In this document: positions 1-64,000 of the stretch, one piece after another
Layout of the letters: each line of letters opens with the position of its first letter
How positions within the stretch are numbered: the stretch's first letter is position 1
Assembly (NCBI GenBank): GCA_016207095.1
Contig: JACQQF010000027.1
Coordinates: 62,001-126,000, forward strand
Direction of reading: 5' to 3'
Source of the DNA: Candidatus Methylomirabilota bacterium
GTDB taxonomy: Bacteria > Methylomirabilota > Methylomirabilia > Methylomirabilales > Methylomirabilaceae
DNA length: 64,000 nucleotides
Notes under the pieces: generated by a model
What the model was told of the DNA's origin: nothing
Seen by the model: only the letters and a program-made list of their open reading frames with translations
Database searches by the model: none
Position numbers and translations under genes: made by a program

Positions 1-681
1 CTCGATCTGCAGCCTGAGCATCATGATAATGTCCACATCGGCGATGGCCCGTTCGAGGTCTGTGAAGACCTCCACCCCAAGTCGGTCGATGAAGCAGGGC
101 AGCATCGTCCTCGGCCCCGCGACCCGCACCTCCATCCCCACCTTCCGCATCCCGTGGATGTTGCTCCTGGCCACCCTGCTGTGAGCGATGTCGCCCACAA
201 TGGCCGCTTTGAGTCCTTCCAGACGCCCCTTCTTCTCCCGGATGGTAAACAGGTCGAGGAGGGCTTGGGTGGGATGCTCGTGGGCTCCATCCCCGGCGTT
301 GATGACCGACGCGGCGAGCTGCTTGGCCAGGAATTCGGCAGCCCCGGACGCCGGATGGCGAAGGACGACGATGTCCGGGTGCATCGCTTGCAGCGTCAGG
401 CCCGTATCCTTCAAACTCTCACCCTTTGCCACCGAACTCGACGAGGTCGAGACGTTGATCACGTCGGCACTTAGCCACTTCCCCGCGATCTCAAAGGACA
501 TCCGGGTCCGAGTGCTGGCTTCGTAGAAGAGGTTGATCAGGGTCTTGCCACGCAGCGCCGGCACCTTCTTGATGTCGCGGCCGGCCACCTGCTTCATCGA
601 CTCTGCCGTGTCCAGGATCAGCCGGATCTCGTCAGCCGTCAGCTCCTGCATGCGTAGAAGGTCTTTTCGCGTGAGGCCCAT
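1..681 (-). CDS. pyrB: Aspartate carbamoyltransferase catalytic subunit, 3' part cut by window edge
   Basis: Condenses carbamoyl phosphate with L-aspartate, the first committed step of UMP synthesis, in the cytosol. I translated the minus strand from the ATG at 681, which follows a GGGGAGAGGG ribosome site. The product shows the carbamoyl-phosphate loop [13 protein letters not shown] near residue 50, the [10 protein letters not shown] loop, the HPTQALLD motif and the start of the second domain ([13 protein letters not shown]). About 227 codons are present and the reading frame runs off the window; the family is about 310 residues. It lies 11 nt downstream of pyrR in the same direction, so the two form a pyr operon controlled by the attenuator upstream of pyrR. 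The identification is certain. Confidence 0.97.
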
Positions 682-692
682 CGCCCTCTCCC

Positions 693-1289
<597 letters not shown>

Positions 1290-1341
1290 TCAAAGTACAA
1301 CCGACGACAATGACCTGGAGAACTCCCACTCGACCCCCTTT

Positions 1342-1361
1342 TCGAACCTCACTGAGTTCGA
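1342..1361 (-). promoter_or_regulatory. PyrR-binding hairpin (anti-antiterminator)
   Basis: The minus strand reads TCGAACTCAGTGAGGTTCGA: a 6-bp stem, TCGAAC/GTTCGA, closing a loop with the GNGAGGYU core that PyrR recognises in characterised pyr leaders. The GTGAGG in the loop is complementary to the left arm of the downstream terminator, so PyrR binding would free the terminator. The assignment rests on the motif match plus its position between promoter and attenuator. Confidence 0.75.
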
Positions 1362-1376
1362 TTAAAAGGCTACTTC

Positions 1377-1404
1377 ATCATAACAAGAAGCACGTTATTG
1401 TCAA
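1377..1404 (-). promoter_or_regulatory. Promoter of pyrR-pyrB
   Basis: On the minus strand TTGACA (1399-1404) and TATGAT (1377-1382) are separated by 16 nt. Transcription would start near 1370 and read first through the PyrR hairpin and then the attenuator. Confidence 0.7.
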
Positions 1405-1427
1405 GAGAATTTTCCGAGCCGTTGCCG

Positions 1428-1859
1428 TTACTTTTTCTGGCTGTAATCCCATGTGACGACCTTCTTGGGGATGACCTTCATGAGGAGAGGATCGCCACCA
1501 CTGACCAGGTACTTGTAGCCCGGATGCTCGCTGGTGCCGAAGTAGCGCTGTGCCATCGCCTCGCGGAATCGCGCCAGCATCTTCTTATCCTTCACGAACT
1601 CTACCCTTCCTTGGATCATGACCCCTTTGTAGGCATCAAAACTGTCGCCGGTATCGACCACCAGCGCCATCTTGGGATTAGCCTTGAGGTTCAGGCCTTT
1701 CTTCGAATTGGGCGAGGTTTCAATGTACAGGTCGCCATCCAGCAGGATGTGCCAGACGGGCACCACGTGCGGCTGACCGAAGCGATCCACAGTGGCCAGC
1801 CGGCAGAGCTTCTGCTCTCCCAAAAACATCTTCATGGCCTGTCGGCTTAGCGTTGCCAT
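1428..1859 (-). CDS. Pyridoxamine 5'-phosphate oxidase family (PPOX/split-barrel) protein
   Basis: A 143-residue flavin-type split-barrel protein. The motif LATVDRFGQPHVVPVWHILL near residue 22 and the run IQGRVEFVKDKK are typical of small PPOX-class proteins that bind FMN, F420 or heme. The substrate cannot be told from sequence. It starts 10 nt after the stop of the small gene at 1870-2151 in the same direction, so the two are probably co-transcribed. The length is complete for this family. Alternatives within the split-barrel superfamily remain open. Confidence 0.8.
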   Translation of the reverse strand: MATLSRQAMKMFLGEQKLCRLATVDRFGQPHVVPVWHILLDGDLYIETSPNSKKGLNLKANPKMALVVDTGDSFDAYKGVMIQGRVEFVKDKKMLARFREAMAQRYFGTSEHPGYKYLVSGGDPLLMKVIPKKVVTWDYSQKK

Positions 1860-1869
1860 CTCTCTCCCT

Positions 1870-2151
1870 CTAGCCCTGGGGTGTCGTGGCCCGTCGCACC
1901 TCGATCAATTCCCGGACAGCAGGAACCAGGTAGATCGTCGAAAGATCGAATCGTGCCAGGCAGTCGGCTAAGACGCGGATCCGATCGCTCGGAGGAAGCC
2001 GGTGATCGATGATCGCCAGCAGGTTCCCCCGCACCGTGCATGTCCCGCTCCTCACAACGAACTCCTCGTGATCGAGGTTTTCGTAGAGGACCCTGACACC
2101 TAGGCGCTCGGCTAACTCTTCAAGCTGTTGAAGGATCGCTGCCTCGATCAT
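1870..2151 (-). CDS. Conserved hypothetical protein, 93 aa
   Basis: I do not recognise the family. The protein starts MIEAAILQQLEELAERLGVRV and is a small mixed alpha/beta domain with a basic turn (DHRLPPSDRIRVLADCLARF) and no signal peptide or membrane segment. I chose the internal ATG because the 21 residues before it are Arg-rich and look non-coding. It is followed closely by the PPOX gene, with which it probably forms a two-gene operon. Confidence 0.6.
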   Translation of the reverse strand: MIEAAILQQLEELAERLGVRVLYENLDHEEFVVRSGTCTVRGNLLAIIDHRLPPSDRIRVLADCLARFDLSTIYLVPAVRELIEVRRATTPQG

Positions 2152-2252
2152 TGCGCGTTGACAATGCGGCGCGGGACGCTGCCGCCGGGGCCACGCTACT
2201 GAAGAACGGCGCAATTGTCAAGACAGCAAACGCTGTGCATGGAGGGAGAGCG

Positions 2253-2290
2253 GAAAAACACGAGAGGCTGGCCCCCTGGCCAGCCTCTCG
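2253..2290 (-). terminator. Intrinsic terminator after the WVPGHY gene pair
   Basis: A perfect 13-bp inverted repeat (CGAGAGGCTGGCC / GGCCAGCCTCTCG, 2261-2290) is followed on the minus strand by TGTTTTT. It lies 43 nt past the stop at 2333 and would end transcription of the two small envelope genes. Confidence 0.85.
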
Positions 2291-2332
2291 ACCGAAGTGG
2301 AAGTGGGAATGTCCTCCGGAGCGTGGTTCTTG

Positions 2333-2518
2333 TTACCTCCAGTGTCCCTGGACCCACGCACCGGAGCGGTTGTAGTGGCCCGGCACCCACACGGCGGGAG
2401 GGCGCAACGCGGGTGGGCCGGGCGGTCCGGGCGCGTAGACGTAGCACCCGGCTTCGAGAGGACCCAAGATCAAGAGGGGGCTGAGAGCAACCCAACGCGC
2501 TCGACGATTCACGAGCAT
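2333..2518 (-). CDS. Small lipoprotein-like envelope protein with WVPGHY motif
   Basis: A 61-residue protein starting 13 nt after the stop of its upstream paralogue. The N-terminus (MLVNRRARW) is followed by a hydrophobic run ending in a lipobox-like LEAGC, then a Pro-rich segment and the C-terminal motif VWVPGHYNRSGAWVQGHWR. The same C-terminal motif is found in the neighbour, so the pair looks like a tandem duplication in which one copy became a lipoprotein and the other kept a Sec signal. The family resembles small YXWGXW/WXPGHW repeat proteins of unknown role. The assigned start has only a weak ribosome site and may depend on coupling. Confidence 0.6.
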   Translation of the reverse strand: MLVNRRARWVALSPLLILGPLEAGCYVYAPGPPGPPALRPPAVWVPGHYNRSGAWVQGHWR

Positions 2519-2531
2519 TTCCAGTTGGCGA

Positions 2532-2792
2532 TTACCGCCAGTGGGCTGGAACCCATGAGCCCCAGCGGTTGTAATGCCCGGGGACCCAGACAGGCCGATA
2601 ATGAACTGGCCTGGGCGGCGCGTACACGACAGGAGCCGCCACCACCGCAGCGACCGGAGCCACCACCACCACCGGGAAGGGTACCCGGAAGCCGATCCCA
2701 ACCCGCACCCATGCCAGGGCCGGCTGGGCAGCAGCCACCAATCCCACCATGATGAGGACCATGAGAACACCTTTCAACAGGTACCGTTTCAT
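2532..2792 (-). CDS. Small secreted protein with WVPGHY motif
   Basis: An 86-residue protein with a clear Sec signal (MKRYLLKGVLMVLIMVGLV, cleavage probably near AQPALA-W). A Val/Ala/Pro-rich middle is followed by RPVWVPGHYNRWGSWVPAHWR, two WxPxHW-like units. AAGGAGG sits 8 nt before the ATG, a strong ribosome site. It is likely periplasmic or envelope-associated. No function is established for this type of protein. It is the first gene of a two-gene unit ending at the terminator at 2253-2290. Confidence 0.75.
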   Translation of the reverse strand: MKRYLLKGVLMVLIMVGLVAAAQPALAWVRVGIGFRVPFPVVVVAPVAAVVAAPVVYAPPRPVHYRPVWVPGHYNRWGSWVPAHWR

Positions 2793-2937
2793 CGCGATTT
2801 CCTCCTTGTGTGACCGTTTGCCAGATTAGACAGGAGGTCTTAGCAACGGTTTAGTGGGGCCGAATTGCCTTGCCTGAAGGGAGAAATTCTGCTACCAATA
2901 GGTCGAAGGCAGTCTCACTAAATCCCAGTATTTTTAA

Positions 2938-5007
<2,070 letters not shown>

Positions 5008-5135
5008 ATATCGGGGCGTAAAGAAGCTCGGCTGAGCGCAGGGTGGTGGACAAGACTGTCCCGGCGGACTACAATCATCGCAGCGGAGGGATGGGCAAAT
5101 TACACTCCGTTCCGAGTAGACATCCGGGGGTTCGA

Positions 5136-5753
5136 ATGGCCACATCTGTGAAAATCATTGAATACTCCGATTATCTCTGACCCTGGTGCTATCCCGCGGC
5201 GGTCCGGCTGCGGAAGGTTCAGGAACGATTCGGTGAAAGGATCTCTGTCGAACGGCGGGCGTTCCCCTTGCGGCCCGAGCCCGATCCGACGGTGACGTTC
5301 AAGGGAACATATAGAGAGGCGGCCTGGCAGCGAGCGGCCGCGATGTCTGCGCCGGATGGCGTGACCTTCACGATGTGGGCCCGGGATGACTATCCAACCT
5401 GGAGCCTTCCCGCGCTCGAAGCTGCGAGGTGCGCCGCCCTACAAGGGAATGAAGTTTTCGAGCGAGTCCATCTCCTCCTGTTTGAGGCGTTCTTCACCAA
5501 GGGGATCAATATCGGTAACCGTGAGGAGGTCATCGAAGTGGTCCGAGGTGCCGGTGTGGATATGGATCGGTTCCTGAAGGAGTACGACGCTGGAAGCGCC
5601 AGACCACAGGTTCTGAAGGAGTTCGACGAGGCGCACAGCACGTATCAGATCACCGCCATCCCGACCGTCATCTTCAATGGCGGCCGGAAGGTCGTCGGCG
5701 CCACCTCGCTTGAGGAATATCTGAAGATCCTGAACGCGCTGGGAGTCTCATAG
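5136..5753 (+). CDS. DsbA/FrnE-like thiol-disulfide oxidoreductase, selenoprotein (Sec15)
   Basis: Read with TGA at 5178-5180 as selenocysteine, the frame is open from ATG 5136 to the TAG at 5753 (205 residues) and begins MATSVKIIEYSDYL-Sec-PWCYPAAVR. Family members have CPWC here, so the TGA falls exactly on the nucleophilic Cys of the thioredoxin fold. Downstream are the helical insertion typical of DsbA/FrnE and the cis-proline loop ITAIPTVIFNG. A SECIS-like hairpin follows the TGA. GGGGG lies 5 nt before the ATG. A gene caller starting at 5268 loses the whole active site. The likely role is reduction or isomerisation of disulfides in the cytosol, since no signal peptide is seen; the substrate is unknown. 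The alternative, a nonsense mutation, fits poorly with two similar cases in the window. Confidence 0.88.
5194..5213 (+). promoter_or_regulatory. Bacterial SECIS hairpin of the DsbA-like selenoprotein
   Basis: CCGCGGC pairs with GCTGCGG (7 bp, one G-U) around the loop GGTCCG. The first loop G is 21 nt after the Sec TGA (5178-5180). The GGUC start of the loop matches the SelB-contacting loop known from formate dehydrogenase SECIS elements. Confidence 0.75.
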
Positions 5754-5808
5754 GAATTCTTCACTTTCGCGATTTCCTCGAAGAGGAGAGGGACGGATTG
5801 GAAGGGTC

Positions 5809-7299
5809 TTGAGAGAAGTGAATTCCGTGGAATCAGCAAATTATCTTCCCGTCACGGTCGATAAGAGTCATCTGGTCACGATTGGCGAGCGACTCTATTC
5901 AGAGAGCATCGAGCTGATCCGTGAGTTGGTGAACAACGCCTACGATGCCGACGCGACGCAGGTGAAGGTCACCATCAGCGAGACCACCGTCTCCGTCGAG
6001 GATAACGGGACCGGGATGGACCTGGATGGACTCCGCCAATACTTCATCATCGGCTCTCAGGAGAAGCTTTCGAAGCCTAAGTCTCCCATCTTTCGCCGCG
6101 ATCGGATCGGCCAGTTCGGCATTGGCAAGTTCGCCACCCTCTCGGCGTGTCAACGTTTTGTTGTCTCCACGCAAAAAGGGGACTTCGCGGCACGAGTAAC
6201 CTTCGATAAAGCGGAATGGTCGAGGCCGGACGGGGAGTGGCGCCTGCCTATCGAGATCCTCCAACCGAATCCCGAGAAGAGCGATGGGACGACGGTCATC
6301 TTGTCAGATCTGACCAAACAGTTCGCTCCCCAAGACGTGGAGCGGAAGCTGATCGAAGGCACCCCGCTGAAGGTCTCCAATTTCACCGTCTCTCTCAACG
6401 GGTTCCGGGTTCGACCGAAAAGCCTTGCCGGCCACGCCGTTCCATTCCTCGAAGGGACAGAATACGGGCCGATTACGGGAGAAATCGTCATCCTCCCGGC
6501 GTCCGCAGCCTCCACGGAAGAGCTGGGCGTGGAAGTAAAGGTCAAGCAGGTGATGGTCCGCCGGGAGCTGTTCGGGGCTGAGACATGGGGAAAGGTGGCG
6601 GCGCGAATCCGGGGAGAGGTCAATGCCGACTTCCTCCCGATTACCAGCGACCGTTCAGGGTTCGTCCTCGATTCCCTCGAGTACCAGGCCTTTCACCAGA
6701 CAATGCAGAAAGTCATGGAGGAGATCCGCGCTGTCCTCGGCCGCCTCACCGGCCAGCGGGAACGGCGGGCGGCATCGCGCGCACTCAACGAGGCCCTCGA
6801 GAGGATCACCAGGGCGTTGACCAGAAATCCTGACTTTTCGCCATTCGGAGCGATCCCGATCGGCGATTCCGGAGGGATCGGCGGAGCGGCTGCCACATCC
6901 TCTCCACGCGAGGTGGCCGGTGACCGAACCGTCGATGCAGGAGCGGCCCAAGAGAAACCAGCCGCTGCCAAGGTGAAGCGGAAAACGAAGACACCGGCAG
7001 TGAAGCGGCTCACACCAGATGCCGTCATCAGGCGGCTCAAGTTTGGCCAGTCGGGAATCTCTTGCTGCCTCGACCACTTCGGTGAAGATGGCCCGGAGTG
7101 CTTCAGCGAGGGGACGGTGGTCTACGTGAACAGGGATCACCCGCTCTACCAGCGAGAGGCCAAGAAAGCGGAGCCCCACACCATGCACCTGGCCCGGCTC
7201 CTGACCCAAGAGATCGCCCTCATGAAAGACCCGCGGAACCCTCGACAGGCATTCGAGCGCCAATCGAAGCTTCTCCGCGATTCCTTCATCGACGACTAG
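5809..7299 (+). CDS. GHKL (HSP90/MORC-like) ATPase of unknown role
   Basis: A 496-residue protein with an N-terminal Bergerat ATP-binding fold: N box ELVNNAYDADAT (residues 39-50), G1 box VEDNGTGMD (63-71) and G2 box GQFGIGKFA (101-109). A second S5-like domain follows to about residue 290 (QVMVRRELFGAETWG...LPITSDRSGF), then a coiled, basic, low-complexity linker (about 365-400, KPAAAKVKRKTKTPA) and a compact C-terminal domain with a Cys pair (ISCCLDHFG). It is not a histidine kinase, because no H box or receiver is present. The closest architecture is the paraMORC/HSP90-like group, some of which sit in defence islands. The start is TTG at 5809 after GGAAGGG; GTG codons shortly downstream are alternatives. 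Confidence 0.75.
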   Translation: MREVNSVESANYLPVTVDKSHLVTIGERLYSESIELIRELVNNAYDADATQVKVTISETTVSVEDNGTGMDLDGLRQYFIIGSQEKLSKPKSPIFRRDRIGQFGIGKFATLSACQRFVVSTQKGDFAARVTFDKAEWSRPDGEWRLPIEILQPNPEKSDGTTVILSDLTKQFAPQDVERKLIEGTPLKVSNFTVSLNGFRVRPKSLAGHAVPFLEGTEYGPITGEIVILPASAASTEELGVEVKVKQVMVRRELFGAETWGKVAARIRGEVNADFLPITSDRSGFVLDSLEYQAFHQTMQKVMEEIRAVLGRLTGQRERRAASRALNEALERITRALTRNPDFSPFGAIPIGDSGGIGGAAATSSPREVAGDRTVDAGAAQEKPAAAKVKRKTKTPAVKRLTPDAVIRRLKFGQSGISCCLDHFGEDGPECFSEGTVVYVNRDHPLYQREAKKAEPHTMHLARLLTQEIALMKDPRNPRQAFERQSKLLRDSFIDD

Positions 7300-7304
7300 C
7301 AGTG

Positions 7305-7333
7305 ATGGACGCGACCCGGCGGGTCGCCCCTAC
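7305..7333. repeat. REP palindrome, copy 1 (degenerate left arm)
   Basis: The core GCGACCCGGCGGGTCGC (7311-7327) is a perfect palindrome and the right end continues CCCCTAC. The left outer arm has decayed to GATGGAC. It ends exactly at the ATG of the transposase gene. Confidence 0.85.
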
Positions 7334-7969
7334 ATGAAAGATGGGAAGTGGCTGGTGGTGACCACAGCCTACAGAGAACACCATCGACGTTCCACACGGC
7401 TTCGTGGATACGACTATTCGCAGAGTGGAGCCTATTTCGTCACGGTCTGCGTGCAGAATCGCCAATCCGTGTTCGGCAAGGTGACGAACGGGAGGATGAT
7501 GTTGAGTGGGGCGGGACGCATGGTGGAGGAAGAATGGTTGAAAACACCTGCCGTTCGACCGCAAGTGCAATTGGATGAATTTGTGGTGATGCCCAATCAT
7601 TTCCATGGGATTATTATGATAAGGAATGAATCCGGGACGGTAGGGGCGACCCGGCGGGTCGCCCCTACAGGTCCCACGGCTGGATCGTTGGGCGCAATGA
7701 TGGCGCAATTCAAATCGATCGCCACAAAGCGTATGCGTGCCCTTGGACATTCAAGTTTCGCCTGGCAGCGAAATTATTACGAACACATCGTGCGTGACGA
7801 AGACTCCCTGAACTGCATTAGAGAATACATTCTCACCAATCCCTTGCGGTGGGACCTCGACCGAGAGAACCCCGAACGCAAAGACGACGATGATTTTGAT
7901 CGCTGGTTGGCCAGCTTCGCGACCAGGCCAAAGGGCGTCTATGGGCGATCCGCCCCGATCCGCACGTAG
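7334..7969 (+). CDS. REP-associated tyrosine transposase (RAYT)
   Basis: A 211-residue Y1 transposase of the HUH superfamily. MPNHFHG (residues 86-92) is the metal-binding HUH motif, and the catalytic Tyr is probably Y148 or Y149 in AWQRNYYEHIVRDEDSL. RAYTs cleave single-stranded DNA next to REP palindromes. Here REP copies lie at both ends and one lies inside the gene in frame, adding residues VGATRRVAPTG at about 103-113 between HUH and Tyr. The stop codon TAG lies within the 3' REP. It is either a complete self-flanked cassette or one whose product tolerates the insert; whether it is still active is unknown. Confidence 0.9.
   Translation: MKDGKWLVVTTAYREHHRRSTRLRGYDYSQSGAYFVTVCVQNRQSVFGKVTNGRMMLSGAGRMVEEEWLKTPAVRPQVQLDEFVVMPNHFHGIIMIRNESGTVGATRRVAPTGPTAGSLGAMMAQFKSIATKRMRALGHSSFAWQRNYYEHIVRDEDSLNCIREYILTNPLRWDLDRENPERKDDDDFDRWLASFATRPKGVYGRSAPIRT
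7640..7668. repeat. REP palindrome, copy 2 (inside the RAYT gene, in frame)
   Basis: A full 29-nt palindrome: GTAGGGGCGACCC, then GGCGG at the centre, then the matching right arm ending CCCCTAC. It is identical to copy 3 and is read through in frame by the transposase gene. Confidence 0.92.
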
Positions 7970-7994
7970 GGGCGACCCGGCGGGTCGCCCCTAC
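7966..7994. repeat. REP palindrome, copy 3
   Basis: A full 29-nt palindrome identical to copy 2. It overlaps the last codons of the RAYT gene, whose TAG stop is positions 3-5 of the GTAGGGG arm reading (7967-7969). Confidence 0.92.
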
Positions 7995-8059
7995 CAATGC
8001 CGAACAAATATATCGGGCACATAAAGCCGAGAGCATCGGATAGAGGTAGGTGGGAAGAG

Positions 8060-8545
8060 ATGGCGGATCCAGCGAGACTTGAACAGGCAGAATTCTATTT
8101 CAAGGAAGGATACCGATTCCAGATGAACGGGGATCTGGAGGGCGCGATCGCGGCGTACACCCGTTCCATCGAGATGTACCCGACGGCCGAGGCTCATACC
8201 TTCCTGGGCTGGGCGTATAGCTTTCAGGGGCGGATCGATGAGGCGATCAAGGAGTGCGAGACGGCCATCCAGATCGATCCGGACTTCGGCAATCCGTATA
8301 ACGACATCGGCGTCTACTTGATCGAGAAGGGGGAGTACGATGAGGCGATCCCGTGGCTCCAGAGGGCGATGGTGGCCAAACGATACGAACCCCGCCACTA
8401 CCCTTACATGAACATGGGTCGGGTCCTGGTGCGCAAGGGCAGGTACCAGGAAGCGATCAAAGAGTTGAAGATGGCCCTGACTATCGAGCCGAATTACCCC
8501 GCGGCCAGGATCGAATTGCACAAACTCCTGGGCATGTTGAATTAA
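8060..8545 (+). CDS. Tetratricopeptide repeat protein, 161 aa
   Basis: A soluble TPR protein with about four repeats: FYFKEGYRFQMNGDLEGAIA, AHTFLGWAYSFQGRIDEAIK, PYNDIGVYLIEKGEYDEAIP and PYMNMGRVLVRKGRYQEAIK. No signal peptide or enzyme domain is seen, so it is probably a protein-protein adaptor. The ATG at 8060 is preceded by GGTGGGAAGAG; an upstream in-frame ATG at 7997 is next to the REP sequence and is less likely. It is followed 32 nt later by the Ste24-type protease gene. Confidence 0.85.
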   Translation: MADPARLEQAEFYFKEGYRFQMNGDLEGAIAAYTRSIEMYPTAEAHTFLGWAYSFQGRIDEAIKECETAIQIDPDFGNPYNDIGVYLIEKGEYDEAIPWLQRAMVAKRYEPRHYPYMNMGRVLVRKGRYQEAIKELKMALTIEPNYPAARIELHKLLGMLN

Positions 8546-8577
8546 CGCGCGTCACCATCTCTCGAGGCCCGCCCTGC

Positions 8578-9846
8578 ATGCTGTCGCAATGGTCCTGGCT
8601 CCTCTTCTTGCTGGCGCTTGCCGCTTCGACCATCATGCTTGAAGAGCGAGCGCTTCCCAAGGTGCCGTCAGCCTCCGGTGTGCACGTCTCACCCGCCGAG
8701 AAGGCCCCACAGTATTTCAGCGCAGAGGAGATCGCGAGGGGACGGGCGTACGCGCGGGGGCGGTACATCTTGGTCTTTGTACGGCTGGCGGTGACCCTGG
8801 GTCTATTCGCGCTCCTGACCCTCACCCCGCTCGCTACCAAGATCCGTGATCTCAGTGTCTCGCTCGCGGGCGGCCGGGTGTGGTTGACCATTGCGGTGTT
8901 CGGCCTCGTTCTAGGTCTCCTGTATTATGCAGCCACCTTCCCGTTAAGCCTCTACGGGAGCTTCCTTCGAGAGCATACCTTCGGCCTCTCAACCCAAACG
9001 TTCCGTTCCTGGGCATGGGACTATGCGAAACAGGCCCTGATCAGCACGGGGATGATGCTCCCGCTGCTGATTCTCCTCTACGCACTGATCCGATGGAGCC
9101 CGGAGAGGTGGTACCTTCCGGCCTGGGCCGTCATCGTCGCGGTCATGGCGCTGATGACCGAACTGTCGCCGATCCTCATCGACCCGCTCTTTCACACCTT
9201 TCGGCCCGTCCAGGATCCGGCGCTGGTGGAGCGGATCCGCACGTTGACTGATCGGGCCGGCCTCCGGGTCGGGCCGGTTCTGGAGGTGGACGCCAGCCGC
9301 CGGACGAAGAAGACGAACGCTTACTTCACCGGGCTGGGCGGGACACGGCGCGTGGTCCTGTATGACACCCTGATCACCACCTCCACGCCTGAAGAGGTGG
9401 AGCTGGTCCTGGCTCACGAATTAGGTCATTGGAGGCGACACCACATCTGGAAGGGGATCGCCTTGGGCGCGGCCTCGACGCTGGCCGCCCTCTGGCTGAT
9501 CGCCCGCCTGCTCCATGTCGCGGCTGGCTCCGGGCGATTCGGTTTTATTCATCCCGCCGACGTGGTGTCGCTGCCGCTGATGCTGCTTGCCTTCGCCGTC
9601 CTCAATATCGGCACAATGCCGATCCAGGTAGCGATCTCCCGCACCTTCGAGCGGGAAGCCGACCTCGAATCGCTTCGGCTGACCGATAACCCCGAAGCCT
9701 TCATCGCCTCTGAGGTCACACTTGCGCGAGCGAATCTGGCGGACATTCAGCCCCCGAAGGCGATCGTCTGGTTTCTGTACACCCACCCTCCGGTCCTCGA
9801 GCGCATCGCCATGGCCGAGGCGTACTCGGGGAAGGAGATTCAATGA
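8578..9846 (+). CDS. M48 family (CAAX prenyl protease 1/Ste24-like) membrane metalloprotease
   Basis: A 422-residue membrane protein. The zinc motif LAHELGHW is followed by the third ligand region FEREADLESLR. Several transmembrane segments are visible (MLSQWSWLLFLLALA; VRLAVTLGLFALLTL; WLTIAVFGLVLGLLYY; ISTGMMLPLLILLYALI). The segment SRRTKKTNAYFTGLGGTRRVVLYDTLI is typical of Ste24. Bacteria lack CAAX prenylation, so it more likely acts in membrane protein quality control. The start at 8578 was chosen at the first hydrophobic helix; the longer upstream frame overlaps the TPR gene. It overlaps the next gene by 4 nt (ATGA). Confidence 0.9.
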   Translation: MLSQWSWLLFLLALAASTIMLEERALPKVPSASGVHVSPAEKAPQYFSAEEIARGRAYARGRYILVFVRLAVTLGLFALLTLTPLATKIRDLSVSLAGGRVWLTIAVFGLVLGLLYYAATFPLSLYGSFLREHTFGLSTQTFRSWAWDYAKQALISTGMMLPLLILLYALIRWSPERWYLPAWAVIVAVMALMTELSPILIDPLFHTFRPVQDPALVERIRTLTDRAGLRVGPVLEVDASRRTKKTNAYFTGLGGTRRVVLYDTLITTSTPEEVELVLAHELGHWRRHHIWKGIALGAASTLAALWLIARLLHVAAGSGRFGFIHPADVVSLPLMLLAFAVLNIGTMPIQVAISRTFEREADLESLRLTDNPEAFIASEVTLARANLADIQPPKAIVWFLYTHPPVLERIAMAEAYSGKEIQ

Positions 9847-10490
9847 GGGCCCGGACCGTCGCGGCCGTTCTCACGTCCGCGCTAGCCATCGTCGCGACGG
9901 CGCAGGCCCAGACACCGACTCAAGAGGCGCTCGTCCAGAAGCTTCAAGAGGGGACTTCAGAGGAGCGGCGGCACGCCGCAGGGGTGCTTGGGGACAAAGG
10001 CGATCACTCGGCTGTTCCCCATCTCATCGATGCCCTGAAAGATGACGATGCGGTGGTCCGGGAACTCGCGGAGCACAGTCTGTGGGCAATCTGGAACCGG
10101 TCAGGCGATCCGAAAATCGACGCCCTCCTCCAGGAGGGGATACACCTGATCCAGAGCAATCGGTTGGACGAGGCGATAGCCACGTTCGACGAGGTGGTGA
10201 AAGGCGCGCCCGGGTTCCCTGAGGGGTACAACAGGCGAGCGACAGCCTACTACCTGGCGGGTCAGTACGAGAAATCGATCGCCGATTGCGACGAGGCGAT
10301 CAGGCGAAATCCGATGCACTTCGGAGCACTCAGCGGCCTGGGGTATAACTATTTCAAACTGGGAAAACCTGAGCGGGCCATCCGATACTTCGAACAGGCG
10401 CTCGACATTAATCCCAATAAGCCGAGGATCCGATCGACCCTGATTGAATTAGAGCGCGCCCTGCGCGAAAGGGTCAGGGACTCCATATAG
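9843..10490 (+). CDS. Exported HEAT-repeat/TPR protein
   Basis: A 215-residue protein with an N-terminal signal peptide (MRARTVAAVLTSALAIVATAQA). A HEAT-like unit (ERRHAAGVLGDKGDHSAVPHL) is followed by three TPR units (LIQSNRLDEAIATFDEVVKG; YNRRATAYYLAGQYEKSIAD; LSGLGYNYFKLGKPERAIRY). It is likely a periplasmic scaffold. Its ATG overlaps the stop of the Ste24-like protease gene (ATGA), so the two are translationally coupled, which suggests that they act together. Confidence 0.85.
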   Translation: MRARTVAAVLTSALAIVATAQAQTPTQEALVQKLQEGTSEERRHAAGVLGDKGDHSAVPHLIDALKDDDAVVRELAEHSLWAIWNRSGDPKIDALLQEGIHLIQSNRLDEAIATFDEVVKGAPGFPEGYNRRATAYYLAGQYEKSIADCDEAIRRNPMHFGALSGLGYNYFKLGKPERAIRYFEQALDINPNKPRIRSTLIELERALRERVRDSI

Positions 10491-10535
10491 ACCAGGGGCG
10501 ATGATCAAAGTTGTAGCCATAAAAGGCTCGCATTA

Positions 10536-11783
10536 ATGGGACAGGTCAAGTCGCTCTTCTGCCCGCGGTGCGGCCGGACATACGAACCGGCCGGGGCCCG
10601 AGAGAGCTGCGAAGGGTGCGGCGCTGTCCTGGAGGTGGCGGTCAACCTGGATGGGCTCGGGCCGGCCGAGCGGGATGCCCTGCTCGCCTCTCCAGAACGA
10701 GGTCTCTTCCGATGGTGGCCGTTCCTGCCGCTCAGCGATCGAGCCTGCGTGGTCTCGCTCGGCGAAGGCGACACTCCGCTTCTGCATGCGGGGCGTCTCG
10801 GCGAGCGGTTGGGCCTCCAGCGTCTCTACCTGAAGAATGACACCGTCCTGCCGACCGGTTCGCTCAAGGATCGGAGCAACGCCATCGGCGTCTCACGGGC
10901 AGTTGAGCTTGGGGTCCCGCTGGTGGCAGTGGTCTCAACAGGGAACGCCGCCGCCTCGGTCGCCGCCTATGCTGCCGCGGCCGGGCTGCGCGCCGTCATC
11001 CTGCTGCCCTGCGAGACCGCGCCCGGCAAGATTGCGCAGGCGGCTGCCCACGGGGCCGAGATCGTCGCGGTCAACGCGGACTACGATCTGACCGCGCGGC
11101 TGTTTGCCGCCGCGGTCCGAGCGTTCGGGTGGTACGCCTGCCTGTCCAACAATCCACACCGCAACGAGGGCAAGAAGAGTTACGCCTACGAACTGTGGGA
11201 GCAGCTTGGCGGAGAGGTGCCGGAGTGGCTCGTCCATCCCACGGCGGGAGGGCTGGGCGTGGTGGCCACCTGGAAGGGGTTTAACGAGCTGTACACCCTT
11301 GGCTGGATCGCTCGGCTGCCTCGAATGGTGGCGGCTCAGGCGGCTGCGTGTGCGCCGATCGTCGAGGCGTATCGGGGTGGGTTACCAGACGTTCAGCCGG
11401 TGTCGCCGAAAGAGACTGTGGCCGAGAGCATCCGTGTCGGCTATCCCAAGAGCCTGGGCTGGCGCGCCGTCCGAGACATCCGGACATCCGGAGGCACCGC
11501 GGTCGCGCTGGAGGAGGCAGAGATCATTGAGGCGCGAGAGCTCCTGGCCCGGCATGCCGGGATCTATGCGGAGCCGGCCGGCGCGATCTCCCTGGCGGCC
11601 GCCGCAAGACTCCGACAGGAAGGGATCATCGGCTCACACGATCTTACGATCTGCATGATCACCGGCCACGGCCTGAAGCAACCGGAGCTTCAGGGGGTCC
11701 CTGCACCCTTGCCTTCGCCAATCGAGCCGACCTTGGACTCGCTTCGCAAGCGGCTGGAACAGGAGCGGCCGAATGCCCGCTAA
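10536..11783 (+). CDS. thrC: Threonine synthase
   Basis: PLP enzyme converting O-phosphohomoserine to threonine. A small N-terminal zinc-ribbon-like segment (LFCPRCGRTYEPAGA...CEGCG) precedes the fold, as in the bacterial/archaeal class with this extra motif. The PLP lysine lies in PTGSLKDRSN, the phosphate-binding loop in STGNAAASVAAYAAA, and the C-terminal Ser/Gly loop in ITGHG. The length of 415 residues fits. It overlaps the next gene, the asparaginase, by 11 nt. The related threonine dehydratases lack the Cys4 start. Confidence 0.92.
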   Translation: MGQVKSLFCPRCGRTYEPAGARESCEGCGAVLEVAVNLDGLGPAERDALLASPERGLFRWWPFLPLSDRACVVSLGEGDTPLLHAGRLGERLGLQRLYLKNDTVLPTGSLKDRSNAIGVSRAVELGVPLVAVVSTGNAAASVAAYAAAAGLRAVILLPCETAPGKIAQAAAHGAEIVAVNADYDLTARLFAAAVRAFGWYACLSNNPHRNEGKKSYAYELWEQLGGEVPEWLVHPTAGGLGVVATWKGFNELYTLGWIARLPRMVAAQAAACAPIVEAYRGGLPDVQPVSPKETVAESIRVGYPKSLGWRAVRDIRTSGGTAVALEEAEIIEARELLARHAGIYAEPAGAISLAAAARLRQEGIIGSHDLTICMITGHGLKQPELQGVPAPLPSPIEPTLDSLRKRLEQERPNAR

Positions 11784-12663
11784 CTTGCCTAGCCCCGTCA
11801 TCCTGGTCCACGGCGGCGCTGGGAAGGCGGCACCTGATCTGACTGAGCTGCGACGGGCCGGGGTCCAGAGGGCGGCGCTGGCCGGATGGCAGGTGCTCAT
11901 CGGAGGTGGCTCCGCCGTGGAGACGGTAGAATGCGCGGTCAGAGTGCTCGAAGATGACCCGGCCTTCAACGCCGGACGCGGGGCCTGCCTGAACCGAGAT
12001 GGCGAGGTAGAACTCGATGCCTCCATCATGGACGGCAGGACTCTCGCGGCGGGCGCGGTCGGCGCGGTACAGCGGATCGCCAATCCTGTCACGCTCGCGC
12101 GCGCGGTGATGGGGGCCGGCAGACATGTCTTGTTCGTGGGAGAGGGAGCGCGGCGCTTCGCAGCAGAGGCGGGGATCGAAGAGTGCGCCCCCGAGGCCCT
12201 GATCGCGGAGCGGCAGCGCGCTCGTTGGGCCGCCTCGCGTGAGGCAAAGGCCGGGGCTCTCGGCACCGTCGGGGCGGTCGCCCGTGATCGGGAAGGGCAC
12301 CTGGCAGCCGCCACCTCGACGGGGGGGCTACCATTCAAGGCCCCAGGCCGAGTGGGCGATTCGGCGCTGATCGGCTGCGGCACCTATGCCGACGATCGAC
12401 TGGGCGCAGCCTCCTGTACCGGAGACGGTGAGGCGATCATCAAGCTCGTGCTTGCAAAGTCGGCCCTGGACCTTCTGGAGGCGGGCAGGGAGCCGATGGG
12501 GACGGCGAAGCATGCCGTCGAACTGTTCACGGCCCGGACCGGGGCCGATGCCGGAATTATCCTTCTTGACCCTCGCGGTCGCATCGGCTATGCGAGGAAC
12601 ACCGCGCAGATGACGTGTGCATTCATTCTGGGCGACGAATCTGCGCCACAGGTCGTAGACTGA
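11773..12663 (+). CDS. Isoaspartyl peptidase/L-asparaginase, Ntn-hydrolase
   Basis: A type 2 asparaginase-like enzyme made as a 296-residue precursor that cleaves itself. The nucleophile is Thr165 in GALGTVGAVA, preceded by the usual linker, and the substrate loop is STGGLPFK. The N-terminus VHGGAGKA and the block NAGRGACLNRDGEVELDASIMDG are diagnostic. It removes isoaspartyl residues from peptides or hydrolyses asparagine in the cytosol. It overlaps thrC by 11 nt, so the two are co-expressed. Confidence 0.93.
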   Translation: MPANLPSPVILVHGGAGKAAPDLTELRRAGVQRAALAGWQVLIGGGSAVETVECAVRVLEDDPAFNAGRGACLNRDGEVELDASIMDGRTLAAGAVGAVQRIANPVTLARAVMGAGRHVLFVGEGARRFAAEAGIEECAPEALIAERQRARWAASREAKAGALGTVGAVARDREGHLAAATSTGGLPFKAPGRVGDSALIGCGTYADDRLGAASCTGDGEAIIKLVLAKSALDLLEAGREPMGTAKHAVELFTARTGADAGIILLDPRGRIGYARNTAQMTCAFILGDESAPQVVD

Positions 12664-12689
12664 GCCGCCAGGACGCATAGGGTATCGGG

Positions 12690-13811
12690 ATGGCCAATCA
12701 AAAGGAGGAGCCTTCGTTCGCCCGGTGGGGAGGGAACCCACCACGGCTTTCCCTCGCCTTCTTCTACGGCACCCTGCTCCTTCTCCTCTACCTGACCTAT
12801 CTCGTCGTGGTTCCCTTTGCGTCCCCGATCCTCTGGGCAGCGGTTCTGGTCGTCATCTTCTACCCCGCTTATCAACGCCTCCTCCGGCTGTTCAGGGGGA
12901 GGTCCGGACTCGCGGCCTTCCTATTCACTACGGCGGTGATCCTCGCGGTGATCATCCCGGCCTTCTTCTTCGCGTGGGTGCTGGCGCGTGAGGCGGCAGT
13001 CTTCTATCAGGTGGCGGAGCGCTTCTACCGGCAACAGGGACTGGAGGGGATCGCGACGCAGCCGGCGGTTACCGCCGGGCGGGCCCTTTGGGAGCGGGTG
13101 AGGTTGCCCTTTGAGCGCTTGGGCTTCGACCTGAATGGGCTGCTATTGGCCGCAATCAACGCCGTGAGCAGTTTCATTGTGGACAACCTGAAAGGGATCG
13201 CTAAAAACCTCTTAGACTTCACCATCAATTTCCTGCTCACCACATTCAGCCTCTTCTTCCTGCTCAGGGATGGCGACGCGATCGTCCGCGGCCTCAAGGC
13301 CCTCTTGCCGCTCGAACGGAAGCACACCGAACTACTCTTCGCGAAACTCTATACTTCTGTCTCGGCCGTCGTCCACGGAACCCTCTTGACCGCCCTGGCG
13401 CAGGGAGCACTCGGAGGGTTGGGGTACTGGTTCTTCGGCGTCCCGTTCCCGGTCTTTCTCGGGATGGCCACCGCGCTTGTATCACTGCTACCGGTTGGCG
13501 GGTCGGCGTTGGTTTGGGTCCCGGCGGCCATCTATCTGTTCCTCAAGGGGGGCTGGATTCGTGGGATCCTTCTGCTTGCCTGGTCGGGCCTTGTCGTCGC
13601 CACGGCAGATAACATCCTGAAGCCGTCGTTGATGTCGACCGGAACCAACCTGCCGACCTTGTTCCTATTCTTCGGCATGTTGGGCGGCCTCGAGGTGTTC
13701 GGGGTGCTCGGGTTCATCCTGGGTCCCGTGCTTCTGGTCATCCTCGCGGCCTTTCTCGACATCTATAAGGAATTCTCGTCGCGTCCGGCCACTGGGATCG
13801 GTGACGCTTAA
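12690..13811 (+). CDS. AI-2E family (PerM/YdiK/TqsA-like) membrane transporter
   Basis: A 373-residue inner-membrane protein of the AI-2E transporter family (UPF0118). Paired N-terminal helices (FFYGTLLLLLYLTYLVVVPF; ILWAAVLVVIFYPAYQRLLR) precede a soluble loop, then NFLLTTFSLFFLLRDGD and the family signature near LGMATALVSLLPVGGSALVW, ending with NILKPSLMSTGTNLPTLFLF. The substrate is unknown; members have been linked to autoinducer export or Na+/H+ exchange. It begins 26 nt after the asparaginase gene. Confidence 0.9.
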   Translation: MANQKEEPSFARWGGNPPRLSLAFFYGTLLLLLYLTYLVVVPFASPILWAAVLVVIFYPAYQRLLRLFRGRSGLAAFLFTTAVILAVIIPAFFFAWVLAREAAVFYQVAERFYRQQGLEGIATQPAVTAGRALWERVRLPFERLGFDLNGLLLAAINAVSSFIVDNLKGIAKNLLDFTINFLLTTFSLFFLLRDGDAIVRGLKALLPLERKHTELLFAKLYTSVSAVVHGTLLTALAQGALGGLGYWFFGVPFPVFLGMATALVSLLPVGGSALVWVPAAIYLFLKGGWIRGILLLAWSGLVVATADNILKPSLMSTGTNLPTLFLFFGMLGGLEVFGVLGFILGPVLLVILAAFLDIYKEFSSRPATGIGDA

Positions 13812-14052
13812 AAGCGCTCAGGGGTCTGCTCATGCGCCCGCCTCAAGCCGAAGCAGGAGCGCTCCCCGGTTCGCGGCCTTGCGCCTCTGGTCTGCCGGAG
13901 ACGGACTATATCAGGTACGATGACCTGTTGATCAGATTGCTACGGAGTAGGAACGAAGGACCCCAGCGCCCCCTATTAGGAGTGAAGGCAGGCTGACCAC
14001 GCGGATTTCAGAGCGTGTGAAGGCTATGATGAAGGCTATAATGGCGAGCTGC
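13812..14052. other. Intergenic, no gene seen
   Basis: Between the AI-2E gene and the miniature element I find no ORF with coding character, no tRNA and no clear terminator. A short near-repeat, GAAGGCTATGATGAAGGCTATAATGG, is present around 14021-14046. Confidence 0.5.
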
Positions 14053-14054
14053 TA

Positions 14055-14155
14055 GTGCCGTTCCACTTGTTTCGGCTAATCGCCGATAGGTACCCTACTA
14101 AGAACTACCGCTTTCCCCAGCCTCGTTATGTTGCGGTAAATAGTTGGAACGGCAC
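14055..14155. mobile_element. MITE-like element, copy A (101 bp), TA flanks
   Basis: The ends are GTGCCGTTCCA and GTTGGAACGGCAC, inverted, flanked by TA at 14053-14054 and 14156-14157. The interior is about 80% similar to copy B in reverse orientation. It has no coding capacity. TA duplication and short inverted ends point to an IS630/Tc1-type transposase acting in trans. The right end supplies the TAG stop of the RRM gene. Confidence 0.85.
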
Positions 14156-14478
14156 TAGTAGCCACGATGTCCGCCGCGGCGGCCGCCGAATCCACCTCCG
14201 CCCCCGCCGCCGCCACCGCGACGAGGGGCCTGTTCTTTCGCCTCGTTGACGGTCAGGGCGCGGCCACCAATCTCTCGACCGTTCAACGCCGTGATGGCGG
14301 CCCGGGCATCGTCCTGACTTCCCATTTCCACGAAGGCAAAGCCCCTTGGTCTTCCGGTTTCACGATCGGTGATGATCTTCACATCGGAGACCTCCCGACC
14401 CCCCTCCTCGAAGAGCGCGCGGAGCTGGGCTGCGTCTGTGTCAAACGAGAGGTTCCCCACGTATACCCGAGTTCCCAT
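14155..14478 (-). CDS. RNA-binding protein with single RRM domain and Gly-rich tail
   Basis: A 107-residue cold-shock/cyanobacterial-Rbp-type protein. RNP2 is [10 protein letters not shown] (residues 5-14) and RNP1 is RGFAFVEM (about 45-52). The tail from about 87 is Arg/Gly-rich ([22 protein letters not shown]). Such proteins are RNA chaperones or mRNA-binding factors in the cytosol. GAAAGGAGC lies about 8 nt before the ATG. The last codon TAC is followed by TAG formed by the TA target plus the first G of the adjacent MITE, so the original stop has been replaced without changing the protein length much, if at all. Confidence 0.93.
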
Positions 14479-14598
14479 GATCTCGAAGCTCCTTTCGTCC
14501 CCTTCCGGCGGATGCCTGACGAGGTGTTATATCGACGCCGGGCGCCACGGCCCCGTCTCCAATGCCTGCCCGCAGTCGCCCGACACACTGCGGGGGAC

Positions 14599-14880
14599 TC
14601 AGAACTCCCGTTGATCGCGGCGGGACGCGCGAGCGGCTTGGCGGCGCAGTCTCCGTGCGGCCTCGCGGACCTTTCGGCGACGCTTCTCCCCCGGCTTCTC
14701 GTAGTGTGCCCTTCGCTTCAACTCCTTCAAGATGCCATCGCGTAGGACCAGTTTCTTGAAGAGACGGATGGCGGATTCGACTCCGCGGTCGTCCACCTTC
14801 ACCTCGAGGGGGCGGTGCCGACTTCCGTTGTCGGACCTTGAGCTCCACCTGCCCTCTTCTCTCCCAGTGTCAGAAACCAT
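14599..14880 (-). CDS. rpsU: 30S ribosomal protein S21
   Basis: The core LEVKVDDRGVESAIRLFKKL, then REGILKELKRR-like and HYEKPGEKRRRKVREAARR, are diagnostic of S21. The ATG at 14880 has a strong GAGGGGG site but adds about 25 residues (MVSDTGREEGRWSSRSDNG) before the usual N-terminus, giving 93 residues where about 65-70 are normal. Either this lineage has an N-terminal extension or translation starts at an internal GTG. A strong promoter and an intrinsic terminator precede it, so the leader is probably an attenuator. The RRM gene follows 120 nt downstream on the same strand. Confidence 0.9.
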   Translation of the reverse strand: MVSDTGREEGRWSSRSDNGSRHRPLEVKVDDRGVESAIRLFKKLVLRDGILKELKRRAHYEKPGEKRRRKVREAARRLRRQAARASRRDQREF

Positions 14881-14937
14881 GATCCCCCTCAGTCAAGGTG
14901 TCGTCTTTACCGAGCACGATGCAGGGCCTTACAAACG

Positions 14938-14959
14938 AAAAAAGCCACGGGACCGTGGT
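14938..14959 (-). terminator. Leader terminator/attenuator upstream of rpsU
   Basis: On the minus strand CCACGG-TC-CCGTGG is followed by C and a run of T's. It sits between the promoter (15014-15042) and the rpsU start (14880), so it must act within the rpsU leader. Confidence 0.75.
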
Positions 14960-15013
14960 CCTCGCGGCGTTTTCAGGAAACGTGGACGAAGCCGTCAGAA
15001 CCGAAAACAACCC

Positions 15014-15042
15014 AGTATAACGGCGCCTATGCATGTTGTCAA
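15014..15042 (-). promoter_or_regulatory. Promoter of rpsU
   Basis: Perfect consensus: TTGACA (15037-15042) and TATACT (15014-15019) with 17 nt between, on the minus strand. The transcript would begin near 15007, giving a leader of about 127 nt that contains the terminator at 14938-14959. The remaining part of the 14881-15186 gap also carries the upstream region of the HemQ-like gene on the other strand. Confidence 0.8.
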
Positions 15043-15186
15043 GGATATATTCAGGCGATGTTTTTCGAGTCCTCAACCGGTCCTTGCACCCTTTTCGATT
15101 CTAATGTATAAGGTATAAGAGGCGTAGAAGCGGGGACACAGGATTGCCGGTCTCGGCGGCAGCCCACCAGAAAGTGGGAGGATACT

Positions 15187-15882
15187 ATGGCGAGTACGGT
15201 GAATCGACAATCGGTGAATTTCGCCTTCTACAAGGTTGACCCGGCCTGGCGGCGCCTTCCGAAGGAAGAGCGAGAGGCAAGTAAGAAGGAGTTCGGTGCC
15301 ACGGTGGAGGAGTGGCGCCAGCGGATGCTGCTCATCCCCTACTCCACGGTCGGGCTGCGCCCCGAGACCGATTTCATGCTCTGGCGGGTCGCTGACTCCC
15401 TGGATCTCCTCCAGGAGATGAGTCGAGCGCTTAATAGGACGGCGCTCGGCGCCTATCTGACAACGCCGTACTCCTTTGTGGCCATGACCAAGCGCTCTAT
15501 CTATGTGGACAAGCATGTCCACCCGGGCCAGGAGGGCCGGCGGGCAGCGATCGTCCCCGGTGAGTACCGCTACCTGTTTGTCTATCCGTTCGTGAAGACC
15601 CGGGACTGGTTCCTGCTGCCGATCGAGCAGCGACAGGAGATGATGGACGTTCACATCAAGGTCGGCCATCAGTTTCCGTCGGTCAAGCTCAATACCACCT
15701 ACTCCTTCGGCCTCGACGACCAGGAGTTCGTGGTGGCGTTTGAGAGCGACAAGCCGGGCGACTTTGTGGATCTCGTCATGGCGCTTCGGGAGACCGAGGG
15801 AAGCCGCTTCACCCTTCGCGACACACCGATCATCACCTGCATTCGAAAACCGATTCACGAGACCTTGGACGACCTGGGCTAG
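15187..15882 (+). CDS. Chlorite dismutase/HemQ-family heme protein
   Basis: A 231-residue member of the Cld/ChdC family. The heme-ligand histidine is probably His161 in KVGHQFPSVK, followed by the family block NTTYSFGLDDQEFVVAFE. The Arg characteristic of true chlorite dismutases is not evident in this block, which favours a coproheme decarboxylase (HemQ) or a related heme enzyme. It stands 10 nt upstream of mqnD in the same direction, so heme and quinone genes are co-transcribed. A GGTGGGAGG-like site precedes the ATG (AAAGTGGGAGG). The family is certain; the exact reaction is not. Confidence 0.85.
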   Translation: MASTVNRQSVNFAFYKVDPAWRRLPKEEREASKKEFGATVEEWRQRMLLIPYSTVGLRPETDFMLWRVADSLDLLQEMSRALNRTALGAYLTTPYSFVAMTKRSIYVDKHVHPGQEGRRAAIVPGEYRYLFVYPFVKTRDWFLLPIEQRQEMMDVHIKVGHQFPSVKLNTTYSFGLDDQEFVVAFESDKPGDFVDLVMALRETEGSRFTLRDTPIITCIRKPIHETLDDLG

Positions 15883-15892
15883 AGAGCGAGCG

Positions 15893-16735
15893 ATGCTGGA
15901 GTCGCGGCTCGTCCGGATCGGACACAGTCCGGACCCGGACGATGCGTTCATGTTCTACGCCCTCGCCAAGGAGCGATTGGACACCGGCAGGCTTCGGTTC
16001 CAACACCTCCTCGAAGGGATCGAGACCCTGAACGGCTGGGCGTTGGAAGGCAGACTCGAGGTGACGGCCATTTCGGCCCACGCCTATGCGTACGTGTCGG
16101 ACCGCTACCTCCTCCTGCCCCACGGCGCGAGTGTCGGTCGGAACTATGGTCCGATCGTCGTGGCGAGACACGGGTTCGACCCCTCCGAGCTTCGCCATAA
16201 GCGAATTGCCGTCCCCGGGAAGCTGACCACTGCATTCCTCGCGTTGCGCCTCTGCCTGGGCGAGTTCGACGCTCTGGAGGTCCCCTTTGACCGGATCTTC
16301 GACTCGATCGAGCAGGGAAAGGCCGAGGCGGGCCTAGTCATCCATGAGGGACAGTTGACGTATAGCGGTCGCGGTTTCGCGAGATTGCTGGATCTCGGAA
16401 CCTGGTGGCAAGAGACAACCGGACTGCCGCTGCCGCTCGGGGCCAACGTCATTCGCAAGGATATGGGTGAGCCAATCTGTTTGGAGGTCTCTCGACTGCT
16501 TCGGACCAGCATCGACTATGGGCTGGCCCACCGCGAGGAGGCCCTACGGTACGCCATGGAGTTCGGGCGCGGGGTGGACACTTCGCTTGCCGATCGGTTC
16601 GTCGGGATGTACGTCAACGACGACACCCGCGCATGGAACCCGGAGAGCAGACTGGGGCTCGAGCGGCTCCTGGACATGGCGTGGGAGCGGCGATTGATCC
16701 CGAAACGGGTCCGCCCGGAGTTTCTTTCCGGCTAA
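15893..16735 (+). CDS. mqnD: MqnD, 1,4-dihydroxy-6-naphthoate synthase (futalosine menaquinone pathway)
   Basis: A 280-residue periplasmic-binding-protein fold enzyme that opens cyclic dehypoxanthinyl futalosine. The opening RIGHSPDPDDAFMFYALA is the MqnD signature, and AISAHAYAYVSDRY, IAVPGKLTTAFLALRL and LVIHEGQLTY are further family motifs. The longer upstream frame overlaps the HemQ gene, so ATG 15893 is chosen. Its presence indicates that menaquinone is made via futalosine here; ubiA- and menG-type genes at 27809-29397 would complete the tail and methylation steps. Confidence 0.92.
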   Translation: MLESRLVRIGHSPDPDDAFMFYALAKERLDTGRLRFQHLLEGIETLNGWALEGRLEVTAISAHAYAYVSDRYLLLPHGASVGRNYGPIVVARHGFDPSELRHKRIAVPGKLTTAFLALRLCLGEFDALEVPFDRIFDSIEQGKAEAGLVIHEGQLTYSGRGFARLLDLGTWWQETTGLPLPLGANVIRKDMGEPICLEVSRLLRTSIDYGLAHREEALRYAMEFGRGVDTSLADRFVGMYVNDDTRAWNPESRLGLERLLDMAWERRLIPKRVRPEFLSG

Positions 16736-17166
16736 ACGTCCCGCCTGCTGCATTTCAATATTTCCTCGATTCGATAGATCACGCGCCAGATGTATCGCCG
16801 CGCCGTCCCAGTGACCTGTCGGACAGAAGGTTCTCTCCCTTCCACGCTCCCCTCTCCATTGTTCACTTGACGTGCCTCTTTTTTCTTGACAATGCTTTAT
16901 CGTATGTTACTGTCTGTCACTTTGAATTTCTCTCTGTAAATGTAGAGAACGACAGCATTTTATACTGCTTAACAGTATTTAACGATAGATTCATATTGTT
17001 TGATATCTTTAAGTAATAAAAGATGCTGGTTACCTTTAAAAGATATTAAATATTACCAAACTCTGACAAGATCTGGCACACTCTGTTCCTTGTTGAAACA
17101 CAGCGTTGCCAGCCATCCCCGGCGCTCCATGCCGGACGCCGGGCCATCTGGAAGGAGGCGAGGACC
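16736..17166. other. AT-rich intergenic region
   Basis: About 430 nt without a convincing gene. From about 16865 to 17060 the sequence becomes strikingly AT-rich compared with everything around it (for example TTAAGTAATAAAAGATGC, TTAAAAGATATTAAATATT), with small dyads such as TACTGCTTAACAGTA. A TTGACA at 16886-16891 could be a -35 box for the fusion gene downstream, but no good -10 follows at 17 nt. Confidence 0.5.
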
Positions 17167-19614
17167 ATGATCGGCGCGAATGGAAACGGCACGAACCTGG
17201 ATCGAGTTAAGGAAGTGCACGAGTACATTGAGAAACAGCGACAGCGGCGACAAAGCAACAAAGTCCTCCATGCCCACCCCTCCCCACTCTTTTGGTCCGA
17301 TCGCGATGTCCCTGTGAAGGAGGTGATGATCCGGCGGAAATTGGCGAGCCCTGCCATCTCAAAGCGGATCAACCTGTATGTGGGCACCCCCTACTGCCTC
17401 CCCACCAACCCCGACCGGTGCGGCTTCTGCCTGTTCCCAAGCGAGGTCTTCATGGGACAGCACCAGTTAGAGAAATATCTCAAGTATCTCGAGTGGGAAG
17501 GGCGGCGCTATCAGGAGTTCTTCGATGGCGATGAGCTGGCCAGCATCTATTTCGGCGGGGGGACCTCAAACCTCTATAGGCCCGATACGTACGCGAGACT
17601 TCTGGAGATCGTGAGGGGGGTCTTTCCGCACATCCCGCCAGACATCGAGATCACCTTGGAAGGGATTCCTCAGCTCTTCACCCGGGAAAAACTAGTCGCG
17701 ATGAAAACAGCGGGGTTCAACCGGATCAGCATGGGGGTGCAGCAGCTCGACGACGAGATGATCAAGCTGAGCGGCCGAAAGCAGAAGGCCAAGCATGTCT
17801 TCCAGACACTCGAGTGGTGCCAGGAGCTGGGACTTCGAAGCAGCGTCGATCTCATCTTCGGTTGGCCACGGCAGACGGTCGATCACATGCTGAAGGACCT
17901 GGATGCGATCGTCCGAACAGGTGTCCGCCACCTCACGCACTATGAACTGAACGTGGCCGGTCGGACCGATTTCGCACGCAATCACCGAGATGAGCTCCCG
18001 TCGATCGACCAGAACCTCGAGATGTACCGGGTCTCCAAGCAGTTCCTGGAGAGCCACGGGTATCAACAGGCGACGACGTACGACTGGGAGAAGCCGGCTG
18101 ACGATCGGCCAAGCGAGTACCAGTATGAAGACCAGATGCGGAAGTTCTTCACTCAAGACGAGACACAACGGACCGTCGGGTACGACATGTGGGGATGGGG
18201 GTTTGCCGGTGTCTCTTATTTCTTCGGGACCCCCGATTCTCCCGGCTGGGTGTATATGAACTCCACAAGGGCCAACGACTATTTCGCGGCGATTGACGAG
18301 AGCCGTTTCCCGGTCGAACGCGGCTTTCACTACGAGCAGAAAGATTTGCGCTTGACCTGGATGTTTCAGACCCTGCAGGCGATGGAGGCCGACGCCGGGG
18401 CGTACAGGTCGATCTTCGGGGTGGATCTGCTCGATGAATACGAGCCGATCTGGCAGGCGCTGTCCGAGAGAGGGTGGGCGGAGATCACCCCCCAGAAGGT
18501 GACGCTCGTTGGGGATGGCGTGTTCTACACGCCGTTAATCCAGGGCCTCCTCGCACACGACAGGATGGAGGAAATCCGAAAGTCCAGGTCCACGGGGTCG
18601 GCCCTCTTGGAGGCGGAGCCAAAGCCCCAGCAGGCACCCGGCACAACCGCGCCTTTGGAGATCGTGCAGGTTGCGAGCGAGGATCTGGCGGCGAAGTCGG
18701 TAGATTCGGTGGCCACACAGGCCCTTGCGTCTCCATTGGTCGATACGAAAGGCGAGACGCGCCTGGAAGAGGAAACGTTCCTGGAGAACACGCAGGATGG
18801 GGTGGAGCTTGCCCTCCATAGAGTACAGGGTGAGATCCGTCACGACCCGCCCGTCCTTCTCACCCACGGAACCTTCTCGAACGCACAGGTCTGCAGGCTG
18901 CTGGCCCGCTACCTGGCGCGAGAGGGTTTCGATTGCTGGATTCTAGACTTGCGAGGCCATGGCCAGAGCAAGTCGGGACCGGTTCATCCTGACTTCGAAC
19001 GCTTTGGTTTCTTCGATGTCCCGACGGCCTTGGACGCAGTCCGGCGGAGAACTCGACGAGAAAACGTCTTCTGGGTCGGACATAGCGGCGGCGGGCTCGC
19101 GCTCCTGATGCATCTCGCGCGGTACCCCGAGGCCTCTGGACAGATCAGGGGCATCGTGACCCTGGCAAGTCAGGCGACCGACGCGGGCGCCACCTGGAGC
19201 GGAAGGACAAAGATCATCCTGGGTGCACTGGCGACGAACGCCTTAGGCCGGGCCCCCGGGAAGATGCTGGGGCTCGGGCCTCAGGACGAATTCCGTGGCG
19301 TGATGAACCAATGGTTTCGATGGAACTGGAGCGGCCGGTGGACCGGCAAGGACGGCTTTGACTACCTGCAGGCTCTCGAGCGGATTGAGGTACCGGCCCT
19401 CTGCTTGGCCGGAGGGGGAGATCGGTTTATTGCCCCCCATCAAGGCTGTCGCCGGCTGTACAATGCCTTGGGAAGCCTCGACAAGCGAATGGCGTTCTGC
19501 GCCAAATCCGAAGGGTATGCGGAGGATTACAGCCACGCACGGATCATCGCCAGCCGGAGGGCACAGCAAGAAATCTGGCCCATCATCTCGGAGTGGCTCC
19601 TCAAGCGTGCGTAG
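17167..19614 (+). CDS. Fusion: HemN-like radical SAM domain + alpha/beta hydrolase
   Basis: An 815-residue protein with two enzymes in one chain. Residues about 65-430 are a radical SAM barrel related to coproporphyrinogen oxidase HemN/HemW, with IYFGGGTSNLY, RISMGVQQLDDEMIKLSGR and SVDLIFGWPRQT. The cluster cysteines are C77, C85 and C88, so the spacing is CX7CX2C where HemN has CX3CX2C. A Pro/Ala-rich linker (about 480-540) leads to an alpha/beta hydrolase (about 550-815) with an HGTFSN oxyanion loop, nucleophile elbow VGHSGGG and acid loop GGGDRFIAPHQG. It follows HemQ-mqnD on the same strand after an AT-rich gap. The substrate is unknown; a lipid or tetrapyrrole ester is possible. GGAGG lies 12 nt before the ATG. 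Confidence 0.8.
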   Translation: MIGANGNGTNLDRVKEVHEYIEKQRQRRQSNKVLHAHPSPLFWSDRDVPVKEVMIRRKLASPAISKRINLYVGTPYCLPTNPDRCGFCLFPSEVFMGQHQLEKYLKYLEWEGRRYQEFFDGDELASIYFGGGTSNLYRPDTYARLLEIVRGVFPHIPPDIEITLEGIPQLFTREKLVAMKTAGFNRISMGVQQLDDEMIKLSGRKQKAKHVFQTLEWCQELGLRSSVDLIFGWPRQTVDHMLKDLDAIVRTGVRHLTHYELNVAGRTDFARNHRDELPSIDQNLEMYRVSKQFLESHGYQQATTYDWEKPADDRPSEYQYEDQMRKFFTQDETQRTVGYDMWGWGFAGVSYFFGTPDSPGWVYMNSTRANDYFAAIDESRFPVERGFHYEQKDLRLTWMFQTLQAMEADAGAYRSIFGVDLLDEYEPIWQALSERGWAEITPQKVTLVGDGVFYTPLIQGLLAHDRMEEIRKSRSTGSALLEAEPKPQQAPGTTAPLEIVQVASEDLAAKSVDSVATQALASPLVDTKGETRLEEETFLENTQDGVELALHRVQGEIRHDPPVLLTHGTFSNAQVCRLLARYLAREGFDCWILDLRGHGQSKSGPVHPDFERFGFFDVPTALDAVRRRTRRENVFWVGHSGGGLALLMHLARYPEASGQIRGIVTLASQATDAGATWSGRTKIILGALATNALGRAPGKMLGLGPQDEFRGVMNQWFRWNWSGRWTGKDGFDYLQALERIEVPALCLAGGGDRFIAPHQGCRRLYNALGSLDKRMAFCAKSEGYAEDYSHARIIASRRAQQEIWPIISEWLLKRA

Positions 19615-19833
19615 CGTCGGTCACGAAGGCTCTTGCTTGGGCTGAAGTCCAGAGGAGCCGCGGCGAATCTCAAGCCGGGTGGCCTCTTGTGGAAGCAGGC
19701 CTCTGAGGCGGTCGCTCGAGGAGCATTCTTGGCCGTCCTGTCTGGGTCCGGGAGCTTTTTCCAGGATCTTGGCCGGGGACCGCTTCGGAGAAGGGCTTAC
19801 CATCGACACCCGAAGGGCGTCAACGCGACCCTA

Positions 19834-19935
19834 GTGCCGTTCCAACTATTTACGCCAAAATGGTGAGGCTAGGGAAAGCGATGGTTCTTAGCAGAGCTGC
19901 TGTCGGCGATTAGCCGCAACAAGTTGGAACGGCAC
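19834..19935. mobile_element. MITE-like element, copy B (102 bp), TA flanks
   Basis: Starts GTGCCGTTCCAAC, ends GTTGGAACGGCAC, flanked by TA at 19832-19833 and 19936-19937. The interior contains GGGAAAGCGATGGTTCTTAGC and CGATTAGCCGCAACAA, shared with copies A and C. Its right end provides the TAG stop of the histidine kinase gene. The 19615-19831 stretch before it holds no gene that I can support. Confidence 0.9.
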
Positions 19936-22526
19936 TAGATCTTTTCGAGCAGTTCCATCCCCTCTCCCACGATTGCCATAACGTCGCGGTACTGGAACGG
20001 CTTATTCAACACCAGATCAATTCCAGCTTCCTTCAGCTTCGCCCGGTCAAGGGTGATCCCCCACCCGGTGACGAGGGCAACGGGGGTCCTGGGCGCGATC
20101 GCCTTGATAGCCGCCGCGACCTCCCATCCTGAGAACTCCGGCATCCCAAGGTCAGTGAGGACGAGATCGAAGGCGCCCTGGCGGAACAGGCGGAGTCCTT
20201 CGCGGCCGCTCGAAGCCGGGACCACGGTGTGGCCTTCCGCCCGGAGGATATCGGAGAGGAGGTCACGGACCACTCCATCGTCGTCAACGATCAGGATGCG
20301 CCCGGGCTTCGCGGACGGCACCGTCTTTGGTTGAGGGACAGGGCGGAGTTTGGACGGGATCGGTAGTCGGATCAGCATGGTGGTGCCCTGCCCGGGATGG
20401 CTGTTCACGTTGATCTCGCCCTTGTGGGCCTTGATGATTCCATAGGACACGCTCAGCCCGAGCCCTGTCCCCTTGACACCCTTGGTCGTGAAGAAGGGAT
20501 CGAAGACCCTGGCCCGCACGTCCTCACTCATTCCGATCCCCGTATCGGACACGCTAGCGCTGACCCACTCCTCTCCCTCTTCAGTCGTGAAGGTGAGCCT
20601 TCCCCCTTTTGGCATCGCCTCCACTGCATTGAAGATGATATTCGTCAGTACCTCTCGGAGTTCCGAGATATTCCCCATCACGGGGGAGATCGTCCCAAGG
20701 TCGGTTGTCACCTCGATGGTCGCGCCGGCAAGGTTCGACTCATCCTTCCACCTGGCCTCGGTGATGGCCAGGGCATCCTTGATGGCCTGGTTGAGGTCCA
20801 CCGGGAAGAAATCTTCCTCCCGTCGTCTCCGGGTGAAGTGTTGCAGTCGGCGGACAGTATTGGCCCCGTCCAGGGCCGCCTTTTCGATCGCCTCGAGGCC
20901 TCGTCGTATCTCGTCGCCCCGGACGCCCCGGTGCAGGAGCTGGGCACGCCCAAGGATCGCGCCCAAGATGTTGTTGAAGTCGTGAGCCACCCCAGATGCC
21001 ATCTCGCCCAGCGCGCGGAGTCGTTCGGTGCGGATGAGCTGCTCCGCGAGTTGCTTCCGTTCCCTGATATCTCGCGCGATCCCCTGCCAGCCGATCACCT
21101 GACCCGCAGCATCCCGAATAGTCACCGTCCCGATCTCGACCGGGACGACGCCGGAGCCGTCCTTCTTCAGCATATCCAGCTCATAGAGGCGGAATGGGTC
21201 TTCTCCCCTCACCGCTCTGGCAAAGATCTCCTGAGCCCGGCGCTGGCTCGGGGGGGTCAGAATGTCGGTGGAGTAACGACCCTGAAGCTCCTCGGGAGTG
21301 TAGCCGAGCATCTCTTCCACCTTCGGATTCACATAGGTGAACCGGCCCTCGGGGTCCAGGGCGTAGATGACGTCGCGGACGTGCTCGGCCAGCAGCCGGT
21401 ATTTCTCCTCCGAGGCCTTGACCGCCTCCGCCTGGGCTTGAACCGCCCGAAAGAGCTCCGCGTTCTCGATGGCGATGGCAGCCTGGCGGGCGATACCATT
21501 CACCAGACTTACCTCCTCCCTGGTGAAGCGGTGTTCGCTTGTCCACCAGATGACGTAGAGCCCCCCGATGATCTTGTCCTTCGCCAGCATCGGAACAAAC
21601 AGCGCTGATCTATGCGCAAACGAGCGAAACACCGGGTGATTGAGCCTGCTGTCGCTGTCGGGATTGTTAGTATGAACCGCGGTTTTTGCTGCAAACGCCT
21701 CCTCGACGAATCGAAATCCCGCGATGGGGAGCGGCGTCCGTATAAACGCTTCCAGGAGGTCTTTCGGCAGACGGTACCCTGCAAATGGGATGAGACACCC
21801 TCCGTCCGCATCCACCAGGTAGGCGCCTGCGGTATCAGCCCCGACGACGTGGGCGACCGCTCGCGCGATCCGCCGGACGGTCTCCTGCAGATCAAGTGTG
21901 GAATTGACGGAGTCGCTGACCTCCAGCAGCGTCTGGGTTTCGCTCAATCTGGTCTGGGTCTCACCGATCAGACGGGCGTTCTCAAGCGCGATGCTGAGCT
22001 GTCCCGCGACGGTCTGGAGCAACAGCAGCTCAATGCTCGAGAAAGATGCTGGGTCCTCCTTGGCCAGGTTCAGCACGCCGATTTGCTGATCCTGTACGAC
22101 GAGAGGGACGCATGCATGGGAGGCGGCCGCTCGCCCCGAAAGGGCCGGTTGGGGGCAGTGATCGATGACACTACACCGGGGAAGTGGATCTTCGACAGCA
22201 AAGGAACTGAGGCAGGGACAGTTGGGGCGGGTCAGCGAGCCAGCGGATACTGGCTCCTCATGCGCTGCATGTCGCACCGCGGCAAGGTACACCGTGCGAT
22301 CCGGAGACACACGGACCGCAGGCCAGACCACGTCGCCAGGCGGATCCTGGGAGAGGTAGATCCACCCGAGGATCCCCTCATCAATCGCAGACAGGAGCTC
22401 CCGCAGGGCGGTATCCAAGAGCTGGTCGAGGGCAGACGACTGGGCCGCCGCCGAGACGGCCATTACCGCCGACAGGCTTCTGCCGGTCAGTCGTTCTACT
22501 GTATCCGCTCGAATCGCTTGCCTCAA
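19935..22526 (-). CDS. Hybrid sensor histidine kinase: GAF-GAF-PAS-HisKA-HATPase-REC
   Basis: An 863-residue cytosolic sensor kinase with no membrane helices. Two GAF domains (about 25-185 and 205-355) are followed by a PAS domain (about 375-490, with YRLLAEHVRDVIYALDPEGR), a HisKA domain with phosphorylated His near 513 (SGVAHDFNNILGAILGRAQ), an ATPase domain (VSDTGIGMSEDVRARVFDPF, then GTGLGLSVSYGI) and a C-terminal receiver whose acceptor Asp is near 791 (DLVLTDLGMPEFSG). The class resembles NtrB-like hybrid kinases. The start is a TTG at 22526 with weak support; an internal ATG (MAVSAAAQSS) is an alternative. The stop codon TAG is formed by the adjoining MITE. No partner regulator is adjacent. 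Confidence 0.93.
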   Translation of the reverse strand: MRQAIRADTVERLTGRSLSAVMAVSAAAQSSALDQLLDTALRELLSAIDEGILGWIYLSQDPPGDVVWPAVRVSPDRTVYLAAVRHAAHEEPVSAGSLTRPNCPCLSSFAVEDPLPRCSVIDHCPQPALSGRAAASHACVPLVVQDQQIGVLNLAKEDPASFSSIELLLLQTVAGQLSIALENARLIGETQTRLSETQTLLEVSDSVNSTLDLQETVRRIARAVAHVVGADTAGAYLVDADGGCLIPFAGYRLPKDLLEAFIRTPLPIAGFRFVEEAFAAKTAVHTNNPDSDSRLNHPVFRSFAHRSALFVPMLAKDKIIGGLYVIWWTSEHRFTREEVSLVNGIARQAAIAIENAELFRAVQAQAEAVKASEEKYRLLAEHVRDVIYALDPEGRFTYVNPKVEEMLGYTPEELQGRYSTDILTPPSQRRAQEIFARAVRGEDPFRLYELDMLKKDGSGVVPVEIGTVTIRDAAGQVIGWQGIARDIRERKQLAEQLIRTERLRALGEMASGVAHDFNNILGAILGRAQLLHRGVRGDEIRRGLEAIEKAALDGANTVRRLQHFTRRRREEDFFPVDLNQAIKDALAITEARWKDESNLAGATIEVTTDLGTISPVMGNISELREVLTNIIFNAVEAMPKGGRLTFTTEEGEEWVSASVSDTGIGMSEDVRARVFDPFFTTKGVKGTGLGLSVSYGIIKAHKGEINVNSHPGQGTTMLIRLPIPSKLRPVPQPKTVPSAKPGRILIVDDDGVVRDLLSDILRAEGHTVVPASSGREGLRLFRQGAFDLVLTDLGMPEFSGWEVAAAIKAIAPRTPVALVTGWGITLDRAKLKEAGIDLVLNKPFQYRDVMAIVGEGMELLEKI

Positions 22527-22610
22527 GCTTGCACCCTATAACCGCGGGGCAAACACCATAACAGAAAAGACCGCTCGGAGCAACGGGAAACCATCGACTG
22601 GTCGCAATCG

Positions 22611-23336
22611 TTAGACCCGCTCCGCTACGAGGCGGCCCTCCCGCATGACCGGCACGACGTCGGTCAGATCCACCTGTGCGCAGATCTCGAGGTCCGCCCC
22701 AAACCCTTTCCGGGTGATGCCGCGTCCCCATTCGCAGCCTTGGAGCACCTCGAGAAGGTCTCCTCGGTTTGTTGAATAGAGCAGGTGCGCTGCCCTGGCG
22801 GCATCGCTGAGCTCAAGGGAGCGATCGGAGATGCGGGAAAGGCGATCGATCAACATCCCGCCCCCAACAGCATCTTCAAAGCAGAAGTGGCCGTTTCGGC
22901 CCGCGCAGACGATCAGGACGTCGAGGCCGGCACGTCGCAGCCAGCGAGCACTAGCGGACACGTTCAGGAAGGCGCACGCGATCACCTCCCGAGCGCCCTC
23001 GATCGCTCGAAACGCGCGCGTTCCGTTGGTCGTGGTGAGAACGACGATCTTCCCCTCGATCCGTTCCCGTGCGTATTCGCCTGGGGAATTGCCGAGGTCT
23101 ACCCCTGCCATCTTGGCGGCCGCCCGTTCCCCCCCAAGCAGGACGCCGTCGCCGAGCGTCAGCGCCATGGCCCTGGCCTCGCGCAACGTTCGGACAGGGA
23201 CGATGCCGGCACAACCATGGTGCAACGCGATGGTGATCGTGGTGGAAGCCCTGATGACGTCGATCACCACGGCCGCTCGTCCGGCCGCCGAGCGTCGGCC
23301 CAGATCCCGCCGGCTCAACGCAATGTCCACTCTCAC
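22611..23336 (-). CDS. comB: 2-phosphosulfolactate phosphatase-like protein (ComB family)
   Basis: A 241-residue ComB-fold protein. VVIDVIRASTTITIALHHGC near the N-terminus and LLGGERAAAKMAGVDLGNSP, TTTNGTRAF and CAGRNGHFCFEDAVGGGMLID are family signatures. In methanogens ComB dephosphorylates phosphosulfolactate on the coenzyme M route; in other bacteria it may serve sulfolactate metabolism or an unknown phosphatase function. No other CoM genes are visible here. It starts at a GTG that overlaps the HAD gene's stop (GTGA), so two putative phosphatases are coupled. Confidence 0.85.
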   Translation of the reverse strand: MRVDIALSRRDLGRRSAAGRAAVVIDVIRASTTITIALHHGCAGIVPVRTLREARAMALTLGDGVLLGGERAAAKMAGVDLGNSPGEYARERIEGKIVVLTTTNGTRAFRAIEGAREVIACAFLNVSASARWLRRAGLDVLIVCAGRNGHFCFEDAVGGGMLIDRLSRISDRSLELSDAARAAHLLYSTNRGDLLEVLQGCEWGRGITRKGFGADLEICAQVDLTDVVPVMREGRLVAERV

Positions 23337-23935
23337 GCTGGCACCCCTCGGTCCGGCAGCCCCAGTAGCCGCGGAATCTCAGCCAGGGAAGCGATCAGGT
23401 GGTCAGCGTTGCGCGAGAAAGGCTGGAGGGGGTTACACAGCAATACGGTCCGGACGCCCGCGCGACGGCCGGCCAGCATGTCAAATTCGAAGTCGCCGAC
23501 GAACAGCGCCTCGTGGGCTGCCACCGCCAGTCGCTGACACGCCAGCAGGATCGGGTCGGGCGCGGGCTTTGGCGGGGCATCCTCCCGGGTCACGATCGCC
23601 GAGAAGGGGAGGCGCAGCCGCGCCTGGATGAGATCAACGCTCTTGCGGCTATTGCGGGTGACCAAGCCGAGGCGCACCCCATAGTGATCGAGCTGACGAA
23701 GGAGCGGAACGATGCCGTCCAGAGGCTGACACCGGGTTGCCGCTCCTGTCTCGTGGTGCTCGAGGATCGCCTCCGCCCGGACGCGCTCCGCGCCGGAGAG
23801 CCCCTGGATTCGTTCGAGGATGAACCCCTCCGTCGAGCCGAAGATCTCCTGCTTGATAGCCATGAAGTCAAGGCATTGCGCGACCACCACACCATCCAAA
23901 TCAAACAGCGCACCCCTGATCGCCACACTCGTCAT
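23333..23935 (-). CDS. HAD-superfamily hydrolase (phosphoglycolate phosphatase-like)
   Basis: A protein of about 200 residues. Motif I is ALFDLDGVVV, motif II LVTRNSR, the motif III lysine lies in PPKPAPDP and motif IV is FVGDFEFDMLAGRRAGV. The cap is short and helical. It acts as a cytosolic phosphomonoesterase on an unknown small substrate. I chose the ATG giving MTSVAIRGALFDLD; a longer frame from 23977 exists. Its stop overlaps the comB start. Confidence 0.88.
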   Translation of the reverse strand: MTSVAIRGALFDLDGVVVAQCLDFMAIKQEIFGSTEGFILERIQGLSGAERVRAEAILEHHETGAATRCQPLDGIVPLLRQLDHYGVRLGLVTRNSRKSVDLIQARLRLPFSAIVTREDAPPKPAPDPILLACQRLAVAAHEALFVGDFEFDMLAGRRAGVRTVLLCNPLQPFSRNADHLIASLAEIPRLLGLPDRGVPA

Positions 23936-24217
23936 TGGGTCTATGTCCCCGCCCCACCTTTCAATATGCTGTGCCAACCCGGTGCTGTGGTTGATCCGCC
24001 AAGTCGCGCTGGGATGTTGGATGTGACGTCGGAACCTGGAATTTCGAAGCCGGAACTCGGGACATTCATTGGTGTCAGTGCGCAGCCTTCAGCCATTACG
24101 TATAGTCGATGATCTTCGACAAGACAAGAAGATTTGGCCCGAATGCCGTTGACATCCCTTCGGATACCTGCTATGAACAGGCGGCTCCACCCGCTTGTGG
24201 AGGAACGAAGCTGGTCG

Positions 24218-25396
24218 ATGCCTGCTAAATTCTCCCCCGATCAGAAGCGAACCATCGCGGCCCTGAGCACCTCCATTGCGATCCGGATGCTCGGGATCTT
24301 TCTGGTTCTTCCAGTGTTCACGCTGTACGGGGAGCAATTTACCAACTCCAAACCGCTGATTGGCCTTGCCTTCGGTGCCTATGGTCTGACCAATGCCCTG
24401 CTCCAGATCCCGTTCGGCCGTCTGTCGGATCGGTTCGGGCGGAAACCGCTCCTGCTGATCGGTCTGGCGCTTCACAGCGTTGGGTCGATTCTCGCCGCCA
24501 TCCCTACCAACATCTTCGCTCTCATTACCGCTCGACTGATTCAGGGGGCGGGCGCCATTAGCTCCGTGGCCTTCGCCCTGGTGGCCGATTCGGTAGAGGA
24601 GGGGAGCCGTGCCACCGCGATGGCCTTCCTCGGAATCCCGATCGGCCTCTCCTTCGTCGGCGGCATATTGGCCGGGCCGGCCATCGCCAGCGTCGCCGGG
24701 TATGCATCGCTTTTCTGGCTTTCCGGTCTCCTCAGCGCGCTCGCCACCATCTACCTGGCCGTCGCTGTGACGGAGCCAGAAAGAGACCGGCTGAAATCCG
24801 CAGCGGCTGCCGACCGACCCTCGGTCGCGGCGATCCTCAAGATCGGCGACATCCTCAAACTGGACGCCTGCGGGTTCGTCATGTCGTTCTTCATGAGCAG
24901 TTTCTTCTTCCATTTTCCATTGCTGGCTCGACGCTACCTCCCGCTAGGAAGTTACTACGTCTTGCTGGGCCCCATGGTCATCATGGCAGCGGTGGTCATG
25001 TTTTGCGCATCGGGGGCGGCCGATCGGGGCTGGGCGAAGGCGACAGGGGTCGCGGCATTTGCGGTCCTATCCATCAGCGGGTTACTCCTCTTTCGCAGCG
25101 CTGACTGGGGCCTTCAGGCCCATCCGCTTCTGGCGCTCACCATCGCGGGCATCCTCTTTTTCGCGGGTTTCTCCAGTCTCGAGCCGATCCTCCCCAGCCT
25201 CGTCACTAAGGTTTCACCCAAGGCTGTGTACGGGACAGCCCTGGGAACATTCAATACGCTGCAGTTCCTCGGCAGCTTCGCCGGCGGCGCAGCCGCGGGG
25301 ATTCTCGGCGCCCTGGGAAATCACTTCATGCTGGGCGGCCTGTTGGTTGCCGCCGCCCTTGGCGTGTTGCTGATGGCCCAGCTCAAGACGGCTTGA
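24218..25396 (+). CDS. MFS transporter (YajR-like drug/proton antiporter class)
   Basis: A 392-residue major facilitator with 12 hydrophobic segments. The loop 2-3 motif is GRLSDRFGRKPLLLIGLALH. The motif LPVFTLYGEQFTNS and the long run ALVADSVEEGSRATAMAFLGIPIGLSF are like YajR/YceI-type exporters. It lacks YajR's C-terminal soluble domain. The start at 24218 (MPAKFSPDQKRT) follows GGAGG at a longish distance; an ATG at 24173 would add 15 residues. It is convergent with the hydrolase gene, 24 nt apart. The substrate is unknown. Confidence 0.88.
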   Translation: MPAKFSPDQKRTIAALSTSIAIRMLGIFLVLPVFTLYGEQFTNSKPLIGLAFGAYGLTNALLQIPFGRLSDRFGRKPLLLIGLALHSVGSILAAIPTNIFALITARLIQGAGAISSVAFALVADSVEEGSRATAMAFLGIPIGLSFVGGILAGPAIASVAGYASLFWLSGLLSALATIYLAVAVTEPERDRLKSAAAADRPSVAAILKIGDILKLDACGFVMSFFMSSFFFHFPLLARRYLPLGSYYVLLGPMVIMAAVVMFCASGAADRGWAKATGVAAFAVLSISGLLLFRSADWGLQAHPLLALTIAGILFFAGFSSLEPILPSLVTKVSPKAVYGTALGTFNTLQFLGSFAGGAAAGILGALGNHFMLGGLLVAAALGVLLMAQLKTA

Positions 25397-25420
25397 ACAC
25401 GCCGCCACGCCCGGCCACAC

Positions 25421-26221
25421 TCAGATCTCACGGATGAACTTCCGGATGGCGGCATTGACCCGCTGGGGCGACTCAAGGGTCACCATATGGCCGGCTTTCT
25501 CGATCACTTCCAGCGTTGATCCAGGCATCTCCTTGTGCAGTCGCTTTGAGTGGCGCACCGGCGTGATCAGGTCCTCATCGCCGCAAAGGATGAGGGTCGG
25601 CAGACTGAGCCCTTTGAGGCGCCCCCTGAAGTCGTACGTCCGGCAGGCGGCGAAATCGCCCAAGACCGTCTCCAGGCTGCACCGTCGCACATCGCCCCTC
25701 GCGATGGCCAGCGCCTCCCCTGTGACCTGAGACGAGAAGAACATCCCCTTGAACTTGTGAGGCATCACGGCAACGGCCCACAGGAGGATGTCGGGGGTCA
25801 GCGCCAGCGCGTCGAGGTAGGCCGAGGTCCCAACGAGGATCAAGCCCTTCAGCAGCTCCGGATAGGCCAAGGCCACCTGGAGCGCGACAGCACCACCCAT
25901 CGAGTGTCCCGCCAGAAACACCCTGCGTCTTCCACTTCGCTGAATCACCCTCCTCACCGTCGCAGCGTATCCCTCGATGGAAGGTTCACCCGCCGGATCG
26001 GACCCACCGCGGCCCGGAAGATCTGGGGCCACCATCTCATACTCGCGAGAAAGCCCATCTACCTGATACCGCCAGGAATCGGCGCTGCAGCCGCTGCCGT
26101 GGACCAGGACAAGCCGCTCCCGTCGAAGCGGCCACCGCTTGCCGGCTATCACGCAGGCCACGGTCAGGCCATCGATCCTGAGAGGTTGTCGTTTAAGCGG
26201 TCTAAGAGGTTGGATGGGCAT
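25421..26221 (-). CDS. Alpha/beta hydrolase
   Basis: A 266-residue serine hydrolase. The oxyanion loop is VLVHGSGCSADSWRYQ, the nucleophile elbow AGHSMGG near residue 113, the acid in GDEDLITPV and the histidine in KAGHMVTLE. The cap is helical. It resembles esterases and BphD/haloperoxidase-like enzymes, without enough signal to name the substrate. There is no signal peptide, so it is cytosolic. It stands alone, convergent with the MFS gene. About 200 nt upstream of it (26222-26428) hold nothing that I can identify. Confidence 0.88.
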   Translation of the reverse strand: MPIQPLRPLKRQPLRIDGLTVACVIAGKRWPLRRERLVLVHGSGCSADSWRYQVDGLSREYEMVAPDLPGRGGSDPAGEPSIEGYAATVRRVIQRSGRRRVFLAGHSMGGAVALQVALAYPELLKGLILVGTSAYLDALALTPDILLWAVAVMPHKFKGMFFSSQVTGEALAIARGDVRRCSLETVLGDFAACRTYDFRGRLKGLSLPTLILCGDEDLITPVRHSKRLHKEMPGSTLEVIEKAGHMVTLESPQRVNAAIRKFIREI

Positions 26222-26428
26222 TTTCCGATGGGATTATTGCAGAAAAAACCTCAAGGGGAAGAGCAGAACGATGGGCGGAGCAAGCGAAGAGATTGATCCG
26301 ATGGCAGCCGAACCGAGCGGCGCGAGAATCAGACTACGTCGCCATGTTCATCAGCCGATGGGACGGAACTCGGGAGAGACTCACGCCCCCGGCGGGTCCC
26401 AAGTCCAGACCTTACAGGATCGAGGGCC

Positions 26429-26662
26429 TTACGATGCGAGCGCCTCCGCCAGACGGTCCTGGTCGAATCCAACAATTCGCTGTCCGTCAATCACGGTGAC
26501 AGGAACGCTGTTGAACCCCATCCGCTTCAACTCGTCCAGCGCGACCTGATCCTCGCGAACGTTCTTTTCGGTGAAGGGGATCTGTCGTTGTGAAAGCCAC
26601 GCTTTCACCTGGTAGCAGGACCCTCACCCGGTAGCACTGTAGACAATTACTTCCTTCAACAT
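26429..26662 (-). CDS. Glutaredoxin/NrdH-like selenoprotein (Sec13, UGSC motif)
   Basis: This gene is invisible to standard ORF calling. On the minus strand, ATG 26662 follows a GGAGGGAACAG ribosome site and the frame is open to TAA 26429 if TGA 26624-26626 is read as Sec: MLKEVIVYSATG-Sec-GSCYQVKAWL. The 77-residue product is a complete glutaredoxin fold: active-site U-G-S-C at the first helix, the cis-Pro loop SVPVTVIDG and the GSH/partner motif VGFDQDRL. The TGA lies on the N-terminal active-site Cys. A perfect 8-bp hairpin follows the TGA. The likely role is a cytosolic thiol/selenol reductant. It lies upstream of the hydrolase gene and downstream of a zinc-finger gene on the same strand. 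Confidence 0.9.
26590..26608 (-). promoter_or_regulatory. Bacterial SECIS hairpin of the Grx-like selenoprotein
   Basis: On the minus strand GTGAAAGC-GTG-GCTTTCAC forms a perfect 8-bp stem with a three-base loop whose first base is G. The stem begins 15 nt and the loop 23 nt after the Sec TGA, inside the range for bacterial SECIS elements. Confidence 0.8.
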
Positions 26663-26742
26663 CTGTTCCCTCCGTGGTCGAACACGCTAGGAGATACACG
26701 CGAGTCTACGGGGCGCGATGGGCAAAGTCAAGCGAACTGTGG

Positions 26743-26928
26743 TCAAGGGACGAACCCTTCTTCGCTCTCCTGCTTGACTGTTTGACGAATCTCCCGACCC
26801 TTGCGAAGATAACAGGCGCGACAGACATTCCGGACGATATCCGACGTCGGCCCCTCGGCGAGGAGATAGGTTTCCAAGGGCTTGGTCGCCTTGCCACAGA
26901 TCACGCAGTGACGAAGAGTCTCCTTCAT
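26743..26928 (-). CDS. Small zinc-finger protein, 61 aa
   Basis: MKETLRHCVICGKATKPLETYLLAEG... carries two Cys pairs, CVIC (8-11) and CRAC (36-39), with the spacing of a treble-clef or zinc-ribbon knuckle. GGAAGGGGTA lies directly before the ATG. The basic C-terminal half (YLRKGREIRQTVKQ) suggests nucleic-acid or protein binding. The family is unknown. It precedes the Grx selenoprotein by 80 nt on the same strand and may be co-transcribed. The 26929-27164 gap upstream holds no gene that I can support. Confidence 0.65.
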   Translation of the reverse strand: MKETLRHCVICGKATKPLETYLLAEGPTSDIVRNVCRACYLRKGREIRQTVKQESEEGFVP

Positions 26929-27164
26929 TACCCCTTCCGGTGGTCTTCAGACCCACGTCGCTACCCGGTATCACACACGACCCTTCCACTTGTATGGGCC
27001 GTCAACACGAAGCTTACCCGAACCGCCCGATGACGTCAACCGGCGACCACCAACACACATGGAAGCCCCTCTGGCGCAGCCCTGATTGTATTGCGCTGAG
27101 TAGACTCACTCGACGTTGCCGGGACTTCTTGCACGAGCAGACGCAGTACGGGCTGGGATTTCCC

Positions 27165-27193
27165 TTGACATCGTTCTTTCTGTCCGTTTAAAT
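27165..27193 (+). promoter_or_regulatory. Promoter of tRNA-Ala
   Basis: TTGACA (27165-27170) and TTAAAT (27188-27193) with a 17-nt spacer, 27 nt upstream of the tRNA. Confidence 0.75.
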
Positions 27194-27220
27194 CATCACT
27201 GTCGGTCTGCCTATCGAAGT

Positions 27221-27296
27221 GGGGCTGTGGCGCAGTTGGGAGCGCGCCTGACTGGCAGTCAGGAGGCCACGGGTTCGAATCCCGTCAGCTCCACCA
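27221..27296 (+). tRNA. tRNA-Ala (GGC)
   Basis: A 76-nt cloverleaf with encoded CCA. The acceptor stem is GGGGCTG/CAGCTCC (one G-U), the anticodon stem CCTGA/TCAGG with loop CTGGCAG gives anticodon GGC, and the T loop is TTCGAATC. It reads GCC and GCU alanine codons. A consensus promoter lies upstream. A MITE copy starts 13 nt downstream. Confidence 0.97.
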
Positions 27297-27309
27297 ATTT
27301 CTTGAACTA

Positions 27310-27481
27310 GTGCCGTTCCAACTATTTACGCCTAGAAGGTAACGCTGGGGAAAGCGATAGTTCTTGGCACAACACCTGTCGACAGTTAGTGCCGTTCCAA
27401 CCGTTTGGGCAAAAGAATATTTGTTGGCGATTAGGCGAGAAGAGTTGGAACGGCACTAGCCGCAACAAGTTGGAACGGCAC
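27310..27481. mobile_element. MITE-like element, copy C (outer, interrupted by a second copy)
   Basis: Ends GTGCCGTTCCAAC and GTTGGAACGGCAC, with TA at 27308-27309 and 27482-27483. Removing the inner element plus one TA leaves 102 bp, exactly the length of copy B, and restores the sequence CAGTTAGCCGCAACAA, matching CGATTAGCCGCAACAA of copy B. The direction matches copy B. Confidence 0.92.
27389..27456. mobile_element. MITE-like element, inner short variant (68 bp) nested in copy C
   Basis: A complete small element with the same 13-bp inverted ends, flanked on both sides by TA (27387-27388, 27457-27458). Its interior differs from the 102-bp type (TTTGGGCAAAAGAATATT) but keeps GGCGATTAGGCG. 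Confidence 0.9.
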
Positions 27482-27483
27482 TA

Positions 27484-27808
27484 GTAGCCGAGAGATCAGA
27501 TTTCCCCCGGGATCGGCTGCGCACAGACCCGCTGAGCTACCGCCTTCTCGATCTAGGGAATCCCACCATGAACCCCGACTCGTTCAGCGAGCCATCTTTA
27601 CCGCTGTTGGCACGCCTTCCGTGGCAATACAGCATCCGCCCCCCTAGGGAAGGCCCCCGAACGTTTCCCCTGAGTCGCAATCACCCTTAGCCTGAGTCTT
27701 GACGAGCAGTCGGGCCAATCCCCTGCCTCACGCCGGATCGCAGTCCTCCTATGATCACCGCCATGGCGGGGGGGTGAAGCGGGACGGGTGTTCCCTCAAG
27801 ATCACACG
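27484..27808. other. Intergenic, no gene seen
   Basis: About 325 nt past the nested element. On the minus strand around 27520-27555 it carries GGCGGTAGCTCAGCGGGT, which resembles the D-arm region of a tRNA, but no anticodon or T arm follows, so at most it is a tRNA fragment. No ORF is credible. Confidence 0.45.
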
Positions 27809-28681
27809 TTACAGGAGAAGGACATCGAGGAGGGTGAAGCAGAACAGGGCGATACTGAGGATACCGTTTGCGGTGAAGAAGGCAGCGTCGAGCCGCTTCA
27901 GTCCGTATCGGATGAGGAGGAGATGCTCGTACAGGAGGAGGACGGATGCGAGGATAACGCCCGTAAGGTAAAAGTAGCGCAGACCCGAGAGGGGGATCAG
28001 GAGGAAGAAGAGCACGAGCGTCAACGCATGGAGAACTCGGGAGACGGCCATGCCGGCAGCGGCTCCGAACCGGGCCGGAATCGAGGTGAGCCCGGTGGTC
28101 CGATCATAGTCGATGTCGGCCAGCGCGTAGAGGATATCGAACCCGGCCACCCAGAGGAGGACGGCCAAGCCGAGCACCGCGGGGGTTGTCTCCACCCGAC
28201 CTGTTACGGCGATCCACGCGCCAAGAGGGGCCATCGCCAGGGCAAGCCCCAGGATCAGGTGAGAGAGAAAGGTGAACCGCTTGGTATAAGGGTACACAAT
28301 CACAATCGCTATCGCGAACGGGGCCAACTTCAGACAGAGGGGATTGAGGCGGGAGGCTGCGAACAGGAAGAGCGCAAAGGAGCTGACGGCGAACACGGTG
28401 ACCTCACCGCGCCCGACCAGTCCCTTCGGCAAGGCCCGGTCCCGCGTTCTGGGATTATGGGCGTCGAACTCCTGGTCCGCGAGACGATTGATGGCCATCG
28501 CCCCGGTCCTCGCACCGATCATGGCCAGCAGAATCCACAGCAGGGTTGGAACGGACGGAATCCCACGGGCCGCCAGGACTGCGCCCATAAACGCGAAGGG
28601 AAGGGCGAAGACCGTGTGCGAGAACTTCACTAGGTCGAGGAACAGGACTGTCTTGCGGATGGCCAGCCGGAGGAGCTTCAC
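27809..28681 (-). CDS. UbiA-family prenyltransferase (menaquinone side-chain, MqnP-like)
   Basis: About 290 residues with 8-9 membrane helices. The first Asp-rich motif is INRLADQEFDAHNPRT and the second is ALADIDYDRTTG, both typical of UbiA/MqnP prenyltransferases that attach a polyprenyl chain to an aromatic ring in the inner membrane. The start is GTG 28681, which overlaps the menG stop (GTGA); the longer frame upstream would lie inside menG. The coupling with menG and the presence of mqnD argue for menaquinone and not ubiquinone. Confidence 0.88.
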   Translation of the reverse strand: MKLLRLAIRKTVLFLDLVKFSHTVFALPFAFMGAVLAARGIPSVPTLLWILLAMIGARTGAMAINRLADQEFDAHNPRTRDRALPKGLVGRGEVTVFAVSSFALFLFAASRLNPLCLKLAPFAIAIVIVYPYTKRFTFLSHLILGLALAMAPLGAWIAVTGRVETTPAVLGLAVLLWVAGFDILYALADIDYDRTTGLTSIPARFGAAAGMAVSRVLHALTLVLFFLLIPLSGLRYFYLTGVILASVLLLYEHLLLIRYGLKRLDAAFFTANGILSIALFCFTLLDVLLL

Positions 28682-29397
28682 CCCGACTTCCTTCCCACGT
28701 GAAGCGTCACGATCCCGCCGGTCAAGGCGTGGAATTGGATGTCGCGGAAGCCAACCTCCTCCATCAGTCTGACCAGTTCCCGCGGGGACGGAAAGCGGGA
28801 GACAGAAGCCGGAAGATAACTGTAGGCATCGCGGTCCCCCGAGATCAGACCGCCCAGCCACGGGAGCACCCGATGGAAATAGAAGTGGTAGAGTCGCCCG
28901 AAGAGTGGCCCCTGTGGCGTCGCGAACTCCAGGATGATCCCGCGGCCCCCGGGTCGCAGCACTCTATTCAGCTCTGCCAGCCCCTGCTTTCGATCCATCA
29001 CATTGCGAATGCCGAAGGCGATGGTGGCCGCATCGAACGTGTCGGCATTAAATGGGAGGGCCTCTGCGGAGGCGGCGTGCAGTTGGATTCGGTGTGCCAG
29101 GCCGAGCCGGGCGACCTTGTCCGCGCCCAAACGCAGCATCGGCAGACAGAAGTCCACCCCGACAATGGATTTGGCCGAGGGGAATTGCTTGGCCAACTGG
29201 AGGGCCACGTCAGCGGTCCCGGTGCAGATATCCAGCGCCAGCCCGCCCGGAGGCAGTTCCGCGTGAGCAACCGCCCGCCGTCGCCAGTAGCGGTCCCGGC
29301 CAGCACTCAGGAGGCGGTTCAGGAGGTCGTAGCGGGGCGCGATCCCGGCAAACATCCGGCGGATGGCGTCCCTGTGTCCTCCCCCATCCGCCTCCAT
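28678..29397 (-). CDS. ubiE: Demethylmenaquinone/2-polyprenyl methyltransferase
   Basis: A class I SAM methyltransferase of the UbiE/MenG family. AIRRMFAGIAPRYDLLNRLL near the start, motif I ALDICTGTADVALQLA, then GVDFCLPML, TIAFGIRNVMDRKQGLAE and the C-terminal ALTGGIVTLHVGRK are family hallmarks. It methylates the quinone ring at the last step of menaquinone synthesis. The start at 29397 has GGAAGG upstream; a further ATG at 29454 would overlap the transglycosylase gene. The ubiA gene starts inside its stop codon. Confidence 0.93.
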   Translation of the reverse strand: MEADGGGHRDAIRRMFAGIAPRYDLLNRLLSAGRDRYWRRRAVAHAELPPGGLALDICTGTADVALQLAKQFPSAKSIVGVDFCLPMLRLGADKVARLGLAHRIQLHAASAEALPFNADTFDAATIAFGIRNVMDRKQGLAELNRVLRPGGRGIILEFATPQGPLFGRLYHFYFHRVLPWLGGLISGDRDAYSYLPASVSRFPSPRELVRLMEEVGFRDIQFHALTGGIVTLHVGRKSG

Positions 29398-29425
29398 GCG
29401 ATACGCCCTTCCGCCACGAGGTCGT

Positions 29426-30109
29426 TTAACCGGAAGGGTAGTGGCTCGCCCCAAGGTTCAGGGCCGCCGTGACGTCTAGAGCCTGCCGACGCTCTTCGAG
29501 GCGGGTGTAAAAATCCATCACCTTTCGGACGTATTGGTCTGTGTCCTGGAACCCGGACTTGCGGGCCGTATCGCCGTAATAGTAAACCATTAACGACGTC
29601 CTCATATCGTCCCGGTTTTGAACCAGGTTGGCCTTCAGATATTTCAGGGCCGTTTCCAGGTTCAGGTGAACGTCGTACAGGTCGTCGGGTCGGCTTACCG
29701 CGCCGGGATTGAACGCCCTGGCGGTGGCGAACATCAGTTGACCCAGGCCCCTGGCGTTCTTTGGAGACTTGGCCACCACCCTGAAGGAAGACTCGACGGC
29801 GACCACTGAGAACAGAAGGTCAGGGTTCACCTCGTGCTCCGCCGCGAGGCTCGTGATCTTGGCGATCAGGTAGCGACGCAAGTGGGGGTCGTCTCTGACC
29901 GCATCATACTCTCTCATCACACTGTCGTAGACGGGGTCGTAGCCGTCCGCGTCGGCCAGTTGCAACCGCCCGTGCAGCGCTAAGGTAGAGGCGCCCAGAG
30001 CCAGGGCGGCAACAGCGAGGAGCGCGATCCAGGTCTGATATCGACGCCGTACCTTCTCGGGCAGCCGAAGAAGCTGTCTCTGTGGAATCACGTGCACAGT
30101 CTCGTACAT
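29426..30109 (-). CDS. Membrane-anchored lytic transglycosylase (SLT domain)
   Basis: A 227-residue protein: cytosolic N-terminus, a single membrane anchor (WIALLAVAALALGASTLAL, about residues 27-45), then a periplasmic SLT lysozyme-like domain. The catalytic Glu lies in VVAVESSFRVVAKSPKNARG, followed by GLGQLMFATA, the ES...GLMQ arrangement of the family. It cleaves peptidoglycan. GGAGGGCATAAG precedes the ATG. It lies 28 nt before menG on the same strand. Confidence 0.9.
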   Translation of the reverse strand: MYETVHVIPQRQLLRLPEKVRRRYQTWIALLAVAALALGASTLALHGRLQLADADGYDPVYDSVMREYDAVRDDPHLRRYLIAKITSLAAEHEVNPDLLFSVVAVESSFRVVAKSPKNARGLGQLMFATARAFNPGAVSRPDDLYDVHLNLETALKYLKANLVQNRDDMRTSLMVYYYGDTARKSGFQDTDQYVRKVMDFYTRLEERRQALDVTAALNLGASHYPSG

Positions 30110-30437
30110 CTTATGCCCTCCTTCATTGAACGGGAGGCCCCAGACCCACCGGACCTTCCCTCTTCTAACTCAGGCAGGGGGTTGAATGAATCTCGCGGAC
30201 AAGTGGCAAAAAAGAATAACCCCCTGGTGTTTTGCTCCAGAGGGCCCGACGTTCCGGTCTTTCCTCCGCAATGACCTTGACGACACAACCACTATCAGGG
30301 GAACATCTGAAGCGCCTCCGTGTTCTTACCCTACCGGACCCTCTGGATGGTGCGAAGAATTGCATCACGATAACGCTACGAGAGAATCATGGGTGTCTTT
30401 GCAACACCTTCACCCTCCTTGTTGTTTGAACCAATGT
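30110..30437. other. Intergenic, leader region of the transglycosylase gene
   Basis: About 330 nt without a convincing ORF. It holds a 9-bp inverted repeat CAGGGGGTT (30175-30183) / AACCCCCTG (30218-30226) around a CAAAAAAG stretch, and a small dyad GGTGT/ACACC near 30390-30410. Neither matches a riboswitch class that I can name. Confidence 0.45.
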
Positions 30438-31493
30438 TCAGTTCGGAGAGAGCCTCAAGCGCTGGCCGCCCTGCACATCCTCCGAGGAAGACGGAAGAAG
30501 CTTCACGCGATCTCCTTCTCGGAAGACTGTTGCTTCCTTGATCCCATTGAGCGTAGCAACCTGCCACGCCAAATGCTGATCGCCCAGGACATCCCTGGCC
30601 ACGCTGCTTGGAGTCTCCCCACCCTTGGCGGCATAGATCCTCAGGCGCCGATTATCCTGCTTCGCCCCGTACACCAAGCCCGCAAGGCGCGCTTTGTATT
30701 CGTTCGCCTTCACCTCGAGGCTGCCGCCCCCCTGCGCGTTCAGGATGGTGGCTATGGTCTCGGCCTTCACAATGCGATCGGTCGTCTCCGGATGAGTCCC
30801 CTGAAACCCATGATAGCCGAGTGCCTCCAGTCGCTCCTTCAGCTTCATCGCCCTGAGAAAAGCCACCATCTCCAGCGGATCATACCCGGTGCGATAGGCC
30901 GCGCGGAGCCCCAACTCATCTGCCTCTAGTTCCGCCTCGCGGCCATATCCGAGCAGGATGTGATCGGAGATGGCACCCGAGACCCTCGCCCAATTCCCGG
31001 CATTCTCGCGGCCGCCAGGGCTAAGGGCCATGAGACCAAGCGACAGGATCTGAGCACCGAGCGCCTTGGTAAGCTGCTTGGCTGCGTGGCGGGCGCTGGC
31101 ATGGCCGATCTCATGACCGAGGACCCCGGCGAGCTGGGCCTCGCTGTTCAGCATCGCCAGCATCCCCCGGGTGACATAGATGTAGCCACCAGGTAGGGCC
31201 ATGGCGTTCACCTCGGGGACGTCAACGATCTTGAAGCTGTAGCGGAAACTGGTCGGGCCAATGCCTTCGAGCAATCGCTGGCCGATCGATTCCACATACG
31301 CCTGTAGCTCCTGATCGCGGTAGCGTCCAAATCGCCTGAGGATCTCTTCATCGGCCTTCTTGCCGATCTCGTTCTCCTCGGCTTCAGAGATGATGGTGAA
31401 TCCTGACGCGCGACGAGGGATGGGAAGCCCAACCAGGGCTGCCACGGCAAGCAAAAGGAACGTGCGCCGCGCGATTCTGCAACCAAATTCCAT
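30438..31493 (-). CDS. Periplasmic M48 metalloprotease (BepA/LoiP-like) with C-terminal LysM-like domain
   Basis: 351 residues. The signal peptide MEFGCRIARRTFLLLAVAALVGLPIP is followed by an M48 protease with zinc motif LGHEIGHASARH and third ligand in EAELEADELGLR. The substrate loop contains MALPGGYIYVTRGML. The C-terminus from about 285 (YAAKGGETPSSVARDVLGDQ...FREGDRVKLL) looks like a LysM-type peptidoglycan-binding unit, which would anchor the protease at the wall. Its role is probably outer-membrane protein quality control. It is followed by non-coding DNA and preceded 24 nt upstream by the TPR gene. Confidence 0.9.
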   Translation of the reverse strand: MEFGCRIARRTFLLLAVAALVGLPIPRRASGFTIISEAEENEIGKKADEEILRRFGRYRDQELQAYVESIGQRLLEGIGPTSFRYSFKIVDVPEVNAMALPGGYIYVTRGMLAMLNSEAQLAGVLGHEIGHASARHAAKQLTKALGAQILSLGLMALSPGGRENAGNWARVSGAISDHILLGYGREAELEADELGLRAAYRTGYDPLEMVAFLRAMKLKERLEALGYHGFQGTHPETTDRIVKAETIATILNAQGGGSLEVKANEYKARLAGLVYGAKQDNRRLRIYAAKGGETPSSVARDVLGDQHLAWQVATLNGIKEATVFREGDRVKLLPSSSEDVQGGQRLRLSPN

Positions 31494-31517
31494 GTTCCAG
31501 ATCCTCTGCCCGCTGAC

Positions 31518-31946
31518 CTATCGAAGGCGTGACTCCACTGCCTTGATGTTCTGCCTGGCCTTTTCCGCCAGTTGGCCCTTTGGCAGATATTTTAGGTACA
31601 GCTTGTACTCTCTCAGCGCCTTGCGGTAGAGCGCCTTATCGTCCACGCCCAGCTTCGCCTTTGTGTGGTAGGATAGCCCCAGATGGTAGTGTGCATCGGC
31701 AAAGTCATCCTTCAGCTTCACCGCCTGCTCGTACTCGGCAATCGCCTGGTCCAGATCGGAAAACATCCGTTCATGATAAAAGATTCCGAGCTCGTAATGC
31801 GCCTCGGCTGCGGTCGTCCGATCAGCAGGCAGCTTCCGCTCTACTGCTGGCGTTTTTCGCTCAACGCCAAGCGCCGACCCTGTGAGAGTCAGCAGAACCA
31901 GCCCCACAACGGGACCTCGGAGACGCCACCACCCATACCTTCTCAT
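31518..31946 (-). CDS. Exported TPR protein
   Basis: About 142 residues with an N-terminal signal (MRRYGWWRLRGPVVGLVLLTLTGSALG) and two or three TPRs (AHYELGIFYHERMFSDLDQA; AHYHLGLSYHTKAKLGVDDK). It is co-directional with, and 24 nt upstream of, the M48 protease gene, so it may scaffold that enzyme, as with BepA's own TPR domain. An in-frame ATG 18 nt further upstream is an alternative start. Confidence 0.8.
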   Translation of the reverse strand: MRRYGWWRLRGPVVGLVLLTLTGSALGVERKTPAVERKLPADRTTAAEAHYELGIFYHERMFSDLDQAIAEYEQAVKLKDDFADAHYHLGLSYHTKAKLGVDDKALYRKALREYKLYLKYLPKGQLAEKARQNIKAVESRLR

Positions 31947-32046
31947 GGGTCCGCTCAGTACCATCGTGGCGACAGTCCCCCTCTCCGAGCGAGATTCGCC
32001 GTCCACAGCCTCCCATCTACCTCACACGCCAAGAGGCTCGATCTGA

Positions 32047-32229
32047 CTACGCGGCTTTGCGCCTCAGGCTTCGCTTGCTCCGCGGCGACGTTGCGCGCAA
32101 AGTTCGCTGGCGCAGGCCGACACCCGCCTGACGCGCTCTTATCGCAGCGCCTTCCTGGATCGTTCGGATTTCGTCGTCGCTGAACCCGGTGAACCGTGTG
32201 CCGCCAAACCAACTAATCGAATTACCCAT
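32047..32229 (-). CDS. Possible small protein, 60 aa
   Basis: Starts MGNSISWFGGTRFTGFSDDE and ends in a very basic Arg/Ser/Ala tail. GGGAGGTGAGC, a strong ribosome site, lies about 11 nt before the ATG, which is the main reason to list it. No family is recognised, and a non-coding origin is quite possible. The Arg-rich end could bind nucleic acid. Confidence 0.35.
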   Translation of the reverse strand: MGNSISWFGGTRFTGFSDDEIRTIQEGAAIRARQAGVGLRQRTLRATSPRSKRSLRRKAA

Positions 32230-32680
32230 CCTCTGGTCGCTCACCTCCCTTCGCAAAAAAGCACCGGAGCTCTGGGGGCCAGAAGCATACGGTGCCAGCG
32301 TGAAACCGATTCCAAGCCAGGGATCTGACCTGGCAAATTGCTGAAGAGAATATGTGGCCCGATTGTCCCTTCCAGGGGAACGTGTGCCCGATCGAGAACG
32401 CTATTCCTCCCTCAAACTGACGGGGTATGGTACCTGTTCGACCGGTGAGCCGCTCGCCTCTACTCTAAGTAGGTTAGCTTACCAGCCTTTACTCTGAATG
32501 TCAAGAAATTACGCAGCGCGTCGTCAAAGGTAGCGTCGAATGAGATCGACTTCACGAGGGACGGTTTCGGCATAGCGTCACAGATCAAATGACGAGAATA
32601 GAGGTAAGACAGGGTCAATCATGACATGGGAGTCGGCGTTGTGAGGGCACCCACCGTGCCAACTCTCAGCGGTGACATGC
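32230..32680. other. Intergenic, no gene seen
   Basis: About 450 nt before tRNA-Thr with no coding frame, no clear hairpin with a T-tract and no repeat of the families seen elsewhere in the window. Confidence 0.5.
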
Positions 32681-32756
32681 TGGAGCCGGCGGGGGGACTT
32701 GAACCCTCGACCTGCTGATTACGAATCAGCTGCTCTGCCAACTGAGCTACGCCGGC
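32681..32756 (-). tRNA. tRNA-Thr (CGT)
   Basis: A 76-nt cloverleaf on the minus strand with encoded CCA. The acceptor is GCCGGCG/CGCCGGC with discriminator U. The anticodon stem CTGAT/ATCAG holds loop TTCGTAA, giving anticodon CGT, which reads ACG. The D arm is AGCTCAGTTGGCAGAGC and the T loop TTCAAGTC. Confidence 0.97.
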
Positions 32757-32770
32757 GGCTAGGCGGGGTT

Positions 32771-32799
32771 ACTATAGCTAAGGGCCTCTGGGCTGTCAA
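32771..32799 (-). promoter_or_regulatory. Promoter of tRNA-Thr
   Basis: On the minus strand TTGACA (32794-32799), 17-nt spacer, TATAGT (32771-32776), ending 14 nt before the tRNA. Confidence 0.8.
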
Positions 32800-32864
32800 G
32801 GCACGGCGACCTTTTCTTTTTCAATCGGGACCAGTATAATACGCCTACTTTGAAGCCACAACCG

Positions 32865-33242
32865 ATGCGGAGGGAGATGCAACGCGATCTGAGCGAACAG
32901 CGAGTCGCCCACACTCAGGAGCTTCCTCAGGGCTCCTCGAAAAAGTTCATCCTCACCTGCAACGGTCAACGGGTGGAGGGATTCGTCGTCAACTATCGCG
33001 GAAGCTTCCATGCCTACGTGAACCGCTGCTGCCATATACCGATGCCAATGGACTGGTTCGAGAACCAGTTCTTGTCAGAAGATGCCCGCTTCATCATATG
33101 TGCCACCCACGGCGCGACGTATGATCCGGCCACCGGCGAATGCGTGGCTGGGCCATGTCCCGGGGAGTATCTCGAGCGATTATTACTGAGGGTGGTGGAG
33201 GGAACCATATTTGTCGCCTGTCCGCCCCTGACCCCGCCCTAG
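32865..33242 (+). CDS. Rieske-type [2Fe-2S] protein
   Basis: A small Rieske ferredoxin-like protein of about 125 residues. The cluster ligands are CxH in VNRCCHIPMPMDW and CxxH in FIICATHGATYDPATGEC, the two canonical boxes, with 20-odd residues between. ATHGATYDPATGECVAGPCPG matches the second loop of soluble Rieske proteins. It is probably an electron carrier or a NirD-like subunit; no oxygenase is adjacent. A TATAAT lies at 32835-32840. The start is uncertain: ATGs at 32865 and 32877 (the latter right after GGAGGGAG) and a TTG at 32850 are in frame. Confidence 0.85.
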   Translation: MRREMQRDLSEQRVAHTQELPQGSSKKFILTCNGQRVEGFVVNYRGSFHAYVNRCCHIPMPMDWFENQFLSEDARFIICATHGATYDPATGECVAGPCPGEYLERLLLRVVEGTIFVACPPLTPP

Positions 33243-33290
33243 GAGGCGGCGGACTCAGGCGGTCGACATCGGGGCGAGAAAAGGAATACG

Positions 33291-33725
33291 ATGATGGCCA
33301 CACCCGATCAGGACCTGACACAGGTGTTGGAGGTCAATGCCAACTTCTATCGGGCCTTCGAAAGCCTGGATATCCAGCGAATGGCAGTCGTGTGGGCGAG
33401 GGCAGACCACGTCCGATGCGTACACCCGGGGTGGTCGCTCCTCTCAGGGTGGGAGGCTGTGAAAGCGAGCTGGGATCTGATCTTCTCCAACACCAAGGAG
33501 ATTCGCTTTACTCTCACCGACGTCCGCGTGCAGATTCGTGGCACGATAGCCTGGGTGGTCTTAACCGAGAACCTCCTCTCCCAGGTTCAGCAAGATGTGA
33601 CCGCGACCTCGATCCTCGCCACCAACATTTATGAGAAAACCAACGGTATCTGGCAGATGGTCCACCACCACGCCTCGCATGTCTTCTCAAGCCGCACGGC
33701 CTCCGATAAGGAGGTCACCCACTAA
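33291..33725 (+). CDS. NTF2-like (SnoaL-type) protein
   Basis: A 144-residue cone-shaped NTF2-fold protein: NFYRAFESLDIQRMAVVWA, the HPGWSLLSGWEAVKASW block, and a C-terminal strand ending WQMVHHHASHV. This subtype is widespread in bacteria and lacks an assigned reaction; it may bind a small ligand or isomerise one. It sits between the Rieske and amidohydrolase genes, all co-directional with short gaps (48 and 29 nt), so the three may form an operon. Confidence 0.85.
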   Translation: MMATPDQDLTQVLEVNANFYRAFESLDIQRMAVVWARADHVRCVHPGWSLLSGWEAVKASWDLIFSNTKEIRFTLTDVRVQIRGTIAWVVLTENLLSQVQQDVTATSILATNIYEKTNGIWQMVHHHASHVFSSRTASDKEVTH

Positions 33726-33754
33726 CGGACCCCTGCCGGCGCACGACGGTCATC

Positions 33755-34750
33755 ATGAGACAGCCCACGACGACACGCCCGATCATTGACATCCATGTCC
33801 ACGTCTTGCCGCCGGACGCCTGCAGCAATCAGGCATACGTGTCAACCAAGCAGTGGAACTGGCCGCCATTTCTCTTGATGCGCTTGCGCCATCGACTCAA
33901 GCGGCAGGAAGCGGTCGGCGGCAACGGGATCATACGGCGCCATCTCGCCCGAGCCGTCGCCGACATGCGAACCGTCGATCGGGTCGTCGCATTGGCCTTG
34001 GATGCGGTCTATGACGATGTGGGCAGGAGGGACAGTCAGCGAACCCATTTCTACGTCGCAAACGACTACGTGTTCAAGCTGGCCAAGGCCGACGACCGTT
34101 TCCTGCCGGGTGCCTCAGTGAACCCCAGGCGGCGAGACGCGCTCGACGAGCTTGATCGGTGCCTTGAGCTGGGCGCCGTCCTGCTGAAGTGGCTCCCTAA
34201 CTCCCAGGGAATTGACCCGATGGATCCCTCACTCGTCCCGTTCTACCGTCGAATGGCCCAGGCCCGCCTCCCGCTGCTGTGCCACACCGGGCCGGAGTAT
34301 GCCCTGACCACGGCTGATCGGAAGCCCGGCCGGCTTGAGAGCCTGCGGCTGGCCCTGGATGAAGGGGTGACCGTCATCGCCGCCCACGGTGGCGGCGCCG
34401 ACATCCTGAACTTGGGTCGCGCCTTCCACACCGCTGCCGACATGCTGTTGAAATACGCCAACCTGTACGCCGACACCTCCGCGTTTACCCAACCGAACCG
34501 GTCCCTCTTCCTACGACGGTTCCTGCGCCACCCCGAGCTCTACCCGAAGCTCGTTCACGGAAGCGATGTTCCACTCCCCATCATCCCCTGGCTGTTCCTT
34601 CGCAGCCTTCCCTTCCGAGAGATCGTGCGCCTGAGTCACGTCGCCAGCCCCATTGACCGGGACTGTCTGATCAAGCAGGCCCTGGGCTTTCCCGACAGCA
34701 TCCTCCGCAGAGGGTCTGAGCTGCTCCGGATGGACCGCGCAGGCCCCTGA
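33755..34750 (+). CDS. Amidohydrolase-family (PF04909-like) metal-dependent hydrolase/decarboxylase
   Basis: A 331-residue TIM-barrel amidohydrolase. The metal motif IDIHVHVLPP opens the protein. GHTGPEYAL-like (LLCHTGPEYALT), VIAAHGGGAD and the catalytic Asp block VHGSDVPLPI are visible. The group includes ACMSD-like decarboxylases and many uncharacterised enzymes. It is cytosolic. It follows the NTF2-like gene and is followed 20 nt later by the acyltransferase gene. The substrate is not deducible. Confidence 0.85.
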   Translation: MRQPTTTRPIIDIHVHVLPPDACSNQAYVSTKQWNWPPFLLMRLRHRLKRQEAVGGNGIIRRHLARAVADMRTVDRVVALALDAVYDDVGRRDSQRTHFYVANDYVFKLAKADDRFLPGASVNPRRRDALDELDRCLELGAVLLKWLPNSQGIDPMDPSLVPFYRRMAQARLPLLCHTGPEYALTTADRKPGRLESLRLALDEGVTVIAAHGGGADILNLGRAFHTAADMLLKYANLYADTSAFTQPNRSLFLRRFLRHPELYPKLVHGSDVPLPIIPWLFLRSLPFREIVRLSHVASPIDRDCLIKQALGFPDSILRRGSELLRMDRAGP

Positions 34751-34770
34751 CGGCACGCGAGCTGCCCGAT

Positions 34771-36237
34771 ATGCCTGCAATCGAGAATATCCCTCTCCCC
34801 TATCGATGTGCCGCCGTCCTGGTGCATCTGATGCTGAAGGTTTACTTTCGGTCGATCGAGGCGACGGGTAGAGAGCGGATCCCGAGTGCGGGCCCCGCCA
34901 TCTTTGCTTCCAACCACCCCAATTCCACGATTGACCCGTTCGTCCTCGGCAACCTGGTGGGTCGCAAACTCAACTTCATGGCGATGAGCAGCTTTTTCGA
35001 GAAGAAGCCTGTCGCCTGGTTCCTCAGTCGGTGCGGGGTGATTCCGATCCACCGCCTACAGGATGACCCGACCAGGATGGATCAGAATGTCAGCTCGTTT
35101 GCGGCGGCCTCTCGAGCGCTGGAGGCCCAGGAAGCGATCGGGATCTTTCCCGAAGGTGAGACGCACGACGATCCCCAGATCAAGAAGATCAAGACGGGCG
35201 CGGCACGAATCTCCCTGGAAGCCGAGGCACGGAACGACTTTCGCCTGGCGGTCCGGGTGATCCCGGTCGGTCTCAATTACATGGACAAGACCCGTTTCCG
35301 AAGCCATCTGCTGATCAATGTGGGCGAGCCGATCGAGGCCAAGACATATGAGGAGGCCTACCGAAGAGACCCGCAGGCAGCGATAAAAGCCATGACCAAG
35401 GAACTCCAGCGCCGGCTGGAATCCTTGATCGTCAATCTCGAAGAGGCGGGGTTGAAGCGCCTCCAACGCGCCCTCGAGGAGATCTTCCTGGAACGGGTTC
35501 GGGAAACTGCGGATCCCAATGGGAGACGAAAAGGAATAGCCGAGACGTTCACCTGGCGCAAGATGATCGCCGATTGCGTGAACTACTATGCCAAGCATGA
35601 CCCGGACAGGGTCCGAGTGGTCGGCTCGCAGGTGCAGCGGTATTATCGCGTGGCACGTCGGATGCGCCTGAACAACGAGCTGCTGGGACAGCGCCCACGC
35701 TGGGCGGCACTCTGGTCCACCTCAGCCAAACTAGCCGTCCTGGGGATATTGGGCTTCCCCATCGCTCTCTATGGGACCATCAACAATTATATCCCGTACA
35801 GACTGGCGAGGTTGGCCGGCATGCGGAACCCCTATTATCGTGACCGCCTCGACAAGACCAAGATCTCGATCTACAGTCTTCTGGCGGGCGCAGTGGCCTT
35901 CCTCATTTTCTATCCGATCCAGGGATTCCTGGTGTGGTTCTTCTTTGACAACCCCGCAGCAATCATCTACGTGTTGAGCCTCCCACCCTCCGGTTTCTTC
36001 GCCCTCAGGTACTCTGAGCGGCTCAAAGTGTATCGCCGCGATCTGTTTTACGCCAGGCTTCACCTGAAGAAGCGCCGACTCATCCCCCTCCTGAAGAAGC
36101 GCCGTGACGAGGTGCTGGCCACTCTGGATGCGGTCAGGATAGGTTACCTTCGTGAGGTAGGAGAGCGAAGAGAGAAGGACAGGGATATCAACCGGGCGCC
36201 AAGAACGAATCGCCATATCCCGCCAGGAGAAGGATGA
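34771..36237 (+). CDS. Glycerol-3-phosphate/1-acylglycerol-3-phosphate acyltransferase, Gpt2-like
   Basis: A 488-residue PlsC-domain protein. The catalytic motif is NHPNSTIDP, an H-X5-D spacing like fungal Gat/Gpt2 GPATs in place of the usual HX4D. Motif III is GIFPEGETHD and motif IV VIPVGLNYMD. After the acyltransferase domain (to about residue 230) is a helical region and a C-terminal membrane block (ILGFPIALYGTINNYIPYRL; LLAGAVAFLIFYPIQGFLVW; IIYVLSLPPSGFFAL). It makes lysophosphatidate or phosphatidate at the inner membrane. A 27-nt dyad (TGCAGCGG/CCGCTGCA, 36320-36346) without a T-tract lies downstream. Confidence 0.88.
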   Translation: MPAIENIPLPYRCAAVLVHLMLKVYFRSIEATGRERIPSAGPAIFASNHPNSTIDPFVLGNLVGRKLNFMAMSSFFEKKPVAWFLSRCGVIPIHRLQDDPTRMDQNVSSFAAASRALEAQEAIGIFPEGETHDDPQIKKIKTGAARISLEAEARNDFRLAVRVIPVGLNYMDKTRFRSHLLINVGEPIEAKTYEEAYRRDPQAAIKAMTKELQRRLESLIVNLEEAGLKRLQRALEEIFLERVRETADPNGRRKGIAETFTWRKMIADCVNYYAKHDPDRVRVVGSQVQRYYRVARRMRLNNELLGQRPRWAALWSTSAKLAVLGILGFPIALYGTINNYIPYRLARLAGMRNPYYRDRLDKTKISIYSLLAGAVAFLIFYPIQGFLVWFFFDNPAAIIYVLSLPPSGFFALRYSERLKVYRRDLFYARLHLKKRRLIPLLKKRRDEVLATLDAVRIGYLREVGERREKDRDINRAPRTNRHIPPGEG

Positions 36238-36361
36238 ACGGCTGCCAACCGCTCCCGCAAGGCCTTCCGACACGAGAGGGCGAGTCGCATCCCGGGAGAG
36301 AGTACCGGGAGGTGGAAGCTGCAGCGGTTCTATCCCGTCCGCTGCACCAGTTCCATAGCAG

Positions 36362-36374
36362 GTTGGAACGGCAC
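36362..36374. mobile_element. MITE remnant (single terminal repeat)
   Basis: Only GTTGGAACGGCAC followed by TA (36375-36376) remains; the other end and the interior are not recognisable within about 120 nt. As with copies A and B, the end supplies a TAG stop, here for the Ogt-Ada gene. Confidence 0.75.
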
Positions 36375-37081
36375 TAGACGGGGCGGCAATACTGACAAGG
36401 ACGATAGCCCCGGCGCGCAGCGTCCCGTTGGGTGGCGAAATATACCGCCTGTGATTCTCGGGCGCGACAGGCAACCTGACAGGTAGGGAGACAGAAGATC
36501 CTGCTGGCGTCGTTCCCCACAAACCGGATCCGCCGCCTGGCCAGTCGGGCGAGCCACTCGACATCGACCCCCTCGAAGGCCAATATCTTCGACTTCATCG
36601 TTGAGCCGCCCGCAGAGTAGTGCCCGATCCGGCCGTCGGTCCGGACAACACGGTGACACGGAATCAAGACGGGGATAGGGTTCTTGGCTAATGCCGTCCC
36701 CACGGCCCGGACGGCCCGCTTGGCCCCGATCTCCCGGGCCACCCACTGATATGACCGTACCTCGCCGGAGGGGATCTCCCGGGTCTTCTCCAAGACCAGC
36801 CGTTGGAAGGGTGTGAGGCCGTTCAGGTCTAGTCCCCCCTGGAAGCGCCGTCTTCGTGTCACATGATCCATCACCTGCTTGGCCATCTCTCCTGGCGGGC
36901 GAGCATCTCGCATCGGGCGGGCCCCGAGGCGTTTCACGCACGCCCGCTCGAAGGCATCATCGGTCGTCGCAACCACCGCATGGCAGATCTTCCGGTCTCG
37001 ATAGGCCACATAGAGCTGTCCAAGTGGCGTGGAAACCTGCGCGTATCGCACGTTGTTGAGAGCGTCTTTGACCGCTTTCAT
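36374..37081 (-). CDS. Ogt-type O6-methylguanine methyltransferase fused to C-terminal Ada zinc domain
   Basis: 235 residues. Residues about 1-165 are the O6-alkylguanine-DNA alkyltransferase, with acceptor Cys in VLIPCHRVVRTDGRIGHYSAG. Residues about 180-235 match the Ada N-terminal phosphotriester-repair domain: RFVGNDASRIFCLPTC (CX3C), VYFATQRDAARRGYRPCQYC (CX2C). In E. coli Ada this domain is first and is followed by an AraC domain; here the order is swapped and AraC is absent. It repairs O6-alkylguanine and possibly methylphosphotriesters. The stop is formed by a MITE end. Confidence 0.9.
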   Translation of the reverse strand: MKAVKDALNNVRYAQVSTPLGQLYVAYRDRKICHAVVATTDDAFERACVKRLGARPMRDARPPGEMAKQVMDHVTRRRRFQGGLDLNGLTPFQRLVLEKTREIPSGEVRSYQWVAREIGAKRAVRAVGTALAKNPIPVLIPCHRVVRTDGRIGHYSAGGSTMKSKILAFEGVDVEWLARLARRRIRFVGNDASRIFCLPTCQVACRARESQAVYFATQRDAARRGYRPCQYCRPV

Positions 37082-37130
37082 CGGCGTCTCCTACCCGGCT
37101 GCCTGGACAGCTCGAGCCGCCGGGGTCACC

Positions 37131-38282
37131 TCACGTGATATCTCCGAGTGAGTCAGTGGCAAGATACCGTTCGAGCTTCTCGACGATCTCGGCGCTCCAT
37201 CGCCCGCGTTCGACCTGTCTAAGGAGCAGGGACAGACTCTCCTCGGATAGTTGGATCCACCCGTCTGCTCTCCCATTCGACGCATCCGGCTCCGTCGGCT
37301 CATCAAGATGGACCCAAAGCCGGCCGTCTTCACTCACGCGAACCTCCCCCGCTTCGGTCTCGGCCGCCGCCCTGATCGCCTCCACGAGCGCTTCGCGCAA
37401 GAAAGACCGCAGATCGATGGACATCCCATCGCCCGAAGCAGAGATTCCCTTTGATCCTCCGTCGCCAGTGACGCCGACCGGCAGCGCTGCCGTTTCAGCA
37501 GTTCGCCCGGTCCAGATGGGGCAGATGCTCAGGTAAGCGCACCATTGGCACAGGAGACTCTTAATCGGTGTGAACTCGGTATCGGCTTCGATCCGATCGA
37601 TCAGGGCTATTGTTGCCGTCTTCAGACGCTCCAGCGCCTCCGGCGTCCGCCTCGACCGAAGCTCCTTCCCGAAGGCCAGATAGTGCCAGACCAGCTCGAT
37701 CTCTTCGGCGTCGGGCCACATCCCTACCACCCCGAGCTGATAGAGAGCCAGTTGTCGATCGGTGTCGATCTGGTCCTGGGGTGGGAGCCGACCGGAGGTC
37801 TTATAGTCGTGGACCTCGTAGTGTCCGGGCCGTACACGTACAAGACGATCGACATACCCCTGAATTCGGTAGCGGCCGGCTTGGTCAAGAGAGGATGTCA
37901 CCCTGTGCTCCAAACCGACCGTCTGCCCACGGTCGAACGGCTTATGGGCCTGGTAGTAGTTCACCAGACATCGCTTGCCGAGTCGCTTGTAATGATCGAT
38001 TGAGTAGTCCTGCTTGACGATCCTGACTTGGTCATGCCAGCGCCGCCCCCAGTCCCATTCGTAGTAGTCCAAGAGACCGGGCAGGCTCGGATCCTTGTCG
38101 AGCTGCAGGTCCCGATAGAGCTTGTTCAGCGCCTCGTGGACGCGTGAGCCAAGGAACGCCTCGATCGACTCCTCGTCGCGAGGGATTCGATCAATGTAGC
38201 GGTACTTGTACTGGCGCGGGCAGGACTCGTACGTGGAAATCCTGGATGGCGAGTAGGTTGGCAGCGCGCCTGGCCTATCCAT
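37131..38282 (-). CDS. RecB/Cas4-like PD-(D/E)XK nuclease
   Basis: A 383-residue nuclease of the RecB family, PD-(D/E)XK superfamily. SRISTYESCPRQYKYRYID opens the domain (first Fe-S Cys), GYVDRLVRVRPGHYEVHDYK carries the D...(E)xK catalytic core, and LLCQWCAYLSICPIW supplies three more Cys, so a 4Fe-4S cluster is likely. The C-terminal 130 residues are acidic and unlike known partners. No helicase or cas gene is adjacent, so I would call it a repair exonuclease of unknown pathway. It overlaps the MBL gene by 8 nt. Confidence 0.85.
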   Translation of the reverse strand: MDRPGALPTYSPSRISTYESCPRQYKYRYIDRIPRDEESIEAFLGSRVHEALNKLYRDLQLDKDPSLPGLLDYYEWDWGRRWHDQVRIVKQDYSIDHYKRLGKRCLVNYYQAHKPFDRGQTVGLEHRVTSSLDQAGRYRIQGYVDRLVRVRPGHYEVHDYKTSGRLPPQDQIDTDRQLALYQLGVVGMWPDAEEIELVWHYLAFGKELRSRRTPEALERLKTATIALIDRIEADTEFTPIKSLLCQWCAYLSICPIWTGRTAETAALPVGVTGDGGSKGISASGDGMSIDLRSFLREALVEAIRAAAETEAGEVRVSEDGRLWVHLDEPTEPDASNGRADGWIQLSEESLSLLLRQVERGRWSAEIVEKLERYLATDSLGDIT

Positions 38283-38955
38283 ATCCCATGGCGCGCAGGA
38301 ACTCAGAGACGGAGCGGAACTGGACGTAGGGGTTCTGCCTCCGCTCGTCGCCGATAGTCGTGGAGGTCCGACCGCCGGCGTAGTTGTGGCCGGGCAAGAC
38401 CACAGTCTTGTCGTCCAGCTTCATCAATCTATTGACCAGCGACTCGTACATCTGCTCCGGATTGCTTCCCGGCAGATCGACCCGGCCGCACGACCCGATG
38501 AACAAGGTATCTCCTGAGACCAGCCGGTCTTGGACCAGGAAACATTGAGACCCCGGCGTGTGCCCGGGGGTATGGATCAGGGTGATAGCAACGCCTCCCA
38601 GATTCAGCGTGTGCCCGTTGCCGGCCCGCACAATGTTCGATCCGGAGAGCGGGATGAGACGGTCGGCCTCGGCCTCGTTAATGACCACCTTCGCGTCCAC
38701 CTTCTTCAGCAACTCCTCGATCCCCGGGATCTCCAGACCGAACAGCTTCCCGCCCACATGATCCGGGTGGGTGTGTGTGACGAGGATGTGCGTGATTTTC
38801 ATGCCATCAGCCTGGGCGAGTTCCACGATCCGATCGATCTCCCAGGCTGGATCGACGACGGCCACCTCCTTGGTCTTGGTAGAGCCGATGAGATAGACGT
38901 AGTTGGCCATCTGGCCCAACTCAACCTGCTTCAGGTACAGGCTGGATTCCGCCAT
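38275..38955 (-). CDS. MBL-fold hydrolase, glyoxalase II-like
   Basis: 226 residues with the metallo-beta-lactamase zinc site THTHPDHVGG, HTPGHTPGSQ, GDTLFIGSCGRVDLPG and the C-terminal PGHNYAGG. This set and the length are typical of hydroxyacylglutathione-hydrolase-like thioesterases and persulfide dioxygenase relatives. It is cytosolic. Its last codons overlap the start of the RecB-like nuclease gene, so they are co-translated, but a functional link is not obvious. Confidence 0.88.
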   Translation of the reverse strand: MAESSLYLKQVELGQMANYVYLIGSTKTKEVAVVDPAWEIDRIVELAQADGMKITHILVTHTHPDHVGGKLFGLEIPGIEELLKKVDAKVVINEAEADRLIPLSGSNIVRAGNGHTLNLGGVAITLIHTPGHTPGSQCFLVQDRLVSGDTLFIGSCGRVDLPGSNPEQMYESLVNRLMKLDDKTVVLPGHNYAGGRTSTTIGDERRQNPYVQFRSVSEFLRAMGYG

Positions 38956-39073
38956 CCCTTGACCTCAATGTGAATTCAGATCAACTAAGCAAGTCATATT
39001 CTCAAGGCCTTAGCTGCCAGAAACTGAGCTTCACCTGAGATGAATTTGCAATGCTCCACCAGCACGCGGAAAG

Positions 39074-39523
39074 TTACTTCGGATGCTCGTGGATTGCCCG
39101 CCTCAGAAAGATAGCAACAGCTCCATAGTCAGGTCCACTCACACAATCAAGGGTCTCATGCTCAATATCCTCAAGCTGTCCAAGCTTGCTTGTCCACCTG
39201 CCGTTACGTAATTGCCTGGCTGCGTGCGTGGGCGTTCCCATCGCGTCAGCATAGAGAGCGACCTTTTCAACCCCAGGCTCCAGGTCCCCGGTATGGCAGT
39301 GGGCATAGCCCAAGGCGGCAAAGGCTCTAACATATGTGTCCAGCTCCAGGCGCCGAGGTTGTCCTGGTGGCCAATAGTAAAGATTGGCAGGGTCCGGTTC
39401 CCACCAAGCGTCGGAGTGACCTGCCGCCCACGCAATGCAGTTATACTCATTGCTTGGGGGGCTAGTTATCTCGTATTCGGCAGGCCTAAGGTTTGGAAAG
39501 AGATCCTCAATGCGGTGGTTCAC
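39074..39523 (-). CDS. Uncharacterised protein, last gene of four-ORF cluster
   Basis: About 149 residues from GTG 39523, which overlaps the stop of the preceding gene (GTGA). The sequence VNHRIEDLFPNLRPAEYEIT...EYNCIAWAAGHSDAWWEPDP resembles uncharacterised DUF7689-like proteins with a conserved Cys-x-Ala-Trp near the start and TPTHAARQLRNGRWTSKLG in the middle. The EYNCIAWA...H pattern could be a cysteine hydrolase-like site, which is my inference. Codon use is less GC-biased than in flanking genes. Confidence 0.6.
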   Translation of the reverse strand: MNHRIEDLFPNLRPAEYEITSPPSNEYNCIAWAAGHSDAWWEPDPANLYYWPPGQPRRLELDTYVRAFAALGYAHCHTGDLEPGVEKVALYADAMGTPTHAARQLRNGRWTSKLGQLEDIEHETLDCVSGPDYGAVAIFLRRAIHEHPK

Positions 39524-39975
39524 GAGAGCATCTCCTGTTCCTCGCCCCACTGGAGCCACGCTTTGGTCATTTCCCTGACCCGCCCTCTCTGGCTTGACTC
39601 GACCGGATCTACACCGGTAATGGCCTTTAGTGCCCAGAACCAATGGTCGGGCTCCCTTGTAAGCTCTCTCAAGATCAGCGGGACTGCCTCAAGACCAAGT
39701 CCGATAATCCGCTGGTAGGCAGGGTGCATGGCCATCTGAGTTGCCGATGAGAGTGGACCAATGTCTGCTTTCCATGTTTGAACAAGCTCTCGAAAGCGCT
39801 CAGCGACGCTCTGTCGCTGGCGACTCAGGGGCAAGTAGTAGTGCGATCGTGCTTCTAGAAGCCTGGATGAACCTGTGAACAACGGCTTGTTTGGGCTTTG
39901 AGGATCAGCGGGTACATACGGCTCCTCAGCTAGCAGCCGATAGTCAGTTCGACGTCCTGGAACTGCATAGCTCAT
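39520..39975 (-). CDS. Uncharacterised protein, third gene of four-ORF cluster
   Basis: 151 residues, mostly helical, MSYAVPGRRTDYRLLAEEPY... with a central motif KADIGPLSSATQMAMHPAYQ and a C-terminal helical unit in which HWFWALKAITGVDPV recurs in predicted bacterial proteins of unknown role. No signal or membrane segment. Both ends overlap neighbours by 4 nt (ATGA upstream, GTGA downstream), so stoichiometric co-translation with the TIGR04255-like gene is expected. Confidence 0.65.
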   Translation of the reverse strand: MSYAVPGRRTDYRLLAEEPYVPADPQSPNKPLFTGSSRLLEARSHYYLPLSRQRQSVAERFRELVQTWKADIGPLSSATQMAMHPAYQRIIGLGLEAVPLILRELTREPDHWFWALKAITGVDPVESSQRGRVREMTKAWLQWGEEQEMLS

Positions 39976-40715
39976 TTGAATAACTCCTTGGTCTTCTCAG
40001 TGATGCTGTTAAAAAAGATCTCGTTCTTGTAGTCTCTCAACTGCTCCAGCACCTCCCACATCTCTGCACCGTTAGCGGCGAATGCGCCCTCCCGGGACAC
40101 GTCGATATCGAATATCAATGGGAGCACTTGCTCCTGTATATCCTCCATCGTCTGCGTTACTATTGCTACAGACCTCGACTTCTCATCCGGTATCACAAGT
40201 CGCATGAAGAAACCTGCCAGTCCCTGAGGAACCTTCGGAGCAATCTCAGGCGTCGTAAGAATAAATTCTCGGAAGTCTTTCATCGGCAACGGAATCTCTA
40301 TTCGATTGATGTATCTCAAGGCGACGCGGGACACAATCTCTGGAGTCGCGATCTCCCGATATCGCTCCCACTGTTGCCTGGCCTCGTCGCGGAACGATTC
40401 CCACTTATCATAGGGCTTTAGCCTGTTAAAGGTAAACCCATCTAGTCGTGCCTGGACAATCTGCTTGCCGTCCTTCGAAGTAAATAGGTAACCGTCAGGC
40501 CCACCAGATGGGGGAAAGACCTCAGGAAGTTCTCCTGGTTTGACCTGAAAGCCACCCTGCCAGGAAGATCGTTCACGCCTAGCTGGATAGCGATCTTTCA
40601 CCCCTTCCTGGAAAGCGGCCAGTCGGGTGAGATCAACCCCAGCCGAAAGCTTGGCCTTAATATCGAGCAAGGCCTCTGTGATCGGGGCATTAAGAAATCG
40701 CGGCCAGTCAGCCAT
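39972..40715 (-). CDS. TIGR04255-like protein of unknown function
   Basis: 247 residues. The opening FLNAPITEALLDIKAKLSAG and the late NRIEIPLPMKDFREFI are typical of the TIGR04255 family, which has no assigned biochemical role. I recognise it by these blocks only. It is soluble. Codon choice is richer in A/T than surrounding operons. It is the second gene of a tightly overlapping four-ORF set, and its ATG lies inside the small ORF before it. Confidence 0.7.
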   Translation of the reverse strand: MADWPRFLNAPITEALLDIKAKLSAGVDLTRLAAFQEGVKDRYPARRERSSWQGGFQVKPGELPEVFPPSGGPDGYLFTSKDGKQIVQARLDGFTFNRLKPYDKWESFRDEARQQWERYREIATPEIVSRVALRYINRIEIPLPMKDFREFILTTPEIAPKVPQGLAGFFMRLVIPDEKSRSVAIVTQTMEDIQEQVLPLIFDIDVSREGAFAANGAEMWEVLEQLRDYKNEIFFNSITEKTKELFK

Positions 40716-40920
40716 CGATATGCCTTACTAACTGGAATATCCGTGGCACGGTGTCCTCTATCTCATATCCAAAGGTAGCCTTCGACCCTATTTTGAAAAG
40801 GTACGGATCTAGAATTCCGATGGGATAGGACCCAGGCCAGCTTTCGCCCGAGGCAATGAAGGGCACCCTACCAAGTATGAGCAGTTGGCAGAGCCAATAT
40901 CCATCGTAGGACTTGGACAA
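40708..40920 (-). CDS. Small ORF at the head of the four-ORF cluster, possibly a truncated gene
   Basis: 70 residues from a TTG codon, SKSYDGYWLCQLLILGRVPF..., with a plausible beta-rich sequence (GSKATFGYEIEDTVPRIFQL). It overlaps the TIGR04255-like gene by 8 nt. There is no ribosome site, and an in-frame TGA directly precedes the TTG, so either it is the tail of a gene whose front was lost or initiation occurs within. The segment between the BtuF-like stop and this ORF is only about 40 nt, so the cluster lacks its own obvious promoter. Confidence 0.4.
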   Translation of the reverse strand: MSKSYDGYWLCQLLILGRVPFIASGESWPGSYPIGILDPYLFKIGSKATFGYEIEDTVPRIFQLVRHIDG

Positions 40921-40962
40921 TCATAACCTGGAGGACTGACACGTCAAAGTGAAAAGCTGCGC

Positions 40963-41784
40963 TCAATGTGCTCGACCAGTTGGCGCCTCGACAAACACTT
41001 CTGGGTGGACGACCCGCGCCAACCGCTCCAGGCCTTCGACGAGGCGGGGTCCGGGGCGGCCGAAGAGATCCTCTGGGAAGCAATGAATCTGGCCCTGCTT
41101 CACCGCCCGCAGCCGCTCCCAGCCCGGCCTCTCGCGAACCTTCGACACCCTCATCTTCTCTTGAAGCGTCCCACACCAACAGAGCATCACAAGGTCTGGG
41201 TCTTGCTCAAATACCTGTGATTCCTGAACCACAAAGCTGGTGGCCTCCACATCCTTGAAGAGGAGATCGGCTGCGGCCAGCTCGCTCATCTGGAGGATCC
41301 AGCTCAATCGGCCAGGACTGATCAGGGGCTTTGGCCACCACTCCCAATACAGCGTCGGACGGTCGAGCGCCTCGCGCGTCCGCGCCCGGACGGCCTCGAT
41401 CCGAGCCTGAAGATCTGCGATGAGGCGGCGACCGGCCTGCGAAACCCCGGTTGCCGCGCTGATCGTCTCGATATCTTCGAAGACGTCATCAAGGCTTTTC
41501 GGCTCAAGGACCAGAAACGGCACGCCCAGCCGTTCGAGACCCGGAAGGTTTCGCTCCATCCCTGGAACACTGAGAGAGGCCAAGACTAAGTCCGGCTTGA
41601 GGGCAGCCACCTTGATCATGTCGATCTTCAGGTCCGGTCCGACCTTTGGAAGGGCCTTGACCTCCCGGGGAAAGTCAGACCAATCGTCCACTCCAACAAC
41701 CCGCGCTCCGAGCCCCAGCGCGAACAAGATTTCGGTGTTGCTGCAGGTGAGCGAGACAATCCGTTGCGGGACAATGCAGCTCAT
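40963..41784 (-). CDS. BtuF-like cobalamin-binding protein without signal peptide
   Basis: About 273 residues of the class III substrate-binding fold: RIVSLTCSNTEILFALGLG, the GVDDWSDFPREVKALPKVG loop that contacts the corrin ring in BtuF, ALKPDLVLA and a long linker helix. The family is normally exported, but from ATG 41784 no signal peptide precedes RIVSL, and the ATG sits 2 nt after the SDR stop. It may therefore act in the cytosol. It is the last gene of the methionine operon, which suggests a link between corrinoid and methyl transfer; that link is an inference. Confidence 0.8.
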   Translation of the reverse strand: MSCIVPQRIVSLTCSNTEILFALGLGARVVGVDDWSDFPREVKALPKVGPDLKIDMIKVAALKPDLVLASLSVPGMERNLPGLERLGVPFLVLEPKSLDDVFEDIETISAATGVSQAGRRLIADLQARIEAVRARTREALDRPTLYWEWWPKPLISPGRLSWILQMSELAAADLLFKDVEATSFVVQESQVFEQDPDLVMLCWCGTLQEKMRVSKVRERPGWERLRAVKQGQIHCFPEDLFGRPGPRLVEGLERLARVVHPEVFVEAPTGRAH

Positions 41785-41785
41785 G

Positions 41786-42520
41786 TCAAACGATCGACCG
41801 CCCGCCATCCACGACGACCACTTGCCCGGTGACGAAATCCGGCCCCTCCACAAGGAAGAGGACAGTCTTGGCCACATCGGTAGGATCGCCGATCCGTCTG
41901 AGGGGGGTGGCCCGCACGATCGCCTCCCGCTCTCTGTCGCCGTACTCCTCCGGAAGCAACACAGACCCTGGCGCGACGGCATTGACCTGAACCTCGGGCG
42001 CCAGCGCCTTGGCGAGGCCTTGGGTCAGTGTGATCAGCGCGCCTTTTGAGACACAATAGGGGAGAAACTCAGCCCATGGCCTCATCCCGGCGATGTCAGC
42101 AACGTTGACGATTTTCCCTTCCCCTCGCCGCTTCATCAGCAGGCCAAGGCGCCTGGCCAGCAGGAACGGCCCCGTGAGATTCACGCGGAGAAACTGCTCC
42201 CACTCCTCTCCGGTGAGCTTCTCCAGCGGCGTTCGGTAAAAGAGTGCGGCGCTGTTCACCAGGACGTCGATCGTACCGAACGCCTGGACCGCCCGATCAG
42301 CCAGCGCCTCAACCTCCTCCAGCTTGGCTAGGTCGGCATGGATCGCTACGGCCCGCCGACCAAGACGCTCCACCGCCTCGGCTGTGGCACGGGCCTCGGA
42401 TGCGCTGCTTCTATAATGAAGGACGACGTCCGCGCCCCGGCCCGCAAGCGCTAGGGCGATCGCCCGTCCCACGCGTTTGGCCGCGCCGGTGACCAGCGCC
42501 GCCCGGCCGCACAGCTCCAT
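41786..42520 (-). CDS. Short-chain dehydrogenase, pteridine-reductase-like (FolM/PTR1)
   Basis: A 244-residue SDR. The cofactor loop is TGAAKRVGRAIALALA: the TGxxxRxG form, with Arg, is the hallmark of pteridine reductases that prefer NADPH. The catalytic Tyr is in YCVSKGAL and the terminus VVVDGGRS is standard. In this operon it may keep dihydro/tetrahydropterin cofactors reduced for methionine synthesis; a general 3-oxoacyl reductase is the alternative. It lies 11 nt after the MetE C-half gene. Confidence 0.83.
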   Translation of the reverse strand: MELCGRAALVTGAAKRVGRAIALALAGRGADVVLHYRSSASEARATAEAVERLGRRAVAIHADLAKLEEVEALADRAVQAFGTIDVLVNSAALFYRTPLEKLTGEEWEQFLRVNLTGPFLLARRLGLLMKRRGEGKIVNVADIAGMRPWAEFLPYCVSKGALITLTQGLAKALAPEVQVNAVAPGSVLLPEEYGDREREAIVRATPLRRIGDPTDVAKTVLFLVEGPDFVTGQVVVVDGGRSIV

Positions 42521-42531
42521 CCCGCTCTCCC

Positions 42532-43539
42532 TCAGTTGACGGCGGACTCGGCCCGTAAGGCTTTGACCGCGGCGAGCATATTCACCAGCTTCCCTCGCGC
42601 CTCCTCGACCGTCCTGGTCTTCAACCCGCAGTCCGGGTCGATCCAGATCGACTCTTTGGGCAGAAGCTTCAGCGCCTTTTCGATCCTGGACCTGACCGTC
42701 TCGGGCGTCTCCACTTGGTGCGAGTGGACGTCGAGGACCCCGAGGGAGAGGTCCTTGGTGAAGGGATCCCGACGGAACATCGCCATCAGGTTCAGCGTGC
42801 TATGGGAGATCGCCAGGTCGAGATTGTGCACCGGCAGCTTCAGCATCTGGGAATAGATCGCATCGAAGGCGCCGTAGCAGGCATGAATGATGAAGTAGGC
42901 CGGCAGCCCGTCGGTCACGAGATGCATCGCCTCGATGGCGAAGGGGAGCTCTTCCGGTCGGACCGAGAGGGCCGGCTCATCGATCTGAATGATCTTCGCC
43001 CCCGCCTCCAGCAAGACCTCGACCTCGCGCCGGATTGCACGGGCCAGGGCCAGACAGGCCGACCGCCGGTCCGGATAGTATTCATTGAACGACCAGTCCA
43101 TGACCGTGTAGGGCCCCGTCAGCATCCCCTTGACCGGTCGCTTCGTCAGGCCCTGGGCATAGCGCCACCACCCGATCGTCATCGGGCCCGGCCACTGCAC
43201 CTCGCCCACGATGATCGGCTTGTGATAGTACCGGTTGCCGTAGGAGCGGACGAGACCGCTCTGCTCAAAGCCCGGCATCAGCTCGGAAAAATGGGCGACC
43301 ATGTCGCCACGATACATCTCGCCGTCCACCAGCACGTCCAGGCCGATCTCTTCCTGGGTCTTGATCCAGAATGCGGTGGCCCGTCGTTCCAGCTCCTCCA
43401 ACTCCTTCCGATCGATCTTCGCCTTGGCGAATTTCGCCCGGGCCTCCACCAGGTAGTCGGGCTTGGGGAAGCTCCCAACGGTGCTGGTGGGAAAGATCGG
43501 CAGGTCGATCCCCAGGTCCTTCAGCTTCGCTCGGCTCAT
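42532..43539 (-). CDS. MetE C-terminal (catalytic) domain as a separate protein
   Basis: About 335 residues equal to the catalytic half of cobalamin-independent methionine synthase. FPTSTVGSFPKP opens the barrel, IIQIDEPALSVRPEELP is the homocysteine loop, and the zinc site shows HACYG and WIDPDCGLKTR. The Glu ligand of full-length MetE cannot be placed with confidence; an Ala occupies the likely position. The start at 43539 has AGGGAGGGG upstream and lies just after the N-half stop. It transfers a methyl group to homocysteine; the donor may be methyltetrahydrofolate or, as in folate-independent core methionine synthases, a corrinoid protein. Confidence 0.87.
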   Translation of the reverse strand: MSRAKLKDLGIDLPIFPTSTVGSFPKPDYLVEARAKFAKAKIDRKELEELERRATAFWIKTQEEIGLDVLVDGEMYRGDMVAHFSELMPGFEQSGLVRSYGNRYYHKPIIVGEVQWPGPMTIGWWRYAQGLTKRPVKGMLTGPYTVMDWSFNEYYPDRRSACLALARAIRREVEVLLEAGAKIIQIDEPALSVRPEELPFAIEAMHLVTDGLPAYFIIHACYGAFDAIYSQMLKLPVHNLDLAISHSTLNLMAMFRRDPFTKDLSLGVLDVHSHQVETPETVRSRIEKALKLLPKESIWIDPDCGLKTRTVEEARGKLVNMLAAVKALRAESAVN

Positions 43540-43540
43540 C

Positions 43541-44527
43541 CTATCCCCTCCCTGCAAATTCGGCTCTGACGGCCGCCATCTTCTTCAGCTTGAGTTGGGC
43601 CTTGTCTCTGGGCAGGTACTCCAAGCCGCAAGAGGAGGTCAAGTACGAAGTGGCGCCCTTCACCTTCGGCAGGGCCCTGCGCAGGATCGGCAGGATCTCC
43701 TCCGTCCGATCCATCCTGGTGTTCCGGCCATCGATCAGTCCAAAGGCGATGGCCTTGTCGGAGCCGAGTCGCGCGATGAGATCGCCGAGCTCGCGGCTGT
43801 ACGTGAAATCGAATCCCAACGCATCAACCGGGAACGCCTGCAAGGCCTCGTAGAGCGGCGCGGCATCGCCGAAGTAGGTGGCGAGAAGCAATCGAGTTCG
43901 ACCCTTCCGGCTTGCGATCCGGGTCAGCGCTACCTTCGCCAGTCCCGCGTCTCCCGGGTGCTGAAGGATCGCCGGCTCATCGATCTGGATCAGGGTCGCC
44001 CCGGCCGCGGCCAGCGCCTCTACCTCCTTCGTGAGGGCCTCGGTGTAGGCGGCAACCAGCTCCGGGAGATCGCGATAGCGCGAGCTTTCCAATATCGAGA
44101 ATCGTCCCAGCGTGTACGGCCCGGTCACGACCACCTTGACCGGCTTGGGCGAGACCGCTTGAGCGGCTCGGAACTCCTCCACCAGGACCGGCCCCTTCCA
44201 CACCACTTGATCGACCACCACGGGCTGGCGGATGTAGAAGTTCGTGTCGAAGAATCGGAGCAGCCCGTTGATCTTGACCCCGTCAAGCCGCCCGGTGAAA
44301 TGGGAGATCGGATCGTACCAACGGATCTGCCCATCGGTCACCAGATCGAGCCCGGCCTCGGCCTGCTCCTGGACGATCTCCTGAACCACCGATGTCTGGA
44401 TCGCGTCAAACTCCTTCGAGGTGATCTCCCCGCGCTCGTGCTGGCCGTAGGCGCGCCGTAGCCGCTGTTGGCCCGGACTATCACCTATGCGGGGGTAGCT
44501 ACCATGATTCGCAAGCAACAATTCCAT
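43541..44527 (-). CDS. MetE N-terminal-like barrel as a separate protein
   Basis: About 328 residues that resemble the N-terminal barrel of MetE: NHGSYPRIGDSPGQQRLRRA at the start, VVVTGPYTLGRFS in the middle and LLLATYFGDAAPLYEALQAF where the catalytic half has the His-x-Cys zinc ligands. The His and Cys are absent, so it should not bind the catalytic zinc by itself. GGAGG precedes ATG 44527. The gene directly precedes the catalytic half with 1 nt between them, so MetE appears to be split at the domain boundary with gene order preserved. Archaeal-type paralogues are the alternative explanation. Confidence 0.85.
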   Translation of the reverse strand: MELLLANHGSYPRIGDSPGQQRLRRAYGQHERGEITSKEFDAIQTSVVQEIVQEQAEAGLDLVTDGQIRWYDPISHFTGRLDGVKINGLLRFFDTNFYIRQPVVVDQVVWKGPVLVEEFRAAQAVSPKPVKVVVTGPYTLGRFSILESSRYRDLPELVAAYTEALTKEVEALAAAGATLIQIDEPAILQHPGDAGLAKVALTRIASRKGRTRLLLATYFGDAAPLYEALQAFPVDALGFDFTYSRELGDLIARLGSDKAIAFGLIDGRNTRMDRTEEILPILRRALPKVKGATSYLTSSCGLEYLPRDKAQLKLKKMAAVRAEFAGRG

Positions 44528-44556
44528 GTGATCCTCCGAGGAACTCGATAGCGTGA

Positions 44557-45474
44557 TCAACCATTTGTTGAGGACGAGGCAACTTGGGAGCGGCGGACTG
44601 GGGCCATTCCTTTGACTGCCTGGGCGATGGCCCGAAGCATCGCTGAATCCACTCCGCAGCAGCCGCCCACCAAGGACGCTCCTGCTTCGACAAATTGCCG
44701 CACATAGACCGCTGCCTCATTAACTGAATGGGGGGGCACAGGGGGGACTCCAGCGCTCGGTTTGATCGCCAACGGCAGCGAGGTCGCCTTCGCCATCTCC
44801 TCACAGATCGGGAGGAGCGACGCGAAGCCGAAGGAGCAGTTGGCGCCGACGATCTCCACACCCATTGCTTCGAGGGCGCGGGCGGCTGCCGCCGGTCCCT
44901 CACCGCTCCGCAAGATCCCATCTCTGGTGAAGGTCAGCGACGCGAGAACTGGCAAGTCAGGAGCCACCGATCGCGCTGCTGTGACAGTCACCTCCATCTC
45001 TTCCAAATCCGAGATCGTCTCCATGACGAGTAGATCGACCCCGGAGGAGGCGAGGGTCTCGATCTGCTCGGCGAATATCGAGGTGGCCTCTGGCCCTGAG
45101 AGGCTGCGGAATGTTGCGGCAACCGGCCCACACGGCCCTATATTCCCGGCCACAAGAGCCCTCCCCTGCGAGGCTGCCCGCGCCAGGCCGACCGCTGCCC
45201 GGTTGAGCTCGAGCACGCGATCGCTCCACCCATATCGGTCAAGGCGAAGCCGGCTCGCGCCAAAGGTATTCGCAAAGATAATATCGGCTCCGGCATCGAC
45301 GAACGCCTCGTGGACCCGCCGAACCTCCTCAGGTCGCTCGACTGACCAGAGATCTGGTGGGTGGCCTCGCGGAAGCCCTCTGGCTTGAAGCGATGTCCCT
45401 ATCCCCCCATCCAGGATCAAGACCTTGCTGGAGAGGCGATCGAGAAGAGCAGCGGAACCAGTCATTCGGCTCAT
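44557..45474 (-). CDS. Homocysteine S-methyltransferase (MetH N-domain/YitJ-like)
   Basis: A 305-residue Pfam S-methyl_trans protein. LILDGGIGTSLQARG opens the barrel; the zinc cysteines are in VGANCSFG and in VGGCCGVD near the C-terminus, the GGCCG signature. It moves a methyl group from S-methylmethionine or another methyl donor to homocysteine, or acts as the isolated substrate domain of MetH. Its ATG overlaps the stop of the MBL gene (ATGA), and the split MetE genes follow, so the operon carries two distinct homocysteine methylation modules. Confidence 0.9.
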   Translation of the reverse strand: MSRMTGSAALLDRLSSKVLILDGGIGTSLQARGLPRGHPPDLWSVERPEEVRRVHEAFVDAGADIIFANTFGASRLRLDRYGWSDRVLELNRAAVGLARAASQGRALVAGNIGPCGPVAATFRSLSGPEATSIFAEQIETLASSGVDLLVMETISDLEEMEVTVTAARSVAPDLPVLASLTFTRDGILRSGEGPAAAARALEAMGVEIVGANCSFGFASLLPICEEMAKATSLPLAIKPSAGVPPVPPHSVNEAAVYVRQFVEAGASLVGGCCGVDSAMLRAIAQAVKGMAPVRRSQVASSSTNG

Positions 45475-46292
45475 CGGACCCTGAAGAGGCTCATGCCGGC
45501 CTCCTCCTCCCGCACCACGATCCCCTCTCGCTCCAACTTGATCAGATGCGAGAGGACCGATTGCTGGGCGAGGCCATGGACAGCCTGCGGGGCATCGGCA
45601 TAGATCCGCTTCACCATCGTTGAAACGTCGCGAACCCCCTGTTTCAGGAGCGCCAGGATCTGCTCCTCTCGCATCTCACGGTGACGAATAATGGCCAGGA
45701 TGTACTCTCGTGGACGATCGATGACGGGGCCGTGACCGGGATAGATCTCCCGGATATCCAGTTCGAGCAGTCGCCGCAGCGACGCCAGATATGCCATCAT
45801 GTCGCCACCGTCCACCGGAATGACGGTGGTACCGATCCCGAGGATGAGATCTCCCGAGAAGAGGATCCGTTCCCCCTCGAGATAGTAGCATAGGTGGTCG
45901 ATGGCGTGGCCCGGCGTAAAAATAGCCTGAATGGCAAAGCCATTCGCCACCACCCTCTCCCCGTCCTGGAGCGGGTCGAATGCCCGCAACGGTTCCGCAG
46001 CGGGCCGCGGCATCTTCCGGACCCTGGCCTCGGGAAAGATATGCCGAATCTGCTCTACGCCACCCACATGGTCCTGATGGCCATGGGTGACCAGCACGGC
46101 CCCTAAGCGATTCAGCCCGCACTCTGCGAGGGCTGACCGGAAAGCCGTCTCATACGCCGGCACACCGGCCCCGGTGTCGATCAAGACCGGGGCATCCCCG
46201 GCAAGGAGATAGGTATTGGTGCCCGACCCGGTGGTTAATCCCGGGTTGCACCCCAGAATCCGCACGATCTTCTTAGTCGCAGATCCGATCAA
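45471..46292 (-). CDS. MBL-fold hydrolase with C-terminal winged helix (LACTB2-like)
   Basis: 273 residues. Zinc motif VTHGHQDHVGG, then FTPGHAIDHLCYYLEGERIL, SGDLILGIGT and PGHGPVID. The C-terminal 70 residues (HREMREEQILALLKQGV...VLSHLIKLEREGIVVREE) form a winged-helix-like unit that occurs in LACTB2-type endoribonucleases and in related thioesterases. It starts the methionine operon and overlaps the next gene by 4 nt. The substrate is open: RNA or a thioester. Confidence 0.87.
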   Translation of the reverse strand: MIGSATKKIVRILGCNPGLTTGSGTNTYLLAGDAPVLIDTGAGVPAYETAFRSALAECGLNRLGAVLVTHGHQDHVGGVEQIRHIFPEARVRKMPRPAAEPLRAFDPLQDGERVVANGFAIQAIFTPGHAIDHLCYYLEGERILFSGDLILGIGTTVIPVDGGDMMAYLASLRRLLELDIREIYPGHGPVIDRPREYILAIIRHREMREEQILALLKQGVRDVSTMVKRIYADAPQAVHGLAQQSVLSHLIKLEREGIVVREEEAGMSLFRVR

Positions 46293-46686
46293 CCCTCCGT
46301 TGCCTCCTCCATCTCAAGCCCTATGCACCAAGCCCACTCTTCTCATAGACCAAATCAAGATTGGCCCCGATGGGCGTTCTACGGGCTCGTCATGCATACC
46401 TTGGATTGTGCGAACGTATCATACTGTTCGGATCGGTCACTGCCAAGCATTTTTTCCGACCCTCGCCAACCTGGAGAGCGACATTGATCTTGCCCAGACG
46501 CAGACCCCCGCTCACAAGAACCGTACTTGAAACTTGAATGGGGTAGCGTTCGAGGCCAAAAACGGATATGCTGGCTGTGTAATTGTGCTCCGGTGAGCAA
46601 CAAACCCCGAAAAAGCCTGTTTCGGCAATGGCCGGCAGGCCTGAGTCCCGGAACCGGGCCCGGCTCGTGTCCGGTCGGAGGGAGAG
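46293..46686. other. Intergenic, divergent promoter region
   Basis: About 390 nt between the methionine operon and the OsmC selenoprotein. No ORF is credible. A small dyad CCCGG-AA-CCGGG lies about 35 nt before the OsmC start. I see no riboswitch that I can name. Confidence 0.45.
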
Positions 46687-47085
46687 ATGAAAATCGAGAC
46701 CGTTGTACGATCGATCGGTGGCCTGCAACAAGAGATCGTCATCGGCCCCCACCGATTGGTGGCCGACGAGCCGCCGGAGAATGGAGGACAGGATGCCGGG
46801 CCCAGTCCGTTCGGCCTGCTCACGGCGGCCTTGGGCGCCTGAACGGCTATCACACTGCGCATGTATGCGCAGCGGAAAGGATGGCCACTGAAGGACGTCA
46901 ATGTGAAGGTGCGCTACGAGCCCGGACCTTCGGGGCTTTCCGGCAGTGAAGGACACCGGATCGTGCAGTCGGTCACATTGATCGGTGACCTGACCAGCGA
47001 ACAGCGCAGTCGCTTAGAAAGCATCATCGAGCGATGTCCGACTCACAGAACGCTTTCAGCAGGGATACCGATTGTAGCTGCATAG
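46687..47085 (+). CDS. OsmC-family peroxiredoxin-like selenoprotein (Sec52)
   Basis: With TGA 46840-46842 read as Sec, ATG 46687 to TAG 47085 encodes 132 residues: [20 protein letters not shown]...[12 protein letters not shown][13 protein letters not shown]...[13 protein letters not shown]. OsmC/YhfA proteins have ALGACTAMT here, so the stop codon sits exactly on the peroxidatic Cys. The resolving Cys (ERCPTHRTL, residue 117) is kept. GGAGGGAGAG precedes the ATG. A SECIS-like hairpin follows the TGA. The enzyme would reduce organic hydroperoxides in the cytosol with a selenol nucleophile. ORF callers start at an internal ATG (46861) and miss the active site. Confidence 0.9.
46855..46872 (+). 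promoter_or_regulatory. Bacterial SECIS hairpin of the OsmC-like selenoprotein
   Basis: CTGCGCA-TGTA-TGCGCAG: a perfect 7-bp stem with a tetraloop whose second base is G. The loop starts 20 nt after the Sec TGA. It overlaps the coding sequence as bacterial SECIS elements do. Confidence 0.8.
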
Positions 47086-47103
47086 TAATACAGAAGCGTG
47101 CGT

Positions 47104-47141
47104 CAAAACACAAGGGCTCTCGGCATCATGCCGAGAGCCCT
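47104..47141. terminator. Convergent intrinsic terminator
   Basis: A 14-bp perfect inverted repeat AGGGCTCTCGGCAT / ATGCCGAGAGCCCT (47113-47141) lies between the convergent OsmC and zinc-ribbon genes. The better T-tract (TGTGTTTTG) is on the minus strand, so it mainly terminates the zinc-ribbon transcript and probably also helps end osmC. Confidence 0.85.
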
Positions 47142-47172
47142 CTCTTCGTGAGCCGCGAATCTCCCGCGCCGC

Positions 47173-47349
47173 TTAGCCGATCTTCGCCAGGGCCGTGCCG
47201 CACTTCTCGCAGACCCGCATCATGCGGCCTCGTGGGTTAAAGACCATGCTCCAGACCATGTCGCCGCCGCAGGTGCAATGACCGGCCTTCTTGGCCGTCT
47301 GTGCCTTGTTGCGGCTGGCGAGCTTTGCTGTTTTCGCCTCCTCCGCCAT
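47173..47349 (-). CDS. Small zinc-ribbon protein, 58 aa
   Basis: A Lys/Ala-rich, histone-tail-like N-terminus (MAEEAKTAKLASRNKAQTAKK) is followed by a zinc ribbon with CTC (25-27) and CEKC (47-50) knuckles (HCTCGGDMVWSMVFNPRGRM, then MMRVCEKCGTALAKIG). GGGAGAAGCTGAC precedes the ATG. It could bind nucleic acid or a ribosome; no family name is secure. It ends at the terminator shared with the OsmC gene. Confidence 0.75.
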   Translation of the reverse strand: MAEEAKTAKLASRNKAQTAKKAGHCTCGGDMVWSMVFNPRGRMMRVCEKCGTALAKIG

Positions 47350-47852
47350 GTCAGCTTCTCCCTCCGTTCAAGATAGAATCGTTGATTTTCTGCCATCTCC
47401 CGAACAACGCAAGCCGCCGCCAGCGCGCAACCATTGCCGGCGCCTTCTAGGCGCAAACGGACCCCTTTCTTGGCGTTACACAATCGATTTGGGGTTGTCC
47501 GGCAGTACCGAAGGACGAGCCTGGCGGGCTAACTGCTTCGGTGGGCCGTGGTGATCCGAGGCGTCATTGTACGGTTTGTGGGTGTATTGTCAAGCAAAAT
47601 TTTCATTCCACTAGTTGAGCAAGATGCTGGCCGCAGTAAGCAAAAGAATTCGGAGTGACAGCGTAGGGGCAGGGCCTGTCCTGAGCACCCCAGACGTTTC
47701 CTTCGACGCGCCTGTCCTGAGCTTTGTCGAAGGACTCAGGATGAACGGCTGGGGTGTGAAGCCTGCGCTGAGTCCCGTCGAAGCGGGCTTGCCCTGCCCG
47801 AAGAGGGCGCAGCAAGCAGCGCCCCTACATTGCTTTCGCGTGGTGACTGATA
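47350..47852. repeat. Intergenic with composite repeat block (47663-47828)
   Basis: About 500 nt without a supported gene. Within it, GTAGGGGC (47663-47670) and GCCCCTAC (47821-47828) bracket a block rich in CCTGTCCTGAGC / GTCGAAGGACTCAGG units. The same kind of TTCGACAAGCTCAGG unit recurs near 54780-54880. It looks like a non-coding repetitive module with REP-like ends (compare the REP arms GTAGGGGC at 7640 and 7966). Confidence 0.6.
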
Positions 47853-48620
47853 TCAGGAAGGGGGCAGCCCGAACAGGCGGCGGGTGTTCTCGGTGGTGAG
47901 GAGACCCAGCGCGTCCAGGGACATTCGCAACAGTCCCGCGACCTCGTGGGCGGTGCTAAGGAGATGGGCCGGCTCGTTTCGCTGGCCCCGGAACGCCTGG
48001 GGCGGCAGGTACGGACAGTCGGTCTCCAGGACGAGGCGATCCGGTCGCGCCCTCCGCACGACCTCCCGAAGGGCCCCGTTTTTGGGATAGGTCACCGGCC
48101 CGGCGATCGACGTATAGTAGCCTCGAGCCCACGCTTCCTCGGCCATGGCCAGGTCACCGGAGAAGCAGTGCAGGACGACGACCTTGGCCTGCTCTTCCTT
48201 CAGGATCTGCATCGTCTCCTGGTGGGCCTCGCGGTCATGGACAATCAACGGCAACCCCCGCTCTTTGGCGAGACGGATCTGGCGGCGAAAGACATCGATC
48301 TGAGCGGGACGTGGTGAACGGTCGCGGTAGAAGTCGAGGCCGGCCTCTCCGATGGCGACGACCTTTGGACTCCCCGCCAGCTCTCGAAGGGTCTGCTCCG
48401 TCTTCTCATCGTAGTGCCTGGCATCATGCGGATGAATCCCGACACTGGCGTAGACCTGCGAATAGCGCTGCGCCGCCTCCACCGCCCGTTGGCTGGCCTC
48501 GAGATGGTACCCAACCGTCACCATCAACTCGATCCCCGCAGACTTGGCTCGCGCCAACGTCTCTTCCCGGTCGGCATCAAACTCGGTCATTTGGATGTGG
48601 GCGTGCGTGTCGATCAACAC
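47853..48620 (-). CDS. TatD-family metal-dependent deoxyribonuclease
   Basis: A 255-residue TIM-barrel hydrolase: MLIDTHAHIQMTEFDADREE with the HxH metal motif, GIHPHDARHY, IGEAGLDFYRD, LIVHDREAH and LETDCPYLPPQAFRGQRNEP are all TatD signatures. It acts as a 3'-5' DNase in the cytosol. GTG 48620 overlaps the metG stop by 1 nt (TAGTG). metG-tatD pairs are common in bacteria. Confidence 0.95.
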   Translation of the reverse strand: MLIDTHAHIQMTEFDADREETLARAKSAGIELMVTVGYHLEASQRAVEAAQRYSQVYASVGIHPHDARHYDEKTEQTLRELAGSPKVVAIGEAGLDFYRDRSPRPAQIDVFRRQIRLAKERGLPLIVHDREAHQETMQILKEEQAKVVVLHCFSGDLAMAEEAWARGYYTSIAGPVTYPKNGALREVVRRARPDRLVLETDCPYLPPQAFRGQRNEPAHLLSTAHEVAGLLRMSLDALGLLTTENTRRLFGLPPS

Positions 48621-50533
48621 TAGCGGATCTTGGAGCCGGGGGGTATTGGTTGTTCGGGTTTCAGGAGAACGATCCTTCCCGCGTCATCCTCCGCGGCAAG
48701 CACCATTCCCTGGGATTGGATCCCCATCAAGGTGGTGGGCTTCAGGTTGGCCACCAAGATGACCTGTTTCCCAGGCCAGGTCTCGGGAGGGTACTGCTCT
48801 CGAAGGCCAGCCACGACGGTCCGCTCCTCGTCTTTCAAACGGACCCGCAGGCGGACCAACTTCTTCGAGCCAGGCACCGCCTCGGCCTCGACCACCTCGC
48901 CGACGCGGAGGTCAAGTCGCCGGAACTCCTCGATCGTGATCTGGTCCGGGGGAGCCTCGGGGAAGGCAGGCACCTCCTTCGTCCCTCTGGACGGTTTCGG
49001 GGAGGTCGTTTCGATGCGGGGGAACAGAGCTCGCACCTCTCGTACCCGCCTTTCGCGCGGACTGCCGACCACCTCCGACGCGAGTGCTTCTTCGAGGCCG
49101 ATCGATGTGGGCATCGCGTCAATGCCGAGACCTTGCAGCATGCGCTCCGCCGTATCAGGCAGGAACGGCATCAGCAAAACCGCCATTTTTCGGAGTGTCT
49201 CGGCTGCTGTGAAAAGGACCGTCTTCGTTCGAGCATCCCCCGGGTCCTGCTTCCACGGCTCATTGGTCACCAGGTATTTGTTCGTGGCCGAGACCAGATC
49301 CCAGATTGCCCCCAACGCCTCGCTGAACGCGAAGCGCTTCATCGCGGCCCCGATCTCTGCAACGGCCGCGCCGGTCGCGCCAGAGAGCCCCCCTCCATCA
49401 GGCCGATCGGACAGCGCTCCGTTGTAGTATCGCTCGATCAGCTTGAGGACGCGGCTGTAGAGATTCCCAAGGTCGTTCGCCAGGTCTGCGTTCAGCCGCG
49501 CCACAAGCGCCTCCTCGCTAAAGCTGGCATCGAGACCGAACGTCATCTCTCGCAGCAGGAAGTAGCGGAAGGCATCCCGGCCGTACGCGCCTGCCAGGTC
49601 AAGTGGGCGCACGACCTTGCCCAGGCTCTTGGACATCTTGGCCTCTTCGATCTTCCAATAGCCGTGGACGTTCAGGTGCCCGTAGGGCTCGATGCCTGCC
49701 GCCTTGAGCATGATCGGCCAGTAGATGGCGTGAGGCTTGAGGATGTCTTTAGCGATGAGATGCTGGGCGGCTGGCCAAAAACGTCTGAACTCCTCCCCCT
49801 CAGGCCAGCCCAAGGCGGAGATATAGTTGATGAGGGCATCGAACCACACATAGGTGACAAACTGTTCGTCGAAGGGGATCGGAATCCCCCACTCAAGGCG
49901 CGCCCGAGGCCGGGAGATGCAAAGGTCCTCCAGCGGATCCTTCAGGAAAGACAGGACCTCGTTCTTGTAGCGATCGGGCCTGATGAAATCGGGGTGGCCG
50001 TGGATATGGTCGATGAGCCAGCTCTGGTACTTCCCCATCCGGAAGAAATAATTCTCTTCCTTGATAAAGGTCGGGGCCGTTTGGTGGTCCGGGCACTTTC
50101 CGTCCTGCAGCTCCTTCTCGGTGTAGAACCGCTCGCAACCAAAGCAGTAGTGGCCGCCGTATTCCCCGAAGTAGATATCGCCGGAGTCGTAGATCTGCTG
50201 TAGGAACCGCTGGACGGTCCGCTTGTGGTGGTCGCTGGTGGTGCGGATGAACTGGTTGGGTGTGAGTCCCAGCCGCTTCCAGGTCTCCTGGAAGATGCCG
50301 CTGATCCGGTCGGCATACGCCTGCGGGCTTTCGCCGGCCTTGGCGGCGGCCTGGGCGACTTTATCGCCATGCTCGTCTGTGCCGGTCAGGAAATAGACCC
50401 GTTCCGGACCCAGCCGAAGCCGTTGGAACCGGGCCATGGTGTCAGCCAGAATGGTGGTGTAGGCGTGTCCGAGATGCGGGGTGGCGTTGACGTAGTAGAT
50501 GGGCGTGGTAAGGTAGTAGGTCTCGCCGCTCAT
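48620..50533 (-). CDS. metG: Methionyl-tRNA synthetase
   Basis: 637 residues from ATG 50533, which overlaps the ricT stop (ATGA). The HIGH motif is PHLGHAYTT near residue 20, the zinc site CFGCERFYTEKELQDGKCPDH is the one-knuckle-pair form, the KMSKS loop is KMSKSLGKVV, and a C-terminal tRNA-binding OB domain (about 535-637: IEEFRRLDLRVGEVVEAEAV) is present. It charges tRNA-Met. All key residues are intact. Confidence 0.97.
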   Translation of the reverse strand: MSGETYYLTTPIYYVNATPHLGHAYTTILADTMARFQRLRLGPERVYFLTGTDEHGDKVAQAAAKAGESPQAYADRISGIFQETWKRLGLTPNQFIRTTSDHHKRTVQRFLQQIYDSGDIYFGEYGGHYCFGCERFYTEKELQDGKCPDHQTAPTFIKEENYFFRMGKYQSWLIDHIHGHPDFIRPDRYKNEVLSFLKDPLEDLCISRPRARLEWGIPIPFDEQFVTYVWFDALINYISALGWPEGEEFRRFWPAAQHLIAKDILKPHAIYWPIMLKAAGIEPYGHLNVHGYWKIEEAKMSKSLGKVVRPLDLAGAYGRDAFRYFLLREMTFGLDASFSEEALVARLNADLANDLGNLYSRVLKLIERYYNGALSDRPDGGGLSGATGAAVAEIGAAMKRFAFSEALGAIWDLVSATNKYLVTNEPWKQDPGDARTKTVLFTAAETLRKMAVLLMPFLPDTAERMLQGLGIDAMPTSIGLEEALASEVVGSPRERRVREVRALFPRIETTSPKPSRGTKEVPAFPEAPPDQITIEEFRRLDLRVGEVVEAEAVPGSKKLVRLRVRLKDEERTVVAGLREQYPPETWPGKQVILVANLKPTTLMGIQSQGMVLAAEDDAGRIVLLKPEQPIPPGSKIR

Positions 50534-51429
50534 TCGTCGTCGTGGTCTTGGGCTTCGGCGGTCCCGCATCCGCCACTGCTGCAGGCTCCCCCGCCGCCGC
50601 AACCCTTCCGGGGCGAGTCATCGTCAAGGGGGGGGCCGATGTGGATCAGATCGGCCGCCTTCACCTTGAGCTGCCGTCCCTCTTCCAGTTGGATCACGAT
50701 CGACTCGGCCAGGATGTCGTGGGCCTTTACGATCCCCAATCCCTCACGCGCTTCGACGATCGACCCAACCTTTGGCAGGTTCCGTTTCAACTCTTCGTAC
50801 ATCGAGTGTTCATAGCGGAGGCAACACTTCAGCCGGCCGCACATCCCGGCCAACCTGCTCGGACCGAGGGAGAGGTTCTGGTCCTTGGCCATCCGGACCG
50901 AGATCGGCTCGTACTCCTTCAAGAAGGTCTTGCAGCAGAGCTGGCGGCCGCATGGGCCGACGTTGCCCAGCTTGCTGGCGACGTCCCTGGCCCCGATCTG
51001 CCGCATCTCGATTCTGGTGTGGAACTGCTGGGCCAGGTCCTTCACCAGGTTCCGGAAATCGACCCGTGCCTCAGCATGGAAGTGGAACGTGACCTTGCTT
51101 CGGTCGAAGCTGGCCTTCACATCAACCAGCTTCATCGGGATCTCCCACTCTTTGATCTTCCGGGAGCAGAATGCCTTGGCCTCCAGTTCCAGCATCCTCA
51201 TCTGCGCGCCGTTGGCGAGGTCCTCCGGGGTCGCCCTCCGCAGGACGTTCTTGAGCGACCCCTTCGTTCTCGCTGGGTAGGCCGGGAACGTGGCAAGCAC
51301 CCGCGCCAAGCCCTGTCCCCACGCGGTCTCGACGACCACCTGTTCGCCCGGCTGCAGATCCATCCCCCGGGGATTGTAGTGTTGCTCCTGGTGTTCGGTC
51401 TCCCCCAAACTGACTCGCACCGTTTTCAT
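50530..51429 (-). CDS. ricT: PSP1/RicT (YaaT) family protein
   Basis: A 299-residue member of the PSP1 C-terminal-domain family. RVDFRNLVKDLAQQFHTRIE, MRQIGARDVASKLGNVGPCG and LCCKTFLKE, SRLAGMCGRLKCCLRYE contain the conserved Cys set that binds an Fe-S cluster in Bacillus RicT. It ends with a Gly/Cys-rich tail (GCGGGGACSSGGCG) unlike the Bacillus protein. In Bacillus RicT helps RNA processing; elsewhere it is linked to DNA replication genes, as here between holB and metG. Overlaps both neighbours by ATGA. Confidence 0.92.
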   Translation of the reverse strand: MKTVRVSLGETEHQEQHYNPRGMDLQPGEQVVVETAWGQGLARVLATFPAYPARTKGSLKNVLRRATPEDLANGAQMRMLELEAKAFCSRKIKEWEIPMKLVDVKASFDRSKVTFHFHAEARVDFRNLVKDLAQQFHTRIEMRQIGARDVASKLGNVGPCGRQLCCKTFLKEYEPISVRMAKDQNLSLGPSRLAGMCGRLKCCLRYEHSMYEELKRNLPKVGSIVEAREGLGIVKAHDILAESIVIQLEEGRQLKVKAADLIHIGPPLDDDSPRKGCGGGGACSSGGCGTAEAQDHDDE

Positions 51430-52571
51430 GCTGACACCTGCAAGAGGCCAGTGGATACGCTCGCGCGAAGCTGGAGCAGCAGGTCTTCCAGCGACAGGCG
51501 CGGGTTCGCGTTGCGGGTCAAGCCATCCATGGTGCCGTTCACGACGCGAAGTGAGTCCAGGATGGCGTTCAAGGGCAATCCCTCCGCCTGTTGGGCGACC
51601 TCCTCGCCCCGATCTTGGTTGATGAGCCACTCCTGGCGCCGGGACACCTTCGCAACCATCAGATCCCGGAGCCAGGCTGAAAGGAACTCCAGGTTTTGAC
51701 GTAGCCCTTCTCGATCCTTCGCCAGCCTTTCGGCAAGGTCGATGAGGGCAGCGGGTCCGTCGCGAAGCCCCCGCCCGAGTTCTTCGAGGAAGAGATCCCT
51801 CGACGAGCCCAGGGACACGACCTCCGGGCTTAGGGCCCGACCGATGCTCCCGCCGCTGCAGGAGACAATCAGCCGGGCTTGCGTGTGGTCAATGCCCGTT
51901 GCCACCAGATAGGCCTGCAATGCGTCGGACGCGATGGCGGAGAAGATGACCGTCTGGCATCTCGAGACGATCGTGAGCGGAAGGGCGGACGGGGTGATGG
52001 TCAGGAGAACCACAACAGTCCAGCCGGGCGGTTCTTCCAAGGTCTTGAGCAGAGCGTTGGCGGCCTGTTCCGTCATCTTCTCCGCGCCCTGCAGGATGAA
52101 GACCTTTCGCTTCCCCTCATACGGGCGCAGGGCGGCGTCGGCCCCGAGGGCCCGGACCTGATCGATCTTCAGGGTGGCGCCGTCCGGCTCGACCACCTGC
52201 ACGTCGGGATGAAGTCCTCTGGCGATCTTGCGGCAAGACTGGCAGGCGCTGCATCCATCATCGACGGCGTCGCCCCGCTGACAGTTGAGCGCCTGCGCCA
52301 GGGCGAGTGCAGCGGTCCGCTTGCCGACACCTTCAGGGCCGGCAAAAAGATAGGCGTGGGCAGTTCGCCCGGTCTTGAGGCCCCGTTGAAGCACCCGGGC
52401 GGCCCGCTCCTGGCCGATCAGGCCACGAAATCCGCCGGGGCTTGACGTCTGGCTGTTGACGGTTGGCTGTTGACGGTTGGCCGACGGCATTGACGGTCTT
52501 TTCTGTGAACTGTCAACCATGGACTGTGAACTGATCTCAGAACCGCGAACCTTTGAGACGACCGACCTCAT
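51426..52571 (-). CDS. holB: DNA polymerase III delta' subunit
   Basis: An AAA+ clamp-loader subunit. FRGLIGQERAARVLQRGLKT, Walker A LFAGPEGVGKRT, the zinc module CQRGDAVDDGCSACQSC, LQGAEKMTEQAANALLKTLE and SRCQTVIF are the family landmarks. The first 45 residues are not conserved and are encoded by short DNA repeats (units of CAACAGCCAACCGT), so the true start may be ATG 52520 or 52490. The longest frame overlaps tmk by 35 nt. It sits in the order tmk-holB-ricT-metG-tatD, common in bacteria. Confidence 0.92.
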   Translation of the reverse strand: MRSVVSKVRGSEISSQSMVDSSQKRPSMPSANRQQPTVNSQTSSPGGFRGLIGQERAARVLQRGLKTGRTAHAYLFAGPEGVGKRTAALALAQALNCQRGDAVDDGCSACQSCRKIARGLHPDVQVVEPDGATLKIDQVRALGADAALRPYEGKRKVFILQGAEKMTEQAANALLKTLEEPPGWTVVVLLTITPSALPLTIVSRCQTVIFSAIASDALQAYLVATGIDHTQARLIVSCSGGSIGRALSPEVVSLGSSRDLFLEELGRGLRDGPAALIDLAERLAKDREGLRQNLEFLSAWLRDLMVAKVSRRQEWLINQDRGEEVAQQAEGLPLNAILDSLRVVNGTMDGLTRNANPRLSLEDLLLQLRASVSTGLLQVSA

Positions 52572-53181
52572 CCCTCACGGCCGCTTCGATCTCATGCATA
52601 CTCATCGCAGCGTTCATCACTCGAATCCGCTCGGGCTCCTCGCGTGCGAGCGCGAGGTACCCCTCTCTGATCCGCTGGTGAAACGAGAGTGGTTCCGCCT
52701 CAAGCCTGTCACGGGAGGTTAGCCCAGGACGTGAACCCCTTGTGCATCGCTCAAGTCCGATTCTCGGGTTGAGATCCAGGAGAATGGTGAGGTTCGGGGC
52801 AAGCCCACCGGTGGTAAAAAGGTTCAACTGTCGGATCAGGTTCAGATCGAGGCCCCTTCCAAACCCCTGGTACGCCAGCGTAGAATCGGTGAACCGGTCG
52901 CACAACACCACCGCGCCCCGAGCGATGGCGGGGGTGATCACCTCCCGGACAAGTTGAGCCCGGCTGGCCTCGTACAGAAGCAATTCTGCTGAATCCGAGA
53001 TGGCAGCCGATTCCGGGCTCAGCAACAGCGTCCGGATCTCTTTGCCGATGGTCGTCCCGCCTGGATCCCGGGTTTCGACGACCTCGTCGCCGAGGTCGCG
53101 AAGATAGTGAGCGAGACGTTTCAGGTGAGTGGTCTTCCCTGACCCCTCGCCACCCTCGAACGTGACAAAGACCCCTTTCAC
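52537..53181 (-). CDS. tmk: Thymidylate kinase
   Basis: A 214-residue dTMP kinase. The P-loop is FEGGEGSGKTTHLKRL, the DR(Y/F/H) motif is VVLCDRFTDSTLAYQG, and the lid region and ETRDPGGTTIGKEIR substrate loop are present. It phosphorylates dTMP to dTDP. The ribosome site is GGTGAAAGGGG-like across the start. First of the replication-related genes after selA; 79 nt containing short repeats separate the two. Confidence 0.96.
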   Translation of the reverse strand: MKGVFVTFEGGEGSGKTTHLKRLAHYLRDLGDEVVETRDPGGTTIGKEIRTLLLSPESAAISDSAELLLYEASRAQLVREVITPAIARGAVVLCDRFTDSTLAYQGFGRGLDLNLIRQLNLFTTGGLAPNLTILLDLNPRIGLERCTRGSRPGLTSRDRLEAEPLSFHQRIREGYLALAREEPERIRVMNAAMSMHEIEAAVRDEVGRLKGSRF

Positions 53182-53214
53182 CTGTCACTCCACCTCGGTG
53201 TCACGCCCTCAGGC

Positions 53215-53258
53215 TGCCACAACCCGCACTTCGCACCCCGCACTTCGCACCTCGCACC
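53215..53258. repeat. Short tandem repeat CGCACTTCGCACC
   Basis: Two to three imperfect units of CCCGCACTTCGCACC / TCGCACCTCGCACC between selA and tmk. Non-coding. Confidence 0.7.
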
Positions 53259-53260
53259 TT

Positions 53261-54718
53261 CTACGGCGCTGCAACCGAGGCAACCACTTTGGCCAATTCC
53301 TCCAGCTCCTCCTCCAGCACGGTGCGGGGGTCGAGGAGGACTTGGCCGTCTTTAATCCGGACCATGACCGGTGGGTCGGTTCGTCGCAGCCGCTCTTCAA
53401 TGACCTGGGAGGTCAGGTGGGCCGCCCGCACCGCAACGAGGCGCGTCGGAATCGCCTCGAGCGGCAGCGCCCCGCCGCCAACCTCCGACGTCCCACTGAT
53501 CACCGACACCTCGAGATGACCGGAGGCGAGTGTCGCGATTTGACCGCAGAGCCGGCTGGCCCGTCGATCGACCTCCCGGAGCGGCATGGCCAGCGCCCGG
53601 AGCACCGGGATATCTGAAAAGGCCCGCCCCTCGTCAAGGCAGAGGCGGAGGGTGGCCTCCAGCGCGGCCAGCGTCAGCTTGTCGATCCGCACGGCCCGGG
53701 CCAGCGGATTGAGGCGAAGCCTCTCGACCAGCGACCGCTTGCCAACGATCAAGCCCGCTTGCGGCCCTCCAAGCAGCTTGTCCCCGCTGAAGGTCACAAG
53801 CTCCGCGCCGGCGCGGACGCTCTCTGAAGGCAGCGGCTCCTTCGGTAGCCCGATCTGCGTGAGATCCAAGAGGGCACCGCTCCCCACATCTTCCACGACC
53901 GGCAGACCGCGTTGCTGGCCCAGCGCGGCGAGCTCGCTCACGGGGACCTCTGCGGCGAAGCCCAGAATCCGGAAGTTGCTGGTGTGAACCTTCAGGAGCA
54001 TGGCGGTCGCCCCACCGATGGCCGCCTCGTAGTCCCTGAGGTAGGTCCGGTTCGTCGTCCCGACTTCCTTCAGGATCCCGCCGGCCCGACGCATGATGTC
54101 TGGAATCCGGAACGAATCCCCGATCTCCACCAGCTCCCCGCGAGAGACGATGACCTCCTTCCCCTCAGCCAGCGTGTTGATGGCCAGCAGCACCGCCGCC
54201 GCGTTGTTGTTCACCGCGAGCGCAGCCTCGGCGCCAGTCAGCCGACACAGGAGCCATTCCACATGGGCTTGCCTGGAGCGCCGAGTGCCACGCTCAAGGT
54301 CGTACTCCAGGTTGGAGTAGCCCCGCGCCACCTCGACGACGCGCTCGATGGCGGCCTCCGGTAGCGGGGCACGACCCAGGTTGGTGTGCACGATGACCCC
54401 GGTTGCGTTGATCAGCCGTCGCAGGGCCGGTCGATCCCGGCGCCGCGCGGCCTCCCGCGCCTCGGCGATCAGAGCAGCCCTGGGTGGTGGATCGGTCTGG
54501 GATGATCCGGACGGCCCGGCGGCCACAATTCGCCGCCACCGATCCAATACCTCCCGAACCGCCTCAACCACCGCCCAGCGCGGGACGCTCTCCATCAACC
54601 CCCGGATCGATGGCTCCTGCAACAACTCGTCCACCGAAGGGAGCTGCCTGAGCAGCAATCGGGCTCGGCTATCCAAGGAATCCATCTCCCCCATCGGCCC
54701 TCGAGAGCCGGAATCCAT
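53261..54718 (-). CDS. selA: L-seryl-tRNA(Sec) selenium transferase SelA
   Basis: A PLP enzyme converting Ser-tRNA(Sec) to Sec-tRNA(Sec) with selenophosphate. 485 residues. RQLPSVDELLQEP opens the N-terminal domain, then INATGVIVHTNLGRAPLPEA, NLEYDLERGTRRSRQAHVEW, VNNNAAAVLLAINTLAEGKE, VSRGELVEIGDSFRIPDIM and the PLP lysine in FSGDKLLGGPQAGLIVG. These are diagnostic of SelA. The start may be ATG 54718 or 54685. No selB, selD or tRNA-Sec gene is visible in the window. Its presence supports reading the three in-frame TGA codons in this window as Sec. Confidence 0.96.
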   Translation of the reverse strand: MDSGSRGPMGEMDSLDSRARLLLRQLPSVDELLQEPSIRGLMESVPRWAVVEAVREVLDRWRRIVAAGPSGSSQTDPPPRAALIAEAREAARRRDRPALRRLINATGVIVHTNLGRAPLPEAAIERVVEVARGYSNLEYDLERGTRRSRQAHVEWLLCRLTGAEAALAVNNNAAAVLLAINTLAEGKEVIVSRGELVEIGDSFRIPDIMRRAGGILKEVGTTNRTYLRDYEAAIGGATAMLLKVHTSNFRILGFAAEVPVSELAALGQQRGLPVVEDVGSGALLDLTQIGLPKEPLPSESVRAGAELVTFSGDKLLGGPQAGLIVGKRSLVERLRLNPLARAVRIDKLTLAALEATLRLCLDEGRAFSDIPVLRALAMPLREVDRRASRLCGQIATLASGHLEVSVISGTSEVGGGALPLEAIPTRLVAVRAAHLTSQVIEERLRRTDPPVMVRIKDGQVLLDPRTVLEEELEELAKVVASVAAP

Positions 54719-54779
54719 TCAATGACCTGCTGCCCGTGACGGTATCATAGTTCAGCAGTCGATTCAACTCCTTCGACCC

Positions 54780-54880
54780 TTCGGCTGTGCTCAGGGCAAG
54801 CTCTACTCAGGACAGGCCTTTCGGCCCTTCGACAAGCTCAGGGCTCAGGCTGCGTACTGAGCCTGTCGAAGTAGCAGGTT
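54780..54880. repeat. Repeat units related to TTCGACAAGCTCAGG
   Basis: Several direct and inverted copies of (C)CTTCGACAAGCTCAGGG and TACTGAGCCTGTCGAAG lie between selA and a terminator. The same unit is in the 47663-47828 block. Non-coding, function unknown. Confidence 0.7.
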
Positions 54881-54898
54881 CCAAGATCGCGTTGAACC

Positions 54899-54938
54899 AA
54901 AAGACGAAGGGCCGGACCGCCATGTGGCAGCCCGGCCC
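54899..54938 (-). terminator. Intrinsic terminator after zinc-domain gene
   Basis: GGGCCGG (54909-54915) pairs with CCGGCCC (54932-54938), with an inner GCCA/TGGC extension; on the minus strand TTCGTCTTTT follows. It lies 29 nt beyond the stop of the zinc protein at 54967. Confidence 0.8.
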
Positions 54939-54966
54939 TCCAGACACGGCTTGAACGGCAGCGTCT

Positions 54967-55272
54967 TCAGATGCGGATATCTCTGGGGGCCACCGACCGT
55001 TTGGCCAGGAAACACGGCTTGCAGAAAACCGGTTTGTCCAGTATCGGCTTGAAGGGCACAGTGGTCATCTGCCCGCAAGCGGAGCACACCACCTCGTGCT
55101 CCTCACGGGAGCCTCCCGGACCACCCATCCCCTTTCGAGTCGCCTTGCAACTCTTACACCGCTTTGGCTCATTCATGAATCCCTTCTGCGCATAAAACTC
55201 CTGTTCTCCCGCAGTGAACACGAACTGCTGCCCGCAATCGACACACGTCAATGTCTTATCCTGGAATGCCAT
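54967..55272 (-). CDS. Zinc-binding protein with two treble-clef/ribbon modules
   Basis: About 101 residues. MAFQDKTLTCVDCGQQFVFT plus EPKRCKSCKATRK forms one CxxC-CxxC zinc module, and EVVCSACGQMTTVPF plus KPVFCKPCFLAKR a second. The first module matches the short zinc-ribbon domain common in environmental bacteria (often annotated as 'probable zinc-binding domain'). It may bind RNA or DNA. Single gene ended by the terminator at 54899-54938. Confidence 0.85.
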   Translation of the reverse strand: MAFQDKTLTCVDCGQQFVFTAGEQEFYAQKGFMNEPKRCKSCKATRKGMGGPGGSREEHEVVCSACGQMTTVPFKPILDKPVFCKPCFLAKRSVAPRDIRI

Positions 55273-55377
55273 CGCTTGCCTCCCCGCCAGCCCGAAACCC
55301 GTTTCTGCCGCGTTCCATCCCCCTCGCACTTCCCACGTCCCATCTCGTCATAGGCACTCCGCTGTAATCGCGCACTG

Positions 55378-56517
55378 TCATATGCCATGCCGCGGAAACA
55401 CCATCCGCTTCAGGCGCTCCACCTCGCTTCGCACCGCCTTCCACGCGTGCCCCTTTGTCGGCCCATTGATGACCGCAGGCCCATCCATGAACGCCCCGTC
55501 GCTGAACCCGTTCCCCCTGTGCCTTGCCAGGAAAGGTTCCGGGAGCACGGCCGGCGGCTCACGATCGTTCATGATCGCCCAAGCCGCCGTCCAGGCGCGA
55601 GCGACGTTCGTCAGGTCATACCCGCCGCCGCCAAGCGCAATCCAGCGCGGGCACAGTCCTTTGAGACTGCGGACCGCCTGAGCGAATGCCGTGAGGCTGA
55701 TCCCGATGTGGGAGAGTGGATCGGTCCGGTGAGTGTCGATCCCGAGCTGTGTGACCAGGATGTCGGGCCGGAACGCCTCCACGAGCGGCGGGATCACCTC
55801 ATTGAAACCCCAGAGGAAGATCTCGTCGTCGGCGGTGGAGGGCAGCGGCACATTTACCGAGTAACCCTCCCCCTTCCCTTCCCCAAGCTCATGGACGAAC
55901 CCGGTGCCGGGGAACAGCGTGCTGCCGCTCTCGTGAATCGAAAGTGTCAGTACCTGGTCGGTGTCGTAGAAGGCCCACTGGACCCCGTCGCCGTGATGGA
56001 CGTCGATGTCCACGTACGCGACTCGATGCCCTCGCCGGCAGAGGTCCGCGATGATCAACGCGGCATCATTAATGTAGCAAAACCCGGAGGCCTTTGCCGG
56101 CCCGGCGTGGTGGAGCCCACCGGATATATTGAAGGCCCGGCCGACCTCACCCGACTCCACGAGGCGCGTCGCCAGCAGCGAGGCGCCGGCCACCAGCGCG
56201 GACCAGCCATAGATCCCCGGCACGATCGGGTTATCGCCCGTGCCGAGGCCGTAGCGGAATGCCGTAGCGGAAGCCTGACCGGCATCAGCCGCCTTGAGCA
56301 TCGTCAGGTAGTCGGGCTGGACGAACAGCAGGAGTTCCTCATCGGTGGCGGGTTCTGGTGCGAGACAGCGGGCAGAGGGAAGGGCAAGGAGGCCGGATGC
56401 GCTGATCAGGTCATAGGTCAATTCTAACCGACGATTGCGAAGAGGATGCCCCGGTCCATAGTCGAACTCCAGGTACCGTGGAGTATAGATGAATGCGGTC
56501 GCTGGCCCCAAAGACAT
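55378..56517 (-). CDS. acuC: AcuC-like histone deacetylase family protein
   Basis: 379 residues with the arginase/deacetylase fold. Zinc and catalytic motifs: SGGLHHAGPAKASGFCYIND, VAYVDIDVHHGDGVQ (Asp/His ligands), QLGIDTHRTDPLSH and LGGGGYDLTN. AcuC deacetylates acetyl-CoA synthetase in Bacillus, restoring its activity. Acetyl-CoA synthetase is not in the window. Complete, no signal peptide. Confidence 0.92.
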   Translation of the reverse strand: MSLGPATAFIYTPRYLEFDYGPGHPLRNRRLELTYDLISASGLLALPSARCLAPEPATDEELLLFVQPDYLTMLKAADAGQASATAFRYGLGTGDNPIVPGIYGWSALVAGASLLATRLVESGEVGRAFNISGGLHHAGPAKASGFCYINDAALIIADLCRRGHRVAYVDIDVHHGDGVQWAFYDTDQVLTLSIHESGSTLFPGTGFVHELGEGKGEGYSVNVPLPSTADDEIFLWGFNEVIPPLVEAFRPDILVTQLGIDTHRTDPLSHIGISLTAFAQAVRSLKGLCPRWIALGGGGYDLTNVARAWTAAWAIMNDREPPAVLPEPFLARHRGNGFSDGAFMDGPAVINGPTKGHAWKAVRSEVERLKRMVFPRHGI

Positions 56518-56569
56518 CCTGAATCACCCGGCTGGGCGGCGGACCCCCCCGATTCTCCAGTGGGGCCTG

Positions 56570-57067
56570 TCAGGACCCGGCCCCATTCTCGCCGGGCCGA
56601 CGATATGTCCCGCTCTTCCCGCCTTTTTTTACGACCAGACGAATCGAGCCGATGACCATCGCCTTGTCCACGGCCTTACACATGTCGTACACAGTCAGTG
56701 CCGCCACAGCCACGGCAGTGAGCGCCTCCATCTCCGCGCCGGTCCGTCCTGTCATCCTGACCCGTGATTCGATGTCGAGGCGACCAGCCCGCTCAACAGG
56801 GGTGAACTGGATCTCAGCGCTGGTGAGAAGAAGAGGATGGCACAGGGGAATAAGATCGGGGACTCGCTTCGCCGCCATGACCCCGGCGAGCCTGGCGGCT
56901 GCCAGGACATCGCCCTTAGGGAGCGACCCCTGCTGGATCATGTGGAGGGTCTCGCGTTGCATGGTGATCACGCCTCGCGCAATGGCCTCCCGCTTGGTCT
57001 CGCCCTTGTCGCTGATATCAACCATGCGGGCCCGGCCGTGCCGATCGACGTGGCTGAGCCGTTTCAT
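56570..57067 (-). CDS. moaC: Cyclic pyranopterin monophosphate synthase MoaC
   Basis: 165 residues. It converts the MoaA product to cPMP in molybdenum-cofactor synthesis. LSHVDRHGRARMVDISDK, the central PLCHPLLLTS block with catalytic His/Cys, TGRTGAEMEALTAVAVAALT and the catalytic Lys in MCKAVDKAM are all standard. ATG 57067 overlaps the DUF465 stop (ATGA). It lies near the mod/tup transport operon; together they supply the metal and the pterin. Confidence 0.96.
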   Translation of the reverse strand: MKRLSHVDRHGRARMVDISDKGETKREAIARGVITMQRETLHMIQQGSLPKGDVLAAARLAGVMAAKRVPDLIPLCHPLLLTSAEIQFTPVERAGRLDIESRVRMTGRTGAEMEALTAVAVAALTVYDMCKAVDKAMVIGSIRLVVKKGGKSGTYRRPGENGAGS

Positions 57068-57312
57068 TTTTCGTTGGCGGTCGTGACGTGCCTGACTCGG
57101 TACTGCCGCATGATGACGTACATCTCGTCCTTGATTCTCAGCTTTAACTTCTGCAGCTCCTTCCGTTTTCGCTCCTGCTCGCTCGTGAGGTAGTAGATCC
57201 GGTCGAACTCGCTGATCTTGACATCGAAGTCCCGGTGTTTCTCAGCAAGCCTTCGGAACTCCGGATCCGCCTCCCTGAGACGAGCAAAGAGTTGTGCCTC
57301 CGTTTCCTCCAT
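57064..57312 (-). CDS. DUF465/YdcH family small protein
   Basis: 82 residues: EETEAQLFARLREADPEFRRL...HRDFDVKISEFDRIYYLTSEQ, followed by a charged helix (RKRKELQKLKLRIKDEM). This is the DUF465 alpha-helical hairpin, function unknown. Its stop overlaps the moaC start, so the two are co-expressed. GGAGGTAACAG precedes the ATG. The 57313-57524 gap before tupC holds nothing that I can support. Confidence 0.85.
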   Translation of the reverse strand: MEETEAQLFARLREADPEFRRLAEKHRDFDVKISEFDRIYYLTSEQERKRKELQKLKLRIKDEMYVIMRQYRVRHVTTANEK

Positions 57313-57524
57313 CTGTTACCTCCTCTCGGACGGATTGCAACCGCAATGATTGGACGCTTGTCGCTGAATGACGGTCAACCGTAGGACGCTCACAGTGACG
57401 TTCGTCTCTGAGCGCTGAAGGGACTGGTAGCTTCTTGATGAAGGCAGGCATACGCTGTGAGGATAGACACCCAATTCGAGTTCAGACTACTCAAGGGTGC
57501 GATGAAAGTCAAGGAGAAAAAGGA

Positions 57525-58616
57525 TCAGGCGCGGTGGATGACGTGAGGGGCGGTCGCCTTGAACGAGGCCACGACTTCGGCCCCGTCGGCGAGGTCGAGC
57601 TCCTCCCACGACTGCCGGGTGACGGCCGCCACGAGCAGGACGCCGCAGTCGATCGTCACCCGATAGATCGGCCCGGTCGGCAGGTGACGGACCACCCGCC
57701 CGTGAAGCTGGTTTCGCGCGCTCGACAGCGCAGCGGTCGTTCCCTTCGGGAAAAGGGTGACCTCTTCCGGCCGGAGACAGACCAGGACGCGTTCTCCTGG
57801 AGTCAGTGTCGCCGCCACTTGCAGTGTCCAGCCCTGAACCTCCACGTCGGCAAGTCCGTCGCTCACCCCCCGAACATGACCGGGGAGGATCGTTTCGACG
57901 CCGACGAAACGGGCCACCACCTCGTTGACGGGAGTGACAAAGACGCGCTCGGGCGCGTCCATTTGGAGGATCCGACCGTCGATCATGACGGCGACCTGAT
58001 CTCCGAGCGCAAGGGCCTCATCCCGGTCGTGCGTCACAAGGATCGTGGTGATCCGGGTCTTACAGAGGATCACCTTCAGATCGGCGAGCAGTCCTTCGCG
58101 GGTCGGAGGGTCCAGGGCGGCGAACGGCTCATCCAGCAGCAACACCTCGGGCTCGAGGACAAGGGCCCTGGCGAGACTCACCCGCTGGGCTTCGCCGCCG
58201 GAAAGGGTGCGGGAGCGCCGTTTGGCCAGATCTCTGATACCAAGAGTGCCCATCCAATCCTGGAGGCGCCTGCTGACCTCCGCCCGATCGGTCTGCCGGA
58301 GCCTCAGCCCAAGCGAGACATTGTCCTTCACCGTCCCATCGATGAGCAACGGCTCCTGAAAGACGCTGGCCATGCGACGGCGGAGCGAGAGGAGATCGCC
58401 GCGCGGCGCAACCGGCCGACCTCGGAAGAGCACGCGCCCTTCGGTGGGGGCCTCCAGCAGTCCAAGCAGTCGGAGGAACGTCGATTTCCCGGCCCCGTTC
58501 GGCCCGATGATGGCCAGTGTCCGACCCTCCTGGAGTTCAAACGACGGAACGTCCAGAACCAGCGCGCCATGATATGTGACCTTCACCCCCTCAAGGGCCA
58601 GGATCGGTGCGGTCAA
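57525..58616 (-). CDS. tupC: ABC transporter ATP-binding protein, tungstate type
   Basis: About 363 residues. Walker A IIGPNGAGKSTFLRLLG, Q-loop FQEPLLIDGT, signature LSGGEAQRVSLARAL, Walker B VLLLDEPFAALDP and H-loop VTHDRDEA. A C-terminal TOBE domain (about 270-363) has the ion-sensing fold, as in ModC/TupC. It starts at TTG 58616, overlapping the tupB stop with GGGAGGG upstream; ATG 58643 is an alternative. It pairs with TupB to import tungstate or molybdate. Confidence 0.9.
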   Translation of the reverse strand: MTAPILALEGVKVTYHGALVLDVPSFELQEGRTLAIIGPNGAGKSTFLRLLGLLEAPTEGRVLFRGRPVAPRGDLLSLRRRMASVFQEPLLIDGTVKDNVSLGLRLRQTDRAEVSRRLQDWMGTLGIRDLAKRRSRTLSGGEAQRVSLARALVLEPEVLLLDEPFAALDPPTREGLLADLKVILCKTRITTILVTHDRDEALALGDQVAVMIDGRILQMDAPERVFVTPVNEVVARFVGVETILPGHVRGVSDGLADVEVQGWTLQVAATLTPGERVLVCLRPEEVTLFPKGTTAALSSARNQLHGRVVRHLPTGPIYRVTIDCGVLLVAAVTRQSWEELDLADGAEVVASFKATAPHVIHRA

Positions 58617-59311
58617 GATGCCCTCCCTCGCTGCTGGATCCATGTCAGCGCCCAGTTCACCGCGAAGGCGAGGAACAACAAGAGGAGGCTGAGCGCGATC
58701 GCCATATCGAAGTTTCCCTTGCTGGTCTCGAGGACGGTGGCGGTCGTGAGGACACGGGTCTGTCGATAGATATTCCCGCCCACCATGATGGCGGCGCCGA
58801 TCTCGGAGATGACGGCGCCGAAGCCGGCCATCACCGCCGCCAAGAGCGGCAGGCGCGCCTCCTTGAGGAGCAGCCAGACGACCTGGAGCCTCGACGCGCC
58901 GAGCCCGACCAGTTGCAGACGGAGCCTTGGGTTCAACTGCTGGACCGCAGCCACGGTGAGTCCCGTGACGATCGGGGCGGCGATCACGAGCTGGGCGATG
59001 ACGATTGCCGTTGGCGTGTAGAGCAGCTCCAGCAAACCGAGAGGGCCACTCCGCCAGAGGAAAATGGTGACGAAAAGACCAACGACGACCGGCGGGAGCC
59101 CCATTCCAGTATTGACCAGGCTCATGGCGAAGTTCCGCCCCGGAAAGCGGGTCAGTGCCAAGACCGTTCCGAGGGGGATGCCCACCAGGAGACTGAGCAG
59201 CGTGGCGGTCCCGGAGACCTGCAGTGAGAGTAGCGCGATGCCCAGCACCTCCGGGTCGCCGCGAAGGAGCAGCAGGATGGCCTGTTTGGTGCCTTGCCAA
59301 ATCAGCTCCAT
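58613..59311 (-). CDS. tupB: Tungstate-type ABC transporter permease
   Basis: A 232-residue BPD-type permease with five or six membrane helices. GASRLQVVWLLLKEARLPLL is the EAA-type coupling loop, and EIGAAIMVGGNIYRQTRVLT is the TupB/WtpB-like signature. The start MELIWQGTKQAILLLL matches TupB. It lies 55 nt after modC and overlaps tupC by 4 nt. No tupA (binding protein) is found with it, which is unusual. Confidence 0.9.
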   Translation of the reverse strand: MELIWQGTKQAILLLLRGDPEVLGIALLSLQVSGTATLLSLLVGIPLGTVLALTRFPGRNFAMSLVNTGMGLPPVVVGLFVTIFLWRSGPLGLLELLYTPTAIVIAQLVIAAPIVTGLTVAAVQQLNPRLRLQLVGLGASRLQVVWLLLKEARLPLLAAVMAGFGAVISEIGAAIMVGGNIYRQTRVLTTATVLETSKGNFDMAIALSLLLLFLAFAVNWALTWIQQRGRAS

Positions 59312-59366
59312 CTCCCCCTCACTAGTACCGGTCCAAAATTAGAGGCTTACTCGTGACGATTAACCA

Positions 59367-60461
59367 TCACTCATCCGGGGCCAGCAGGTGGAGACGGTCG
59401 GGGGGCAGCGACAAAAAGATCTCCTTCCCAACATGCAGCGCCATCAGGTGGTGCAGATGGTCCGGCACCTGGATTTCCAAATCGTACTTCTTGGGATCGT
59501 TTCCGTCGCCGATGCCCACGTAGAGAACATAGTCAAGGCCGCGCTCCAGCTCGCGCACGATCCGGCCCCGAAGGACGTTCGCACGCGCTGCCGCCTTTTC
59601 TGGCCAGACCAGCCTGATATCCTCCGGCCGGATGCATAGCTCCACCTCTCCAGGACCGACCGGAACCTGGCCATCAACCCGCAGATGATGTCCGCGCCAG
59701 ACGATATCCCAGCCACCGCTCGCGTCTCGAACCGCCACCCCTCGTAAGATATTCTTCGCCGCCGTATGCTCGGCCACCCGCCTCGTCCGTGGCCGGTGGA
59801 GCACCTCCTCGCGGCTGCCCACCTGGAGGATCTTGCCCGCGTCGATGATGGCGATCGTCGAGGCCATGAGATAGGCCTCCTGCAAATTGTGTGTCACAAG
59901 GAGGATCGTGCCGCGGTAATCGGCCAAGACTTCCAGCAGCTCCTGCCGGAGCGTCTCGCGCACGCCAAGGTCGAGCGCCGAGAACGGCTCATCAAGGAGC
60001 AGGACCTCTGGGCGTCCGATCAGCGCCCGTCCCAGTGCCACCCGCTGCCGCTGTCCGCCCGAGAGCTGATGGGGATAGTGGTTCGCTACTGCCTCCAATC
60101 GAAGGAGGTGGAGCATTTCTTCGACTCGTCCAGCCGCTTCACCTCCGCGCATCCCCCGGGGCAACGCATACGAGAGATTCCCTGTCACGGTCTTATGAGG
60201 GAAGAGGGCGTACTCCTGAAAGACAAGGCCAACGCGTCGCCGATGGGGGGGAAGGTCGATGCGACCCTTCGAGTCGAAGACGGTCCGGCCATTGATCCGG
60301 ATCGTCCCTGAAGTCGGCCTGATGAGGCCGGCGATCGCCAGGAGCGTGAGGCTCTTGCCCGCACCTGACGGGCCGCACAACGCGGCGATCTCGTCGCCGA
60401 CCGTCAACCGACTCTGCAGCCGGAAACCCTTGAGGCGCCTGTCAACCACGAGCTCAAGCAT
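59367..60461 (-). CDS. modC: Molybdate ABC transporter ATP-binding protein ModC
   Basis: About 364 residues. Walker A LCGPSGAGKSLTLLAIAGL, Q-loop VFQEYALFPHKTV, signature LSGGQRQRVALGRAL, Walker B VLLLDEPFSALD, H-loop VTHNLQEAYL and a C-terminal TOBE region (about 300-360). ATG 60461 overlaps the modB stop by 1 nt (TAATG). It couples ATP hydrolysis to molybdate import at the inner membrane. Confidence 0.95.
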   Translation of the reverse strand: MLELVVDRRLKGFRLQSRLTVGDEIAALCGPSGAGKSLTLLAIAGLIRPTSGTIRINGRTVFDSKGRIDLPPHRRRVGLVFQEYALFPHKTVTGNLSYALPRGMRGGEAAGRVEEMLHLLRLEAVANHYPHQLSGGQRQRVALGRALIGRPEVLLLDEPFSALDLGVRETLRQELLEVLADYRGTILLVTHNLQEAYLMASTIAIIDAGKILQVGSREEVLHRPRTRRVAEHTAAKNILRGVAVRDASGGWDIVWRGHHLRVDGQVPVGPGEVELCIRPEDIRLVWPEKAAARANVLRGRIVRELERGLDYVLYVGIGDGNDPKKYDLEIQVPDHLHHLMALHVGKEIFLSLPPDRLHLLAPDE

Positions 60462-61123
60462 TAGTACCTCACCCTCGTCATGCGACCGACGAGCACGAGG
60501 ATCATCAGGACGCTGGCCGTCGCCAGGATGGCCAATGCGTTCGCCTCCTGTGGCTGGTTCGCCTGCACGGCATCGTAGATCGCGAGAGCTACCGTTTGGG
60601 TCCGGCCCGGGATACTGCCGGCGATCATCAGGGTGATACCGAACTCTCCCATGGCCCTCGCCAAGGCCAGGATCGCCCCTGCCAGGAGGCCTCGCCATGC
60701 CAGCGGAAGGGTGATGGTGGCGAACACAATCAGGGCAGGCTTGAAGGTCCGGCCCGCATCCTCGATCCGACGGTCGATCCCCTCGAATGCCCCTTGGGTC
60801 GCCTTGATGAACAACGGCAGTGCGGCGATGGTCGAGGCAAGGACCGCCCCCTGCCAGGTGAAGATGAAGGCGATGTCGAAAGTCTCCTCCAGAAAGCGGC
60901 CCAGGGGCGCGCGCCGCCCCACCAACAGCAGGAGATAGTACCCCGTGACGGTGGGCGGGAGGATCAAGGGGATCACCACCAGCGACTCCAGGACCGCCCT
61001 CCCAGGAAAACGGCCACGGGCCAGCAACAAGGCGATCGGCGTGCCTAGGAGAAGCGCCATGACCGTGGCCAAGCTGGCCACCTTTAAGGAGAGGAGAAGG
61101 GGAGAGAGGGGAATCGAGGCCAT
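60461..61123 (-). CDS. modB: Molybdate ABC transporter permease ModB
   Basis: A 220-residue permease with five membrane helices (SLKVASLATVMALLLGTPIA; VIPLILPPTVTGYYLLLL). EDAGRTFKPALIVFATITLP is the coupling loop and MGEFGITLMIAGSIPGRTQT is the ModB signature, with the GxxxRT end. It follows modA and precedes modC on the same strand. Confidence 0.95.
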   Translation of the reverse strand: MASIPLSPLLLSLKVASLATVMALLLGTPIALLLARGRFPGRAVLESLVVIPLILPPTVTGYYLLLLVGRRAPLGRFLEETFDIAFIFTWQGAVLASTIAALPLFIKATQGAFEGIDRRIEDAGRTFKPALIVFATITLPLAWRGLLAGAILALARAMGEFGITLMIAGSIPGRTQTVALAIYDAVQANQPQEANALAILATASVLMILVLVGRMTRVRY

Positions 61124-61171
61124 CGTGTCCCGTTTATTCCGTGGGAGGCCTGGTCGTTCGAAGAGCGATGA

Positions 61172-61966
61172 TCATCGAGCGGTTTCCTTCGTTGCCGAAC
61201 GAAACCCGTGGGCTCTCAACACCTCCTGTCCCTCGTCGCTGAGTGCGAGATCAACGAAAGCGCGCGCCAAGGCTGGCACCTTCGACGCGGCAACCACTGC
61301 GATCGGATAGATCACGGGGCGGTGGCTGCCCTTGGGCGCGGCGGCGACCACCTCGACCTCTCGACCGGCACTTTGCGCATCGGTGCCATAGACCAGCCCG
61401 GCCTCGACCTCACCTCGGATGACATAGACCAGGGCCTGGCGGACGTTTTCCGTGAGAATCAAATTCGGCTCCAGCGTGTCCCAGATCTTCAGACTCGTCA
61501 GCACCTCCCGCGCATACTCCCCTGCTGGAACCGTCCGCGGGTTACCGATGGCGATCCGCTTGACCTCCGGTCTCATCAAGTCCTTGAAAGAGGCAAGATC
61601 AAAGCGGACATTAGACGGCTTGATCAATACGACCTGATTGGCCGTCAGCGTTCGGCGCGTGTCGTCGAGTATGAGGCCCTTGGCCTGCAGGTTGTCCATC
61701 TGTTTCGGTGCGGCTGAGACGAAGACGTCCACCGGCGCGCCTCGCTCGATCTGTTGTTGCAGCACCCCCGACGCGCCAAAGTTGAACACAACCTTTGCCT
61801 GTGGGTGGCCTCGTTCAAAGAGGGCCCCTATCTGCTGCAGTGATTCTCTGAGGCTGACCGCGCCGGAAACCAGCAGTTCCGACTGTGTGGCGCCGGACAC
61901 GCTCCCGATAGCGCCCGCGGCAACGATCGCCGCGGCGAAAGCCGTCATCAGCCATTTCACGGTCAC
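61172..61966 (-). CDS. modA: Molybdate-binding periplasmic protein ModA
   Basis: About 264 residues from GTG 61966, which has GGGGGAG 5 nt upstream; the longer ATG frame at 62047 adds an Arg-rich stretch. Signal peptide MKWLMTAFAAAIVAAGAIGS-like. SGAVSLRESLQQIGALFE, FGASGVLQQQIERGAPVDVF, GNPRTVPAGEYARE and GLVYGTDAQ are the ModA ligand segments. It captures molybdate and delivers it to ModB, and is the only binding protein present for the mod-tup operon. Confidence 0.94.
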   Translation of the reverse strand: MTVKWLMTAFAAAIVAAGAIGSVSGATQSELLVSGAVSLRESLQQIGALFERGHPQAKVVFNFGASGVLQQQIERGAPVDVFVSAAPKQMDNLQAKGLILDDTRRTLTANQVVLIKPSNVRFDLASFKDLMRPEVKRIAIGNPRTVPAGEYAREVLTSLKIWDTLEPNLILTENVRQALVYVIRGEVEAGLVYGTDAQSAGREVEVVAAAPKGSHRPVIYPIAVVAASKVPALARAFVDLALSDEGQEVLRAHGFRSATKETAR

Positions 61967-62173
61967 GCTGAACTCCCCCTTCGCTCTGGCTGACCCCCGC
62001 GCCACGGCCCGGCGGTCCGAGGGCCTCGTATCTAAGTATATCCTCATCGAAGCGAAAAAAGCAAAGCCTTGGAGGAATACGGGAAGGATGTTGACCGGCT
62101 TCCCAGGGTGGGATTAGAATAGCGAACCCCAAGCGTGCGCGGGCATGTGACCCAAGAAATGTCTCTCGTCCTC

Positions 62174-62230
62174 CGTCACGCCGTTCGCCCGGAGGGGAGC
62201 CGGGAAGGGGGAAACGGTGTCTCGCTGACG
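62174..62230 (-). ncRNA. Stacked-hairpin leader upstream of modA (Moco/Tuco-RNA candidate)
   Basis: On the minus strand three collinear stems nest in one another: CGTCA/TGACG (outer), CCGTT/AACGG (middle) and CCCGG/CCGGG around CTCCCCT (inner), within the leader about 210 nt before the modA start. A regulatory RNA of molybdenum genes is a natural candidate, but I cannot verify the match to the known consensus by eye. The rest of the 61967-62273 gap holds the modA leader and the purM upstream region. Confidence 0.35.
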
Positions 62231-62273
62231 TGCCGAGGAAACGAAACCGATGGAGAGTCACGGGGAGGAGAGT

Positions 62274-63380
62274 ATGAGCCACCCGTCGGGCCCAACGAAC
62301 TACCTGAAGGCCGGCGTCGATACGGAGCGGGAGGAGCGGGTACTCTCGAGGCTGATCCATACCGCAAGCCAGACATTCGCATTCGTGCGAGATATCGGCA
62401 AACCGGTCCTGCCGATCGGGTTCTTTGCCAACGTGATCGATCTCGGTCACGGGATCGGGCTGGCGCTCTCAACAGACGGGGTCGGCACAAAGATCCTCGT
62501 CGCTCAAATGATGCAGAAATACGACACGCTGGGCATCGACTGTGTCGCCATGAATGCCAACGACGTGCTGTGCGTTGGCGCTCGTCCTATTTCTTTTCTG
62601 GACTACATCGCCGTTCAGGAAGCCAACCCGGACCTCCTCGAACAACTGATGCGCGGCCTCAAAGAGGGCGCCCGCCTCGCAGGCGTCGCCATCTGCGGCG
62701 GCGAGATCGCCCAGGTGCGCGAGATGATCGCATCCGAGCGGGAGGGATGGGGTTTCGATCTGGTGGGGATGTGTGTCGGCCACGTTCGGCTCGATCAACT
62801 GATCACTGGCAGATCAATTACTCCAGGCGACGTCATTATTGGAATTGGAAGTAGCGGGATTCACAGTAACGGGCTGACCCTGGCCAGACGTGTCCTGTTC
62901 AGACAGAACAACTACTCAGCGGACACCAGGTTCGAAGAACTCGGGCGAACACTTGGAGAAGAATTGCTCGAGCCGACATCCATTTACGTGCCGGAGGTCG
63001 TAGAGGCGATCGAGAGACCGCTTGCCATCAAGGGGCTCGCCCACATCACGAGCGACGGCCTGCTGAACCTGTTGCGATTCGACACGGGGCGGACTGAGGT
63101 CGGATACGTCATTGACCGGCTCCCACCTATACCACCGATATTTTCTTTGATTCAGAGATCGGGAAATCTCCCCGATGAGGAGATGTTTCGAGTCTTCAAC
63201 ATGGGGATCGGATTCTGCGCCGTTGTGTCCGAGCGCGATGCTGAATCGTTCCGAGCGATCGTCACGCGTCATGGCCGCGAAGCGATGCGGATCGGGCATG
63301 TGGTGGGCGATCCGGAACGGAGGGTTCTCATTAGACCCTATGGTCTGGTCGGCAAGGGCAATTCGTTCCGTAAGGCGTGA
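62274..63380 (+). CDS. purM: Phosphoribosylformylglycinamidine cyclo-ligase PurM
   Basis: 368 residues, slightly longer than usual (about 345). It closes the imidazole ring to give AIR in purine synthesis. ATP-grasp-unrelated PurM fold: TDGVGTKILVAQMMQKYDTL, DCVAMNANDVLCVGARPISF, ICGGEIAQVREM, GIGSSGIHSNGLTLARRVLF and the C-terminal AHITSDGLLNLLRF and FRVFNMGIGFCAVV. SelD shares this fold but has a Cys/Sec-Gly-Cys N-terminal loop, absent here. The start at 62274 follows GGGGAGGAGAGT. The ATG at 62250 is in frame but lacks a site. Confidence 0.95.
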   Translation: MSHPSGPTNYLKAGVDTEREERVLSRLIHTASQTFAFVRDIGKPVLPIGFFANVIDLGHGIGLALSTDGVGTKILVAQMMQKYDTLGIDCVAMNANDVLCVGARPISFLDYIAVQEANPDLLEQLMRGLKEGARLAGVAICGGEIAQVREMIASEREGWGFDLVGMCVGHVRLDQLITGRSITPGDVIIGIGSSGIHSNGLTLARRVLFRQNNYSADTRFEELGRTLGEELLEPTSIYVPEVVEAIERPLAIKGLAHITSDGLLNLLRFDTGRTEVGYVIDRLPPIPPIFSLIQRSGNLPDEEMFRVFNMGIGFCAVVSERDAESFRAIVTRHGREAMRIGHVVGDPERRVLIRPYGLVGKGNSFRKA

Positions 63381-63765
63381 TCCCCGTTACCGATCTCGCG
63401 ATCCCATCATACAGAAACCAGTGGTGCATGTACGCCGTTGGCGCCCCCCCCACCTCTCTCCTCTCCCCCGTTGGGGGAGAGGGATTGTGGTTGAACTTCC
63501 AACGCCGCCGATACAGGCAGCACCTCCCATAGGGTCTCACCCATCAGGATGTGCAGATTTTTCCTTCCCATCCGGTCCCGGATGGAGTACAATTCTGTGC
63601 CTTGCTTTTCGAGGAGGGGTGGGTTTACTCTAGCGGGGTAACCTCCCCCTCTCTCCCACCTGTCATACGTATGCCCCGCGAGGAGATGATGCGGGAGAAG
63701 CGCAAGTACATGACTTCTGATCCCCCGACTGCCGGGGTTGTGCTGTCACCGAAGGAGTAAGCTAG
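63381..63765. other. Intergenic with a repetitive hairpin
   Basis: About 385 nt before hpnJ. CCTCTCCCCC-GTT-GGGGGAGAGG (63459-63482 region) is a perfect hairpin without a T-tract, of a kind often repeated in GC-rich genomes. No ORF with coding character. GAAGGAG lies about 10 nt before the hpnJ ATG. Confidence 0.5.
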
Positions 63766-64000
63766 ATGCGGAAGACGCTGTTTCTGAATCCCCCTTCGTA
63801 TTCCGGATTTGACGGCGGGGCCGGCTCCCGATATCAGGCGCGGCGTGAGATCCGGTCGTTCTGGTATCCCACCTGGCTGGCGCAGCCCGCAGCCATGGTG
63901 GAAGGGAGCAGGTTGATCGACGCGCCCCCTGATGGGCTCACCGTCGAGGACGTGGTCCGGCAGGCCGCGGAGTACGATCTTATCGTCATTCATACCAGCA
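63766..64000 (+). CDS. hpnJ: B12-binding radical SAM protein HpnJ (5' part only)
   Basis: The first 78 residues of a cobalamin-binding radical SAM enzyme. MRKTLFLNPPSYSGFDGGAG, then SRYQARREIRSFWYPTWLAQ are typical of HpnJ, which acts on the bacteriohopanetetrol side chain in hopanoid synthesis. The catalytic Cys motif lies outside the window. It starts 385 nt after purM. The identification rests on the N-terminus only but is fairly specific. Confidence 0.82.
   Translation, partial: MRKTLFLNPPSYSGFDGGAGSRYQARREIRSFWYPTWLAQPAAMVEGSRLIDAPPDGLTVEDVVRQAAEYDLIVIHTS

Follow-up and report, generated by a model that had tools for sequence, protein, structure and literature searches.

The stretch of DNA analysed here, which we call the window, comprises 64,000 nucleotides of a contig from a Candidatus Methylomirabilota bacterium. 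Near its start lies a gene whose frame opens with ATG at 5136, passes through a TGA at 5178-5180 and closes with TAG at 5751-5753, and is otherwise uninterrupted (Table 1). When the TGA is read as selenocysteine (Sec) the product has 205 residues including Sec15, and the motif around the UGA is DYL-U-PWC. We refer to this product with Sec written as Cys as P0001; its only cysteines are those at positions 15 (Sec), 18 and 99. The list of open reading frames under genetic code table 11 retains only TTG 5268-5753, a mechanical ORF of 161 amino acids from which the active site is missing. To the extent that a mechanical ORF can stand for an annotation, this bears out the expectation of an earlier sequence-only reading of the locus, that standard annotation would give a truncated protein starting at 5268. 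A codon-usage scan of the window for other TGA-interrupted genes returned seven candidates, none convincing; the scan missed the known gene and excludes nothing.

Table 1. Coordinates of the selenoprotein gene, its elements and its neighbours in the window.
Feature	Position	Strand	Evidence
ligA, NAD-dependent DNA ligase, directly upstream	2968..5007	+	Pfam; also upstream in L045/L010 and L062
frnE/dsbA-like selenoprotein gene	5136..5753	+	one-TGA frame; PF01323 E 2.1e-22; full-length homologue alignment
UGA, predicted to be read as Sec, first residue of U-P-W-C	5178..5180	+	TGA 72, TGC 26, TGT 10 of 108 aligned loci (pool including the best 80 of 148)
Cys18, UxxC partner cysteine	5187..5189	+	40/40 alignment rows
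Predicted SECIS hairpin, 7 bp stem, loop GGUCCG 5201-5206	5194..5213	+	-13.0 kcal/mol; within bacterial limits; enriched vs recodings
N1-G-U-N2 apical-loop core, +21 to +24 after UGA	5201..5204	+	45/45 pair; 7 tree changes
Cys99, third cysteine, frequent in near homologues	5430..5432	+	Cys in 22/40 rows
Pro176, expected cis-proline of thioredoxin fold	5661..5663	+	Pro in 40/40 rows
GHKL ATPase gene	5809..7299	+	Pfam HATPase_c_3
IS200-like (Y1) transposase gene	7334..7969	+	Y1_Tnp just under Pfam cut-off
TPR protein	7997..8545	+	Pfam TPR; downstream homologues in 13 loci rows
selA, selenocysteine synthase	53261..54718	-	TIGR00474 597 bits; PF03841 E 9.7e-151; ORF

Family, fold and published relatives

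P0001 matches the DSBA domain of Pfam (PF01323) over residues 7-198 with 80.3 bits (gathering score 25.6), while nothing in NCBIfam exceeded any cut-off. Membership of the Rcas_1661 family (seleno)lipoprotein (NF041057) was tried and rejected, at 49.6 bits against a curated cut-off of 190. In a single-sequence search of solved structures Pseudomonas DsbA came slightly ahead of FrnE; a profile of 40 homologues placed FrnE of Deinococcus radiodurans (DrFrnE) first, with an E-value of 2.4e-22. The AlphaFold2 model of P0001 has a mean pLDDT of 96.1, and a Foldseek comparison with the PDB gives DrFrnE for each of the top five matches, with TM-scores up to 0.81 at ~21% identity. The DsbA/FrnE-like assignment originally made without database searches is thus supported by both the solved-structure profile search and the fold. 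Residues 15 (U/C), 18 (C) and 176 (P) are constant in all 40 rows of the homologue alignment, in which D12, C/U15, P16, W17, C18, R24 and L25 form an invariant set around the UGA; the modelled fold leads us to expect Pro176 in the cis state.

FrnE proteins are described as predicted cytoplasmic thiol oxidoreductases of the DsbA family, and DrFrnE as a proposed disulfide reductase whose disruption brings greater sensitivity to cadmium and diamide; a C-terminal CxxxxC is described for many members of the group, though not all, and is present in DrFrnE (PMC8945050). DrFrnE (DR_0659; 5CNW, 5CO3, 5CP1) is the nearest solved relative of the window protein by profile and fold, with a CP(W/F)C site and a predicted cytoplasmic location. 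It differs in having Cys for Sec and a C-terminal CxxxxC, whereas the window protein has Sec and, judging from cysteine positions in the 40-row alignment, lacks CxxxxC; the two share 21% identity. We do not hold CxxxxC to define the FrnE subfamily. The first strand of the AlphaFold2 model starts at residue 5, which, judged by eye, would be too early for a signal peptide before it.

The main competitor for this assignment is a selenoprotein of the HCCA isomerase or kappa-class GST branch, acting on small-molecule substrates. HCCA isomerases and kappa GSTs are indeed among the fold matches, and a possible HCCA isomerase (3fz5) matches the profile at E 1.3e-10, but FrnE structures rank higher by sequence and by fold, and all 40 alignment rows retain the UxxC/CxxC pair. 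HCCA isomerases and kappa GSTs are not known to be CxxC proteins. We consider this placement improbable. It is also very unlikely that the functional product is the short protein from 5268, without an active site and with the upstream part merely a leader: a mechanical ORF for it does exist, but the residues flanking the UGA (the invariant set above) rank with the best conserved in the whole protein, and the start region MATS.KIIE aligns with that of the nearest relative.

DsbA-like selenoproteins with a UxxC motif (COG2761) have been described from the Sargasso Sea in 2005, from bacterial genomes in 2006 and as GOS DsbA 1 to 3; a 2016 table gives 41 and 45 DsbA-like entries, taken here as organisms and genes, and a 2026 catalogue includes a 'DsbA-like protein form 1', names DsbA-like accessions such as NIP15863.1 and calls the functions of such proteins largely uncharacterized (PMC13188914; further literature in PMC12013277, PMC1794560 and PMC5029168). 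That Sec-containing relatives with a thioredoxin fold had already been reported in bacteria, as the sequence-only reading stated, agrees with the literature, where the DsbA-like UxxC kind has been in print since 2005. Like these published proteins (COG2761 / PF01323), the window protein combines a DSBA domain, a predicted Sec as the first residue of UxxC and a predicted bacterial SECIS element after the UGA (PMC1088965, PMC2398784, PMC9312934, PMC13188914). Its own clade, mainly Methylomirabilota and Rokubacteria with the motif DY[LV]UPWC[YF]PAAVRL, was compared with the published members by description only. The window protein is very probably a genuine selenoprotein of this already catalogued kind, and what its case adds is a Sec-only clade, evidence from a base pair within the SECIS loop, and linkage to a TPR gene. 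One Methylomirabilota metagenome-assembled genome has been predicted to carry 63 selenoprotein genes (as cited in PMC13188914), and the window gene may be in the tables of that study. At the level of search listings, we found nothing on the window gene in literature on selenoproteins of Methylomirabilis or Methylomirabilota, and nothing beyond a database paper that joins FrnE, selenoprotein and DsbA.

Conservation of the UGA and the machinery to read it

Relatives were collected from 60 genomes (the window's own and 59 others) and from a separate scan of named genomes, which contributed the best 80 of 148 qualifying stretches. P0001 has a match at E 0.001 or better in 43 of the 60 genomes, many of them weak. 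Among the matches listed, 29 (own genome included) reach at least 50% identity, and 28 of these contain exactly one TGA; the 29th, in G002, is a contig-edge fragment that runs from residue 83 and falls short of the Sec site. Pooling both searches gave 110 loci, of which L033 and L035 stop short of the site and 108 can be aligned there. The codon in this pool, including the best 80 of 148, is TGA in 72 loci, TGC in 26, TGT in 10, and no other. Removal of copies left 54 distinct Sec and 34 distinct Cys sequences. By title, the Sec carriers belong to candidate division NC10, Methylomirabilota, Rokubacteria, Nitrospinota and Tectomicrobia, and further to Binatota, Deltaproteobacteria/Myxococcota, Chloroflexi and Terriglobia. 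Rokubacterial Cys homologues (L036, L038 and L083; 38-41% identical) have CPWC for UPWC in the same column.

The in-frame TGA that the sequence-only reading saw in place of the nucleophilic Cys of CPWC is confirmed and is no chance stop: 72 of the 108 loci share it, the other 36 have a Cys codon at exactly that column, and Sec is conserved as TGA in 54 distinct sequences. The frame, reported as open and homologous on both sides of the TGA, is so in relatives as well, where we find TGA or Cys at the site and open frames around it, not the random stops or frameshifts elsewhere in the gene that had been named as grounds for doubt.

In a quickly built tree with 87 rows (L098 was too short and omitted; long-branch warnings apply to the far rows), the Sec/Cys exchange needs eight changes. 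The window falls in a well-supported group that has Sec in 44 of its 44 rows, Cys never, while a Rokubacterial group of nine rows (L036, L037, L038, L083, L086, L087, L089, L091 and L092) alternates between the two, with four Sec and five Cys. Within the genus, matches reaching 50% identity occur only in the window's own genome (G000) and G002, or 2 of 15 genomes, a patchy presence that can be read as recent loss or lateral gain. Of the other genus genomes (G001-G014), 13 of 14 lack such a match, and 12 of those 13 still have a tRNA-Sec above cut-off. Two related genomes each contain a pair of divergent DsbA-like TGA genes ~3 kb apart on opposite strands (G017:C56:3254-3844 / 6740-7348 and G024:C37:4746-5336 / 1192-1806). 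The gene of L071, a record titled Klebsiella pneumoniae, is near-identical to that of L069 (Deltaproteobacteria), and the record is probably a misnamed bin.

The complete set of selA, selB, selC and selD, absence of the last three of which had been named as evidence against a selenoprotein, is present in the genome. The tRNA-Sec gene (selC; C100:41243-41333, 71.4 bits, cut-off 47) has the anticodon TCA according to ARAGORN and lies on the window's own contig, ~21 kb ahead of the window start; selA is in the window itself, also on contig C100, and selB is on C92 (367 bits). The selD gene (398 bits; L125, G000:C18:30067-30990) has a TGA within its frame followed by the hairpin GGCCCA-GGUCU-UGGGCC with loop GGUCU, and is itself a selenoprotein candidate. 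Across the 60 genomes, selB exceeds its cut-off in 53 and tRNA-Sec in 49; only matches above cut-off were counted because control genomes match weakly for selB, selD and tRNA-Sec.

Two simpler accounts of the TGA can be set aside. A pseudogene, whether by nonsense mutation or sequencing error, would account for a stop codon within the frame, and loss may be under way in the lineage because matches at or above 50% identity are confined to 2 of 15 genus genomes, but 54 distinct sequences have TGA at this very codon with frames open on either side, and the codons of the hairpin (see below) are under extra constraint; we regard this account as already refuted by conservation of the site. That TGA is an ordinary sense codon here, or is read through without selenium, is hardly credible: the frame would be open under such a code, but TGA ends 23 of the 34 large non-overlapping ORFs in the window and is also the terminal stop in 25 of the 54 Sec homologues, and is therefore not reassigned, while the codons that replace it are solely Cys codons, and tRNA-Sec and SelB are present.

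The hairpin and a covarying pair in its loop

The hairpin starts 13 nt past the TGA, with its stem formed by 5194-5200 and 5207-5213, and among 200 dinucleotide shuffles 10 reach an equally stable fold. A 2026 review gives limits for bacterial SECIS elements of 3-9 nt for the loop and 4-16 bp for the stem, a G among the two opening loop bases, a UGA-to-loop distance of 16-37 nt, and a minimum free energy of at most -7.5 kcal/mol (PMC13188914); the window hairpin lies within all of them (loop 6 nt, stem 7 bp, GG, 20 nt, -13.0 kcal/mol). Relatives mostly have a shorter or mismatched stem around the same loop position. The 7-bp hairpin with loop GGTCCG that the sequence-only reading singled out is accordingly present in the window as described, but its exact stem is not conserved.

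Folds of the whole 42 nt after the UGA were barely better than those of synonymous recodings (mean z -0.45, 26 sequences), and a scan for perfect stems at the -7.5 limit found them in 4 of 45 Sec homologues against a recoding mean of 9.85, that is, in fewer, because most stems contain a mismatch. When hairpins of at most -7.5 kcal/mol with a loop start at +19 to +22 were counted against 200 rounds of synonymous recoding, in a stretch chosen after the structure had been seen, they were present in 36 of the 45 Sec homologues (recoding mean 13.5, maximum 22) and in 7 of 9 other Sec sequences (mean 2.1, maximum 6). The corresponding count for Cys sequences, 6 of 34 (mean 3.3, maximum 8), is not clearly enriched, and as a group the Cys homologues are without a clear SECIS signal, unlike the Sec homologues. 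Codon variation at Ala +6 (GCG in 43 of 45) and Arg +9 (CGC in 41 of 45) is far below the expectation from codon usage; it is low as well at Ser +75, outside the hairpin.

Within the loop, positions +21 and +24 can pair in all 45 distinct close Sec homologues that carry the motif PAAVRL, as G-C in 19, C-G in 18 and G-U in 8. Both are third codon positions, and they covary through synonymous codon choice. None of 100,000 shuffles reached 45/45 pairing, and between +1 and +45 no other column pair keeps pairing throughout the 45 sequences while varying on both sides, although this one was picked after the data had been seen. Elsewhere the same positions pair in 15 of 34 Cys homologues and 3 of 9 other Sec sequences; in five of those nine the best hairpin has a GGU loop whose closing pair lies one base further out. 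The loop state changes seven times on the tree, and the four independent pairs on well-supported branches all agree (sign test, p 0.125). The review's SECIS pattern has an in-loop base pair around G and G/U, its letter pattern showing one more base between (PMC13188914). We match the G-U of the window loop to G23 and U24, conserved sites in the SECIS of E. coli formate dehydrogenase, for which a bulged U17 is also named (PMC8659212).

Gene neighbourhood and proposed role

Neighbours were assessed by direct comparison of homologue surroundings with the window genes; clustering of ORFs was swamped by overlapping ORFs and was rejected. The upstream ligA recurs in L045/L010, which are one gene present twice, and in L062, from Tectomicrobia. 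A homologue of the TPR gene, with 54-66% identity, lies downstream on the same strand in 13 loci rows, of which L011 and L048 are copies, and in many Rokubacteria this gene stands directly behind the selenoprotein gene: the TPR alignment begins at most 35 nt from the selenoprotein stop, or overlaps it, in 11 rows, the others being L019 (175 nt) and L020 (208 nt). We read the GHKL ATPase and transposase genes of the window (5809..7969) as a later insertion that split the selenoprotein gene from its TPR neighbour. The Y1 transposase gene is possibly part of what parted them. The TPR linkage suggests a shared job.

Taken together, we put at roughly 95% the probability that the gene encodes a DsbA-family protein of the FrnE-like type that contains Sec and is probably cytosolic, in which Sec is inserted at position 15 by SelB acting on the hairpin and then used in disulfide chemistry. 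SelB and Sec-tRNA (anticodon UCA) would recognise the hairpin just past the UGA at 5178-5180 through its apical loop, where one base pair closes the G-U core, and so direct Sec into residue 15. In catalysis, the selenolate of this residue would attack a client disulfide (or sulfenic acid), Cys18 would resolve the intermediate to leave Sec bonded to Cys, and the enzyme would be reset by thioredoxin or glutathione. As far as comparison of sequences carries, the UGA with its Sec/Cys exchange, the machinery, the hairpin with its covariation, and the family are in evidence; that Sec is actually inserted, that the enzyme works in the reductase or isomerase direction and in the cytosol, and what serves as its electron donor and client are what we infer.

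More tentatively, the Methylomirabilota/Rokubacteria clade might possess an obligately Sec-dependent FrnE-like enzyme that forms, with its TPR partner, a selenium-dependent protein-disulfide repair pair, with the in-loop SECIS pair flipped repeatedly by paired synonymous changes; we think this possible, though on balance doubtful. In lineages known mainly from metagenome-assembled genomes, table-11 gene finding splits this selenoprotein gene at its active site. The covariation of the loop pair is natural evidence for the recognition core of the bacterial SECIS and offers ready paired synonymous variants, and the mixed Sec/Cys clade near a Sec-only clade provides a natural comparison in which to study the reasons for retaining Sec.

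Follow-up and report, generated by a model that had tools for sequence, protein, structure and literature searches.

A radical SAM and alpha/beta hydrolase fusion of Methylomirabilis that may modify and release carrier-bound acyl chains

In the window (the whole stretch of 64,000 nucleotides of a Methylomirabilis genome that was analysed), one gene encodes a radical SAM domain fused to an alpha/beta hydrolase. Judged by its motif spacing and by Streptomyces homologues with a published cluster layout, the radical SAM domain belongs to the Cx7CxxC family of the cyclopropanases Jaw5 and Pfl2, and the fusion probably combines a dual-SAM enzyme for one-carbon transfer to carrier-bound enoyl chains with the hydrolase that releases them. 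The enzyme family is already known; what is new, within the collections searched, is its fused and PKS-free form in a methanotroph. The Jaw5-type cyclopropanase family, which the literature describes from Streptomyces polyketide pathways, hereby gains members in Methylomirabilota, Acidobacteriota, Myxococcota and Deinococcota, and the fusion would unite the installation of a ring or branch with release in a single protein.

An intact two-domain gene

The features of the locus are as follows.

15187 to 15882, plus strand: chlorite-dismutase/HemQ-family gene (PF06778, 200 bits), apparent bystander
about 15890 to 16735, plus strand: mqnD (PF02621, 238 bits), fixed left flank of the site, apparent bystander
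17167 to 19614, plus strand: fusion gene, Cx7CxxC HemN-like radical SAM domain and alpha/beta hydrolase, 815 amino acids
17167 to 18591, plus strand: radical SAM domain, residues 1–475 (PF04055; fold match to HemN 1olt; Streptomyces cyclopropanase-type clade)
17395 to 17430, plus strand: Cx7CxxC cluster motif C77-LPTNPDR-C85-GF-C88; spacing invariant in 30 of 30 relatives
18592 to 18765, plus strand: linker, residues ~476–533, predicted to be disordered (pLDDT) and fast-evolving (dN/dS)
18766 to 19611, plus strand: alpha/beta hydrolase domain, residues 534–815, with putative triad S640, D752 and H790 (PF12146/PF00561; lipase-like folds)
19935 to 22526, minus strand: histidine kinase with GAF, PAS and receiver domains, convergent with the fusion at the fusion loci inspected

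The open reading frame of the fusion begins with ATG and has no internal stops. Pfam domains were assigned at residues 84–246 (Radical_SAM, whole-protein E 3.8e-18), 563–669 (Hydrolase_4, E 1.6e-21) and 561–709 (Abhydrolase_1). The full-length fusion was found in 10 of 15 Methylomirabilis genomes; one is that of the window, and in the nine others the same frame is open at 66–88% identity. Purifying selection acts on the radical SAM domain and on the hydrolase domain (dN/dS 0.07–0.14 in both), and constraint on the linker is far weaker than on either (dN/dS 0.5–1.1). The open frame in these nine genomes, together with a dN/dS of about 0.1 in both domains, ruled out a sequencing frameshift joining two genes, and the fusion that an earlier note had described from the bare sequence is real.

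A structure prediction of the linker had been proposed in the same note. AlphaFold2, based on an alignment of 24 sequences, predicted two domains, for the most part with confidence, and a disordered stretch between them (residues 476–529, pLDDT 25–35); the cluster loop at residues 77–93 was poorly modelled. The linker was also considered as a hidden carrier domain, which was ruled out by its disorder and lack of conservation. No characterised protein with this exact two-domain architecture was found in PDB or NCBIfam, as had been supposed.

Family and relatives of the radical SAM domain

As originally assigned, the cysteines of the cluster motif are C77, C85 and C88, and their CX7CX2C spacing holds without exception in the 30 family members that were examined. 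It departs from the CX3CX2C of HemN, which had been pointed out before: the ten HemN/HemW-like outgroup proteins have a shorter spacing, nearly all of them plainly CX3CX2C. Yet the spacing is not unprecedented, because it is the published signature of Jaw5 and Pfl2. A 2026 study reported Cx7CxxC to be invariant in the cyclopropanases of polycyclopropanated (POP) polyketides, with C68, C76 and C79 in Jaw5 (PMC13389473). In a tree of 40 rows, some long branches of which are unsure, the 30 proteins with Cx7CxxC group together in one clade (support 100/99) apart from the ten HemN/HemW-like proteins, and Streptomycetaceae homologues with a KS-AT-DH-ACP layout fall inside this clade together with the Methylomirabilis domain. 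At eight positions (T80, P82, E93, W233, H258, E260, N262 and P456), the family is invariant and the HemN/HemW-like outgroup does not have the family residue.

The best fold match of the radical SAM part is HemN (1olt, TM 0.79 by target length), and the fusion has the overall fold and the SAM-I motifs in common with HemN and HemW. Together with the HemQ-like gene nearby, the structural match would fit a HemN-type tetrapyrrole enzyme with an added hydrolase. However, the fusion scores 133.8 bits with the NCBIfam HemN model (cut-off 324.95) and 141.3 bits with the HemW model (cut-off 205.4), and membership in HemN, HemW, HutW or STM4012 was ruled out, as none of the curated cut-offs was reached. 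The cluster spacing and the eight family-specific residues set it apart as well, a separate HemW is present in the window's genome, and the HemQ-like gene nearby occurs independently of the fusion. A tetrapyrrole enzyme is therefore hardly credible.

A HemN-like barrel is also common to the class C radical SAM methylases NosN/NocN, TbtI and C10P. NocN has CX3CX2C whereas the fusion has Cx7CxxC, and the gene context differs, but in the alignment the SAM-II-binding positions of NocN (Y34, Y96, R153, D196 and S225) are conserved and correspond to Y71, Y128, R186, D228 and T257 of the fusion. Thiopeptides are the substrates of other class C enzymes, and the substrate of the radical SAM domain might likewise have nothing to do with acyl chains and be a peptide or small molecule. 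This is very improbable, because neighbouring carrier-protein and ketosynthase genes recur in Rokubacteria, Myxococcota, Actinomycetota, Acidobacteriota and Deinococcota.

A contig scan for the family returned 30 loci, mostly from Methylomirabilota and Acidobacteriota. In Streptomycetaceae, a profile search identified eight members among 394 genomes, 45–47% identical to the radical SAM domain of the window. Neighbours were typed in three of these loci (L093, L095 and L097), and in all three a KS-AT-DH-ACP synthase adjoins the radical SAM gene. Nearby genes typed in L093 are a ketoreductase and a hotdog acyl-CoA thioesterase, the latter also typed in L097, and a gene reading like a ketoreductase adjoins the radical SAM gene in L095. 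The published fuelimycin cluster has the same layout of KS-AT-DH-ACP synthase, ketoreductase and hotdog thioesterase (PMC13389473). In a Rokubacterium, the order is radical SAM, KS and ACP; in a myxobacterial MAG, KS, ACPs, AMP-ligase and acyl-CoA dehydrogenase are followed by radical SAM, hydrolase and PPTase; in Nocardia takedensis, a PKS (KS-AT-DH-ACP), radical SAM and an alpha/beta hydrolase are found; and in an Acidobacteriia MAG, PKSs flank the radical SAM gene on both sides. Two Deinococcus plasmids carry radical SAM, KAS III and ACP behind a PKS, with a GNAT. No carrier-protein, ketosynthase or PKS neighbours were found for the Vicinamibacterial copies.

Thus, of the suggestion in the earlier note that a bifunctional enzyme builds and then releases a lipid-like or tetrapyrrole-like product, the lipid-like part gained support from the ACP, KS and PKS clusters and the downstream hydrolase in relatives, and the tetrapyrrole-like part fell with the HemN and HemW scores and the separate HemW. 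Its lipid guess was the better one.

Common to the fusion and the POP cyclopropanases Jaw5, Pfl2 and Log2 (jawsamycin and fuelimycin-type iterative PKS pathways) are the Cx7CxxC motif and the HemN-like fold; the fusion also shares one clade with the Streptomyces enzymes that lie beside the synthase, ketoreductase and hotdog thioesterase, and carrier-protein context is found in its relatives. In contrast to them, the Methylomirabilis enzyme is fused to an alpha/beta hydrolase, is without a conserved PKS partner and is paired with a sensor kinase, and its identity to the Streptomyces members is limited to the range given above. The swf PKS clusters of sponge symbionts likewise have a radical SAM enzyme beside PKS/FAS genes, but SwfC is of another family with a B12-binding domain and CX3CX2C, and kinship was ruled out on these grounds. 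Kinship with the ladderane pathway was set aside; the ladderane paper mentions radical SAM enzymes only in passing.

Two further observations concern gene clusters of relatives. The Deinococcus plasmid loci (L075, 13989–16813, and L076, 13962–16818) hold an uncharacterised cluster of PKS/NRPS, thioester reductase, aminotransferase, GNAT, radical SAM, KAS III and ACP. Five Vicinamibacterial loci (L038, L039, L041, L045 and L059) have a conserved upstream gene of ~850–890 amino acids, and most of them a convergent downstream gene set reading like acyl-CoA metabolism.

The hydrolase and the proposed reaction

The triad residues S640, D752 and H790 are kept in 10 of 10 fusions and are also visible in the separate hydrolases of relatives. 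The earlier note had raised the question of whether the two domains occur as neighbouring single-domain genes in related genomes, and they do: directly downstream of the radical SAM gene, the myxobacterial MAG and Rokubacterium G042 each have an orthologous hydrolase (54–58% identical) as a gene of its own; the radical SAM gene of G042 is interrupted by an assembly frameshift. From this arrangement of the two genes, we infer that the fusion most likely arose by the joining of two neighbouring genes. Among 99 genomes searched, hydrolase orthologues occurred only alongside the radical SAM gene, except in G045, in which the contig ends at the 5' end of the hydrolase gene. The tested genomes of Vicinamibacteria, Acidobacteriia, Nocardia and other Actinomycetota yielded no orthologue, which places the hydrolase outside the core chemistry, and eight other genomes bearing the radical SAM gene had weak hydrolase matches or none.

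The fold matches of the hydrolase are lipase-like, the best being lysosomal acid lipase, a PE hydrolase and monoacylglycerol lipases. Thus, it might be a lipase or phospholipase that supplies the acyl substrate or trims glycerolipid products, and not a carrier-protein thioesterase. This possibility concerns the hydrolase half only and is compatible with the best explanation of the radical SAM half. It deserves consideration but is not the expected outcome, because alpha/beta hydrolase fold matches are uninformative on the substrate and the carrier proteins and ketosynthases next to the relatives point to carrier-bound chains.

For one-carbon transfer to carrier-bound chains followed by release, we infer the chemistry and the order of steps as follows. 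SAM-I on the [4Fe-4S] cluster held by C77, C85 and C88 would be cleaved to a 5'-deoxyadenosyl radical, which would abstract a hydrogen from the methyl group of a second SAM. The methylene radical would add to an sp2 carbon of a 2-enoyl chain on acyl carrier protein, and ring closure would lead to a cyclopropane or reduction to a methyl branch. The C-terminal serine hydrolase on its disordered tether would then free the modified chain, most likely via thioester hydrolysis. As no conserved PKS partner of the dedicated iterative kind was found among the 15 genomes of the genus, the likely substrate source in Methylomirabilis would be ordinary fatty acid synthesis, with an intermediate of the type II pathway being modified. 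A single, FabF-sized KS is present in 13 of the 15 genomes, and extra ketosynthases are restricted to G000 and G013. Two ketosynthase matches lie near a contig end in G000 only (L105, contig C17), beside AcpS-, squalene synthase- and HpnK-like genes, and the G013 locus (L106, contig C55) has large multidomain synthase genes of ~1350 and ~2520 amino acids with KS and ACP matches.

The radical SAM domain might also methylate instead of cyclopropanate and account for the 10-methyl C16 acids that have been ascribed to M. oxyfera. In a passage of PMC9125203 that cites Kool 2012, 10-methylhexadecanoic acid is given as putatively diagnostic for M. oxyfera. Class C enzymes are able to methylate as well as to cyclopropanate, and the methyl group at C10 of a C16 chain would sit on the alpha carbon of the C8 synthesis intermediate, a position attackable in 2-octenoyl-ACP. 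The putative M. oxyfera genome G006 has the fusion but just a weak 39-bit match to PF02353, the CFA-type methyltransferases, which include the known 10-methyl enzyme. The route via that enzyme is the subject of PMC5660069. The weak match in G006 and the position of C10 make the link to 10-methyl C16 acids an attractive hypothesis. However, cyclopropanation is what the closest characterised relatives carry out, a hydrolase that releases the chain early is a poor fit for a membrane fatty acid, and G006 is only putatively M. oxyfera, so that methylation as the source of these acids is quite unlikely.

The Methylomirabilis locus and its probable regulation

In three Methylomirabilis genomes (G004, G009 and G014), the fusion and the GAF/PAS kinase are both missing from the same site, where mqnD and the flanking pyrophosphatase or MFS gene remain. 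The two genes thus behave as a single module. G001 has lost the fusion but retains the kinase gene minus an internal stretch of approximately residues 192–476 (L118, 3738–5438, plus strand). The adjacent kinase is probably co-inherited with the fusion and probably controls the module. Rokubacterial radical SAM copies also adjoin GAF-domain proteins, and in two cases sigma-54-type regulators as well. Within the window, matches to sigma-54 promoters were no more frequent than by chance with none upstream of the fusion, and no RNA element was found at 14–24 kb.

Taken at its widest, the proposal would be that a PKS-independent cyclopropanase/C-methylase and thioesterase fusion edits intermediates of ordinary fatty acid synthesis under a dedicated sensor kinase and explains the 10-methyl C16 acids of M. 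oxyfera or an undetected cyclopropane lipid, which is rather doubtful. The fusion may make a ring-bearing or branched lipid of a new type in a methane-eating bacterium without the usual polyketide machinery. If active on ordinary fatty acid synthesis, it would provide a testable source for the biomarker lipids of bacteria that oxidise methane with nitrite, and a compact part with which cyclopropane fatty acids could be made.

The HemQ-like and mqnD genes, which had been noted upstream of the fusion, are real but look like bystanders: mqnD is in place at loci with and without the fusion, from which it is separated by a gap of ~430 bp, and the HemQ-like gene is present at several fusion-less loci and was not detected at the M. 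oxyfera-like locus. On the minus strand at 22611–23336, the window also contains a 2-phosphosulfolactate phosphatase-family gene (PF04029, 231 bits) of the coenzyme M type, which is not obviously expected here.

Follow-up and report, generated by a model that had tools for sequence, protein, structure and literature searches.

The window, i.e. the whole 64,000-nucleotide stretch of DNA analysed, originates from a genome of the genus Methylomirabilis (NC10/Methylomirabilota), and its nearest public loci belong to Methylomirabilis/Methylomirabilota genomes from groundwater. On the minus strand, the frame 26662-26429 comprises 77 codons with an ATG start, a TAA stop and a single in-frame TGA (26626-26624), and translates as MLKEVIVYSATGUGSCYQVKAWLSQ...LAEALAS* when this TGA is read as selenocysteine (Sec, U). 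The read-through protein matches the Pfam Glutaredoxin family (PF00462; E = 9.4e-14, 51.8 bits against a gathering score of 22.9); in this alignment the TGA falls on the first active-site Cys while the second Cys is retained, giving the motif U-G-S-C, and it likewise stands opposite the first Cys of the redox motif CPHC in the structure 7c10. Frame and Pfam match thus agree with the earlier note, according to which a 77-residue glutaredoxin with Sec at the first and Cys at the second active-site position appears only if the TGA is read through. That note named no strand; all the details it gave, including the strong ribosome-binding site, hold on the minus strand, and a plus-strand reading of 26429-26662 was rejected, since the frame is meaningless there and gives no protein. 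As had also been claimed, the standard list of open reading frames (ORFs) of the window contains none covering 26662-26429 on the minus strand: ordinary gene-finders miss the gene because its internal stop codon is read as Sec. All features of the locus, together with a selenium transferase gene of the same contig, are listed in Table 1.

Table 1. Coordinates of the features within the window, with the basis of each assignment
Feature	Position	Strand	Basis or remark
Alpha/beta hydrolase, downstream neighbour	25421..26221	-	Syntenic in two orthologous loci
Sec-glutaredoxin gene	26429..26662	-	Frame, Pfam match, orthologue dN/dS 0.055-0.13
Bacterial SECIS: 8 bp stem closed by GUG (26600-26598), with 23 nt from UGA to loop	26590..26608	-	bSECIS model, energy, covariation
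Sec codon TGA, encoding residue 13 at the start of UGSC	26624..26626	-	Conserved in all members spanning the TGA
Shine-Dalgarno GGAGG, 6 nt before ATG	26669..26673	-	Sequence
Sigma-70-like promoter TTGACT-17-TAGACT	26703..26731	-	Hexamers and spacing same in G003 orthologue (L023)
Zinc-ribbon-like protein of 61 aa (two CxxC motifs), upstream neighbour	26743..26928	-	Syntenic in two orthologous loci
selA, L-seryl-tRNA(Sec) selenium transferase	53282..54652	-	Within window, same contig as glutaredoxin

The 61-aa CxxC protein has no Pfam or NCBIfam match and is present upstream of the glutaredoxin in three species, while the downstream hydrolase gene itself ends in TGA, which is therefore also an ordinary stop in the source genome. 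Among the genes directly adjoining the glutaredoxin, none was noted as encoding a ribonucleotide reductase, and no substrate or reductase gene is linked to it at this locus. Elsewhere in the window, an OsmC-like ORF (46645-47082, plus strand; Pfam OsmC, 2.5e-16) becomes continuous only by read-through of a TGA (46840-46842) at the position where the catalytic Cys normally stands; OsmC-like proteins are a listed Sec family. When codon bias was used to look for other genes interrupted by TGA, mainly ordinary gene ends or antisense frames came up, and the scan proved a poor detector, as it placed the glutaredoxin only 61st.

The tBLASTn comparison of the read-through sequence, proposed in the earlier note, recovered two orthologues in other species, with 91 and 84% identity, both of which keep the TGA. 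Within the genus, three separate assemblies have the same TGA, and the TGA, the frame and the hairpin are all conserved among relatives. Between the window gene and its nearer orthologue (L023), differences are distributed as 3/3/26 over codon positions 1/2/3; dN/dS is about 0.06 between the window gene and its orthologues and ranges from 0.055 to 0.13 across three pairs, with 0.065-0.115 for the portion downstream of the TGA. Beyond the genus, relatives, whose absence would have spoken against a selenoprotein, were found by profile search in 80 of the 95 genomes of the phylum. That search yielded 117 matches above 50 bits, 114 of them with an in-frame TGA and the other three starting downstream of the Sec codon; a Cys form of the family was not seen among these 117 matches from the 95 genomes. 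Wherever the DNA of a member was read out, UxxC begins with the TGA, except in a frameshifted copy (L072), and the Cys-containing glutaredoxins of the phylum (e.g. L115, with STSWCGYC) form a distant group. Two loci (L102 and L073) carry adjacent divergent tandem pairs of Sec-glutaredoxins, UMFC with UGDC and UMFC with UPYC, respectively, each gene with a hairpin of its own. Decay of a glutaredoxin gene through mutation of a Cys codon to TGA, or a sequencing error to the same effect, would be in keeping with the single base that separates Cys codons from TGA and with the failure of standard ORF callers to see a gene. Yet the recurrence of the same TGA in separate assemblies and in nearly all matches of the phylum, the strong purifying selection that persists downstream of it and the covariation of the SECIS described below leave this explanation a very small probability, and both pseudogene and assembly error were rejected on the grounds of selection and conservation. 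The Sec-glutaredoxin is genuine, ancient and common to most Methylomirabilota.

The stem-loop that the earlier note had placed 15 nt after the TGA was recovered exactly as described, with a perfect stem of 8 bp (GUGAAAGC/GCUUUCAC) closed by a GUG loop. Its energy of -8.6 kcal/mol was equalled by none of 200 shuffles, a stem of this length arises in only about 1.3% of cases when the protein is re-encoded synonymously, and the hairpin follows all four published rules for bacterial SECIS elements (PMC13188914). In the two orthologues the stem is slightly imperfect (6 bp and a bulge), with an energy equal to that of the window hairpin. Family stems average 8.1 pairs, against 5.5 under random synonymous re-encoding, and, when 24 distinct sequences are compared with the loop held at 23 nt downstream of the UGA, 95.8% of cells are paired. 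Double changes in the same set affect six of the eight stem pairs, with a covariation score of 0.388, whereas shuffling gives 0.144 and sliding no more than 0.111; such counts overstate the number of events because the relatives are not independent, although the changes occur in several branches. RNAalifold recovered the same helix unaided. The clearest sign of a SECIS is covariation at synonymous sites, namely at the wobble base of a conserved serine codon, which tracks its pairing partner: GAG accompanies TCT in 29 of 29 cases and GTG accompanies TCA in three of five, and GCG or ACG pairs with TCG in every case where Ser is retained. Given the fixed distance from the UGA, the covariation at six of eight pairs and the serine wobble base that follows its partner, the hairpin is a bacterial SECIS.

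The source genome encodes SelA, SelB, SelD and tRNA-Sec, and hence a complete Sec apparatus. The tRNA-Sec, with anticodon UCA (TCA in DNA), lies on the window's own contig, as does selA; SelB scores over its curated cut-off, and the selD gene itself carries an in-frame TGA. Both selA and selD are found in all 15 genomes of the genus. A conserved frame alone does not identify the inserted residue, which could in principle be Trp or another amino acid supplied by near-cognate read-through. This reading is very unlikely, considering that the genome otherwise uses TGA as a normal stop, for instance at the end of the adjoining gene, that the position is that of the catalytic Cys of glutaredoxins, that a SECIS of correct geometry follows and that the whole Sec apparatus is encoded. 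Together with this apparatus, conservation, purifying selection and the covariation of the SECIS strongly support the selenoprotein with a UGSC motif proposed in the earlier note.

In the NCBIfam scan the protein remains below every curated cut-off. It scores 66.9 bits with TIGR02196 (YruB; cut-off 88.55), 58.8 bits with TIGR02194 (NrdH; cut-off 85.75) and 45.7 bits with NF041212 (UXX-star; cut-off 66), while a relative from another branch (L107) reaches 93.5 bits with TIGR02196. The best solved relative by sequence is cGrx1 (7c10/7c12), at 67.7 bits, whereas NrdH chains do not exceed 25 bits, and cGrx1 is also the top PDB fold match of the AlphaFold model (pLDDT 89.5), which has a glutaredoxin fold. 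The designation "glutaredoxin/NrdH-like" in the earlier note therefore stands in its first half, carried by the Pfam match and by the closeness of cGrx1 in both sequence and fold, and falls in its second: the match to NrdH is weaker, membership of that family was rejected, and the protein is nearer to the YruB/cGrx1 type.

Overall, the gene very probably encodes a YruB/cGrx1-type Sec-glutaredoxin, in which UGA codon 13 is translated as Sec by means of the hairpin and which, by analogy, acts as a thiol-disulfide oxidoreductase. Reading frame, conservation, SECIS, machinery and predicted fold are computed results; catalysis, substrate and reductant are inferences. SelB and tRNA-Sec would decode the UGA under the guidance of the hairpin immediately 3' of it, and the product is predicted by modelling to take the glutaredoxin/thioredoxin fold. 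As suggested by the comparison with cGrx1, it may function as a thiol-disulfide oxidoreductase in which Sec13, as selenolate, attacks a disulfide or an oxidised partner and Cys16 presumably resolves the mixed intermediate. Glutathione is probably not the reductant, because neither family of gamma-glutamylcysteine ligase (GCS2, Glu_cys_ligase) has a match in the 95% complete source genome. The sole GSH-S_ATP match corresponds to a different type of ATP-grasp protein, 289 aa long, and no gshA-type gene was found, which speaks against glutathione dependence. A thioredoxin-reductase-like or related flavoprotein would be the more likely electron donor, the flavoprotein at G000:C41:33290-34204 being a candidate; the best thioredoxin-reductase-like match in the genome falls below the TIGR01292 cut-off.

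Many members of the family have a different genomic setting. A mer-type neighbour (MerT, MerF or MerB/SaoL-like) accompanies 24 of 56 members, two of them in the source genome, and the typical order, with all genes in one direction, is ArsR - MerB/SaoL-like - MerF - Grx(U) - MerT-like. Both source-genome paralogues lie in mer-type clusters: one, with UGAC (L077, 5720-6970 in G000:C48), is preceded by ArsR, MerB/SaoL-like and MerF genes and followed by a MerT-like gene, with a flavoprotein disulfide reductase nearby; the other, with UAGC (L078, in G000:C9), has the same three genes upstream, and the sequence ends before its downstream side. From these neighbours it might be supposed that the window copy is itself a specific handler of mercury or organometals, whose selenolate binds or transfers Hg(II), instead of a general disulfide reductase. 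We consider this rather unlikely: a mer context was looked for and not found at the window locus and its two syntenic orthologues, which adjoin the CxxC protein and the hydrolase instead, the distant relatives in G030 and G032 have no mer neighbour in their available flanks, and the branch of the window copy (G000, G003, G008, G030 and G032) is separate from the rest of a tree whose deep forks are weak because its alignment has only 78 columns. The window copy is thus a stand-alone branch of a phylum-wide family, other branches of which include paralogues in mercury-resistance-type operons. Tentatively, this Sec-only family may have radiated along with metal resistance, the glutaredoxins of mer operons taking up Hg(II) or organomercury or reducing MerT-type transporters, and the window copy being a housekeeping offshoot. 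In such operons the affinity of selenium for mercury would allow MerB/SaoL-like lyases to pass Hg(II) or organomercury on to the protein; alternatively, it would hold MerT-type transporters in the reduced state.

These results correct the annotation of a gene missed by ordinary ORF calling in most genomes of the phylum, which comprises methane oxidisers and groundwater bacteria. They also provide a SECIS family, very well supported and covarying at wobble positions, on which SECIS finders could be trained, and the mer-operon paralogues suggest a role of selenium in the handling of mercury that can be tested. A literature search of limited coverage found no paper on Sec-glutaredoxins in mer operons.

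Among known systems, the mer operons and the Sao system (MerB-like SaoL, NF040728) include genes of the kind among which the paralogues sit, with the window copy outside them; the SaoT model was not among the NCBIfam matches of the glutaredoxin proteins. NrdH redoxins (TIGR02194; PDB 1r7h, 4fiw, 1h75) are small redoxins of a fold similar to that of the window protein. The UXX-star selenoproteins (NF041212, NF041114, NF041211) have a related glutaredoxin fold, but the window protein differs from them in having UxxC and in lacking a C-terminal Sec, as its chain ends in LAEALAS-stop. Four UXX-star-like genes of the same genus (L016, L017, L020 and L021) have two in-frame TGAs, one in the active site (U-P-Y-T) and one near the C-terminus (U-x-x-stop). 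The closest counterpart, cGrx1 of Clostridium (Alkaliphilus) oremlandii, is a natural selenoprotein, the structures of which (PDB 7c10, 7c12, 7c13) were solved with Cys replacing Sec (PMC7642778). Like the window protein, it carries Sec at the start of the active-site motif and Cys three residues later, and the two share 47% identity over 75 residues; it differs in its active site (U(C)PHC versus UGSC) and in the phylum of its host, and its partner, cMsrA, was proposed from experiment. Sec-glutaredoxins with UxxC (Grx, PF00462) have been catalogued since 2006, then as three sequences (PMC1794560), and appear again in a catalogue of 2026 (PMC13188914), which also mentions 63 predicted selenoproteins for one genome of Methylomirabilota; the catalogues assign them to few species. 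In view of cGrx1 and of these catalogued UxxC proteins, the window protein is a further member of an already known class, sharing with the catalogued sequences the Pfam family, the Sec position and the kind of bacterial SECIS. Unlike those few species, Methylomirabilota have the family in most of the genomes searched, often in several copies and with no Cys form seen, and it is this phylum-wide, Sec-only distribution, together with the paralogues in mer-type operons, that is the less expected part of the picture.

Follow-up and report, generated by a model that had tools for sequence, protein, structure and literature searches.

Selenocysteine decoding and three predicted redox selenoprotein genes in a selA-bearing region of a Methylomirabilota genome

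The bacterial trait for selenocysteine (Sec) decoding, as known from Escherichia coli, consists of SelA, SelB, SelD, tRNA-Sec, and the SECIS element. The bacterial SECIS is a stem-loop located directly 3′ of the UGA in the coding frame, with a small apical loop that carries a conserved G (PMC1088965). Sec-containing DsbA-like proteins (UxxC), glutaredoxins (UxxC), and OsmC-like proteins (UxxT) have been described from the Sargasso Sea (PMC1088965), and a 2026 review includes the same three families (PMC13188914). The review also reports 63 predicted selenoproteins for one Methylomirabilota genome (PMC13188914). The genome considered here belongs to that phylum and is likewise rich in predicted selenoproteins; the number found for it is smaller, at least 16, but comes from searches of a few families. 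A search of the literature on selenocysteine in NC10, Methylomirabilis, or Rokubacteria returned nothing relevant.

The mechanism at the locus described below involves nothing beyond the known Sec system, and its three redox genes are new members of known selenoprotein families. The four trans-acting factors and the position of the hairpins, right after the UGA inside the coding sequence, are shared with E. coli. In contrast to E. coli, the system appears to serve more user genes, and none of the 11 matches to the molybdopterin oxidoreductases (the formate dehydrogenase superfamily) uses Sec.

We analyzed a 64,000-nt stretch of DNA, referred to as the window, which corresponds to positions 62001 to 126000 of contig C100 in a 2.9-Mb genome assembly of 103 contigs that is 95% complete. 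The original prediction placed selA in the window. The open reading frame at positions 53261 to 54718 of the minus strand encodes full-length SelA, a 485-aa L-seryl-tRNA(Sec) selenium transferase. It scored 597.5 bits against NCBIfam TIGR00474 (cut-off 267.9), matching profile positions 1 to 453 of 455, and contains the Pfam SelA domain (PF03841, 502 bits) together with the N-terminal Se-cys_synth_N domain (PF12390). The gene is located just before a same-strand run of housekeeping genes for dTMP kinase, the δ′ subunit of DNA polymerase III, a PSP1-domain protein, methionyl-tRNA synthetase, and TatD.

The other decoding factors, tRNA-Sec with a UCA anticodon, selB, and selD, had been proposed as the check on Sec use, and all were found in the genome. 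The tRNA-Sec gene is on the window’s own contig, at positions 41243 to 41333 and ~21 kb ahead of the window start; it scored 71.4 bits against RF01852 (gathering score 47), has the anticodon TCA (UCA), and was called tRNA-SeC tca by ARAGORN. SelB, encoded on contig C92, matched at 367.1 bits and has the GTP_EFTU, SelB-wing_2, and SelB-wing_3 (winged-helix) domains. The absence of either tRNA-Sec or selB would have spoken against Sec use; this genome encodes both. SelD (397.7 bits, contig C18, locus L017) is itself predicted to contain Sec, its gene having an in-frame TGA in the context GAG-U-ACK. Two hairpins follow this TGA: The near one has the loop CCC, without a G, and the far one (TGGCCCA-GGTCT-TGGGCCA) has a G-containing loop at +33/+34.

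Within the phylum, tRNA-Sec was detected above the cut-off in 79 of 95 genomes (33 genera). Two genomes, G003 and G008, contain the TGA genes and gave no tRNA-Sec match above the cut-off, each assembly being only ~80% complete.

The original prediction also claimed three SECIS hairpins but gave no coordinates for them. They were recovered by scanning all frames for TGA codons in otherwise open, coding-like frames. The scan revealed three clear in-frame TGAs at catalytic-Cys positions, in a DsbA-like, a glutaredoxin-like, and an OsmC-like gene, all of them away from the selA open reading frame. Another in-frame TGA, upstream at a metallo-β-lactamase gene (positions 38275 to 38955), was rejected since it precedes the likely start. 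Scoring of coding potential on either side of each TGA brought up mainly adjacent or antisense open reading frames, and the three short genes were ranked low or not at all.

All three genes have a stem-loop directly 3′ of the UGA and in the coding frame, with a small G-bearing apical loop. The stems consist of 7 (DsbA), 8 (glutaredoxin), and 7 (OsmC) pairs, and the loops GGTCCG, GTG, and TGTA have a G at position 1 or 2, both as predicted. Counted from the first base after the TGA, the loops begin at +21 in DsbA and +20 in OsmC, within the anticipated 20 to 23 nt, but at +24, one base over, in the glutaredoxin gene.

The hairpins had been considered very unlikely to arise three times by chance. 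When simple stems only were scored, hairpins of this quality with GU near the loop start were found in the window after 0.2% of the codons within genes and after 0.7% of TGAs of any kind, and reshuffling of synonymous codons with the protein sequence fixed yielded P values of 0.029 (DsbA), 0.0004 (glutaredoxin), and 0.021 (OsmC). Fourteen TGA positions in the window passed the hairpin test, and only these three coincide with the catalytic-Cys site of a gene. A hairpin alone is thus a poor and misleading filter. The other well-hairpinned TGAs were rejected as Sec sites because each lies on the antisense strand of a gene, in a different frame, or outside any gene.

The DsbA-like gene occupies positions 5136 to 5753 of the plus strand and encodes 205 aa with UPWC at residues 15 to 18. 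Its TGA (positions 5178 to 5180, context SDYL-U-PWC) is followed by the hairpin CCGCGGC-GGTCCG-GCTGCGG at positions 5194 to 5213, one of whose seven pairs is G·U. All 30 sequences in the alignment, this gene among them, have the TGA, which full-length relatives throughout the phylum retain; five distant paralogs have TGC at this site. With C in place of U, the protein matched PF01323 at 80.3 bits. This domain and the UxxC motif are shared with form 1 of the described DsbA-like selenoproteins (PMC1088965; PMC13188914), of which this is a new member, differing in that the SECIS is imperfect in most relatives.

The glutaredoxin-like gene (positions 26429 to 26662, minus strand) encodes 77 aa with UGSC at residues 13 to 16 and matched PF00462 at 51.8 bits with C for U. 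It shares PF00462 and UxxC with the described Sec-containing glutaredoxins (PMC1088965; PMC13188914); here, the family has gained a new member and has three copies in one genome. The TGA at positions 26624 to 26626 (context SATG-U-GSC) is kept by close orthologs; none of the 29 aligned sequences, which include this gene, lacks it. The hairpin, GTGAAAGC-GTG-GCTTTCAC, spans positions 26590 to 26608. Across the alignment, 96.6% of cells are paired, both sides of the stem have changed together at three pairs (13 cells), and 0 of 500 shuffles reached as high a covariation score. Downstream of the TGA, dN/dS among genus orthologs is ~0.06 to 0.08, and changes are mostly in third positions.

The OsmC-like gene (positions 46687 to 47085, plus strand) encodes 132 aa with the motif ALGAU, placing Sec at residue 52, and matched PF02566 at 60.7 bits with C for U. 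In the alignment, this position and a second Cys, C117, are invariant. Its TGA, at positions 46840 to 46842 (context AALGA-U-TAIT), occurs in the 30 best phylum sequences, own gene included. The domain and the placement of Sec at the catalytic Cys are common to the described Sec-containing OsmC-like proteins (PMC1088965; PMC13188914). The published UxxT motif, which describes three sequences (PMC1088965), is absent: The sequence here is UTAIT, with Ile at U+3 and Thr one residue later, a small difference.

The OsmC hairpin, CTGCGCA-TGTA-TGCGCAG (positions 46855 to 46872), belongs to a group of structures that follow the presence of Sec closely, as a hairpin score of at least 6 was obtained for 33 of 33 distinct TGA sequences compared to 0 of 84 Cys homologs. 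In a 17-sequence subset with the common 5-nt loop, 95.5% of cells are paired, and changes on both sides account for 19 cells, with GC, UA, and CG all occurring at one position; 0 of 500 shuffles gave as high a covariation score. The hairpin of the own genus has a 4-nt loop and a register shifted by one base relative to the 5-nt-loop forms. The predicted structures of the OsmC and glutaredoxin hairpins are under selection. Among genus orthologs of OsmC, dN/dS after the TGA is ~0.09 to 0.11, again with mostly third-position changes, and the coding sequence past the TGA is under purifying selection in both families. A distant OsmC subfamily (L124 to L127, 30 to 36% identity) also has the TGA, followed by an unrelated 9-bp hairpin, CGTTCGGCG-GTT-CGCCGAACG, which suggests a separate origin or a replacement of the SECIS.

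Could the in-frame TGAs simply end translation, or stem from nonsense mutation or faulty assembly, with decaying or separate open reading frames downstream? TGA is a usual stop here and ends 29 of the 57 predicted genes of the window. However, in the first set, every one of the 89 sequences aligned for the three families has TGA at the Sec site. The codon is retained in relatives at 40 to 95% identity across many genera and is spanned by the Pfam profile matches of all three proteins when C is substituted for U. Pseudogenes are excluded by the dN/dS values of ~0.06 to 0.11 and mostly third-position changes past the TGA in the OsmC and glutaredoxin genes, and we regard the whole explanation as extremely improbable. 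Just as improbable is a genome-wide reassignment of TGA to another amino acid, such as Trp, Gly, or Cys, rather than Sec insertion at marked sites. It would account for several genes being read through TGA, but the read-through codons found sit at catalytic-Cys sites, the tRNA with the TCA anticodon is tRNA-Sec, and SelA, SelB, and SelD are all present; the same 29 of 57 genes, in which TGA is the normal stop, exclude a genome-wide change of the code. The apparent stop codon of the three redox genes is almost certainly read as Sec.

The hairpin of the DsbA-like gene, the weakest of the three, has to be considered separately. Sec may be inserted here while the hairpin as drawn is incidental, a chance stem that arises because the conserved segment PWCYPAAVRLR is encoded by GC-rich codons, and recoding would then depend on another, weaker or imperfect element. 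The P value from synonymous shuffles is no better than 0.03 to 0.05, and the stems of relatives, whose register and mismatches vary, mostly contain 4 to 5 uninterrupted pairs, which does not surpass the similar 5-bp stems of the five Cys paralogs. On the other hand, most relatives fold a longer stem if one mismatch or bulge is allowed, and two of them (L100 and L103) have 7-bp stems of another sequence (CTGCAGC/GCTGCAG) in which every position pairs. The GU of the apical loop is also kept in the alignment, although a conserved Val codon needs GU as well. On this evidence, an incidental hairpin seems unlikely, though it deserves more weight than the two explanations rejected above. That the DsbA-like gene encodes a selenoprotein is near-certain; the shape of its SECIS is putative.

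Sec and Cys forms of OsmC cluster in a tree of 120 sequences, but at least three Sec/Cys changes are still required; the tree is unrooted and built from few columns, and its inner forks are unsettled. In one clade (support 99/98), 15 Sec sequences, all but one from Methylomirabilota, group with six Cys forms of Acidobacteria and Verrucomicrobia (L155, L157, L154, L162, L174, and L203). The fifteenth Sec sequence, L200 (QHUL01000002.1), is a Sec-OsmC with a Methylomirabilota-type hairpin on a contig binned as Gemmatimonadetes, and it may be misbinned or transferred. L155 retains 6 of 7 hairpin pairs after its TGC codon, the sole such case among 87 Cys sequences, and this hairpin is possibly a relic of a lost SECIS. 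A tentative scenario, to which we give somewhat less than even chances, is that the Sec-OsmC of the phylum passed to soil bacteria and was then converted to the Cys form by a single TGA-to-TGC change; the conversion may instead have run in the reverse direction.

Sec use was also expected to be broad and centered on redox functions, and this expectation was borne out. Searches of a few families and targeted stretches brought the number of selenoprotein genes predicted for this organism to 16, a lower bound because few families were searched. In-frame TGAs were found in 9 of 15 AhpC/TSA-family matches, in three glutaredoxin-like genes, in one of three CMD/AhpD-like matches, and likewise in the OsmC, DsbA, and SelD genes, compared to 0 of 11 molybdopterin-oxidoreductase matches in the family search of the genome. 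Beyond SelD and the three genes of the window, the predicted set comprises 12 genes (nine AhpC/TSA, one CMD, and two glutaredoxin-like; loci L212, L214 to L217, L219 to L222, L246, L110, and L111). Further TGA contexts at catalytic sites include FTPV-U, FWTTW-U-PHC, FFHSK-U-SHC, and CTS-U. A focus on peroxide defence was only partly right: Many of the AhpC/TSA hits are UxxC thiol-disulfide proteins (TlpA/ResA-like) and not peroxidase-like.

In 15 of the 16 genes, the TGA is followed by a stem-loop that has five or more pairs and a G as the first or second loop base (combined P of 4e-12 against synonymous shuffles), the G-bearing loop of selD being far out, at +34. No simple hairpin was found after the TGA of one peroxiredoxin gene (contig C96, L212).

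Taken together, the sequence data predict a standard bacterial Sec system, a reading that we hold with very little doubt: The three hairpins of the window serve as SECIS elements, each in a redox gene that has Sec in place of the catalytic Cys. SelA, encoded in the window, would convert Ser-tRNA(Sec) to Sec-tRNA(Sec) with selenophosphate supplied by SelD. SelB would carry Sec-tRNA(Sec) to the ribosome and is predicted to bind the hairpin just 3′ of the UGA, and with the hairpin bound, the UGA would be read as Sec rather than as a stop. Sec would thereby occupy the catalytic Cys position of the DsbA-like, glutaredoxin-like, and OsmC-like proteins. We infer decoding of UGA as Sec in vivo from what is established about the Sec pathway. 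By the same kind of reasoning, the DsbA-like and glutaredoxin-like proteins probably function in thiol-disulfide exchange and the OsmC-like protein in hydroperoxide or related thiol chemistry.

Several other features of the window and the genus were recorded. A candidate PyrR-binding RNA leader (positions 1254 to 1373, minus strand) is upstream of the open reading frame at positions 693 to 1274; its score of 54.2 narrowly exceeds the Rfam gathering score of 54. A chlorite-dismutase-family protein is encoded at positions 15187 to 15882 (plus strand) and a histone-deacetylase-family protein at positions 55378 to 56517 (minus strand). Among the 15 genomes of the genus, the one studied here included, pmoA (PF02461) was found in 10 and was not found in G000, G003, G004, G007, and G008; the studied genome, 95% complete, is among these five. 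Sec-OsmC occurs in the genus only in G000, G003, and G008.

With standard annotation, these three redox selenoprotein genes would be cut short, divided, or overlooked. The recurrence of Sec-containing DsbA, glutaredoxin, and OsmC proteins across many genera of one uncultured phylum ties these bacteria to selenium supply. The families also provide a large comparative set, Sec forms with a hairpin and Cys forms without it, for defining bacterial SECIS elements.
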